Assembly (NCBI GenBank): GCA_023522315.1
Contig: JAHCSU010000264.1
Coordinates: forward strand, 1 to 38,064
Source of the DNA: Nostoc sp. CCCryo 231-06
Lineage (GTDB): Bacteria > Cyanobacteriota > Cyanobacteriia > Cyanobacteriales > Nostocaceae
Reading direction: 5' to 3'
Length of the DNA: 38,064 nucleotides
Position 1 is the stretch's first letter. Each line of letters begins with the position of its first letter. The notes below the pieces were generated by a model. That model did no database searches. It was given only the letters and a program-made list of their open reading frames with translations, and had not been told where the DNA came from. Position numbers and translations under genes: made by a program. Below are positions 1 to 38,064 of the stretch, in pieces.

Positions 1-154
1 AAGGTACGACCGGAAAGTTTTCTTTTCGAGGCGATCGCCTAATTTGCTACACATCTGATTGCACATACTACTTGTAATCAGCATAATCGCCTACAATAGC
101 GATTTTTACACAGTGTGCGTAGGCGTAGCCCGTCGTAGACATCGCCCATTTGTA

Positions 155-194
155 GCGACAAGCGCAGTTTGAAACCGAAGCCACCGAAAAATAA
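155..194 (+). pseudogene. 3' tail remnant of a Uma2 (DUF820) gene
   Basis: These 40 bases match the last codons of the intact Uma2 gene that ends at 1622. Read in frame from 162 they give AQFETEATEK and a stop at 192-194; the intact gene ends VQFETEVTDA. Nothing further upstream in the window extends the match, so only the tail is left. A second such tail lies at 2264-2297. The rest of 1-251 holds no gene that I can support. It has one HIP1 site near 31-38 and a GC-rich stretch at 112-147 (GTGCGTAGGCGTAGCCC and following) that looks like a dispersed cyanobacterial repeat. Confidence 0.6.
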
Positions 195-251
195 AATCCC
201 TTCCAGAAATTCCCCTAAAATTACAAGTAGGAGAACCTCTTAGGAGAAATC

Positions 252-482
252 ATGGCTATTGATGCAGAAATTTTACAAACACTAGATCAAATGCCAGAGC
301 CACTTAAACAAGAACTCTTGCATTATGCCAAATATTTAGTTGAGAATTATTCAAAGGCTGTTTCCCAGGAAACTTTACTACAAAAAAAGCGTCTATCTGG
401 CATCTTAAAAAGAACTTTTGTTTTACCTTTGCCTGATGACTTTGATGAACCTCTCGAAGTTTTTAAGGAATATATGGAATGA
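252..482 (+). CDS. VapB-like antitoxin, DUF2281 family
   Basis: This 76-aa protein has the layout of the DUF2281 antitoxins that precede VapC toxins. The N-terminal part (LDQMPEPLKQELLHYAKYL, about residues 11-29) is helical, and a loose acidic C-terminus (LPDDFDEPLEVFKEYME) is suited to wrapping the toxin. A clear ribosome site, AGGAGAAATC, sits directly before the ATG. The stop overlaps the start of vapC as ATGA (479-482), the usual translational coupling of toxin-antitoxin pairs. Because the toxin gene next to it is broken, this antitoxin is probably an orphan, unless it neutralises a VapC elsewhere. The family call is by motif only. Confidence 0.75.
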   Translation: MAIDAEILQTLDQMPEPLKQELLHYAKYLVENYSKAVSQETLLQKKRLSGILKRTFVLPLPDDFDEPLEVFKEYME

Positions 483-974
483 GTAGTTTCCTTTTAGATA
501 CTCATGCCTTTATCTGGCTAACTGAAAATGACTCCAGCCTTCCAGATATAGCGTTTCCTAATCACATGAGTTACATCATAGCCCCCTCTCGAAGAGCGGG
601 GAGGGGGTTGGGGGTGGGGTTCTTGTACTTCACTCAACTGATAACCGCTATAATCTGAGGATGATGATCAATACGGCAGATACCGTTTATCTGAGCATCG
701 CTAGGCTAGTCTTTGGTAAATTTCCATCAAGTTTAACCTTGGTAAATTATCGCTTCAACGGAGCTATGAAACGATAGGTTCTGCAATCGACGGTTCAGAT
801 ATCCTTATAATTCCGATATCTTTTGCCGATACAGTTCAGGTTCGGAATCTCCCGCTACATCATGGCGATCCATTTGACCGAATGTTGATTGCACAGGCTA
901 TCAATCACTCCTTAATTATTATTAGCAGGGATAAAAAATTTGATGCTTATTCTGTTCAGAGGATGTGGAAATAG
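479..974 (+). pseudogene. vapC: vapC PIN-domain toxin, interrupted by a MITE and a frameshift
   Basis: The reading frame starts as a normal PIN-domain RNase (LLDTHAFIWL, with the first catalytic Asp) and the gene ends with the expected tail PFDRMLIAQA ... SRDKKFDAYSVQRMWK (about 870-974). Between them a 106-bp repeat (547-652) is inserted after codon 22, so the translated product stops at 656-658 after 59 residues. Further on, relative to the copy at 2302-2527, there is a 5-base duplication (GCTAGGCTAG near 701) that shifts the frame. The two lesions together rule out an active toxin. The stretch between the lesions aligns well to the second copy, so the original gene can be rebuilt by eye: about 130 residues, normal for VapC. 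Confidence 0.85.
547..652. mobile_element. 106-bp MITE-like element, copy 1 (in vapC)
   Basis: The element begins TATAGCGTTT and ends AACCGCTATA, so its ends are imperfect inverted repeats. Removing it and one TA restores CCAGA-TA-ATCTG, which matches the uninterrupted second vapC copy (CCAGA-TG-ATCTG at 2306-2317). This points to insertion with TA target duplication, as for IS630/Tc1-mariner-type elements. The centre is GC-rich (GGGGTTGGGGGTGGGGTT) with a small hairpin and no coding capacity. A second copy of identical length lies in the opposite orientation at 19943-20048; by eye about 90 of 106 positions agree without gaps, with most differences in the central hairpin. Confidence 0.88.
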
Positions 975-1040
975 TCATAGTAAAAGAGAACGCCCTTTTT
1001 TCGCTATTCTAGAAAAGTGAATCATTAAGAGATCGCGCCG

Positions 1041-1622
1041 ATGGTTGCTTTACCCGATTACATTTTCATGAGTGCAGAGGAATATCTAGTTTGGGAACCT
1101 ACCCAAGAGGAACGTTACGAGTATTGGGATGGCGAAGTTGTGATGATGAGTGGTGCTACACGCAACCATAATCGGATTTCTCTGAATTTCTCGAAGTTTC
1201 TAGATGATGCCCTAACCGATCGCTCCTGTGAAGTGTACATTGTAGATGTGAAGGTTCAGGTAGAACCGGGGCAAAAGTATTTTTATCCAGATGTGGTGGT
1301 AACTTGCGATGAGCGAGATACTGATCCACAATTGGTACAATTTCCCTGCTTAATTATCGAAGTGCTATCACCTTCAACAGAAGCAGCCGATAGGGGGAAA
1401 AAGTTTGCCAAATATCGCCAATCTCCAACTTTGCAAGAATATGTCTTAGTACAAGTAGCTCAACCGATTGTAGAAGTGTTTCGGCGCAACGAACAGGGGA
1501 AATGGGTGCTGTCGGAGTATAATTTGGGCGATATATTGCGGCTGGAATCTGTAGATGTGGAAATAGCGATCGCTGATTTGTACAGACAAGTGCAGTTTGA
1601 AACCGAAGTAACAGATGCGTAG
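1041..1622 (+). CDS. Uma2 family endonuclease-like protein (DUF820)
   Basis: The 193-aa product is a typical cyanobacterial Uma2 protein with a PD-(D/E)XK-type nuclease fold. Visible signature pieces are the N-terminal YLVWEPTQEERYEYWDGEVV with the conserved Glu/Asp, YPDVVVTCDERD (active-site Asp), LIIEVLSPSTEAADRGKK (active-site Glu and Lys) and FAKYRQSPTLQEYVLV. Length is normal and all expected active-site residues appear present. Uma2 genes are found in tens of copies per Nostoc genome and are often next to toxin-antitoxin genes. The true substrate is unknown. Tails of two related copies flank this region at 155-194 and 2264-2297, a sign of local duplication. Confidence 0.88.
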   Translation: MVALPDYIFMSAEEYLVWEPTQEERYEYWDGEVVMMSGATRNHNRISLNFSKFLDDALTDRSCEVYIVDVKVQVEPGQKYFYPDVVVTCDERDTDPQLVQFPCLIIEVLSPSTEAADRGKKFAKYRQSPTLQEYVLVQVAQPIVEVFRRNEQGKWVLSEYNLGDILRLESVDVEIAIADLYRQVQFETEVTDA

Positions 1623-1691
1623 CAAATAAGAGTCTACATGGAGGATAAATAACATATATCCTGAGCCAGACGGATGTGAAAAAATAGATAC

Positions 1692-2024
1692 ATGACTTCA
1701 CTTATTGAAAAAATCCGTCAGAAAGTTGCTGATGAACAATTTGAGTTTTCTAAACACGCCGTTGATCAATCTATCTTACGGCAAGTTCAGGTTCAAGAAG
1801 TCAGAGAGGTAATTGCCAATGGACAGGTTATTGAAGACTATCCAAATGATAAGTACGGCCCAAGCTGTCTCATTAGTGGTTTGACCCAAGCTCGAAGACC
1901 CATTCACATTCAATGTAGCTATCCCTCTCGTCCATTAGTCAGAATTATTACTCTGTATCAACCTGACCCACAAAAATGGAATGAAGACTTTACACAAAGG
2001 AGAAACCGTGGCGATGACTCATGA
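1692..2024 (+). CDS. DUF4258 protein, probable toxin of a toxin-antitoxin pair
   Basis: This 110-aa protein carries the DUF4258 pattern: FEFSKHAVDQSILRQVQVQE near residues 17-36, VIANGQVIEDYPNDKYGPSC near 40-59, RPIHIQCSYP, and RIITLYQPDPQKW at the end. DUF4258 proteins are small, basic and thought to share the RelE/BrnT-type fold; the exact activity is not established. The conserved His and Asp/Tyr block is intact. The stop (2022-2024) overlaps the start of the next gene, which encodes an MqsA/YgiT-like protein, so the two form a coupled toxin-antitoxin type operon. Unlike the vapBC pair upstream, it shows no damage. Confidence 0.8.
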   Translation: MTSLIEKIRQKVADEQFEFSKHAVDQSILRQVQVQEVREVIANGQVIEDYPNDKYGPSCLISGLTQARRPIHIQCSYPSRPLVRIITLYQPDPQKWNEDFTQRRNRGDDS

Positions 2025-2235
2025 GCAAGAAACGCTAGTTGAAAAAAAGGTAACTTACACCTTAGAGCTAAATGGACAGATATTCATGATTGAGAACGTA
2101 CCTGCTCGCGTGAATGAAGAGACAGGAGAACAATTTTTTTCTCCATCAACTGTAGAGCATTTACAGCAAATTATCCTCAGTGGGCAACAGCCGGATCACT
2201 TCACTGAAGTTCCTGTGTACTACTATGTAGCATAA
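2008..2235 (+). CDS. MqsA/YgiT-like antitoxin, short form without zinc cysteines
   Basis: I place the start at GTG 2008 because AAGGAG (1997-2002) lies six bases before it; an ATG at 2014 is the alternative, and an upstream ATG at 1981 lacks a good site. The 75-aa protein has the core YTLELNGQIFMIENVPARVN, then ETGEQFFSPSTVEHLQQII, typical of the N-terminal domain of YgiT/MqsA antitoxins. The CxxC zinc pairs of full MqsA and the DNA-binding helix-turn-helix domain are absent, as in many cyanobacterial partners of DUF4258. It overlaps the DUF4258 gene by 17 bases, so the two are translated together. Confidence 0.75.
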   Translation: MAMTHEQETLVEKKVTYTLELNGQIFMIENVPARVNEETGEQFFSPSTVEHLQQIILSGQQPDHFTEVPVYYYVA

Positions 2236-2263
2236 TTATTGAAGATGCTCATTTGTTCCAATA

Positions 2264-2297
2264 AGTGTAGTTTGAAATCGAAGCCACCGAAGAATAA
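2264..2297 (+). pseudogene. second 3' tail remnant of a Uma2 gene
   Basis: Reading from 2271 gives FEIEATEE and a stop at 2295-2297, close to the Uma2 tail at 155-194 (FETEATEK). The codon before is a TAG, so even this short piece is decayed. It runs straight into AATCCCTTCCAGA and then into the vapC fragment, the same order as in the region upstream of vapB but without vapB. Confidence 0.55.
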
Positions 2298-2301
2298 AAT
2301 C

Positions 2302-2527
2302 CCTTCCAGATGATCTGGTGATGATGATCGATACCGCAGATATTGTTGATCTCAGCATCGCCAGTCTTTGGGAAATTGCCATTAAGTTGAAGCTTGGCAA
2401 ATTATTGTTTCAAGGGAGTTATGAAACAATTGTTTCTGCGATTGATTCTTCAGATATCTTCATACTTCCGATATCTTTTGCCGATACAGTTCAAGTTCGG
2501 AATCTCCAACTACTCCGTACACAATAA
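2302..2527 (+). pseudogene. vapC: partial vapC (PIN domain), both ends missing
   Basis: The open stretch from 2318 gives the middle of a VapC: DLSIASLWEIAIKLKLGKL, then FILPISFADTVQVRNL, with no frameshift. The N-terminal DTHAFIWL with the first catalytic Asp and the C-terminal PFDRMLIAQA block are missing, and the end (QLLRTQ, stop 2525-2527) is unrelated to the other copy. It therefore cannot be an active RNase. It is homologous to the vapC at 479-974 and lacks the MITE, which makes it the reference for the empty insertion site. The left junction falls in CCTTCCAGA (2302-2310), a 9-mer also present at 199-207 and 538-546. Confidence 0.8.
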
Positions 2528-2581
2528 GTCATCTAATTACCTAAAACAACAGAAAAACCTCACCCTGTCCTATCGGACATT

Positions 2582-2943
2582 CCTCTCCTTTTAGGCTAGG
2601 GTGTACACACATCTCTACAAAACAAGGTTAAATTCCCCTTAAAAAGCTATCCATTACCCGGATCTTTCTCAACATTTGTGAGAGTAGTCAATTTACTGAC
2701 GTTTTTCTAAGCCTTATTCGTTCGTTGTTAATTCTCAATAAAAACCTAATTTTAGTTACAACACAAAGAGCTAATTTGTCAAGTATGCTTGACACCTTAG
2801 TTTTCAAAATACTTATAAAACAAGCGTTTCAAGATTGTAAAGAAAAATGTGGATAATGAATAGTTTTTTAAGGGGAGTTGGGGAGATTAAGGGGGGCAAC
2901 TCTAGAAGACTTATGTGTACACCATAGCCTTACTAAGGAGAGG
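2582..2943. repeat. long imperfect inverted repeat in a gene-free spacer
   Basis: The gap 2528-3255 has no gene that I can support. It holds two arms, 2582-2659 and 2851-2943, in opposite orientation. Arm 1 reads CTCTCC, GGCTAGGGTGTACACACA, CCCCTTAAAAAGCTATCC, ATTACCC; the reverse complement of arm 2 reads CTCTCC, GGCTATGGTGTACACATA, CCCCTTAAAAAACTATTC, ATTATCC. A third, shorter relative (ACTTGTGTATACACCGTAGC) sits at 3012-3031. The roughly 190 bases between the arms are AT-rich. This could be a decayed MITE or insertion-sequence pair, or dispersed repeats that landed in both orientations. Any promoter for the gene at 3256 would lie right of 3060. Confidence 0.65.
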
Positions 2944-3255
2944 AACAGGTTTTGTATACCAAAACCAAAGTGAGGTATCTGCATGATAAATCTTAAATCA
3001 GTAAACCAAAAACTTGTGTATACACCGTAGCCCCGTAAACAGGGAGACAAAGCGTAGCTTTTATGGGGTAGAGTTACCCGGATTTAGTAAGTAATCAAGC
3101 GGATATGATATAAGTCCTAATTTGATATCCTGCCCTTTGCTCCTCTACTGGCCTAATTGCCTATATTTACGTAATATTACTATTTTAAATTAGTAGATTT
3201 TGCGTATACATTACTGGTGTATTTCCGTAAACAATTTTACAAAAGGAATATTTTG

Positions 3256-4545
3256 ATGGATAAAATGCAAAAAATGGTCAAAGGTAGTAATACTTACAAA
3301 GCTATTACTGTTAACTATGCTTCGTGGAATTTAGGGACAATCTTGATAGCTTTTCTTCTACTATTGACAGGTATTTTTAGCAAATCGACAGTTGCTGCGG
3401 ATAGGATTATTTCTGAAAATCCAGAGTCTCAATTGAGACTATCTAGACTTAATTCACAACCAAATATTAGCTTAAGACAAAGATTGCTGGTATCTCAAAA
3501 AAGTAATGCTGTTGCTGAATTAGAGACTGTAAGTATTAGTGATGGTTTTAGTGCTAACGTTAAACCTAAAATCTTCAATGAAGAACAACAGGCTGCTTCT
3601 TTAAAAACTAACAATTTTTTAAAAAAACAACAGAATGTATCTTTAACTGAACCAGCCAACACTCAAACCCGAAAAGCGATTTTTTCCCCTCAAGTAAACT
3701 CTTCATATCTGAGTCCAGCACAACTGCTGATACCACTCAACCAAGGCGATCGCCAGATTCTATCCCAAGCTCAAACTCCCTCTACTGGCTCTGAAACTGA
3801 ACTAAATGATAGTGAATTACGTCAAAGGCTAAAAATTAAGCCTTTGTTGGGAGGCACCGGTGCTAAACAAACCTATCCTCCTAGCCTCAGCTTTGGGATT
3901 CCTAGTGCTTTCGGGGCTAACATGGGAGACTTTTTCTTGGCAGCATCGGGAGCAACTCGCAAGGAACGAAATGGCGATGCAGGTTTCGATGGCAGTATAA
4001 GTACAGGTTTTGGTTTGGGAGACAGCCAGAAATTAGTCGGTTTAGAAGTCTCCTTTAACAACGGTAGTATCAAAAACTTTGGTGCTAATGGAACTTTCGA
4101 TCTCAAAGCCCACCGTATTCTCTATGCTGGTAGTAAAAATCAAGTTGCAGCCGCAGTTGGCTGGAATACTTTTGCTCAGTATGGCAATGAAGCAGTAGCT
4201 GATTCTACTGTCTATGGTGCAGTCACAAATGTCTCTGTGTTGCAACCGAATAACTCTAATAATAAAATGCCATTGGCGCTCACAGTGGGAGTAGGAGGTG
4301 GTAACTTCCGCCCAGGAAATGACAGTGTTGGGGTATTTGGAGGATTCGGTTTACAAGTTTATCCTCAAGTTGGTATTGGTGCATCTTGGAGTGGAGTAGG
4401 CCTAAACGCTGGTGTTTCTTTCGTTCCGGTTCCAACTATTCCTCTTACAATTGTACTTCAAGGTTCAGACCTCACGGATAGGACACCTGGCGGTACTGCT
4501 GTCATTATCAGCATCAGCTATGGTTTCAATTTCCTGCCTAAATAA
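3256..4545 (+). CDS. exported beta-rich, outer-membrane-like protein of unknown function
   Basis: Start 3256 is preferred over an in-frame ATG at 3217 because AAAGGAA (3242-3248) lies just before it. The 429-aa product has one hydrophobic N-terminal segment (LGTILIAFLLLLTGIF, about 26-41) ending near TVAA, so it is probably exported. Residues about 50-190 are polar, Ser/Gln-rich linker. From about 210 to the end come alternating Gly-rich amphipathic strands (SISTGFGLGDSQKLVGLEV, ALTVGVGGGNF, VGVFGGFGLQVY, AVIISISYGFNF), which look like a small beta-barrel or beta-sandwich. I do not recognise the family. Two small secreted-protein genes follow at once on the same strand, so the three probably form one operon. 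Confidence 0.7.
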   Translation: MDKMQKMVKGSNTYKAITVNYASWNLGTILIAFLLLLTGIFSKSTVAADRIISENPESQLRLSRLNSQPNISLRQRLLVSQKSNAVAELETVSISDGFSANVKPKIFNEEQQAASLKTNNFLKKQQNVSLTEPANTQTRKAIFSPQVNSSYLSPAQLLIPLNQGDRQILSQAQTPSTGSETELNDSELRQRLKIKPLLGGTGAKQTYPPSLSFGIPSAFGANMGDFFLAASGATRKERNGDAGFDGSISTGFGLGDSQKLVGLEVSFNNGSIKNFGANGTFDLKAHRILYAGSKNQVAAAVGWNTFAQYGNEAVADSTVYGAVTNVSVLQPNNSNNKMPLALTVGVGGGNFRPGNDSVGVFGGFGLQVYPQVGIGASWSGVGLNAGVSFVPVPTIPLTIVLQGSDLTDRTPGGTAVIISISYGFNFLPK

Positions 4546-4563
4546 ATACCTTATCTCTAGAGA

Positions 4564-5133
4564 ATGATCGTGATAAAAATCAAGTCTTTCATCCTTGCTT
4601 TTAGTTTGAGTCCTCTGCTGTTGAGTGCTTGGCAGTTAGCAAGCCAAGCCCAACTTAGCCAAGATAGTCCCAGTAGAGGACCAGCCGGTTCAGTCAGTGG
4701 TAATAACGCAGGTGCTTCTAGTATTAGCGTTTTTTCAGTCCCCGTCACTGTTCAAACCGGTGGTTCAACAACATCAGGTAACTTTACAGTCACAACTGGT
4801 GCTGGTGGAACATCTACAATTACCGTTTCACCTGCGGTTCAAACGGCTGTGAATGCGGCTGGACGAAGTGCTGTTGTGGCGTTACAATCTCGCGGTTCGA
4901 CACAACAACAAATTGCATCGTTGGTTGCATCGGGGGCTACTCTAACGGTGAGTAGCACTGAAGCGCCAGTTGCTGGTGGGATCTCGCTTCAAACGGGTGC
5001 TGGTGCGGGACAAAGTTCTGCAACTCTAGCGGCTGCCATTGTGTCTGTAGGTACCTCCATCTCTGCACTGCCTGCCAATGGCTCTGTTTCTTTGCAAATT
5101 GGTGGTAACACAATAGTTATATCTAATCCATAA
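4564..5133 (+). CDS. small secreted Ser/Thr/Gly/Ala-rich protein, unknown family
   Basis: The 189-aa protein starts with a signal peptide (IKSFILAFSLSPLLLSAW, predicted cleavage after SQA, about residue 29). The mature part is almost free of charged residues and rich in Ser, Thr, Gly, Ala and Val, with beta-prone stretches such as GNFTVTTGAGGTSTITVSP and ISLQTGAGAGQSSATL. A short helix-like piece (STQQQIASLVASG) lies in the middle. It has no PEP-CTERM, LPXTG or other sorting tail. It begins 18 bases after the barrel-like gene and ends 2 bases before the next gene, whose signal peptide shares the string LSLSPLLL/FSLSPLLL. It is possibly a structural or surface component; the function is not known. 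Confidence 0.7.
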   Translation: MIVIKIKSFILAFSLSPLLLSAWQLASQAQLSQDSPSRGPAGSVSGNNAGASSISVFSVPVTVQTGGSTTSGNFTVTTGAGGTSTITVSPAVQTAVNAAGRSAVVALQSRGSTQQQIASLVASGATLTVSSTEAPVAGGISLQTGAGAGQSSATLAAAIVSVGTSISALPANGSVSLQIGGNTIVISNP

Positions 5134-5135
5134 AG

Positions 5136-5636
5136 ATGATTATGAGCCAGTTCAAGTCTTTGCTGATTTCTCTGAGTCTTAGTCCCCTACTTTTAGGATT
5201 GGGGAATTTTCCAAGTCATGCACAAACCCCTAATAGTTTATCTGAAGAAACTATAACAAGGGTTGTTACAATCAAGAAAACAAATGGAGAAAATCTTAGT
5301 TTTAAAATTGTTGGGCCACGGGAGAAGGCTAATAATGCAGCCGTTGTTTTAGCAATTGTGTTGGGAGTAGGAGTTGATGCTGGTGCTGCCAAAACCGTTA
5401 TTTCTATAGTGTTAGCCGGGGCTGATCCTGTGTTGACAACCGATTTAATTCTCAACCTCAACGGCTTGGTGACAGAGCAGACGGGGGTGAATGTAACTAA
5501 GCTTAATCAGGCAATTAATACCTACAATACCATTGTTGACAAAGCTGATACAAATTCCCTAAAAGCTCTAAATAACATTCCCGAATTTACTGCTATTGGA
5601 GGGTTGTTGCAAAATCTCAGAGAGCCTTTAGGTTAA
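5136..5636 (+). CDS. small secreted protein, unknown family
   Basis: The 166-aa protein (ATG 5136, or ATG 5142 two codons in) has a signal peptide with core SLLISLSLSPLLLGLGNF and likely cleavage at SHA-Q near residue 30. The mature part has a polar N-terminal stretch (ITRVVTIKKTNGENLSFKIV), an Ala/Val-rich hydrophobic segment near 68-95 (NAAVVLAIVLGVGVDAGAAK) that may lie in or on a membrane, and an Asn/Leu-rich helical end. No catalytic motif is evident. It is the last of the three exported-protein genes. An imperfect inverted repeat at 5675-5725 follows and may end the transcript. Confidence 0.65.
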   Translation: MIMSQFKSLLISLSLSPLLLGLGNFPSHAQTPNSLSEETITRVVTIKKTNGENLSFKIVGPREKANNAAVVLAIVLGVGVDAGAAKTVISIVLAGADPVLTTDLILNLNGLVTEQTGVNVTKLNQAINTYNTIVDKADTNSLKALNNIPEFTAIGGLLQNLREPLG

Positions 5637-5674
5637 ATATTTTGGCGTTGCACAATCAAAGCATGACTCTTGTC

Positions 5675-5725
5675 GGATGGTATATTGTCCGCCCAAAAAA
5701 GCAGGTACGGGCAATATGTCCATCC
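5675..5725. terminator. imperfect inverted repeat after the secreted-protein genes
   Basis: Left arm GGATGGTATATTGTCCG and right arm CGGGCAATATGTCCATCC pair with a few mismatches around a loop containing AAAAAA. No T-run follows, so if it works as a terminator it is not the classic intrinsic type; it may simply be a small dispersed repeat. Confidence 0.4.
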
Positions 5726-5777
5726 CACAATAATTTTAAAATCATCCCGCGATCGCTATGAGTTAAGCAAGCTTTGA

Positions 5778-6344
5778 ATGAAACGCAAACAGAGATTGAT
5801 GTGGTTGGTTTTAGCGATCGCACTTTTATTAACTAGTATAATTCCGGTTAGGATTGCGATCGCTTTTCATCAAACCCCTGTACCACAGGCTATTTTTGTG
5901 TTAGGGGGTGCTTCTGAACGGATGAGTTTTGCAGCGCAATTTTGGCAGTCTCGCCAGAATTTAGATATTTGGGTTTCTGATTTTGCTTGGAATTTGGATG
6001 TTGATCGCCGGATATTTTTACAGTATGGTGTTCCTGATGCGAAGTTGCATTTGGATGGTAGAGCAACGGATACTGTAACTAATTTCACGACTTTGGCGGG
6101 AGATTTTGCTCACCAGAGGTTACAGCATATTTATTTGATTACGTCAGATTATCATTTGAGGCGGGCAAGTGCGATCGCAACTATTGTTTTGGGTAGTCAG
6201 GGAATTGTGGTTACACCTGTGGCTGTAGCGTCTCAAAATCAGTCGCCAGAATCATTGGTACAGGTGTTGCGAGATTGTGGGCGATCGTTTTTGTGGATTT
6301 TCTTTGGAAGAACCGGAGCTAGTTTGAACCCACGTTTGAAATAA
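5778..6344 (+). CDS. YdcF/SanA family protein (DUF218)
   Basis: The 188-aa product has an N-terminal membrane anchor (LMWLVLAIALLLTSIIPVRI, about 8-27) and then the DUF218 domain: AIFVLGGASERMSFAAQFW (39-57), DGRATDTVTNFTTLAGDF with the conserved Asp/Thr/Asn block, and LITSDYHLRRASAIA, the hallmark SDYHxRR-like motif. DUF218 proteins are membrane-linked and are implicated in envelope functions such as barrier integrity and polysaccharide carrier metabolism; the reaction is not settled. Its 3' end overlaps the convergent glycosyltransferase gene by 26 bases, so no terminator separates them. The nearby envelope-polysaccharide genes agree with a cell-surface role. Confidence 0.8.
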   Translation: MKRKQRLMWLVLAIALLLTSIIPVRIAIAFHQTPVPQAIFVLGGASERMSFAAQFWQSRQNLDIWVSDFAWNLDVDRRIFLQYGVPDAKLHLDGRATDTVTNFTTLAGDFAHQRLQHIYLITSDYHLRRASAIATIVLGSQGIVVTPVAVASQNQSPESLVQVLRDCGRSFLWIFFGRTGASLNPRLK

Positions 6345-7551
6345 TTACTTCTTGGCAAATATCATCCTCAAATAAAATTTGTTGATATTCTTCTAAAGCA
6401 CGCTGAAATGTATATCTAGTTTTATAAAGTTGACGCGCTTTTTCACCCATTACTTTAACTCTTTGGGAATCATTAGCTAATTCACTAATTAAACTAGCAA
6501 GCTGTTGCGGGTTATTAGGGACTGTATTTATACCACAACCAGAAGTTTTTAAAAGTTTGTCGATGTATGAATTTGGTGCAGATATAGCAATAATCCCCCT
6601 ACCTGCGGCTAGCATTCCATAGAGTTTAGAAGGTGCAACAATCGACTCTGCACCGGGAATAAGGCTGACAAGTGAAATATCACAAGCAGTAAGGGATAGG
6701 GGAAGTAATTCTCTAGGTTGGTAAGGTAATAAAAAAATATTTTTTAGTTGGTAAGTTTGAATTGCTTGCTCAACTATTTTAGTTTTAACCCCCTCGCCAA
6801 TAAAGACAAATTGAATAGGAGTATCTTTCAGTATTTTGGCAGCTTCAGTAATAGTTTCAATATCATGCAACCTACCTAGATTGCCGGAGTATAATATTGT
6901 GAATATTTGAGTTAAGTTATATTTTTGGGCAAATTTGTTATCTTGTTTATTGCAAGTTGGTATATCTTCAATTGCCCAGTTTTCAATTATTGTAATTTGG
7001 TTTTTAATATTGGGATACTTTTGTACTAAATAATCTTGCATTGAACTACTGAGAACAATAGTATTTTTTGCATACTTGCAGGTTAAATAAATTAATTTAT
7101 CAAAAATTTTAAATAAAATACTATGTGATTGTATGATGCCTGAAATTGCAGCAGATTCAGGGAAGATATCTTGGAGGAGGAAGTAATATTCGCCTCCTTT
7201 TAAGAGTTTTAAACAGATGCCTAGTATACCCGCGTAGGGAGGATTAGAGGCAATGAGAAGGGGAGTTTTAGCTGGTTGATGACGAATGATATACGTGAAA
7301 GCTCCTAAGAGGAAAAATAATGAACTGCTGATTTTACTAAGGATGCTGTTGCTAGATTTTATGAGGGAGAAGGCACGGTGGATGTTAATTTGATTTAACA
7401 ATTCTGGGGTAGTTTTGTTTAATTGAGTGCTTGTGAAAATGTTAACAGTGTAGTCAAGGTCACAAAGTCCTTTAGCTAAGTCTGTCATTAGTTGAGATGT
7501 GGCACCGGAATGAGGATAAAAGTATTGAGTAAGGATTGTGATTTGTTGCAT
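6319..7551 (-). CDS. glycosyltransferase family 4, WcaI-like
   Basis: The 410-aa protein is a GT-B fold transferase. The N-terminal acceptor domain opens with ILTQYFYPHSGATSQLMTDL, as in WcaI-type enzymes. The donor domain begins near residue 217 with FTILYSGNLGRLHDIETITE, followed by FIGEGVKTKIVEQA and APSKLYGMLAAGRGIIAIS (the nucleotide-sugar binding region). No membrane helix is certain, though a hydrophobic patch near 75-90 may touch the membrane. It is the last gene of the minus-strand polysaccharide operon, after the broken methyltransferase, and probably adds one sugar to the lipid-linked repeat unit. Donor and linkage cannot be told from the sequence. Confidence 0.85.
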   Translation of the reverse strand: MQQITILTQYFYPHSGATSQLMTDLAKGLCDLDYTVNIFTSTQLNKTTPELLNQINIHRAFSLIKSSNSILSKISSSLFFLLGAFTYIIRHQPAKTPLLIASNPPYAGILGICLKLLKGGEYYFLLQDIFPESAAISGIIQSHSILFKIFDKLIYLTCKYAKNTIVLSSSMQDYLVQKYPNIKNQITIIENWAIEDIPTCNKQDNKFAQKYNLTQIFTILYSGNLGRLHDIETITEAAKILKDTPIQFVFIGEGVKTKIVEQAIQTYQLKNIFLLPYQPRELLPLSLTACDISLVSLIPGAESIVAPSKLYGMLAAGRGIIAISAPNSYIDKLLKTSGCGINTVPNNPQQLASLISELANDSQRVKVMGEKARQLYKTRYTFQRALEEYQQILFEDDICQEVIISNVGSN

Positions 7552-7569
7552 TGTTTTTGGTTATTTTAG

Positions 7570-8403
7570 TTACTCTTTAGTTAATATAAAATAAATACTA
7601 GTTGGTCTAAACTTATGAATAACTTTAGTAGGATGGTAACGAATATTCCACTTGAATAGAGAAGATAAACGAGCATCAGCCCAAGTAGCTACATCACTGT
7701 TATATGCAGATTTTCTGATTAATTTATAGATTATGGGAATAATAGGAAAACAGCAAAAAGTTTCTCTTTTAACTTTAAATCCAGTATCCTTAATAATATT
7801 TCGGAATATTTCTACGGGTATTCCACGTTCTCTTTTTGTAAGTCCTTGTCGAGGTTTAGACCAATCACCCATAGATACTATAGGCTCCCTTACTAGAGCA
7901 TAACCATCATTTATAAGACATCGATAAATCTCTTTCACGACTGTTGTAACATTTGGTATATGGTGAAGAACACCAATACATGTAATTAAGTCAAAAGAAC
8001 TATCTTAAAAAGGCATTGTCCCATCGAGAGAAGGCTTTATATATTTGCAAGGCACACCATGAACTCTATCTTGCACAAATGCATCAGAAGGTTCTAGAAT
8101 AGTAATCTGATTAATTTTTGGCATTATCGCGAGAAACTCATCTCCATATGCACTACCTAACCCAAGAACATGGTTAAACTGTTTTTTTCTAATATATTTG
8201 AAAGCATGTTGGTAGTTTAAAGCATGGTAAACATATTGATATGTTGTAGTATTATTAGCACCTAATTCAGCATAGCCTTCCTTTTCATCTTTGTACCATT
8301 CTGCAATTTGAGCTAAATTAAAATCATCACCGTATAAATTTTTGCCTGAAAGATATATCGCTTCAATGTTTGTCATACTTATCTTTGCACCTATATTGTT
8401 CAT
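7570..8403 (-). pseudogene. SAM-dependent methyltransferase broken by one in-frame stop
   Basis: From the ATG at 8403 the frame runs 132 codons to a TAA at 8005-8007 (complement) and continues in the same frame to 7570. The first part holds the SAM-binding region (FNHVLGLGSAYGDEFLAI and ITILEPSDAFVQDRVHG). The second part continues DSSFDLITCIGVLHHIPNV, the classic motif of class I methyltransferases, and ends with a normal C-terminal domain. Family members usually read PFEDxSFDL here, so the TAA most likely replaces a GAA codon by a single base change. Either this is a young pseudogene, a sequencing error, or the stop is read through. Without it the product would be about 277 residues, a normal size. 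A restart at the Met of MKEIYR would lack the SAM-binding half. Confidence 0.85.
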
Positions 8404-8510
8404 TAGTAAAATCTTATTGGTTATTAATTAGAGCAATTCCATCAGCCTGTAAATTTTTGCTTACTTATTTAGTATTACTGATTCTATTTGAATTAATTAA
8501 AAATTTACGC

Positions 8511-9710
8511 TTAAAAATGATTAAAACTCAATTTTTCCAGGAGCTTTTCCCAATTCTCAATATGTTTATCATAAGAAAATCTTTCTCTAAAAAGTCTTAA
8601 TCCGTTTAATGCAAGCTGCGTTCGCTTTTCTACATCTAGAGATAGTTCTATAATTACTTCCTTAATCACATCAGGAGAGCATTCATTTATAAATCTAACT
8701 GTTTCTTCATTAACAGTTGTTGGTATTTCGCCGACCTTAGTCGTAATAATAGCGCAGCCAGATGCAAGAGCCTCAATAATAGTAATAGGTTGTCCTTCAT
8801 AGCGTGAAGGTAAAATAAAAATATGAGCATCATGAAATAATTTTTCTTTTTCTAAATCTACTGCCCCATTAATCCAAGTTAATTTAGCATTATCACTTTT
8901 ATTAATATAATTTATCTGGGTTTCAATCCAGGCTGATGCTGTTTCATGTGTTGGGAGTTGTAGATTTTTTTCTCTACCGATAGTAATTTTCCCACACAAA
9001 ATAGCATTCACAAAAATATTATTATTATTTTCAGATAAAATAGCAATTGATTTAATAAATTCAATATAACCTTTTTGTTCCATTAAACTACTTAAAAAAA
9101 GAACATTTACTATCGGTTTTTTCTTATAGGTTTGAAGGCTTGAATTATGTTTTACAGATACTTCCTGCTCTGATAATTGATTTAATGTACATGTGTTATC
9201 CATCAAACAAATTTGATGTTCAGCTATGCCAAGAGATAAAGCCTTTTCTTTATGATTTACTCCCAAAACAGTAATAAAATCTGCTCCTTTTAAATACAAC
9301 CGAAATAATTTAGATTCAAATGAATTATAGTCCCAGTTCATAAACCAGCTTCCATGAAGTGAGATTATAGCAGGACTATTAAAATATCTTATTTTTCTGA
9401 TTAAAATAGGAAATCCTTCTCTGATAAGAGCAAATTTAGTTTGACCAAGGTTAACATATAATATTGTCTCTTTTTCTGACAAAAATACTTGAAACCAGAC
9501 AACTAATATTTTGAAAAATAATTCTATTATTTTAGTATTGAAAAACCAACGTAAATTTATTTTTTCCTTTAACCTATCAAATGCTGGGGGATTTAACACA
9601 TGAATTTCCCAGTTGTTTGCATATAGTCCTTGAATTAAAAGTTCTGAAGCAAACCTTTGTCCTGAAAATATGTCACCAACTGTATAAACAGCTAAAATTG
9701 ATTTTTTCAT
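8511..9710 (-). CDS. glycosyltransferase family 4
   Basis: The 399-aa protein has a GT-B donor half near residues 200-360: VLFLSSLMEQKGYIEFIKSI, then FILPSRYEGQPITIIEALAS with the E-x7-E pattern, and GCAIITTKVGEIPTTV. The N-terminal half (ILAVYTVGDIFSGQRFASEL) is the acceptor side, and AIISLHGSWFMNWDYN resembles the HGS loop of GT4 enzymes. Codon use is AT-rich like its neighbours. It follows the GT2 gene by 12 bases in the same operon; 107 bases separate it from the broken methyltransferase gene downstream. The sugar is unknown. Confidence 0.85.
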   Translation of the reverse strand: MKKSILAVYTVGDIFSGQRFASELLIQGLYANNWEIHVLNPPAFDRLKEKINLRWFFNTKIIELFFKILVVWFQVFLSEKETILYVNLGQTKFALIREGFPILIRKIRYFNSPAIISLHGSWFMNWDYNSFESKLFRLYLKGADFITVLGVNHKEKALSLGIAEHQICLMDNTCTLNQLSEQEVSVKHNSSLQTYKKKPIVNVLFLSSLMEQKGYIEFIKSIAILSENNNNIFVNAILCGKITIGREKNLQLPTHETASAWIETQINYINKSDNAKLTWINGAVDLEKEKLFHDAHIFILPSRYEGQPITIIEALASGCAIITTKVGEIPTTVNEETVRFINECSPDVIKEVIIELSLDVEKRTQLALNGLRLFRERFSYDKHIENWEKLLEKLSFNHF

Positions 9711-9722
9711 CTTGTAATACCA

Positions 9723-10646
9723 CTATTTATTGATTATTTGTAAAACAGGGTTCAAAAGTTTTTTGGTAAATGAAAGCCATTTAGGATTTAACTTTAGTAG
9801 AAATTTTTTAATTATTTCATATTCTTCCAAACTTATATTTATCTCATTAGGTAAATTAATATTCATTATATTATGTGGATAATCTAATTCCTTTAAGTAT
9901 TTACGTGCAGTCCAATTACCATGTGTTCCACTGCTGTCAAAACCGATATTCTTAACATAGCTAATAGGTGGATAGACTGTATATCCATTTTTCTGAAAAA
10001 TGCTCCAATACCAACGTATAGCCCAAGAATCAATATCGCCAGAGATTTGCATTTTAAGCATTTCAAAAAAATCATAGCTATTATCCAGATTGAAACGATA
10101 GCGCATATCTTTATCTTTTTTTAATAATTCCCATCCAGTAGCTTGTGGATCAAAATAATTCCATGCTCTTTTCCATGTACCCCATCCCCATGAAGATATA
10201 AAAGGTAAAAATAGTGCATCCGTTCGATCCTTCAAGTCTGGAATTGGATACATATATCCAGTAACATGCATTAAATAACTTTCACTTTTATACTTTTCCA
10301 GAGATGCATTCAAGAAGCCCAAAAACTGAGGTGCTACGACTAAATCATCTTCTACTACAATTACACGTTGATATTTATCACATAAAGTTGTAACACCTGA
10401 AATAATAGAGTTTGCTAAACCTCGATTCGTTGAAGATTCCATAATCTCAGCTTTTGTTCCTACTAGAGAATGGACTACCTCACGAGCTTGCATTACTTTC
10501 TGTTTATCCTCCTCTTTCTTTGCTCCATCGCAAAAAATATAGAGAGGACTATTTGCAAACTCAGGGCATTGCATTAGGCTTTCCAAAGTACGGCGGGTAT
10601 GCTCTGGACGTTTGTATACAAAAAGTGCGATCGGTGCGTAGTTCAT
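9723..10646 (-). CDS. GT2-type (GNT-I-like) glycosyltransferase
   Basis: The 307-aa protein begins APIALFVYKRPEHTRRTLES, typical of a group of GT-A transferases related to GNT-I. RVIVVEDDLVVAPQFLGFLN near residues 93-112 supplies the acidic metal-binding site (EDD). A Trp-rich block (FISSWGWGTWKRAWNYF, about 148-164) and IDSWAIRWYWSIFQKNG follow, both common in this group, and VKNIGFDSSGTH closes the active-site region. It starts 2 bases after the next upstream gene's stop and is clearly in the same operon. It probably builds the repeat unit on the cytoplasmic face. Confidence 0.85.
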   Translation of the reverse strand: MNYAPIALFVYKRPEHTRRTLESLMQCPEFANSPLYIFCDGAKKEEDKQKVMQAREVVHSLVGTKAEIMESSTNRGLANSIISGVTTLCDKYQRVIVVEDDLVVAPQFLGFLNASLEKYKSESYLMHVTGYMYPIPDLKDRTDALFLPFISSWGWGTWKRAWNYFDPQATGWELLKKDKDMRYRFNLDNSYDFFEMLKMQISGDIDSWAIRWYWSIFQKNGYTVYPPISYVKNIGFDSSGTHGNWTARKYLKELDYPHNIMNINLPNEINISLEEYEIIKKFLLKLNPKWLSFTKKLLNPVLQIINK

Positions 10647-10648
10647 GG

Positions 10649-11476
10649 TTAATAAATATGTTGTGTCTTTTCGACAAAATGGGCTTGATAATATTCTTTC
10701 CGCATTGAACCCAATTCCCCGCGTAAAAACTGTTGTATGCGTCTAACGCACTTGAAAAATTCCTTCTTAGTACGATAGGTATAACTATTCATACTAATAT
10801 TAAATTGCTTTTCTAAAATATGAGCTATTTCTCGTTGGCCAATATGAGGAATAGTGCTTCCTTTAGACAAAGGTTGCTTTCTGAAACTAGCAAAAAACTC
10901 AGGGATATATTGAATTGTAAATCGTTGGGCAAGTTTATAAAGTAGTTCGTATTCCATTGCGTATTCTAACCCTGTATTAAGACAACCTACTTCTTCATAA
11001 GCTTGTCTTTTATAAAAAGTTGCCCCCTGGAATATAGTATTAGCTCCATACGCTAGAGTTTGATAATAAACCTGCGTTGAAATTAGCGCACGAATAAGTG
11101 AACCCATTTGATCTACCCAAAAAGCATTGCCATAAATCAAAGCCAATTCTTCATTATTTGAAAATATATCTGCCACTTTGAACAGTGTATCACTACACAA
11201 GAAATCGTCAGAGTTAATCCATCCAATGATCTCACCAGATCCTATCTCAAAACCTCTCTTTATTGCACTTGCTTGTCCATTATCAGGCTGAGATTGCCAA
11301 TAATTAATTTGCGAATCATACTTTCTAATAATATCAATAGAGTTGTCGTTAGAACCACCATCCATAACAATGTATTCTAAGTTAGGATAACTCTGATTAA
11401 TAACTGATTTCAAGCATACTTCAAGGTATTCAGCTTGATTGTAGGAAGGAGTAACAATAGTAATTTTCGGAAGCAT
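10649..11476 (-). CDS. glycosyltransferase family 2
   Basis: The 275-aa protein has the canonical GT2 beginning ITIVTPSYNQAEYLEVCLKS (5-24), then YPNLEYIVMDGGSNDNSIDI (31-50) and GEIIGWINSDDFL (about 80-92) with the DD metal/nucleotide site. The C-terminal part carries the acceptor-side block YAMEYELLYKLAQRF. No membrane segment is visible, so it acts in the cytoplasm on lipid-linked intermediates. It sits in the middle of the operon, 18 bases after the methyltransferase gene. Confidence 0.9.
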   Translation of the reverse strand: MLPKITIVTPSYNQAEYLEVCLKSVINQSYPNLEYIVMDGGSNDNSIDIIRKYDSQINYWQSQPDNGQASAIKRGFEIGSGEIIGWINSDDFLCSDTLFKVADIFSNNEELALIYGNAFWVDQMGSLIRALISTQVYYQTLAYGANTIFQGATFYKRQAYEEVGCLNTGLEYAMEYELLYKLAQRFTIQYIPEFFASFRKQPLSKGSTIPHIGQREIAHILEKQFNISMNSYTYRTKKEFFKCVRRIQQFLRGELGSMRKEYYQAHFVEKTQHIY

Positions 11477-11494
11477 ATCAACTATTTTTTAGGT

Positions 11495-12142
11495 TTATGG
11501 AGCTTTGATAGCATCTAATACAATCGATGTGTATTTCAATTGCCCATCACGATTTCGCCAATCAAATCGCTTTGATCGTGTAATCATACCCTCATCAGGA
11601 TTCCAGTTATAATAATGAAATTTACCTGATTCATCAAAGTATTCATACAATTTTACCTTAAAGCCTGCTTGTTCTAGAAGCGTTTGAATTGTTCTGTAGG
11701 TGTAAAGAACCTTGTGATTGTCAGCCCCTGCTCCACTGCCTCCAACTTTGACTGACTCTATATATTCCACATTAGGATGTAACCCATCTGGAACTGCAAG
11801 CCTAAGGTATCCTCCTAGTTTCAAATATTTAAAACAATTAGATGCTGCAATTAATCCTTCTTGCTCTGTTAGATGTTCCCAGACATGCTCCGCCAACAAA
11901 GCATTTATAGAACAAGGCCCAAAAAACTTTTCCCAAGTTGTTGAATCTAAAAGATTAAGAAATTCTGCTTCGCTAGGTATCCAACCAGAAATAGCTTTTC
12001 TTGATGCACCGATGATAATTTTTTGATTAGGCAGTTTCTGATGAATCTTTATTTTAAATAAAAGAACACCAAAACTTCTCATGTATCTTGATCTAAGCCA
12101 ATTCCTAAGATTAAAAACAATAAAGTATTTCTTAAAACTCAT
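11495..12142 (-). CDS. SAM-dependent methyltransferase-like protein
   Basis: The 215-aa protein resembles small predicted methyltransferases found in polysaccharide clusters. QKIIIGASRKAISGWIPSEA stands where these proteins have the LNxGCGxxxxxGWxNxD motif, NALLAEHVWEHLTEQEG is the motif around the conserved EHxxEHL, and YLKLGGYLRLAVPDGLHP is the post-motif strand. The glycine-rich loop is weaker than usual (IGAS rather than GCG), so SAM binding deserves caution. The neighbours are glycosyltransferases and a polymerase, so a sugar methylation role is the simplest reading. A 174-base AT-rich gap precedes it, which could hold an internal promoter. Confidence 0.7.
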   Translation of the reverse strand: MSFKKYFIVFNLRNWLRSRYMRSFGVLLFKIKIHQKLPNQKIIIGASRKAISGWIPSEAEFLNLLDSTTWEKFFGPCSINALLAEHVWEHLTEQEGLIAASNCFKYLKLGGYLRLAVPDGLHPNVEYIESVKVGGSGAGADNHKVLYTYRTIQTLLEQAGFKVKLYEYFDESGKFHYYNWNPDEGMITRSKRFDWRNRDGQLKYTSIVLDAIKAP

Positions 12143-12316
12143 ATTTTTTTATTTGAGGTTTTACTCGGTATACTATATCTAAAAAACAGCTATAATTCAT
12201 CATTTAAAGCCAACCTTCAAAAAGCTCTTGCATAAATAAGACATAATTAATCCATTGATAATAAGTTAATAGATTTTATGTAATAACAATTATAATGGAA
12301 ATGGAATTATGCTAAA

Positions 12317-13483
12317 TTACTTAAACGCTAAAGTGATTTTTTTATGCCTTTCTGGAAGTGAAAATATTGAAATAATAAAAACAAAGAAAATAGGTTGATA
12401 TGCAACATGTAGAAAAAGGGAAAACAACAAAAAAGATAAGATATACTTGAGGTTTTCATGAGTGTATAATCTTTTAAGAATAATACCAACGAGGAAAAGA
12501 TAGTAAAAGCTGAAAATAAGACCACACTCCAACACTAATCTTAATAAGGAGTTATGAGGCACAAAATCTGTGTCAGCGAAATGAGTTATGTATTCAGGAG
12601 TTCTTTCTGGTATACCGAAAAGCAATACATTAGGTTCATTTATTAATGCTTTAATTACTAATAAGTTCACTTCAAACCTGGCAGTGTCATCGGCATTCAC
12701 TGTTACTAATCTTTGAATATTATCTCTTGCGAAAGAGCCTCCACTCATTAAACTAGCAATATCTACAATATAAAAACTAGAAAAATAAATTGATATATTA
12801 GCCACTAACACCAAAGGAAGTAAAAAATTTTTATTAAATATTTTAAGAAAAGGAATAGATGATCTCTTCTTTTTTAACTTAGATAAAAACAATACTTCAA
12901 ATAAATAAATCAACATAAATAATCCTAAAGATACAGCATAAGTACGGCTAAGGAATAAAAACACACATAATATAGACAATAATATTCCCAAAATAAAATT
13001 ATTTCTAAAGCAAAACATGAAAAAAATTAGCATATAGAAGCCACTAAAGTTTGGATCAGGAACACTTAACGTATAAAAATCCCTTCCAGTCGATTGATGA
13101 ATGAGTTGATTAATAATTGAAATGAAACTAATAAAATATATAGCCCAAACTATTTTTTTATTGGGATTTTGAACACTACGGCAACCAATTAATAAAATAC
13201 TAACAATCATTAAATAATATAGCTTTGTACCAGAAAAATAGAATAAAGACATCAAAGCTAATAAAAATATTAAATTGATATCACTTCTGTGGATACTCAA
13301 GCCAAATACTATACAAAGCAAAAGTAAAATGCTTAATACTAAAAGTGTCGATACACTCAATATATAGTCAGGGAATACTCCATATGGAATTATGTACAAG
13401 CTAATAGCTGAAGTAGCAATAAAAAAGCAAATTAAAATTGAGTAGACTGGATCTTTTACTTGATTTTGTGATTGTTTTATCAT
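12317..13483 (-). CDS. O-antigen polymerase/ligase-like membrane protein (Wzy/WaaL type)
   Basis: The 388-aa protein is almost entirely hydrophobic, with about ten or more membrane helices (for example YSILICFFIATSAISLYIIP, LILLLCIVFGLSI, LFLVGIILKRL). A periplasmic loop near residues 240-310 carries charged residues (RLVTVNADDTARFEVN) and leads into FVPHNSLLRLVLECGLIF, the HN-x2-L-x6-GL pattern of the O-antigen ligase/polymerase superfamily. Since the operon also has a flippase and chain-length protein, polymerisation of repeat units (Wzy role) is more likely than ligation. The sequence is very AT-rich, as is usual for wzy genes. It starts 3 bases after the upstream GT4 stop. Confidence 0.8.
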   Translation of the reverse strand: MIKQSQNQVKDPVYSILICFFIATSAISLYIIPYGVFPDYILSVSTLLVLSILLLLCIVFGLSIHRSDINLIFLLALMSLFYFSGTKLYYLMIVSILLIGCRSVQNPNKKIVWAIYFISFISIINQLIHQSTGRDFYTLSVPDPNFSGFYMLIFFMFCFRNNFILGILLSILCVFLFLSRTYAVSLGLFMLIYLFEVLFLSKLKKKRSSIPFLKIFNKNFLLPLVLVANISIYFSSFYIVDIASLMSGGSFARDNIQRLVTVNADDTARFEVNLLVIKALINEPNVLLFGIPERTPEYITHFADTDFVPHNSLLRLVLECGLIFSFYYLFLVGIILKRLYTHENLKYILSFLLFSLFLHVAYQPIFFVFIISIFSLPERHKKITLAFK

Positions 13484-13486
13484 GAT

Positions 13487-14734
13487 TTATTCACAGTTTC
13501 CATAAGTTTCAGAAAAGATTCGTAAATATCTTGCTGCTTGTAGATCCAAAGTAAATTCTTGTTCTACCTTCTGACGTGAAAACTTCGATAAATATTTATA
13601 ACGTTCAGAGTCTTCAAGTATCCAGCGAATTCCTCTTGCGAAGTCTTCTAAGTTAAAAGGTATAGCCAAGTAACCATTTTGCTGATGTACAATCATATCT
13701 GCCAAACCTCCTACATTGAAGGATACACAGGGAGTACTACAAGATAACGCCTCCATAACAGTATTAGGTAAATTATCTTCCACAGAAGGTAAGATAAATA
13801 CGTCAGCCGCTGAGTATGCAAGTACAAGAGAAATTTGATCATGAAGTTTCCCCAGATGATTGACTTTAATACTGCATATAAAATTAGACTTTAAGGTACC
13901 AAAAGTTACCAGTTCTATTTGATCTTTCAACCTTGATTGATTCAATATCTTTAAAGTAGGTTCTAAAAATTGAAATCCTTTTCTTCCAGGTGAAAGAGAT
14001 GTAGCACCAAAAAGAATTAACTTTTTTTCTTGAGGCAGTCTTAAGATTTCACGTGCTAATTTCTTAGGAATAGATCGATATAAATTACTATCTATGCCAT
14101 TTGGAATGACTTCAATTTTAAAACGACTAAATAAAGAGCTTTCTCTTGCACATTTAGCCAACCAATTACTAGGAGTAACAATTGTGAGATTCAAATTGTG
14201 CCATTTTTTCCACTTTCGTTCCCAAACCCATCGAGATAAATCATTTTCTGAATTACTGTTAAGTTGAGGACAGGCTCCACAGGCTTTTGTGTATCTATCG
14301 CAATCACTACTGTAATGGCAACCTCCTGTGAAACCCCACATATCATGTAAAGTCAATACTATCGGTCGGTTGAGCTTGGCAATGCCTTCAACTGAGAAAT
14401 ATCCAGCATTAATCCAATGTATATTAATAATATCTGGGTTAATTTTTGCAATTCTTTGTGTTAGTCGGCTAGGTAGCCATTGTAGAGAGTAAGTGGTCTT
14501 CTCGCGTTCTTTATAAAATCGAATAGGTAATGAATCCACAGTATTAGTGATAGAATTCCATACTTTGCCTATTCTGCTTGATGGCGGCAGCACACGCTCA
14601 TCATCGTGAGTTTTTTCTCCTACAACAAGAAAAGAATCAACATTACTTTGTTGTAATCCTTGCTGTAATCGGTATGCAGCAGCAAACCCACCAGCTTTCC
14701 CGTCAGATCGACTTAGTATACAAACCCTCATCAT
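13487..14734 (-). CDS. glycosyltransferase family 4 with a four-cysteine motif
   Basis: The 415-aa GT-B enzyme opens MRVCILSRSDGKAGGFAAAY. Residues 130-157 read HDMWGFTGGCHY and CDRYTKACGACPQL, giving Cys139, Cys145, Cys152 and Cys155 spaced C-x5-C-x6-C-x2-C, a known mark of one GT4 subgroup and plausibly a metal site. The donor half has LILFGATSLSPGRKGFQFLE, DVFILPSVEDNLPNTVMEAL (E-x7-E) and CVSFNVGGLADMIVH. Start ATG 14734 overlaps the stop of the FkbM gene as ATGA, so the two are translationally coupled. It likely adds a sugar to the repeat unit. Confidence 0.88.
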   Translation of the reverse strand: MMRVCILSRSDGKAGGFAAAYRLQQGLQQSNVDSFLVVGEKTHDDERVLPPSSRIGKVWNSITNTVDSLPIRFYKEREKTTYSLQWLPSRLTQRIAKINPDIINIHWINAGYFSVEGIAKLNRPIVLTLHDMWGFTGGCHYSSDCDRYTKACGACPQLNSNSENDLSRWVWERKWKKWHNLNLTIVTPSNWLAKCARESSLFSRFKIEVIPNGIDSNLYRSIPKKLAREILRLPQEKKLILFGATSLSPGRKGFQFLEPTLKILNQSRLKDQIELVTFGTLKSNFICSIKVNHLGKLHDQISLVLAYSAADVFILPSVEDNLPNTVMEALSCSTPCVSFNVGGLADMIVHQQNGYLAIPFNLEDFARGIRWILEDSERYKYLSKFSRQKVEQEFTLDLQAARYLRIFSETYGNCE

Positions 14735-15465
14735 TCTCTCCTAAAGAAAATCCCATCCATCTGAAGCAGTCTTCCTGTTGTGGGATGTATTACAACAGGA
14801 AGTAAAGCGTGTAATTCAAAGCCTAGTTGGCTTAGAGTCGCTAACATATCTGCCAATAAAGGTTGTCCTTCATATAAAGGCACAACCGATAGTTCTATTT
14901 GTAAACCAGTCACTTTAGAAAGAAGTTGTGTAGCGCCAGCCAAAACATATTTTTCAAAGCCCTGAACGTCTATTTTTAAAAATATGGCATTTGTGTCTGG
15001 TGTAATATAAGCAGGCGCAACCGTATCAAGGCAAACGAGAGGAACAACTTCAGAACCTACATAAATAGAATCAGGTGAAGCTTCTAAGTGGGCTTTTAGC
15101 ATGGGAAGAATTGAACTGCTGGTACTCCGTTCAGAGACATTGATCGTAATTTCACCATTTCTATCTCCCACGGCGCTACGCGGAGCCACAACCCATAAGT
15201 CATCTTGAACAGCCAATTTCTCTAATTTTTTGTATGCGTCTAATAGTGGCTCAAAAGAAATGATTTTACCTGAATAAGCAATCTTACGCAGAAGTTGACT
15301 ATATTGACCAGCATTTGCTCCAACATCAAACACAAAATCTATATTGTGATATGCAAACAAATGTTTGATTAAGGCTTCTTCAGAAGTTCGGATACTATAC
15401 TTTCTCAATTCGATTCCGAAATTTCTTGAAAATTTCTTAGCTTGATTCCAAATAAATTTACGCAT
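14731..15465 (-). CDS. FkbM family methyltransferase
   Basis: The 244-aa protein is a class I methyltransferase of the FkbM type. DFVFDVGANAGQYSQLLRK (39-57) is the SAM-binding loop, KIISFEPLLDAYKKLEKLA (67-85) carries the acidic ribose-binding Glu, and AIFLKIDVQGFEKYVLAGA (about 160-178) is the signature IDVQGxE block. FkbM enzymes O-methylate sugars and other hydroxyls, fitting decoration of the polysaccharide. The segment WVVAPRSAVGD is encoded partly by a GC-rich palindrome, GGCTCCGCGTAGCGCC (15172-15187, complement), that looks like a small dispersed repeat inserted in frame. The stop overlaps the next gene by 4 bases. Confidence 0.9.
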   Translation of the reverse strand: MRKFIWNQAKKFSRNFGIELRKYSIRTSEEALIKHLFAYHNIDFVFDVGANAGQYSQLLRKIAYSGKIISFEPLLDAYKKLEKLAVQDDLWVVAPRSAVGDRNGEITINVSERSTSSSILPMLKAHLEASPDSIYVGSEVVPLVCLDTVAPAYITPDTNAIFLKIDVQGFEKYVLAGATQLLSKVTGLQIELSVVPLYEGQPLLADMLATLSQLGFELHALLPVVIHPTTGRLLQMDGIFFRRE

Positions 15466-15512
15466 AATTCAAATTTTTAGATAGGTTAAAAATTTTAGTT
15501 AGCTTAGAAAAA

Positions 15513-16103
15513 TCATGACTTTTTCTGTAATATCTTACTTTTCGCTATTTTCCAAAGGGAGGGATGGTTGAACGCGATTATTATATTTTCCGGGTGATTT
15601 CGCTCTATTTTTCTTATAGGTTTTGCAGGAACACCATAAGCAATATATCCACTTGGTATTGATTTAGTAACTAGCGAACCTGCACCAATGACAACATCAT
15701 CTCCGATACATACACCCGAACAAATCGTCACTCTCATACCGCACCAAACTCTTTTTCCGATAGAAATAGAAGATGAATTTGAACGCAACGTTTCAATATC
15801 ATGACTACCGCTATTAATATATAGACCTGAAGCAGATAAAAAATTATCTCCAATACTAACAGGTGCAGGGCATACAATTTTAGAACTTTCTCCAATACAA
15901 ACTTTACAACCAAGTGTAAGATTTCGAGGGTTTAAAATCCATGTATCCTGTCCAACCCATACTGGACTATCAACTGTTACACCCATTACTCTAAGACAAA
16001 CCAGCCTAAGATAACTGCCACTGCCTGGAGTTGAAACAGAAGCTTCTAATGAAATTAAGCTTTGTAATAGAGCTTCATAAGCTATCCTTAAACTTAAACC
16101 CAT
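15513..16103 (-). CDS. hexapeptide-repeat acyltransferase (WcaF/WcaB-like)
   Basis: The 196-aa protein has the left-handed beta-helix pattern from about residue 60 to 165: VWVGQDTWILNPRNLTLGCK, VCIGESSKIVCPAPVSIGDN, ISIGKRVWCGMRVTICSG, VCIGDDVVIGAGSLVTKS, ending IPSGYIAYGVPAKPIRKI, the usual acetyltransferase cap. GSHDIE (about 98-103) supplies the catalytic His. Such enzymes acetylate sugars of exopolysaccharides with acetyl-CoA. It begins 7 bases after the flippase gene and lies in the same operon. Serine acetyltransferases share the fold, but the setting argues for sugar O-acetylation. Confidence 0.85.
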   Translation of the reverse strand: MGLSLRIAYEALLQSLISLEASVSTPGSGSYLRLVCLRVMGVTVDSPVWVGQDTWILNPRNLTLGCKVCIGESSKIVCPAPVSIGDNFLSASGLYINSGSHDIETLRSNSSSISIGKRVWCGMRVTICSGVCIGDDVVIGAGSLVTKSIPSGYIAYGVPAKPIRKIERNHPENIIIAFNHPSLWKIAKSKILQKKS

Positions 16104-16110
16104 AATAATC

Positions 16111-17499
16111 CTAAAATTTTCCTCCTGTAAGCTTGGAACTTCTATTACTTTCTATCAAAGTAATTACAATTCTTCGACCCATTATACCAACAGAAAATAT
16201 TAATAAACATATTCCGGTTGACCAAGATACTCCAGAAACACCAAACATATTACCTAATACTATTGAAAGGAAAATATTAGCAATTCCTTGCACAATTCCA
16301 ATTGATGCTGCAATCGAAAATTCAGATAAACCTGCGGCTAAAATGCCAATACAGTGAGCAACAGAAATTATTACCGAGGTAAAGAGCATAGCTATAATAA
16401 GTTTTTGCGAAGGAATTGCATTTTGTCCAACCCATGAACGAACAATAATTGGACAAAGAAAATAAATAATAGTTCCTGAAAATAAAGACCAGCAAAGGCT
16501 CAAGATCAGCGAATTTTTAAATATTTTGATAATCCACTTAACTTCTTTCCCAACTATTGCTTCATTATATGCAGGCCAAAAAGGACTCAAAAAAGTAAGC
16601 TGAATAGTAGAAATCAATGAGAATAATTTTAAACTTACTCCATAGCTGGCTACTTCTAAAGCTCCAAACTTAAGAGCAATGATGATTAAATCTGTTTGAA
16701 AAATTATGATTGAAGATAATTGAGCTAACCATAGCTGAAAACCTGTCAACAGTAGCCAACGAGATGATTTTAACTTAAAGTAATCTAGTTTAGGTAATAA
16801 CCACCGTCTTTCCCATCCAAACAGAGCGATTGAGGCGAAAATATCTCCTAAAAGTAGATTACATCCAAAAAATACAAGAACTAATATAGATAGTGACGCA
16901 TGATAATTAATTGCTATGATTAGTCCACCAAACGCTAAAAAAGTGCTAATAAGTTTCCATAGCTGATAAAAATATACCTCTTGATAAGCCGCATAAATTC
17001 GACTAACAATACTCAGGGGGAGGCGGCACACAAAGATCAATAAACTGATTAATATTGCCCCTTTTGCTTCTAATCGAGCCTCTAAAGATTTGAGATTTAA
17101 TGCTTCTATCCAAGATATATTAAAGTATATAAAAATTAGTAGAACTAAAATTAGTATAGAAATACTAAAAATTGTAAAAAAGGCTGTCGATACTAACTTT
17201 TGAGCTTCTATATGATCATTTTTAGTATGAGCAGTAGAAAGTCCATTAGTTAGACTATTAGCTAATCCTAAATCTGCAATTCCAACCCATCCTAAAAATG
17301 TACTCAAGATGAGCCATACACCAAAACTTTCCTGACCTAGATACTTAGCAGTTAGAGGAATAGAAATTAACCCTGCTCCCAGAGTTACTACTGTATTAAG
17401 TAAAGTGACAAATCCAGATATACCAGCTCTCTGAATTCTCTGAGAACCCTTATCTTCTAATTTGGCGACACTGTTAATAAATTTTTTAAATATTCTCAT
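16111..17499 (-). CDS. Wzx-like polysaccharide flippase
   Basis: The 462-aa protein has twelve or more predicted membrane helices and the start pattern of the MVF/PST superfamily: GISGFVTLLNTVVTLGAGLI then PLTAKYLGQESFGVWLILST (about 26-67), and GIADLGLANSLTNGLSTAH with conserved Asp/Asn. Later helices include LLTGFQLWLAQLSSIIIFQT and SVAHCIGILAAGLSEFSIAA. It should move the undecaprenyl-linked repeat unit across the cytoplasmic membrane. Upstream is the Wzc-like gene (96-base gap) and downstream the acyltransferase (7 bases). Together with the Wzy-like protein it identifies a Wzx/Wzy-dependent pathway. Confidence 0.88.
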   Translation of the reverse strand: MRIFKKFINSVAKLEDKGSQRIQRAGISGFVTLLNTVVTLGAGLISIPLTAKYLGQESFGVWLILSTFLGWVGIADLGLANSLTNGLSTAHTKNDHIEAQKLVSTAFFTIFSISILILVLLIFIYFNISWIEALNLKSLEARLEAKGAILISLLIFVCRLPLSIVSRIYAAYQEVYFYQLWKLISTFLAFGGLIIAINYHASLSILVLVFFGCNLLLGDIFASIALFGWERRWLLPKLDYFKLKSSRWLLLTGFQLWLAQLSSIIIFQTDLIIIALKFGALEVASYGVSLKLFSLISTIQLTFLSPFWPAYNEAIVGKEVKWIIKIFKNSLILSLCWSLFSGTIIYFLCPIIVRSWVGQNAIPSQKLIIAMLFTSVIISVAHCIGILAAGLSEFSIAASIGIVQGIANIFLSIVLGNMFGVSGVSWSTGICLLIFSVGIMGRRIVITLIESNRSSKLTGGKF

Positions 17500-17595
17500 A
17501 TAAGAATCATGGCTAGCTTACTAGCCAAAAATATCCGCATCTAATATTCCCCTTAAGTTCTCAACAGAACCATAAATCAAGCTTTTCCTAACAAG

Positions 17596-19806
17596 TTAGA
17601 GCAGTTTTAATCCAGTAATTCTACTTAAGCTAGACTTAATCTTATTTTTCCTACCAGAATTATTTTCCCCAGTATTTGTATGGGAGTAGTAGTAGCTATA
17701 CTCATTATTATCAGTAGCCACACCATTCACTACCATTCCCAACACAGGTACACGCGAATGCTCAATAAGTGCCTTTGTAGTCTTAGCCGCGCCAGAATTC
17801 ACTACACCAGGACGTGCAACTAGCAACATTCCATCTGCCATTTTGCCTACTATCGAGGCATCAGCCAAAAAGCTCAAAGGTGGAGTGTCAATAATTACGC
17901 AATCATAATCTTGAGCAGCTTGTTGCAATAACCCATTCATCCGTTGTGAATCCAGTAGTGCAGCAGGGTTGGGCGGCATAGTGCCAGCAGTGAGCAATTC
18001 TACATTTATCACTACTTCCTTAGCAGCTTCTGCTAACGTAGCCTGTCCCACTAAAACATTACTTAACCCCATAAAATTAGGTTGTTTCCACATTTCGTGT
18101 TGACGGGGGCGGCGCATATCTGCATCAATCAATAGCACCCGCCGTCCCATCTGGGCAGTAGCAACTGCTAAGTTAGCTGCCACAAAAGACTTGCCCTCAT
18201 TCATTACACAACTGCTAACTACAATTACCTTCAGTTCCTTATCAGAAAAGGTAAAACCCAGGTTAATCTGGAGCATTTCAAAGGCTGCATTGACTGAAGA
18301 ATAAGGGTTATCGAGTACGGGCAATTCAGTTGTACTCTCACCACGAGCCAGCCTAGCTTTTTGATCAAAAAGCGGAATTGTACCCAACAAAGGATAATCC
18401 AACAATTGTTGAGCTTCTTCTGCCGTCTTCACAGACTTGTCTCCAGCTTCTAGCAACAAAGCTGCGCCAATAGCTAAGAAGAATCCTAAAAATCCCCCTA
18501 ATGCCAAATTCAAGAGGATACGAGGAGAAACTGGTTTTTTCGGGAGTAAAGCTTCAGAAACAATTCTGGCATTACCCACATTCTGATTTTCCAGCAGCTG
18601 AACTTCTTGCAATCGTTTCAGCATTTCTTCGTAGGTTGTTCGGGCAATCTGTAGCCGTCGTTGTACCTGTAGCTGTTGTTGTTCCAGTTTAGGTAAAACT
18701 TTAAGACGTGCTTGATAAAATCCAAATGCCTTCATCAACACACCAACTTGATTCTCCAACCCCAAGCGTTCTACTTCCACCTGCACTAAAATAGCGGTTA
18801 GAGTCTGTTTGAGTTCTCCCATTTGCAAATCTTGCTCTGGGATAGGTTGTGAACTACCTACAGTTTGGGTTACTCTTCCTTCTAGCTGCTCTTTGAGAGC
18901 TTGTTCTTTATTTAATAAACTAGTAATAACTGGGTGATCATCGGTAAATCGTGACCTCTCAACAGCTAAGTCATCTTGAACCTTCTGGTATTCTGATAGC
19001 ACTTGTTGCACTGCTTTTGATTGACTTAAAGTGCTAAGTGCCATAGCTTGCCGCGTGTTCAATGCCAATTGATTTTGCAAAGCACCAGAACGAGTTCTAG
19101 CATCAACCAACTGCGCCCGCAGTTGAGTTATTTGGCTAGATAACTCATTCTGCCTTTTGACTCCTTGGATAGCTTCTTCTTCTAAAGAAATAACCTCGTA
19201 TTTTTCTTTAAACCAACGCTGTGCTGCTTCTGCTTGTGTAACTTTTACCTCTACCAATGGTAATTGCTTACTTAAAAATTCTCGGGCTGATGTAGCTTCA
19301 GAGCGATTAGCCCGAATATTATTTTGTAGATAAGTACTCATCAATCTATTGATGACAGTTATAGCTTCTTCAGGACTGTTACTACGGTAAGAAAGCTGCA
19401 AAATATCCGTCCCTCGGACAGTTTTGATTTTCAATTTACGCAGAAAATCATCTATTTCTAAAGGTTCTCCCAGCTTATCTTTAAGCTGCAATTCAGCAAT
19501 GGTTTTTTGAGCAATAGGGTTTGAGCGAATGATTTCGGCTTCAGTTTCCAAAGGGTTAGAGAGATTTGTCACCCCACTGAGTTGTCCCAGTTGCTCACTT
19601 ACACCTGTCAGGGAAGAGATACCACTTTGCTTATTAAAAAGAAGTTTGCCCTCGGCTTCATAAATTGGTTTTTTGCTAAAAGTAACCAAACCTGTAACTC
19701 CAAAGACTGACGCAATAATGATTGCTATCAGTAACCAACGTCTTTTTACAATCAGCCAATACTGTTGAAAATTTATCGTATCTTCGTTGTCTTGCTGGGA
19801 ACGCAT
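17596..19806 (-). CDS. Wzc-like polysaccharide co-polymerase / BY-kinase
   Basis: The 736-aa protein is a fused chain-length regulator and bacterial tyrosine kinase. TM1 lies at about 24-42 (WLLIAIIIASVFGVTGLVTF), a long periplasmic coiled coil fills about 165-410, and TM2 is near 430-452 after the Pro-rich PKKPVSPRI. The kinase has Walker A SSCVMNEGKS (531-540), Walker A' VLLIDADMR (557-565) and Walker B DCVIIDTPP (635-643). The end has a tyrosine cluster, YSYYY (703-707), the autophosphorylation tail. It is the first gene of the 13-kb operon and controls chain length and export with the flippase, polymerase and Wza. All expected elements are present. Confidence 0.92.
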   Translation of the reverse strand: MRSQQDNEDTINFQQYWLIVKRRWLLIAIIIASVFGVTGLVTFSKKPIYEAEGKLLFNKQSGISSLTGVSEQLGQLSGVTNLSNPLETEAEIIRSNPIAQKTIAELQLKDKLGEPLEIDDFLRKLKIKTVRGTDILQLSYRSNSPEEAITVINRLMSTYLQNNIRANRSEATSAREFLSKQLPLVEVKVTQAEAAQRWFKEKYEVISLEEEAIQGVKRQNELSSQITQLRAQLVDARTRSGALQNQLALNTRQAMALSTLSQSKAVQQVLSEYQKVQDDLAVERSRFTDDHPVITSLLNKEQALKEQLEGRVTQTVGSSQPIPEQDLQMGELKQTLTAILVQVEVERLGLENQVGVLMKAFGFYQARLKVLPKLEQQQLQVQRRLQIARTTYEEMLKRLQEVQLLENQNVGNARIVSEALLPKKPVSPRILLNLALGGFLGFFLAIGAALLLEAGDKSVKTAEEAQQLLDYPLLGTIPLFDQKARLARGESTTELPVLDNPYSSVNAAFEMLQINLGFTFSDKELKVIVVSSCVMNEGKSFVAANLAVATAQMGRRVLLIDADMRRPRQHEMWKQPNFMGLSNVLVGQATLAEAAKEVVINVELLTAGTMPPNPAALLDSQRMNGLLQQAAQDYDCVIIDTPPLSFLADASIVGKMADGMLLVARPGVVNSGAAKTTKALIEHSRVPVLGMVVNGVATDNNEYSYYYSHTNTGENNSGRKNKIKSSLSRITGLKLL

Positions 19807-19942
19807 AATTCACGTAATACTTTAGATAATGAAACTGTTAAACATTTACTTCGCTCATTTGTACTCATATAGAGCAGGGAAGTAGAAGAGGATAGATCAA
19901 CTGGCTCAATATTGTCTGGAATTGCTCCTTGTTAATTGGAAC

Positions 19943-20048
19943 TATAGCGGTTCTCGGTTCAGTGAGGTATAAGAACCCCACCCCCAACCCCCTCATCGCT
20001 TGCGATGAGGGGGCTATGATGTACCTCATCTGATTAGGAAACGCTATA
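19943..20048. mobile_element. 106-bp MITE-like element, copy 2 (intergenic)
   Basis: The reverse complement of this stretch aligns without gaps to the element in vapC at 547-652 and has the same length. Ends are TATAGCGGTT and AACGCTATA, again with TA at both borders. The centre forms a perfect hairpin, CCCTCATCGC-AA-GCGATGAGGG, better preserved than in copy 1. It lies between the Wzc-like gene (19806) and galE (20573) and is directly joined to a second, unrelated element that starts at 20047. Confidence 0.85.
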
Positions 20049-20178
20049 GTACAGCGCGGCGGAAATAAACAACCCATTCCAAATCAACGAAACGCTTATG
20101 TTGTATTCATTTTGACTTTTGACTTTTGGTTACTGAGCCTGTCGAAGTATGACTTTTGACTTCCGCCTTGCGGTACTA
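20047..20178. mobile_element. second MITE-like family, long copy (132 bp)
   Basis: The ends TAGTACAGCGCGGCGGAAAT and, in reverse complement, TAGTACCGCAAGGCGGAAGT are imperfect inverted repeats, bordered by TA. The inside is non-coding and has TGACTTTTGACTT repeats. A shorter relative (89 bp) with matching ends lies at 37417-37505. The left border shares its TA with the end of the 106-bp element, so one of the two appears to have landed at the edge of the other. Confidence 0.75.
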
Positions 20179-20211
20179 GTACCTCGTGAAGTTTAAATTA
20201 ATGGGTAAGCA

Positions 20212-20270
20212 AGTTCGTAGTCAGGACTTTAGCCCTGATCTTCAAACCACTAAAGTGCTTACTACAAACC
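20212..20270. repeat. third small inverted-repeat element (GTAGTnAGGACTTTAG family)
   Basis: The left end GTTCGTAGTCAGGACTTTAG and the reverse complement of the right end, GGTTTGTAGTAAGCACTTTA, match imperfectly, and TCAGGACTTTAGCCCTGA is itself a near-hairpin. A partial relative, GTTTGTAGTAAGGACTTTAG, starts at 37983. With the two preceding elements it fills most of the 19807-20572 gap. The remaining bases show no gene; the 20280-20572 part is left as possible leader sequence only. Confidence 0.65.
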
Positions 20271-20572
20271 ATAAAAACTAGCTTGAAAAAGTACTAGGTC
20301 TGGATAATCTATAAAGATTTAGTAAAAGGTTATCAAGCTTCTCTCCAAATAACATACGTATTATTACGGCTTTTTCTACATGATGCTATAAGGAGATATT
20401 TGCAAATTTCACTGGCTCAAATTGTCCATAATCTAGTGTTCGCTAGTGATGTAGCGGTTTTCGTTTACGTGAATCACACCAGTAAAACCACGGTACTGTC
20501 CATTAGGCATTCCCAATCTCCGGCTGGAAACAAGACAATCTATAAAAAGCTGGTTATAGGTTCTGCTCCAAA

Positions 20573-21577
20573 TCAGCGTGTGGAGGATGCTAGCATCAAA
20601 TCTTTCCGGCGCATTTCCCAGGCTAGGGTAGTGGACACAATTTGATCTAAGTTATTATATTTTGGTTGCCAACCCAGTAATTTGCGGATTTTATCAGCAC
20701 CAGCTATCACACAAGCAGGATCACCAGGACGGCGTTCTGTTTCAATAACCGGAAAATCTACCCCAGAAATAACCTTAACCCGTTCGATAACTTCACGGAC
20801 ACTGTATCCTTGTCCATAACCACAGTTCAGAATTTGGCTTTCGTTACCTTGCTCTAGATAGGACAAAGCATCTATATGTGCTGCTGCTAGGTCTTCAACA
20901 TGAATGTAATCTCTAATTGCCGTTCCATCTGGTGTAGCAAAATCTGTACCAAAAATTTTAACTCCAAGTTTGCGTTTGAGTGCAGCATCACACGTAACTC
21001 CAATTAAATGAGATGCTTCTTTTGCCATCTGCCCCAATCGCCCACCAGGTTCTGCTCCAGCAACATTAAAATATCGCAAAATTACGTAATGTAAATCAGA
21101 AGCCTTTGCATAGTCACGAATCAACCATTCACAAGAAAGTTTTGATCGCCCATAGGGGTTAATAGGTTCAGTTGGTGTAGATTCAGTGACATGACTCGTT
21201 TCTGGTTCCCCATATACAGCTGCTGTACTAGAAAAGATAATTCGGTTCACACCTATGTTGCTGCAACAACGGAGTAAATTTAGGGTGTTGCGAGTATTGT
21301 TAGCGTAGTAGTCTAAGGGATGAGCAACAGATTCGGGTACATTCAGACTCGCAGCGAAGTGTAACACAGCCGTAAAATCATGCTGACGAAATACCTGAGA
21401 GAGACATTCTGAATCTTTTAAATCACCAATAATTAACTCACCAGATAATACTGATTGGGGCGAACCTGTAGAACAATTGTCATAGATCACAACATCGTAA
21501 CCTGCTTCGCCCAACTTACGAACTACATGGGAGCCAATGTATCCGGCTCCACCAGTAACTAAAACTTTGTTATTCAT
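20573..21577 (-). CDS. galE: UDP-glucose 4-epimerase
   Basis: The 334-aa short-chain dehydrogenase converts UDP-glucose and UDP-galactose, supplying donor sugars. The NAD site VLVTGGAGYIGSHVVRKL (5-22) is at the start, the catalytic block SSTAAVYG (about 126-133) and NPYGRSKL (about 150-157) give Ser/Thr and the Tyr-x3-Lys pair, and GTAIRDYIHVEDLA (about 227-240) and the C-terminal RPGDPACVIA (about 293-302) are typical of GalE. Its ATG overlaps the stop of the sugar-transferase gene as ATGA, so both are co-translated. The enzyme is cytoplasmic. Length is normal for GalE (about 330-340). Confidence 0.94.
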   Translation of the reverse strand: MNNKVLVTGGAGYIGSHVVRKLGEAGYDVVIYDNCSTGSPQSVLSGELIIGDLKDSECLSQVFRQHDFTAVLHFAASLNVPESVAHPLDYYANNTRNTLNLLRCCSNIGVNRIIFSSTAAVYGEPETSHVTESTPTEPINPYGRSKLSCEWLIRDYAKASDLHYVILRYFNVAGAEPGGRLGQMAKEASHLIGVTCDAALKRKLGVKIFGTDFATPDGTAIRDYIHVEDLAAAHIDALSYLEQGNESQILNCGYGQGYSVREVIERVKVISGVDFPVIETERRPGDPACVIAGADKIRKLLGWQPKYNNLDQIVSTTLAWEMRRKDLMLASSTR

Positions 21578-22989
21578 CTGCCTTTGCCCAGTAATACTAC
21601 TCGAATGGTTTTGAAGATGATCGCTAAATCCAGAGCTAGTGAATAATTTTTGATGTAGTAGAGGTCGTAAGCTAATTTCTCGTAAGCATCCTCTACTGAT
21701 GCACCGTATGGATACATTACCTGCGCCCAGCCTGTAATTCCGGGTTTGACGACATAACGTAAGTCATAGTAGGGAATTTCTTCTCGCAGCTTAATATCAA
21801 ATTCTGGCCGCTCTGGACGGGGGCCAATAAGGCTCATTTCTCCCCAGAGAACGTTCAAAATCTGTGGTAGTTCATCGATTCTAGTCAGGCGTAACCAGCG
21901 CCCTACTCTAGTAATCCGAGGATCTCGTTTCTGCGCCCACTGCACTCCCCCTTTTTCGGCATCCTGATACATGGAACGAAATTTATAAACCTTAAACGGC
22001 TTTCCTTCCAAACCACTCCGCATCTGTGTGTAGAACACTGGGCCTGGACTATCTAACTTAATTGCCAGTACTACTAGCAATATCAGTGGAGATAAAAACT
22101 GAAATAATAACCATGCCAAAACAATGTCTAATAACCGCTTGAGCTTCTGACTAATGATGTCAGCCGTTAAGTTAAAATCAGCACCAAAAGCCAGCCAGTT
22201 ATCCTGAAGCAGAAATGAGGGAAGTTTTTGCCACAAGGTTTCACAAATATCGGGAATCCCGTAGATGGAGACACTAGATAAACGTAACTGCATCAATAGC
22301 TGTATCTGTGCGCTAGATAATTCCGTTGGGGTTGTTACTATTACCCCTGACCAAGATTGTTGACTCCATTGGGGTAAATCATTGAGGCTCCCCACAGAAA
22401 CTCGATTACTTTCTGCTAACTCACTGGCGTTGGCCTCTGGTGTTGCTAGAATAACCAAACGCCCTAATGAAGTGTGTTTTAGAAAAGTCTTGCTAAATAG
22501 AATGGCTTTTTTACCAGCACCCAAAATCAGCCAACGACTCTGTTGAGCTTGCGATCGCACCCATTTTGCTGCCCATAATCTTGATACCATAGCCCAGATG
22601 GTAAATATGCCTAAGCTAGGGAGCAAAATTCCTCGTTTCAGGACTATATCTTTACCCCACATACCAGTAAAGTAAATGAGAACTGCAATAATGCTGGCAA
22701 CAACAACATTACTAATCAAAATGCGGGATGGAGCGCGTAAACCTGCTATTTGGGTATCAGTATGATAAGTATCTGCTAAATATAGCCCTGCGAGAACTAG
22801 GAAAAAAAATAAATAAATTAGAGGGTCAAAACTATTGAGGTTTTTCTCAAATCGTAACCACAAACAGAGAGAAAAACTCAACAATAAACCCACAATGTCG
22901 CTTAGTAATAGTAAGACGCAGAGGATGTTATCGGTCTGATAGAACTTCTTGGTTTTTTTACCAATAGCAAGAGTAATACTCATTTGCAT
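21574..22989 (-). CDS. undecaprenyl-phosphate sugar-1-phosphate transferase (WcaJ/WbaP type)
   Basis: The 471-aa protein starts polysaccharide synthesis by moving a hexose-1-phosphate onto undecaprenyl phosphate. Four or five N-terminal helices (about 25-145) are followed by a Rossmann-like middle domain ([19 protein letters not shown]). The catalytic bacterial-sugar-transferase domain (about 280-470) contains [40 protein letters not shown] (catalytic Asp-Glu) and [13 protein letters not shown]. The start may be either Met1 or Met3, since no ribosome site decides it. It leads a two-gene operon with galE; the first sugar could be glucose or galactose. Confidence 0.92.
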
Positions 22990-23774
22990 ATATTAATAAT
23001 TACAGCATAGACATAATAAAATTGGGCACAAATAACAATTTTCCTGAAGCTTTTAGCATCAGAGTTAAACATCTCAAAATAATTTAAAACACATCAGAAA
23101 AGACAGTAAAGAGGATTGAGAAGCAAAACTTTCTTTTAAATGTAAAAATAAGTTTACTTAACTTAACTTAATGCCAAATCTTTTCTTGTGTGTTTTTTCC
23201 GATATTTATTAACGCTTTATTTGTAATCTTTATTTCCTCTATCCAACCATGTGGAAATTACCTAAATGTTTAAATTGCTATAGAATTCCTATTTAATTTT
23301 TATGTCTTTTTAGAGATAAAAATTGTTGAATAGGTCTATTGCAAAACTTTTCATGGTATAATAGAAGATTTAGAACAATCAATAGTCGAGTATTTCTGAT
23401 TTTTCACTCTTATTGGAAAACCTTGCTTCCATTGCCCTGTCTTGCTCTTGAAAGGCTTTAAATTCTCTATGATCTATGGGCTAATTAAACATAATACCCA
23501 GAACTCCACCCCGCCAAAGCTGCGCTTTGTCTCCCCTCCCCGCAAGCGGGGAGGGGTTCTTTTATTATGGGTTGCCGTGCGCCTACGAGTATATCCTACG
23601 TGAGAGTTCAAGGTTATCTGCGGTGGGTAATTAGGAACGTTAGCTGGCCTGTGGTGTGGGGTTGGAGTCAACATTTTCGCAGCCGAGCAATCAGCAAAAT
23701 AGAATGGACTGGGCTTACTGAGGCGATCGCATTAAGCACCTGCGGGATAAAATCCTGAGAGATTAGTATATAAA
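22990..23774. other. 785-base gene-free spacer with a GC-rich hairpin repeat
   Basis: I see no convincing gene here. The left half is AT-rich and should contain the promoter of the sugar-transferase gene; a run of ACTTA-type direct repeats (TTTACTTAACTTAACTTA) sits near 23152-23169. At 23533-23556 there is a perfect 11-bp hairpin, CCCCTCCCCGC-AA-GCGGGGAGGGG, preceded by AAAGCTGCGCTTTGTC. It belongs to the GC-rich palindromes scattered through this window rather than to a gene end. One HIP1 site lies near 23723. Confidence 0.6.
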
Positions 23775-24395
23775 CTATCGCCATCCTCGCAGATTTTTAT
23801 GTACCTGTGCTAAATACCACATATAATCATCAATTTTGTAATTATCAGTAGCTTTAACTATATATTCCTGAGCTAAATCTAGCTTATTCTCAACTTCGTA
23901 ATATAATCCCAAGTAAAGATGACTGTAAAAATTTCCCTTTATCCCTTCTGATTGACCAACAGTTAAAACATCATCTGGGGTACAATCTCCTGCATACAAA
24001 TCATACACACGCTGCATAATACGCCGAGGGTCATTTTTTACAGTTAGTAAAGAATTACGCGCCTCTTCAACACCTAAAGAACGAGCTATGCAGAGATATC
24101 GCCATACTGTTTCTTCTACATCTTGAGCATTCACCGTCAAATCTATTTCAAATTGTTGAGCGCCTTCAGCAAATTTTTCTGCATAATAATACGATAATCC
24201 CCGTTGCCAGAGGTAGGGTTTGATACGAGCATCCAATTGTTCTGCTATGTCAAAATCTTGAATAGATTCGTCAATTTTGACTAGTTGAAAGTTAACCATG
24301 CCTCGACGAATATAAGCATTAGGATTTTTCGGCTGATTGCGAATGGTTTCGTTCCAGCGCTGGAGTTGATTTTCCAGAGAATTTGAAAAAAACAT
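23775..24395 (-). CDS. tetratricopeptide-repeat protein
   Basis: The 206-aa protein is made of TPR-like helix pairs: NPNAYIRRGMVNFQLVKIDE (about 24-43), DESIQDFDIAEQLDARIKPY (42-61), LWQRGLSYYYAEKFAEGAQQ (62-81) and, near the end, YSHLYLGLYYEVENKLDLAQ (about 156-175). It lacks a signal peptide and membrane segment, so it is probably soluble. TPR proteins of this size act as adaptors; the partner is unknown. The arrangement resembles NlpI-type small TPR proteins, but that is not enough for a name. It is divergent from the rhomboid gene to its right and stands alone. Confidence 0.8.
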   Translation of the reverse strand: MFFSNSLENQLQRWNETIRNQPKNPNAYIRRGMVNFQLVKIDESIQDFDIAEQLDARIKPYLWQRGLSYYYAEKFAEGAQQFEIDLTVNAQDVEETVWRYLCIARSLGVEEARNSLLTVKNDPRRIMQRVYDLYAGDCTPDDVLTVGQSEGIKGNFYSHLYLGLYYEVENKLDLAQEYIVKATDNYKIDDYMWYLAQVHKNLRGWR

Positions 24396-24442
24396 GAGTT
24401 TGCCTAGCTAAACCTCATCTATGTTGAGAACCGTAGTTTTTG

Positions 24443-24534
24443 CCCTCACCCTAAATCCCTCTCCCAAGTAGGGAGAGGGACAACTTTGCGGCTCCCCTTC
24501 TCCCAAATTTGGGAGAAGGGGCTGGGGGATGAGG
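24443..24534. repeat. dispersed hairpin repeat (CCCTCACCC...GATGAGGG)
   Basis: Three nested or adjacent hairpins fill the gap 24396-24717: TCCCTCTCCC-AAGTA-GGGAGAGGGA (24456-24480), a perfect 28-base palindrome CCCCTTCTCCCAAA/TTTGGGAGAAGGGG (24494-24521), and outer ends CCCTCACCC / GGGATGAGGG. This is a common type of cyanobacterial intergenic repeat. It stands between divergent genes, so it is not a terminator. The rest of the gap should hold both promoters; I see no other structure. Confidence 0.7.
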
Positions 24535-24717
24535 GTTTTTTCTTTTCATACTGAAATAACTACAGTGTGTACGTTTATTACATGATCAATGGCTCATACA
24601 TAATATAAATACTAATTAATTACTTAGTGAAAGCGAGATCCATCCACGGGGTAGAAGAAACTACTTGCAGAATTCAGTATTGTAGAGTTTGTGTCTTAAA
24701 ATCAGGAAAAAACGCCC

Positions 24718-25437
24718 GTGGTTCCCATTAGAGATAATAATCCTACAAAAATTACGCCTTATGTAACTTATGGACTGATTGCTGCTAATGTCCTCGCTTT
24801 TCTTTATGAAGCAAATCTTCCCCCCCAAGCATTAAATGGGTTTCTACACCTTGCGGCTGTAGTACCACGAGAACTAACTTTAAGCTTTGGTGGTGTCTCT
24901 TTACATCAACCAGTACCAGAGTGGGCAACTTTAATTACCTCACAATTTTTACACGGTGGTTTCTTGCACTTAGCAGGTAATATGTTGTTTCTCTGGATTT
25001 TTGGTAACAACGTTGAAGATAAACTAGGTCATGCTAAATATTTACTGTTTTATTTATCTTGTGGTGTTTTGGCATCATTAACTCAGTGGTTCTTCGCTCA
25101 AGATTCTAGCATTCCTTCTTTGGGTGCAAGTGGTGCGATCGCAGGCGTTTTAGGAGCATACATTCTCCGCTTTCCCAACGCTGAAGTTCTCGGCATAGTA
25201 CCTTTAGGGTTTTTCTTCCCGACTTTCCGCGTCCCGGCATATTTCTTTTTGGGATTTTGGTTTCTTGAACAAGCCTTCTACGGGCTTGCTAGTCTGCAAA
25301 CACGTACCAACATCGGTATGGAAAGCGGCGGTATTGCCTACTGGGCCCATGCAGGCGGTTTTATCTTTGGAGCAATTCTTGGCCCACTGTTGGGCTTGTT
25401 TAACGATAAATCGCTGGAAGAATCTTGGTACAAGTAA
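24718..25437 (+). CDS. rhomboid family intramembrane serine protease
   Basis: The 239-aa protein cleaves membrane proteins within the bilayer. It has six or seven helices, LHGGFLHLAGNMLFLWIFG (about 78-96) with the conserved His-x3-Asn loop, GASGAIAG with the catalytic Ser138, and YWAHAGGF with the catalytic His211. The start is GTG 24718, with AGGAAAAAA just upstream; the paralogue that follows has the same arrangement. No N-terminal zinc or C-terminal extra domain is present. The substrate is unknown. Gene pairs of this kind in cyanobacteria usually stand apart from polysaccharide genes. Confidence 0.93.
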   Translation: MVPIRDNNPTKITPYVTYGLIAANVLAFLYEANLPPQALNGFLHLAAVVPRELTLSFGGVSLHQPVPEWATLITSQFLHGGFLHLAGNMLFLWIFGNNVEDKLGHAKYLLFYLSCGVLASLTQWFFAQDSSIPSLGASGAIAGVLGAYILRFPNAEVLGIVPLGFFFPTFRVPAYFFLGFWFLEQAFYGLASLQTRTNIGMESGGIAYWAHAGGFIFGAILGPLLGLFNDKSLEESWYK

Positions 25438-25563
25438 TTCTTCGGGTTATCATCAGGGCTTTCAATCAGGCTAATTAATTAAATAGGTGAAATTGTTTAA
25501 GCTTCGCAACTGCTAGCCTTACAAGCTATATTGCAGTTAGTCAATAAATTAGGAAAAACATTT

Positions 25564-26247
25564 GTGTTTCCCCTCTACGATGAAAATCCGACACGAGCCA
25601 CCCCGTATTTCACCTATGGGTTAATTGGCATGAATATTTTAGTTTTTCTTCACGAGGTGAGGCTGTTAAATGCATCGTCAAATGTACAATTGAATCAGTT
25701 TTTAAGTCAGTATGCAGTAATACCTCAAGAGTTAACTACCAATTGGAGTGGAGAGTGGATAACATTATTTACATCGCAATTTTTACACGGTGGTTGGTGG
25801 CACTTAATCTCGAATATGGTGTTTCTCTGGATTTTTGGCAACAATATTGAAGATAGATTGGGTCATGTTAAATATCTAATTTTTTATTTAGCGTGTGGTG
25901 CTTTAGCTGCCTTGTGTCAATGGTTTATTGGCATGAATTCTGAGATTCCTTCCTTGGGAGCAAGCGGCGCAATTTCTGGTGTTTTAGGTGCTTACATTAT
26001 CCGCTTTCCCCATGCTAGAGTCATGACCCTAGTATTTTTGGGGTTTTTCATCACCACAATCAGAGTGCCAGCATTAGTAATAATTGGACTTTTCATTGTC
26101 CAAAATGTGATATCCGGTCTTGCTACCCTGCAAACAGCCGCTAATATGAGCGTGGAAACTGGTGGAGTTGCCTACTGGGCGCACATAGGTGGTTTTGTTT
26201 TTGGGGTAATTATCGCTCCCTTGTTTGGATTGTTTAGACAGGATTAA
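25564..26247 (+). CDS. second rhomboid family protease (tandem paralogue)
   Basis: I place the start at GTG 25564, preceded by AGGAAAAAC, because the resulting N-terminus (VFPLYDENPTRATPYFTYGL) aligns to the start of the first rhomboid; a TTG at 25531 would add 11 unmatched residues. The 227-aa protein has FLHGGWWHLISNMVFLWIFG, GASGAISG with Ser134, and YWAHIGGF with His207, so both catalytic residues are kept. It is 126 bases after its paralogue and arose by tandem duplication, with clear divergence in the loop between helices 1 and 2. The substrate is unknown. Confidence 0.92.
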   Translation: MFPLYDENPTRATPYFTYGLIGMNILVFLHEVRLLNASSNVQLNQFLSQYAVIPQELTTNWSGEWITLFTSQFLHGGWWHLISNMVFLWIFGNNIEDRLGHVKYLIFYLACGALAALCQWFIGMNSEIPSLGASGAISGVLGAYIIRFPHARVMTLVFLGFFITTIRVPALVIIGLFIVQNVISGLATLQTAANMSVETGGVAYWAHIGGFVFGVIIAPLFGLFRQD

Positions 26248-26321
26248 CTACAAAATTACAATTAGCTAAACATTTGTTACCTATAATCCTCTGCGTATCC
26301 TTTGCGTTGACGCCAACCTAC

Positions 26322-28496
26322 TTAATTTTTGTTGGCACCTGCTGAAAGTTCTTCTGATTCTTCTGCCCTAGATGTAAATGTTGATGATTCTACGACTTGT
26401 TCAGGTAAAGAAACAATGATATCAGTGCCATTGATAATTACCCCTAATAACCCCAGTTCCGATTCAACTAATTGATCAATAGCTTCACCTAACATGTTCT
26501 CTTGTGTATAGTGTGGTCGCGTCACAAGTACCATGCCATCGCTGTAGGGTTGGATTAACAAAGGGTCATTAGATATACTAAGTGGACTAGTATCTAAAAT
26601 AACCATATCAAAACGTTCGCGCACATCCTCCATCAACCGCCGCATTTCGCTGGATTCAAGAATAGCAGCAGATTGCCGCACAGGGCCAGGGCTGGGAAGG
26701 ATGTATAAATTTTCTACATCAGGAACTAAACGAATACATTCACTTAAGTTAGCGTAATAACGCAGGGGTTCAATAGTGGCATCGGGGTCAGGAATTACAT
26801 TCAGCGATGCACAACGAGAAGGCGATCGCAAATCTGTTTCGATAATCAAGGTTCTTTTACCAGCACGGGCTGAAGCTATACCCAAGTTATAAGCACTTGC
26901 CGTTTTACCCTCTAGGCTACTGGTGCTAGTAATTAACACTACCTTTAAGGCTTTACCACCAATCCGGCGCAGATTACTACGGAATTTCTCATAAAATTCT
27001 AAATAAGGAGAATCAGCAGAAAGTACTACAGGCACTGCATCTTGAGGCAAATCATCAACTGGCATTAAAGGCAATTCTCCCAACAGTGCCACTTCTCGTT
27101 GCTTGAGGCTCTCGCGGATATCCTCCCTGGTTTTGAAAGTACCTTCCAGCGCTCCCAACAAAAATATCACCCCGCCACCAATCAACACACCTAACAAACC
27201 ACCCACAGCAAGGGTTACAGGTACACTCTTAGGGGATTTGATGTCCGCAGTCGCTGTGGGGCGTCTGGCAATGCTGAGGCTGCTGGTAGTTTCTGCCTCT
27301 GCGGTTTTAGCATCGGTTAGCTTCGCCTGCATTTGGTCATAGATGGCTTTTTTAAGTCCAACCTCTTGTTCTAAACGCGATCGCTCTAATTGCTTATTGG
27401 GTATCAGAGAATACTCTCGCCGTAGTTGCGCTTCTTGTTGGATTTCTTGCGTTAGTTGTTGTTCCAGTGTCTCCCGTTGGGTTTGCAAAGACACCATTTG
27501 GTTTGCCAACTGCTGGCGGGCTGGATCTAAGCTACTTTGGGCGCGAATACCTGCAACGCTACCCCGAAGCGGAGCCGCCGTTCCATCGCCACCTAATACC
27601 TCCGCAGCCCGTTGTTGCAGCAATTCCTCAGCAGCTTGTTTCTGACGCAGCAATTGAACCATCGTTGGGTGTTCTGGTCGCAAATCTTTCCTGAGTACAG
27701 CAATTTGCGACTCACTTTGATAAATTTGCGATCGCAAGTTACCAATAATTGGATCGGCGCTCAAAGCTGAAGAAATATAAGCCTGTCCGACTGTTAAGCC
27801 TAACTTATTTTGTAAACTCTTAACTTGACCATCAACCCCAGAAATAGTTAATTGAATTTGCCGTTGTAGATTTTGGCTGGCAGTAATAGCGCTTAATAAG
27901 CTGCCATTCTCAGCCGCTAATATTGCCGTTCGCTCTATGCGATCGTACTGTTCCAGCTTCTTTTCGGCAATTTGCAATTCCCGTTTAGCTTGTGGTAAGC
28001 GCTCGTTAATCTTTTGAATAATTGCTTGTAATCGCCCAGTATTGATGTCACTGCTCAACTTAATCATTGATTGCATCAATTCAGTCAAGACCTCTATGGC
28101 TCGTTTGGGGTCTCTATCTACATATTTCAGTTCAAAGGTACTTGTTTCTAAATCTCCAGTCTTGGGATTTTTTTTAGGTAAAGAAAGGACAATACTTGAA
28201 CCGAGTTGTTTCGGCTTGATATTTACTTTCTCTGCCACTGTGGCAAGTATCTGGTTTGATAATAAAACATCCTCATTTAGTTCCTTTCCTTGCTGTTGGA
28301 TTTGACTACCAGTTGCAGAGAAAGAAACTGGTGGGCCAGCATAGGTAAGTGCGGCAGATGCTATGTAGTTAGTCGGTGGTTCTGGCTGCATAGCCACTAC
28401 CGTTGACCCCACTACGACTAAACCAAAACTAGCTAGTCCAATCCACTTGTATTTTTCAAAAGCAATAAGATAGCGTTTAACAATTGGTGGAGTCAT
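26322..28496 (-). CDS. second Wzc-like protein, without a C-terminal tyrosine cluster
   Basis: The 724-aa protein has the same plan as the first Wzc: TM1 about 18-36, long coiled coil about 150-400, TM2 about 427-449, then an ATPase with Walker A STSSLEGKT (524-532), a Walker A' TLIIETDLR (549-557) where the first Asp is Glu, and Walker B DMVILDTSP (630-638). The C-terminus (EQVVESSTFTSRAEESEELS) has no tyrosine at all, so it cannot be tail-phosphorylated like a normal BY-kinase. Residues about 307-316 (AAPLRGSVAG) are encoded by a GC-rich palindrome that looks like an inserted small repeat. It follows the Wza-like gene and probably sets chain length for the exosortase-linked polysaccharide. 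Confidence 0.88.
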   Translation of the reverse strand: MTPPIVKRYLIAFEKYKWIGLASFGLVVVGSTVVAMQPEPPTNYIASAALTYAGPPVSFSATGSQIQQQGKELNEDVLLSNQILATVAEKVNIKPKQLGSSIVLSLPKKNPKTGDLETSTFELKYVDRDPKRAIEVLTELMQSMIKLSSDINTGRLQAIIQKINERLPQAKRELQIAEKKLEQYDRIERTAILAAENGSLLSAITASQNLQRQIQLTISGVDGQVKSLQNKLGLTVGQAYISSALSADPIIGNLRSQIYQSESQIAVLRKDLRPEHPTMVQLLRQKQAAEELLQQRAAEVLGGDGTAAPLRGSVAGIRAQSSLDPARQQLANQMVSLQTQRETLEQQLTQEIQQEAQLRREYSLIPNKQLERSRLEQEVGLKKAIYDQMQAKLTDAKTAEAETTSSLSIARRPTATADIKSPKSVPVTLAVGGLLGVLIGGGVIFLLGALEGTFKTREDIRESLKQREVALLGELPLMPVDDLPQDAVPVVLSADSPYLEFYEKFRSNLRRIGGKALKVVLITSTSSLEGKTASAYNLGIASARAGKRTLIIETDLRSPSRCASLNVIPDPDATIEPLRYYANLSECIRLVPDVENLYILPSPGPVRQSAAILESSEMRRLMEDVRERFDMVILDTSPLSISNDPLLIQPYSDGMVLVTRPHYTQENMLGEAIDQLVESELGLLGVIINGTDIIVSLPEQVVESSTFTSRAEESEELSAGANKN

Positions 28497-28512
28497 GGCA
28501 GGGACATATAGA

Positions 28513-28539
28513 ATCAGTTATTAGTTATCAGTTATCAGC
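28513..28539. repeat. heptamer tandem repeat (TTATYAG)
   Basis: About four copies of a 7-base unit, TTATTAG/TTATCAG, lie just upstream of the second Wzc-like gene. Heptamer tandem repeats of this sort are common between genes of filamentous cyanobacteria. Confidence 0.7.
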
Positions 28540-28607
28540 TTTATATTTGTCACCCTCATATTCTCCTCTTTCACATCCGGTAACAATCAGTGAAGAGGTA
28601 AGAGTCA

Positions 28608-29963
28608 CTAATTTCGCCTGCCACCGAAGTCGTCAAAAAATCGGAGAAAAGACTGGACATTGAAGAAGGGTTGAGTAATGGTAGTCAAGAAATTAGTAAT
28701 TCTACCGATGAGGTTCCGACCAACAACAAGAACATCATTGTCTTGAAGCGCCACATTTTGAGATGCATCGCCTCCTAGAGCTTTTTTCGCATCAAGTTTC
28801 TGGGTAACAGCTTTACCTTGTTCAGGATCAAAGCGAACCAGAGCGATATCTCGGAGATTAGCAGTGTCGAGATTTACTCCTCCCAAAGCATCTACAAATG
28901 TACTCCCGTTAGGTAGTGCTTGAATGGCAAGACCTCCGGCAGCGTAGTTTAAAACTCGGACTCTAATCTGTGGTGTAGCTAAGGATGAACGTGCTACCAA
29001 ATTGCGGTCATAATCGTCATTATTACCAACTTCACGACGGGGAACGAGGATCGCATCTCCGTCTTGTAAGCGTAAGTTAGGGATTGAACCGCCATTTTGC
29101 AGTGCTGCATATAAATCAATAGTTTGTGAAATCACAGAACCATCGATTAACTTCCGGCGTACTTGCACTTGTCGCAGGTCTGCATTTAACGTTGAACCAC
29201 CAGATATTAGCAAGGCATCAGCAACGCGGGGTGTTGTTGAGTTAATTGGATAAATTCCTGGTCGAAATATTTCTCCGCTAATGGTAACTTGAACTGGTCG
29301 CGTTCCTGCCAAAGATACTACTACGATTGGATCGGGTAAAATGCTACTTAAACCCAAGCGAATTTTTTCTTGAGCTTCTTCCAAAGTTAAGCCTTGTAAT
29401 GACACCGTTCCCACTTGTGGCACTACGATGTTGCCTTCGGGACTAATTACAGCTTGAAAACTTAAGTCTTGACGCTGCGTTGCCAAGGCTAAAACTATTA
29501 CTGGATCAACCACATAACGATTTAAACCCAAGCGAATTTTTTCTTGAGCTTCTTCTAAAGTTAAGCCTTGTAAGGAAACTTTTCCCAGTAGCGGCACCAC
29601 AATATTCCCTTCTGGGTTGATTGAAGCTTGAAAACTCAAATCTGGAAAGCGCTGCACCGAAACGCTAATTCCATCTCCTATTCCTAAGCGGTACGGCCCA
29701 GGAGGACGCTGAAGCACAACGCCAATTGCATCTCCTGGCCCCAAGAGATAGCGACTGAGTTGGGGGGAAATTTCGTTATTTGCAGGAGGCACAACCTCAG
29801 TACCTGGCACAGGTGCAGGGGGTTGCCTTGGTGATTGTCCTTGAGGTGGAAAAGGCTGGGCAACAACAAGCTGGATAGGTGCTGTTAAAAAAACTCCTAC
29901 TTGAAGACTGACAAAACACAGGGCGCTGAATGCACGCATATAAGAACTTTGATCTATGAACAT
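28608..29963 (-). CDS. Wza-like polysaccharide export protein with an internally duplicated domain
   Basis: The 451-aa outer-membrane or periplasmic export protein has a signal peptide (Met1 or Met9 start; core FSALCFVSLQVGVFLTAPI), then a Pro-rich linker. The polysaccharide-export domain appears repeated: YLLGPGDAIGVVLQRP (72-87) and YRLGIGDGISVSVQRFP (91-107), and a 58-residue unit DLSFQASINPEGNIVVP plus VSLQGLTLEEAQEKIRLGL at 108-165, again at 166-223. SLBB-type domains follow (VQVTISGEIFRPGIYPIN, and about 330-420). Wza-like proteins form the channel for polysaccharide across the outer membrane. It sits between the exosortase partner and the Wzc-like gene. Confidence 0.9.
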   Translation of the reverse strand: MFIDQSSYMRAFSALCFVSLQVGVFLTAPIQLVVAQPFPPQGQSPRQPPAPVPGTEVVPPANNEISPQLSRYLLGPGDAIGVVLQRPPGPYRLGIGDGISVSVQRFPDLSFQASINPEGNIVVPLLGKVSLQGLTLEEAQEKIRLGLNRYVVDPVIVLALATQRQDLSFQAVISPEGNIVVPQVGTVSLQGLTLEEAQEKIRLGLSSILPDPIVVVSLAGTRPVQVTISGEIFRPGIYPINSTTPRVADALLISGGSTLNADLRQVQVRRKLIDGSVISQTIDLYAALQNGGSIPNLRLQDGDAILVPRREVGNNDDYDRNLVARSSLATPQIRVRVLNYAAGGLAIQALPNGSTFVDALGGVNLDTANLRDIALVRFDPEQGKAVTQKLDAKKALGGDASQNVALQDNDVLVVGRNLIGRITNFLTTITQPFFNVQSFLRFFDDFGGRRN

Positions 29964-30173
29964 CGGTGCAGGAAAACTGAGATAAAAAGTAGTCGCGCCG
30001 AGTGGTAATTTTACTTAAAAAATATCCTAAACGTTTCTTTTATCTGCAAGTATTTTACCAACAAAAAGTAGAAAAATTTTACCAATTTTAATTTCTAACA
30101 TCATATTTTTAACCTGAACGTGATTATAGAGATACAACTGAAGAATTTTGTACAAATGCATCTGTAACAGACT

Positions 30174-30896
30174 CTACAAAGAGTCTGCTATTAATTTAGC
30201 TTGTACTGTTTTTCCAATAGACTGTGCTAAAGGCCAAGATGTTTCTACCTGCCCCAAAGGTTCCATTGGAATCAGAATACTTACCCCCACCCAAGGAGTA
30301 CGTTGCTTACGCCACTGGGCCAATTGATCCGCCAAGAACCAGTGGAAAGGTGATGGATTTCCGCCCCCTGGCATAGCGTACCATTGCAAGACAGCGAAGG
30401 TTTGCTGTGGTGTGACGGCGCGAAAGAACCTAGCTTCTACTTTAGTTTCAACCTTAGATATCAACTTTACAGGCGGTTGCACAGTAAATTCAGCAGAACG
30501 ATATTGAGCTATATCCCACTTTCCCCAGCGTGACCTTCCCCAGCCGTTAACGTCTGTCCACTCTACCTCTGGTTGATCCATAGGGCCATTTTGCGGCAGC
30601 AAAAGCAGGATTGCCTGGGATTCGGAACCTTCTTTTTTAAGTATCTGCAAAGACCATTTATGTTCGCCAATTTGCTGTTCTGCTTGTTCAATAGTTTGCC
30701 AACCAGGAAGGACTAACCCAGCATTGCGGATCTGTTTTAACTCCTTGAGGGTGGTAACAGGTGGCGGCTGTTTCCATTGCCAGCGTCCTGTCAGGTATCC
30801 GGGAACCCCTCCTATTGCCAACAAGAGTAGCAATAACAAAAGTGCTGCCACCTGACTCAATTGGTTTTCCTTAAAAAACTTGGAGAAAGAAATCAT
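30174..30896 (-). CDS. cyanoexosortase system-associated protein (probably type B)
   Basis: The 240-aa protein has one N-terminal membrane helix (QVAALLLLLLLLAIGGVPGY, about 15-34) and an exported domain with TTLKELKQIRNAGLVLPGW, EHKWSLQILKKEG and later FFRAVTPQQTFAVLQWYAMP. This matches the pattern I know for proteins encoded next to cyanoexosortases, comparable in position to EpsI in other exosortase loci. It follows the exosortase gene by 146 bases on the same strand. It may help process or present substrates or polysaccharide; the exact role is not known. The split between type A and type B partners is from memory and needs a profile search. Confidence 0.75.
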   Translation of the reverse strand: MISFSKFFKENQLSQVAALLLLLLLLAIGGVPGYLTGRWQWKQPPPVTTLKELKQIRNAGLVLPGWQTIEQAEQQIGEHKWSLQILKKEGSESQAILLLLPQNGPMDQPEVEWTDVNGWGRSRWGKWDIAQYRSAEFTVQPPVKLISKVETKVEARFFRAVTPQQTFAVLQWYAMPGGGNPSPFHWFLADQLAQWRKQRTPWVGVSILIPMEPLGQVETSWPLAQSIGKTVQAKLIADSL

Positions 30897-31018
30897 CAGT
30901 AAAATTTATAATACTTAGGCAAAATTTTACTTCATAAAATCGCACCATGAGTTCAGTAATATTTATGAGTAGAGAAGAAGCAGAGGGCAGGGGTAGCAGG
31001 GGAAGAATTTTTAACTCT

Positions 31019-31050
31019 TGACAAATGACCAATGACCAATGACTAATGAC
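31019..31050. repeat. heptamer tandem repeat (TGACCAA) overlapping the exosortase stop codon
   Basis: Units TGACAAA, TGACCAA, TGACCAA, TGACTAA and a partial TGAC follow one another. The exosortase stop codon (complement of 31043-31045) lies inside the fourth unit, so the repeat ends that gene. Confidence 0.75.
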
Positions 31051-31939
31051 TTTCCCCTTCTTGCTGAGTTTTCAAAGATTCTGAAAAATAGCTATTAATC
31101 CAATTCAGTAAGGGCACTAATGACACCAGCATACAAGCTGAATAGAGATCGCCACCCCAACCATCATGCAGCCATTTAAAAGCCGCTTCTTGACCTGTGC
31201 CGTGAAAGAAAGTCAGTAAAGTATTACGAATGATATTGGCACAAGTACTAACGATCGCAGCAAGAGATAAAAACGTTATAACTGTGCGACGTGAAGACAA
31301 AGCATCTGTCCAATAAAGCAGCATCAAGCCGACGTAGAGAGTAGTAAACAACATTTTTAGCCCTGCACAATAGGGGGCAACTTCTACAATCCGTCCTCCC
31401 ACGTAGAGATTTATTTCATCTACGGTTACGTCCATACCAAATTGATTCAGTATAAAGCCTGCTGTACCAGCAATGAAGCTTTGAAGGGGCAGTGTATAGG
31501 GAGCAATGAGATAGGGTACTGCCGTTGGGGTTGCCAAAAATACTAGTAGCAGAGGGAATCCTTGCGATCGCAAACCTGCTATTCCCTTAAACCACAAGCA
31601 TAATCCTGCTAGTATAACGGGCAAGGAAAGGTTAACCCACTCTGTAACACCACTAAGATAAAACACTGCCCCGAATAACAAGAATACAGGGCCCAAGGGA
31701 TGGATCGTATCTGGTAAACGTTTCCACTTTTTCCGGTTCATCCAGCCGAGATAAGCCGCAAATGGTAAGCCAATAATCCCGTGGCTGAAATATTCGTGTT
31801 CTGTACTGATATTTTTGTTCAGCCAACCATCTAACCAGTGAAGCAATATAGGTGCATAAAGCAGCAGCAAAACGCCTAAAATAGCTAGATTTAATAATTC
31901 TGAGGCGTTTCTGTTTTTAACTTGTTGCTGGAGTGCCAT
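31043..31939 (-). CDS. cyanoexosortase, probably type B
   Basis: The 298-aa integral membrane protein has about eight helices and all three catalytic residues of the exosortase/archaeosortase family: Cys191 in VAPYCAGLKMLF, Arg238 in NIIRNTLLTFFHG and His258 in WLHDGWGG. The N-terminal EHEYFSHGIIGLPFAAYLGW block is typical of the family. Exosortases cleave and attach PEP-CTERM-type proteins at the membrane, and their genes sit with extracellular-polysaccharide genes, as here. It is preceded by an aminotransferase and followed by its associated protein, Wza- and Wzc-like proteins. The type B call is by memory of cyanobacterial examples. I found no PEP-CTERM substrate in this window. Confidence 0.88.
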   Translation of the reverse strand: MALQQQVKNRNASELLNLAILGVLLLLYAPILLHWLDGWLNKNISTEHEYFSHGIIGLPFAAYLGWMNRKKWKRLPDTIHPLGPVFLLFGAVFYLSGVTEWVNLSLPVILAGLCLWFKGIAGLRSQGFPLLLVFLATPTAVPYLIAPYTLPLQSFIAGTAGFILNQFGMDVTVDEINLYVGGRIVEVAPYCAGLKMLFTTLYVGLMLLYWTDALSSRRTVITFLSLAAIVSTCANIIRNTLLTFFHGTGQEAAFKWLHDGWGGDLYSACMLVSLVPLLNWINSYFSESLKTQQEGESH

Positions 31940-32011
31940 GATTTTCAGTAATTCAAAAACTGTGAGGGTTGTTATTTGTCATTTGTCATTGGCCAATAAT
32001 TAATAGTTCTT

Positions 32012-32040
32012 CTCCCCTGCCTCCCCTGCCTCCCCTGCCT
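32012..32040. repeat. 9-bp tandem repeat (CTCCCCTGC x3)
   Basis: Three full copies and the start of a fourth lie directly before the stop codon of the aminotransferase (complement of 32046-32048). Just outside, at 31974-31990, are TTGTCATTTGTCATT-type heptamers. Such repeats are spacer structures with no clear function. Confidence 0.75.
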
Positions 32041-32045
32041 CTTGT

Positions 32046-33239
32046 TCAGGCTACCACGCTGCCAAGGTCAGCAGGAGAGGGTTCATCTGTTTTATAAGTT
32101 GTTGAGACTGCATGAGCGATCGCAGCTACAACTTCTTTAACTTGGCTACTGCTCAAACCAGGATACATCGGTAATGATAATATTTGCTGTGATAGTTTTT
32201 CTGCTTGGGGAAAATCTCCAGGCTGATAGCCTAAGTTGGTGAATGCCGGTTGGAGATGACAAGGAATTGGGTAGTGAATGCCAGTTTGAATTCCTACTGC
32301 TGTGAGTTTTTCTTGGAGTTGCTGGCGTTCTATGGGGCAAGAATCATCAACTCTAATCACATAAAGATGATACACATGGCCTGTATCACTTTGGTTTTCC
32401 ATAGGGATAATACCAGCAGTTGCCAAGGGTGCTAGTTCTTTATCATACTGCTGGGCAATAGTCAAGCGATCGCGATTCCACTGTGACAAATATGGTAGTT
32501 TTTGGTATAAGACTGCTGCTTGTAAAGTATCCAAGCGGCTATTCGTACCTGATTCAGTATGAAAATACTTTTGCGATGCACCATAATTTCGCAAGCGCAT
32601 CATCTTCTGGGCTACATCTGAATCTTGTGTCAGCAGCATTCCTCCATCCCCAAATGCTCCCAAATTCTTGCTGGGATAGAAACTAAAAGCTGCTGCTATT
32701 CCGACTGAACCAGCGTGATATCCGTCTCTTTCGGCGAGGTGTGCTTGTGCGGCATCTTCAAAAATTAGTAGTTTGTATGTATCGGCAAAGTTCAATAGTT
32801 CATGTGGTGATACCATTTGACCATAGAGATGCACAGGAATAATTGCTTTGGTATGAGGCGTAATTGCCTTTGCTGCTTCTCTTAAGTCAATTAAAGCTGT
32901 TTGGCTCACGCAATCTACCAGAATTGGCTTCGCGCCAGCCCGTTGTACCCCAATTAAGGTTGCTATAAAAGTGTTTACTGGTAAAATCACTTCATCGCCA
33001 GCACCAATATTACACGCTTGCAATCCGAGAGCGATCGCATCTGTTCCTGATGCAACACCAACTCCATAAGCTGCCCCAGATGCTGCCGCAAATGCTGCTT
33101 CAAAATCTGAGACTGCTTGCCCTAAAATAAAATCTCCCTGTTCCAATACAGATTGGATTGCATGTTGCAATTGCGTTTGAATTGGTTCGTGTTGTAATTT
33201 CAGGTCTACAAAAGGAACTCTAATGTTCATTTTATTCAT
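32046..33239 (-). CDS. DegT/DnrJ/EryC1/StrS family aminotransferase
   Basis: The start ATG 33239 has GAGGA nine bases upstream; a TTG at 33245 is less likely. The 397-aa PLP enzyme has the family blocks VPFVDLKLQHEPI (start), GVGVASGTDAIALGLQA (about 59-75), EVILPVNTFIATLIGVQRAG, IFEDAAQAHLAE (Asp/Gln contacts) and AFSFYPSKNLGAFGDGGML, where Lys191 should bind PLP, and a C-terminal GIQTGIHYPIPCHLQPAF. Members transfer an amino group to keto-sugar nucleotides, so it likely makes an amino sugar for the polysaccharide. It heads the exosortase-linked run and is divergent from the GAF-domain gene across a roughly 550-base gap. Confidence 0.92.
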   Translation of the reverse strand: MNKMNIRVPFVDLKLQHEPIQTQLQHAIQSVLEQGDFILGQAVSDFEAAFAAASGAAYGVGVASGTDAIALGLQACNIGAGDEVILPVNTFIATLIGVQRAGAKPILVDCVSQTALIDLREAAKAITPHTKAIIPVHLYGQMVSPHELLNFADTYKLLIFEDAAQAHLAERDGYHAGSVGIAAAFSFYPSKNLGAFGDGGMLLTQDSDVAQKMMRLRNYGASQKYFHTESGTNSRLDTLQAAVLYQKLPYLSQWNRDRLTIAQQYDKELAPLATAGIIPMENQSDTGHVYHLYVIRVDDSCPIERQQLQEKLTAVGIQTGIHYPIPCHLQPAFTNLGYQPGDFPQAEKLSQQILSLPMYPGLSSSQVKEVVAAIAHAVSTTYKTDEPSPADLGSVVA

Positions 33240-33429
33240 TACCAATTGTCCTCAAAAATATTTCCTCAGATCGGAAAAATAGAAAAGCCTGCACAATTTT
33301 CACCATGAAATTGTAATAGGTTTAATCTATTGGATCGAGACTTATATAAACTATCTAGGATTGTCAGGCATTAATGCTAGCTGTTATAAGTAATAATTGC
33401 TATAAAAATTACACTACTAAAATTAATCT

Positions 33430-33443
33430 AAGTAAATTTACTT
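33430..33443. promoter_or_regulatory. perfect 14-bp palindrome in the divergent promoter region
   Basis: The gap 33240-33789 separates the aminotransferase operon (-) from the GAF-domain gene (+) and should carry both promoters. AAGTAAATTTACTT is a perfect palindrome near its middle and could be an operator, but it is AT-rich and could arise by chance. Otherwise the gap is AT-rich and I see no gene in it. Confidence 0.35.
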
Positions 33444-33789
33444 TGGATATGCCAGTAAGAATTTTTCCTTCTGTACATAAAGAATGACAGCTCCTTTGTA
33501 TTGTGTCCTTAGTATTAGCTTACCCTGGCTGAATCCAAATCTAACGCAGTCTGGCTATAAAATCCTAAGCAATAAAGGCTACACCAGCGCTAAACAAAGA
33601 ATATTCAGCAGATGTAAGTAGTAACTTGTGGATACCGCGTCGCCGACTTAATGTAAGGGATAAAAATTTTTACTCGAAATTTGTTTGTCAGAGGCAAAAT
33701 TAGGGAATGCTTAAAAATAGTAATTGATAACCTAGAAATAGGGCTTATATCAATTGCAGTATCAAGAAATTATTAAGGTAGCAGTGGCA

Positions 33790-35343
33790 ATGATAGAGCC
33801 TGAAAATAAATTATTTGCCCTAAAGGATGGTTGGGACTCTCATGAATCAAGAGAACAACAACGCCTCAAAGCTTTGTCAGATTTAGGTTTGCGGCAACCA
33901 GAGACGATTCCGGTTTTTGAAGAAGCCACACAGACTGCTGCCCACTTTTTGGAAGCACCAATTTCCATATTGGGATTTGTGGATCAAGAACGCCACTGGT
34001 TCAAGTCGGCGGTAGGCTTATCTAGGCTGGGGCTAATGAATCATTTGGCACAAAGCCGCCAACTGTCACGCCGGGAATCCTTTTGCACTCAAGTAGTAGA
34101 GACTCTTCAAGTATTTGTAATTAATGATACGCATAACCTTAAAGACCCAGTACTTGCTAGCAGCAAGCTGGTGGAGGACTATGGTATTCGTGCTTACTTA
34201 GGAGCGCCACTGATTGATGCTGAGGGACATTGTTTGGGTGCATTGGCGGTGATGGATTTAGTGCCGCGCAATTTTTCAAACCGAGACATTGAGTTTTTAC
34301 AAATCATAGCTCGTTGGAGCATGAGTGAATTTGAACGTAACCGACTCTTGCAACGGAGACTCGAATCAAGTACTCCCGTAATCGCCCCAATATTTTCAAT
34401 CAATGACGAACGGAATACTGAGATTAAAATCACGCCAGCCACTACAGATAGCGGCTCTGTTTCTACCAAGCAACTGAAACTGGAACTTTTGGATCACCTA
34501 ACTCAAGAGTTACGCACGCCCTTAACATCTGTACTCGGTATGGCTAGTGTTTTAGGACGTGAGATTTATGGGCCTTTGACGACTAAGCAGAGAGAATATT
34601 TGGAAATTATCCAACACAGTGGTCGGTACTTACTTTCCTTAGTAAACGAAATTACCGAACTAGGAGTTATGGATGAAAACTCAACTGTGCTAAATATAGC
34701 TCCTGTGGATATCGAAATGCTGTGTCAACAAGCTATCAATACCCTTGAAGAAGTGGGTAATCGCCGCGAACAAGATATTCGCCTCTCTATAGAACCGGGA
34801 CGCAATCGCATTTGGCCTTTAGATAAAGATAAGGTGCGGCAAATCCTCTATCACCTGGTTTTCAGTGTGATTCAACTTTCAGCTACAGGTAGTATTGTTC
34901 GCATTCATGTTTCTTACAAAGAAGATACGCTCAACATTACTATTTGGGTTTCCCATCCTTGGCTAGGGGATGGTATTACTGAAGTTGATCCCTACTTCCG
35001 TCTCAATTCTTTGTCGCTGCTGGAGCTAACAGGTGAGGTAGCAACTTACAATACTCATGCACAAAGCCAAGAGCAAGGAGATATTTCATCAGTAGCAGTG
35101 GGCAATTCAAAAAACTTGAGTGGGAATCACTCAAATTTCTTTGCTGCTAGTTCAGGTATAAATTTAGCTAAATCACATGGAAATATCTCTCGTGAAAGTT
35201 TGGGTCTGTTGCTAAGTTGTCAATTGGCAGAATTGCATAGTGGACAAATTTTGATTCAAGGTTCACCAGAATCAGGATATCGTTATGTGCTTTCTTTGCC
35301 ACTGCAATTAGCAACTCCTTCGCAAGCAATTAAGGATGTTTGA
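33790..35343 (+). CDS. GAF-domain histidine-kinase-like protein, lacking the phosphoacceptor His
   Basis: Start ATG 33790 is preferred (517 aa), with AAGG shortly upstream; GTG 33784 and TTG 33754 are in frame. A GAF domain spans about 35-190 (ISILGFVDQERHWFKSAVGL, SRRESFCTQVV, LGAPLIDAEGHCLGALAV), the usual small-molecule or redox sensor fold. A HisKA-like helix pair follows, but where kinases have SHELRTPL this protein has TQELRTPL, so Gln239 replaces the His; another His is at 236. The ATPase domain is also worn: QILYHLVFSVIQLS lacks the Asn of the N-box, and GxGxG signs are absent. It probably acts as a sensor without autophosphorylation. It is divergent from the polysaccharide operon and may regulate it. 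Confidence 0.8.
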   Translation: MIEPENKLFALKDGWDSHESREQQRLKALSDLGLRQPETIPVFEEATQTAAHFLEAPISILGFVDQERHWFKSAVGLSRLGLMNHLAQSRQLSRRESFCTQVVETLQVFVINDTHNLKDPVLASSKLVEDYGIRAYLGAPLIDAEGHCLGALAVMDLVPRNFSNRDIEFLQIIARWSMSEFERNRLLQRRLESSTPVIAPIFSINDERNTEIKITPATTDSGSVSTKQLKLELLDHLTQELRTPLTSVLGMASVLGREIYGPLTTKQREYLEIIQHSGRYLLSLVNEITELGVMDENSTVLNIAPVDIEMLCQQAINTLEEVGNRREQDIRLSIEPGRNRIWPLDKDKVRQILYHLVFSVIQLSATGSIVRIHVSYKEDTLNITIWVSHPWLGDGITEVDPYFRLNSLSLLELTGEVATYNTHAQSQEQGDISSVAVGNSKNLSGNHSNFFAASSGINLAKSHGNISRESLGLLLSCQLAELHSGQILIQGSPESGYRYVLSLPLQLATPSQAIKDV

Positions 35344-35461
35344 TTTCTGCCCTACCCCACTCGTGACTTCGCATCAAAGTTAGGCGCTCTGTATTCTGGT
35401 CCAATATGTATATAGCGAAAACCAAGCTAAAATTGTACCACGAAAACAAAGGAATGGGGTT

Positions 35462-35499
35462 GCACTCAGTAATTGGCGTAAAAACCTATCTGTGAGTGC
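35462..35499. repeat. stem-loop GCACTCA...TGAGTGC left of the tnpB remnant
   Basis: A perfect 7-bp stem encloses 24 bases, and a second small hairpin (GAACATAC / GTACTTGTTC) lies at 35525-35547. They may be left-end structures of the same IS200/IS605-derived remnant, or chance. The rest of 35344-35461 shows nothing. Confidence 0.35.
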
Positions 35500-35548
35500 G
35501 TAAAATTCTAACAGTAAAGAGGTAGAACATACTTTTTGTACTTGTTCA

Positions 35549-35669
35549 AAACTCGCCGTCGGTGCTAGGGAGAGTCTAAACGCTCGTGGAGACGATGTAA
35601 GGCTTGGAGTAATTCAAGCGGTTGTCTGTGAAGCAAGGATCTTATGACTTATAGTCATGAGAAGTTCAA
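35549..35669 (+). pseudogene. tnpB: 3' end of an IS200/IS605-type tnpB with right-end/omegaRNA hairpin
   Basis: Read from 35549, 32 codons give KLAVGARE, then SLNARGDDVRLGVIQAVV and CEARIL, with a stop at 35645-35647. This is the C-terminal tail of cyanobacterial TnpB proteins. The DNA GAAGCAAGGATCTTATGACT and the perfect 9-bp stem CTTATGACT-TAT-AGTCATGAG (35641-35661), then TTCAA (to about 35669), is the usual right end of these elements, where the omegaRNA scaffold ends and the guide begins. No RuvC nuclease domain remains, so no TnpB protein is made here. The remnant lies between the GAF-domain gene and ictB. Confidence 0.82.
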
Positions 35670-35933
35670 TACAGCTAGTAGGGAACATACAGGCTACAGA
35701 GAATAGGGAAATACAAATTCATGCTTTGTTATGTAGTAACTAGGTGAAGGGTTCATCTACGGCTATCTTCACTTAGTATTAGCTGAAGTGCTTTAGATTA
35801 CAGGTAGTGGCTGATCGTTATGAGTCAGAGCATTCACTAAACTGCAATTTTCGTTATTACCTTTTTATAGCCATAGGCATTATGATCAATTCCAAGTTCT
35901 GCGTCGGCAGGCTAATTGATCGCAATGTTTTTT

Positions 35934-37352
35934 ATGAATTTAGTCTGGCAACGATTTACTTTATCATCTTTACCGCTCAAAGAATACCTTGCTACCAGTT
36001 ACGTACACCGTTTTCTGGTGGGACTGTTAAGTTCTTGGCGGCAAACCAGCGTCTTGATTCAGTGGGGAGATGCGACAGCAACTGCTTTACTCAGTTTAGT
36101 ATATGCGCTTGCACCTTTTGCTTCGAGTACATTGGTGGGCTTGCTGCTGGTGGCTTGTGTAGCATTTTGGCTGTTGTTGACTTTATCTGATGAAGCAACA
36201 CCAGCGAATGTCTCCTCAGTCACTCCCATTCACCTGCTGATATTGCTCTACTGGGGAGTTGCCGCAGTCGCAACGGCATTATCACCAGTGAAAAAGGCCG
36301 CACTTAACGACTTGGCAACGTTGACGTTGTATTTGCTGCTATTTGCCCTTTGTGCCAGGGTATTAAGGTCGCCTCGCCTCCGCTCTTGGATTATCATCGT
36401 TTATCTACACGTATCGTTAATTGTCAGCGTATATGGGTTGCGGCAATGGTTTTTTGGAGCCACAGCACTGGCAACTTGGGTTGATCCAGAATCTCCTCTG
36501 TCTAAAACTACAAGAGTCTACAGTTATTTAGGCAATCCCAACTTATTGGCTGGATACCTCTTACCAGCAGTAATTTTTAGCTTAGTGGCAATTTTTGCAT
36601 GGCAAAGCTGGATCAAAAAAGCTTTAGCAGTAACAATGCTGATTGTCAATACTGCTTGCCTGATCCTCACTTTTAGTCGTGGTGGTTGGATTGGACTAGT
36701 GGTGGCAATTTTGGCTGTGATGGCATTGCTAGTTTATTGGAAAAGCCTAGAAATGCCTCCTTTTTGGCGAACTTGGTCGCTACCGATTGTCTTGGGAGGT
36801 TTGATTGGGGTGTTGGTGCTAGCAGTGATATTTGTAGAGCCAGTGCGCCTACGAGTGTTCAGTATTTTTGCTGATCGTCAAGATAGCAGTAATAATTTTC
36901 GCCGAAATGTGTGGGATGCTGTTTTCGAGATGATTCGCGATCGCCCGGTTTTCGGCATTGGGCCGGGACACAACTCTTTTAATAAAATTTATCCTCTATA
37001 CCAACGCCCTCGTTACACTGCTTTGAGTGCCTATTCAATTTTATTTGAGGTAACTGTAGAAACTGGCTTTGTTGGTTTAGCCTGCTTTCTCTGGCTAATA
37101 ATTGTCACATTTAATACGGCATTTTTACAAGTGCGACGACTGCGACGATTGAAAAGTGGAGAGGGATTTTGGTTAATTGGAGCGATCGCTATTTTGTTGG
37201 GGATGCTAGCTCATGGTACTGTAGATACTGTTTGGTATCGTCCTGAAGTCAATACCCTCTGGTGGCTCATAGTTGCCTTAATTGCTAGCTACTGGACACC
37301 TTTAGCTCAAAATCAGACAAATTCATCTAACTTAGAACCAACAGTAAACTAA
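35934..37352 (+). CDS. ictB: IctB-family membrane protein (O-antigen ligase-like domain)
   Basis: I use ATG 35934 because MNLVWQRFTLSSLPL matches the known start of the family; ATG 35925 and TTG 35916 are close alternatives. The 472-aa protein has ten or more helices. Its middle has YSYLGNPNLLAGYLLPAVIF and LTFSRGGWIGLVVAILAVM, and after a loop (SSNNFRRNVWDAVFEMIRDR) comes GIGPGHNSFNKIYPLYQRP, the Wzy_C signature. IctB was first proposed to be a bicarbonate transporter, but the domain is that of O-antigen ligases/polymerases, so a surface-polysaccharide role is equally likely. It stands alone, 286 bases after the tnpB remnant stop. Confidence 0.88.
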   Translation: MNLVWQRFTLSSLPLKEYLATSYVHRFLVGLLSSWRQTSVLIQWGDATATALLSLVYALAPFASSTLVGLLLVACVAFWLLLTLSDEATPANVSSVTPIHLLILLYWGVAAVATALSPVKKAALNDLATLTLYLLLFALCARVLRSPRLRSWIIIVYLHVSLIVSVYGLRQWFFGATALATWVDPESPLSKTTRVYSYLGNPNLLAGYLLPAVIFSLVAIFAWQSWIKKALAVTMLIVNTACLILTFSRGGWIGLVVAILAVMALLVYWKSLEMPPFWRTWSLPIVLGGLIGVLVLAVIFVEPVRLRVFSIFADRQDSSNNFRRNVWDAVFEMIRDRPVFGIGPGHNSFNKIYPLYQRPRYTALSAYSILFEVTVETGFVGLACFLWLIIVTFNTAFLQVRRLRRLKSGEGFWLIGAIAILLGMLAHGTVDTVWYRPEVNTLWWLIVALIASYWTPLAQNQTNSSNLEPTVN

Positions 37353-37360
37353 CATGATTA

Positions 37361-37397
37361 AGTTGTCAGTTGTTTTTCTACTGAACAACTGACAACT
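37361..37397 (+). terminator. strong hairpin after ictB
   Basis: AGTTGTCAGTTGTT and AACAACTGACAACT form a perfect 14-bp stem with a 9-base loop, starting 8 bases after the ictB stop. It contains the TGTCAGT heptamer-like motif seen in other spacers, so it could be a repeat as well as a terminator. No clear T-run follows. Confidence 0.55.
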
Positions 37398-37416
37398 GAG
37401 CGAATTTTCTATTGTC

Positions 37417-37505
37417 TAGTACAGGTCGGCGGAAATAAACCTACTATTTGATTACAGCCACAAAGCCCAACATTAAAGACTTTTGACTTTTGCCTTGTGG
37501 TACTA
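37417..37505. mobile_element. second MITE-like family, short copy (89 bp)
   Basis: The ends TAGTACAGGTCGGCGGAAAT and, in reverse complement, TAGTACCACAAGGCAAAAGT match those of the 132-bp element at 20047-20178; the inside is shortened. The right end supplies the TAG stop of the WGxxGxxG gene on the complementary strand (37503-37505), so the insertion seems to have fixed that gene's 3' end. Confidence 0.72.
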
Positions 37506-37793
37506 GTCCCTGTAAGTAGTGGCCCCTGGAGCATTAGGGTCGCTGTAAGCGGTGGGTTGGTTCTCACTCTTTTTACCACCCAAACCAGCCAAACCAGCTA
37601 GACCAATTAATCCTAGCCAACCCCAATCAAAACCGTTGCGATCGTCGGAAGTGGTGGTTGTGGTCGTTCCTGAAGTAGTATTTGCTCCAGGGTCAGTTGT
37701 CGTCTGAGCTTGTGCGGATAGAGTTAAGGGTAAAACTGCCATACTCAAGGTGAGAACGCCAGCACCAACAGCTGTAATGAAATTACTTTTCAT
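37503..37793 (-). CDS. small exported WGxxGxxG-motif protein
   Basis: The start ATG 37793 gives a proper signal peptide (MKSNFITAVGAGVLTLSMAV, then LPLTLSAQAQ); an upstream ATG at 37865 would place 24 polar residues before it. The 96-aa protein then has a Thr-rich linker (about 31-50) and the hydrophobic block WGWLGLIGLAGLAGL (57-71), the WGxxGxxG motif proposed as a membrane-anchoring or sorting region, followed by a short polar tail ending TTYRD. Because the motif is near the C-terminus, it may be handled by a sorting enzyme. The stop codon comes from an inserted repeat. Function unknown. The remaining 37794-38064 holds no further gene. Confidence 0.78.
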   Translation of the reverse strand: MKSNFITAVGAGVLTLSMAVLPLTLSAQAQTTTDPGANTTSGTTTTTTSDDRNGFDWGWLGLIGLAGLAGLGGKKSENQPTAYSDPNAPGATTYRD

Positions 37794-37982
37794 AAGTTGT
37801 GACAATTCCTTATGCCATCCGAAGTTACTCACTACTTTATCGATTCCCAACTTTAAGAAAATCAATCTCCGGCTATAAACTAGGAATGGTCATAACTCAC
37901 GCTGTGGGCATACAACATACTTTTTAGAGCAATTTATTTCTCACTCTAGTGGTCTATGGCATTAATTCTGAGGGGTGAAAAA

Positions 37983-38010
37983 GTTTGTAGTAAGGACTTT
38001 AGTCCTAGAT
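37983..38010. repeat. partial copy of the GTAGTnAGGACTTTAG repeat
   Basis: GTTTGTAGTAAGGACTTTAG followed by TCCTAGAT matches the left end of the element at 20212-20270. AGGACTTTAGTCCT is a near-perfect hairpin. The other end is not seen before the window closes. Confidence 0.6.
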
Positions 38011-38064
38011 TTTTAACTATTACGCCGTAAGTCCCCCACTGAATTTGGTACTCCGAATCAGTGG

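Follow-up and report, generated by a model that had tools for sequence, protein, structure and literature searches.

A 106-bp element at positions 547-652 of a Nostoc sp. CCCryo 231-06 contig is best explained as a non-autonomous IS630/Tc1-type element (MITE) that lies in a toxin-antitoxin gene and was moved in trans into a TA dinucleotide, an explanation to which, taken as a whole, we assign a probability of about 0.9. Throughout, the window denotes the entire stretch of 38,064 nucleotides that was analyzed (contig JAHCSU010000264.1, forward strand), and its features are collected in Table 1.

Table 1. Coordinates and strands of the features discussed, in window positions.
Feature	Position	Strand	Remark
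MITE family A, copy 1	547..652	+	106 bp counting both TA; within vapC-type gene
Left terminal repeat including TA target	547..575	+	29 bp, begins TATAGCG
Right terminal repeat including TA target	624..652	-	
Central hairpin CCCCCTC...GAGGGGG, tip variable	582..607	.	
G-rich arm, four G tracts (quadruplex-type pattern)	598..619	+	Top conservation of five segments compared
5' piece of split vapC-type (PIN) gene	479..546	+	Uninterrupted gene in L137 is Pfam PIN
3' piece of split vapC-type gene, additionally damaged	653..974	+	
Antitoxin-type gene upstream	252..482	+	Pfam DUF2281
MITE family A, copy 2	19943..20048	-	
Different 132-bp TA-flanked MITE-like repeat	20047..20178	.	TAGTAC...GTACTA
Truncated second vapC copy	2310..2527	+	Joined at CCTTCCAGA to 2247-2310, copy of 144-207

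The element is short and multicopy, carries terminal inverted repeats, and has no transposase gene, as is characteristic of MITEs. A sequence-only reading of the window had described an element of 106 bp with ends TATAGCG...CGCTATA that splits vapC, has no coding capacity, and recurs as an inverted copy of the same length at 19943-20048. Its coordinates, length, and ends are correct; the second copy is indeed inverted and 106 bp long, with 89% identity to the first; and the sole frame noted within the element is that of vapC reading through. The draft assembly of the same genome (7.08 Mb, 720 contigs) was searched for copies, and 57 both-ended elements of 92 to 122 bp were recovered, whereas a reversed-pattern control returned none; the element is therefore not a chance arrangement. 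A DNA search with the 106-bp query identified at least 40 copies or part copies, each at E ≤ 5.6e-28, a number that is a floor, as 40 of the 160 candidates were scored. When flanks were listed, TA was kept at both outer ends in 29 of the 31 displayed copies, as judged by eye (exceptions, L012 and L013). Rfam covariance models at gathering score gave no match in the window. One pair of copies at different sites is identical, and 29 of 703 pairs in a 38-copy alignment differ by 2% or less; such near-identical pairs suggest that family A, to which both window copies belong, was active fairly recently.

Target duplication was evaluated at uninterrupted sites in relatives. With window positions 380-960 as the query, 44 of 53 genus genomes (this one included) were matched, many via the MITE alone, and 12 vapC-flank loci (L131-L142) were examined, with matches missing the site (e.g., L144, L150, and L153) left out. 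At every one of these loci, the flanks lie two bases apart in the best placement; the two bases read TA at nine loci and GA, AA, and TG at one each; the right flank is weaker at two of the loci (5 and 7 mismatches of 20). At the place of copy 2, three of nine relatives (L280-L282) can be aligned across the site and hold a single TA (...AAC TA GTA...), five align on the left side only and show no TA there, and L288 barely aligns. TA thus stands on both sides of the element in this genome and alone at two loci in relatives, and insertion of the element duplicates TA, as the earlier reading had claimed. The three vapC sites at which the bases are not TA, and the other six relatives, without TA at the second locus, count against our overall explanation.

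The duplication had previously been read directly off a sister vapC copy at 2302-2527, taken as the unfilled site. TG is present there, but the copy is 5'-truncated, and it is through the relatives that the duplication is supported. The copy aligns to 650-858 on the right of the site, but the sequence preceding CCTTCCAGA corresponds not to vapC but to 144-207, a stretch that lies upstream of the antitoxin-type gene. Because only 9 bp of left flank (by eye) are common to this copy and vapC, it would by itself be weak evidence for an empty site, and 20-base flank words were not placed in it by script (9 and 11 mismatches). The truncated copy (2247-2527) apparently arose at the 9-bp repeat CCTTCCAGA.

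The insertion adds a net 104 bp and shifts the vapC-type frame, such that the frame from 479 crosses the element and stops at 656-658. The homologue is open in L137, the one relative checked for this. Upstream, DUF2281 is the sole Pfam family matched by 252-482 at E ≤ 0.001. The 3' part of the vapC-type gene exceeds that of 10 of 11 aligned relatives by 5 bases and that of the eleventh by 6. Given this further downstream damage, the gene at 653-974 resembles a pseudogene even apart from the MITE.

At the place of copy 2, the genome reads TA, family A MITE, TA, 132-bp repeat, TA. The 132-bp repeat, which has an inverted repeat of 15 of 18 bp and similar stretches in several genus genomes, abuts copy 2 with one TA common to both; on the simplest reading, two different TA-elements seem to have used one TA in turn. 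On two other contigs of this genome, C65 (L031, ~1420-1608) and C559 (L013, 1501-1640), TATAGCG-type ends have their TA or TATA in common with the neighboring element, which looks as though one MITE end had been the target of another, and at L187 (1929-2023), a 95-bp TATAGCG MITE lies within an IS630 copy. Within the window, 20186-20297 is another dispersed repeat with many genus matches, and a pair of 51-nt inverted repeat arms (2631-2681 and 2829-2879; 147 nt apart, 76% complementary) is surrounded by an outer pair (2593-2616 and 2907-2930), possibly marking another mobile repeat.

To identify candidate autonomous partners, we turned to loci encoding DDE_3 transposases; among the matches listed, all 53 genus genomes have such loci. 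None of 29 fetched DDE_3 loci that were examined carried TATAGCG ends on the IS itself, and nine of 40 further loci, picked by place, were elements with TATAGCG ends. A partner profile was then built from eight orfB proteins of TATAGCG-ended elements and searched in the 53 genomes, of which 14 gave a match at E ≤ 2e-90. In 13 of them (all but G044, from which no pair was obtained) and in G064, whose profile match is weaker (3.2e-75), the element was confirmed to have TATAGC at each end, so that TATAGC-ended IS630-type elements of 1032 to 1123 bp are found in 14 congeneric genomes. Two of the transposases were tested and scored 168.8 and 104.5 bits with NCBIfam NF033545 (transpos_IS630; cut-off, 100), and their Pfam domains are DDE_3 and HTH_Tnp_IS630; three of four elements displayed encode the transposase as separate orfA and orfB, and the L208 transposase had no PDB sequence match at E ≤ 0.01. 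Of the five best plasmid matches, four have TATAGC at both ends, namely, those of Calothrix NIES-4101, Nostoc MS1, N. edaphicum (on a plasmid typed as conjugative), and Oscillatoria nigro-viridis, and the fifth, from Synechococcus NIES-970, has TACAGC ends. The prediction of an IS630/Tc1-type mover is thus supported by congeneric and plasmid-borne IS630-type elements whose ends are of the same kind, and these TATAGC-ended elements are likely autonomous partners of the MITE.

Similarity to the MITE ends was scored over 30 positions for three groups of IS630 elements: 15 to 26 for nine TATAGC-ended elements, 11 to 18 for five with TATAGCAACC-type ends, and 14 to 22 for four with TACAGC ends. Against the IS630 ends in L217, L222, and L224, the left end of copy 1 reaches at most 23 and that of copy 2 at most 25; the left end of copy 1 matches the right end of the L250 IS at 26 positions (by eye). 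The right end matches one IS630 end each in L207, L208, L215, and L219 at 26 positions. Family A therefore has its nearest left-end matches in the L250, L222, and L217 types and its nearest right-end matches in the L207, L208, L215, and L219 types, which might point to a hybrid origin of the family, only a possibility given that L224 scores 25 with the right end as well. A parallel set of TACAGC-ended IS630 elements (L204, L216, L223, and L225) and short TACAGC-ended paired repeats (L160, 3273-3375; L188, 796-898) was also observed in the genus.

It is improbable that the mover belongs to another IS630 subgroup, either the TATAGCAACC type, as represented by L044 on contig C720 of this genome, or the TACAGC type. 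L044 is the closest relative of the partner proteins in the genome (32 to 36% identity), and an end beside it begins TATAGC; however, no complete end pair was found around L044, and the end matches of both subgroups range lower than those of the TATAGCG group. The TACAGC group nevertheless reaches 22 of 30 at one MITE end, so that the TATAGCG subgroup is no more than the probable mover of family A.

The earlier reading placed the mover elsewhere, which holds for congeners and plasmids; in the draft assembly of this genome, none was detected. The genome gave seven DDE_3 matches, none with TATAGCG ends, and some of these lie near contig ends, where an end may be missing; the IS630 copies of the genome were accordingly rejected as movers. 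Their proteins show 24 to 36% identity or no match to the partner proteins, none being close. The single match of this genome to the partner profile (1.8e-34) is taken to be L044, a member of the TATAGCAACC-ended IS630 group, because no other protein of the genome is closer to the partner proteins. Single-end searches of this genome and its relatives, in which one pattern recovered chiefly variants that carry an additional base, revealed no transposase-bearing element longer than the MITE among the loci fetched. Two plasmid blastn matches to the MITE were dismissed as well, as each comprised one end and no transposase was annotated within 4 kb. The MITE is apparently orphaned yet movable in trans, although the 720-contig draft may have collapsed or lost a repeat that holds the partner.

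Across the genus, MITE numbers and partner presence do not go together, which we regard as a lead and not a test. In a comparison of 23 genomes, the partner match at E ≤ 2e-90 occurs in G001, G007, G011, and G022, with 3, 0, 3, and 2 both-ended elements, whereas none of the eight genomes with at least 10 such elements (57 in this genome, 42 in G005) has one. The exact both-end pattern undercounts old copies, as G001 has 11 scored matches to window positions 380-960, mostly to the MITE alone. Six of 53 genomes have no profile match at E ≤ 1e-30, including G005 (42 MITEs) and G008 (14 MITEs); G007, conversely, has 48 profile matches but lacks both-ended elements; and G001, G041, and G065 combine family A copies with the partner type.

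The genome holds at least two families with common ends and different cores. Family A has a G-rich core and a usual length of 106 bp, and family B has a GGGCACGGCA.TGCCGTGCCC palindrome core and a usual length of 107 to 108 bp. Flanks are AT-rich: in the 36 copies of family A gathered by script, G stands directly left of TA once and C directly right once, and in the 22 of family B, twice and once, respectively. Of the 38 relatives searched, 26 contain both-ended elements: 21 of 22 within the genus and 5 of 16 from other families of the order. Many further cores stand between such ends among the matches listed, and the exact family A left end occurs in Nostoc sp. NOS, LPT, and NMS7 and in Anabaena catenula (six stretches). 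In ~0.8 Mb of fetched loci, which were picked largely for holding MITEs and partly overlap, no core was free-standing: all 42 exact G-arm matches lie within MITEs (both ends were recognized for 39 of them, and one end is eroded or truncated for the other 3), and the 18 family B cores are likewise all bounded by ends.

To describe the inner anatomy of family A, 38 copies from this genome were aligned (37 of the 40 scored DNA-search matches and one both-ended pattern copy). Family A folds into a long hairpin (z of -2.2 to -5.8). In the G-rich arm, 0.987 of cells equal the consensus, compared with 0.955 and 0.940 at the two ends; the arm is exact in 30 of 38 copies, and the four-tract pattern is retained in 33 of 38. 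Because the copies differ by a mean of 0.098 per pair and share descent, conservation of the arm beyond that of the ends is suggestive only. The tip of the hairpin varies (0.70) and is found in either orientation, e.g., CTCATCGCTTGCGGGGAG and its reverse complement, which suggests inversion at the palindrome, perhaps via template switching. One of 26 predicted pairs showed two-sided change, and an RNA function for the element was dropped, given no Rfam match and virtually no covariation. The strong central hairpin could also fit a palindromic repeat of the REP/RAYT type, moved as a single strand by an HuH transposase rather than by cut and paste, and REP-type repeats are described in cyanobacteria (PMC3733652). 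We consider this very unlikely, as long common terminal repeats occupy both outer ends, IS630-type elements have the same kind of ends, and TA duplication at two loci already disfavors it. Spread solely by segmental duplication or gene conversion, without transposition, is hardly credible: the truncated second vapC copy is a local duplication, but the flanks of the copies gathered (36 of family A, 22 of family B) have no sequence in common beyond TA, and relatives retain clean, uninterrupted sites.

For the IS630/Tc1-type MITE that we favor, the following course is proposed. An element consisting of ~29-bp terminal repeats of an IS630-subgroup kind, without a transposase gene, would be moved into TA by a transposase present in trans, with duplication of TA. 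The transposase would come from IS630-type elements of ~1.03 to 1.12 kb with the same kind of ends, carried by congeners and cyanobacterial plasmids. The recent spread in this genome is probably owed to a partner since lost, to arrival on a plasmid, or to a copy missed by the draft. The insertion studied here adds 104 bp and shifts the frame of an otherwise damaged vapC-type gene. A wider and rather doubtful extension is that Nostoc-type cyanobacteria harbor a long-lived superfamily of orphan MITEs with one ~29-bp end set and many exchangeable cores, which persists without a transposase and is reactivated by visiting, partly plasmid-borne IS630 elements; the G-arm of family A may serve movement or host tolerance. 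Comparing strains with and without partner plasmids would offer a route to how MITEs spread without a resident transposase, and the present family provides direct TA evidence at two sites together with a set of likely partners.

The element type itself is already known, and the family is new as far as checked. TATAGCG-type ends were not found in print among the papers listed from an open-licence library, and an earlier description under another name may exist. Like the MITE, the Tc1/mariner-related IS630 family has a TA target and terminal repeats; unlike the MITE, it has a DDE_3 transposase. Cyanobacterial MITEs with proposed mobilization in trans are likewise known, and Nezha and the MITEs of Anabaena sp. 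90 were compared with the present family by description. Nezha (Zhou et al. 2008) is a cyanobacterial MITE (PMC3733652, PMC10969869, PMC3049150) for which mobilization in trans by an ISNpu3-like IS has been proposed (PMC3049150), and it resembles the element at 547-652 in both respects. In Anabaena sp. 90, 147 type II MITEs of 77 to 541 bp with hairpin structures are reported, 15 of them interrupting genes, with no evident similarity to the IS inverted repeats of that genome (PMC3542288). In contrast to those elements, the MITE described here has IS630-type elements with matching ends in its relatives.
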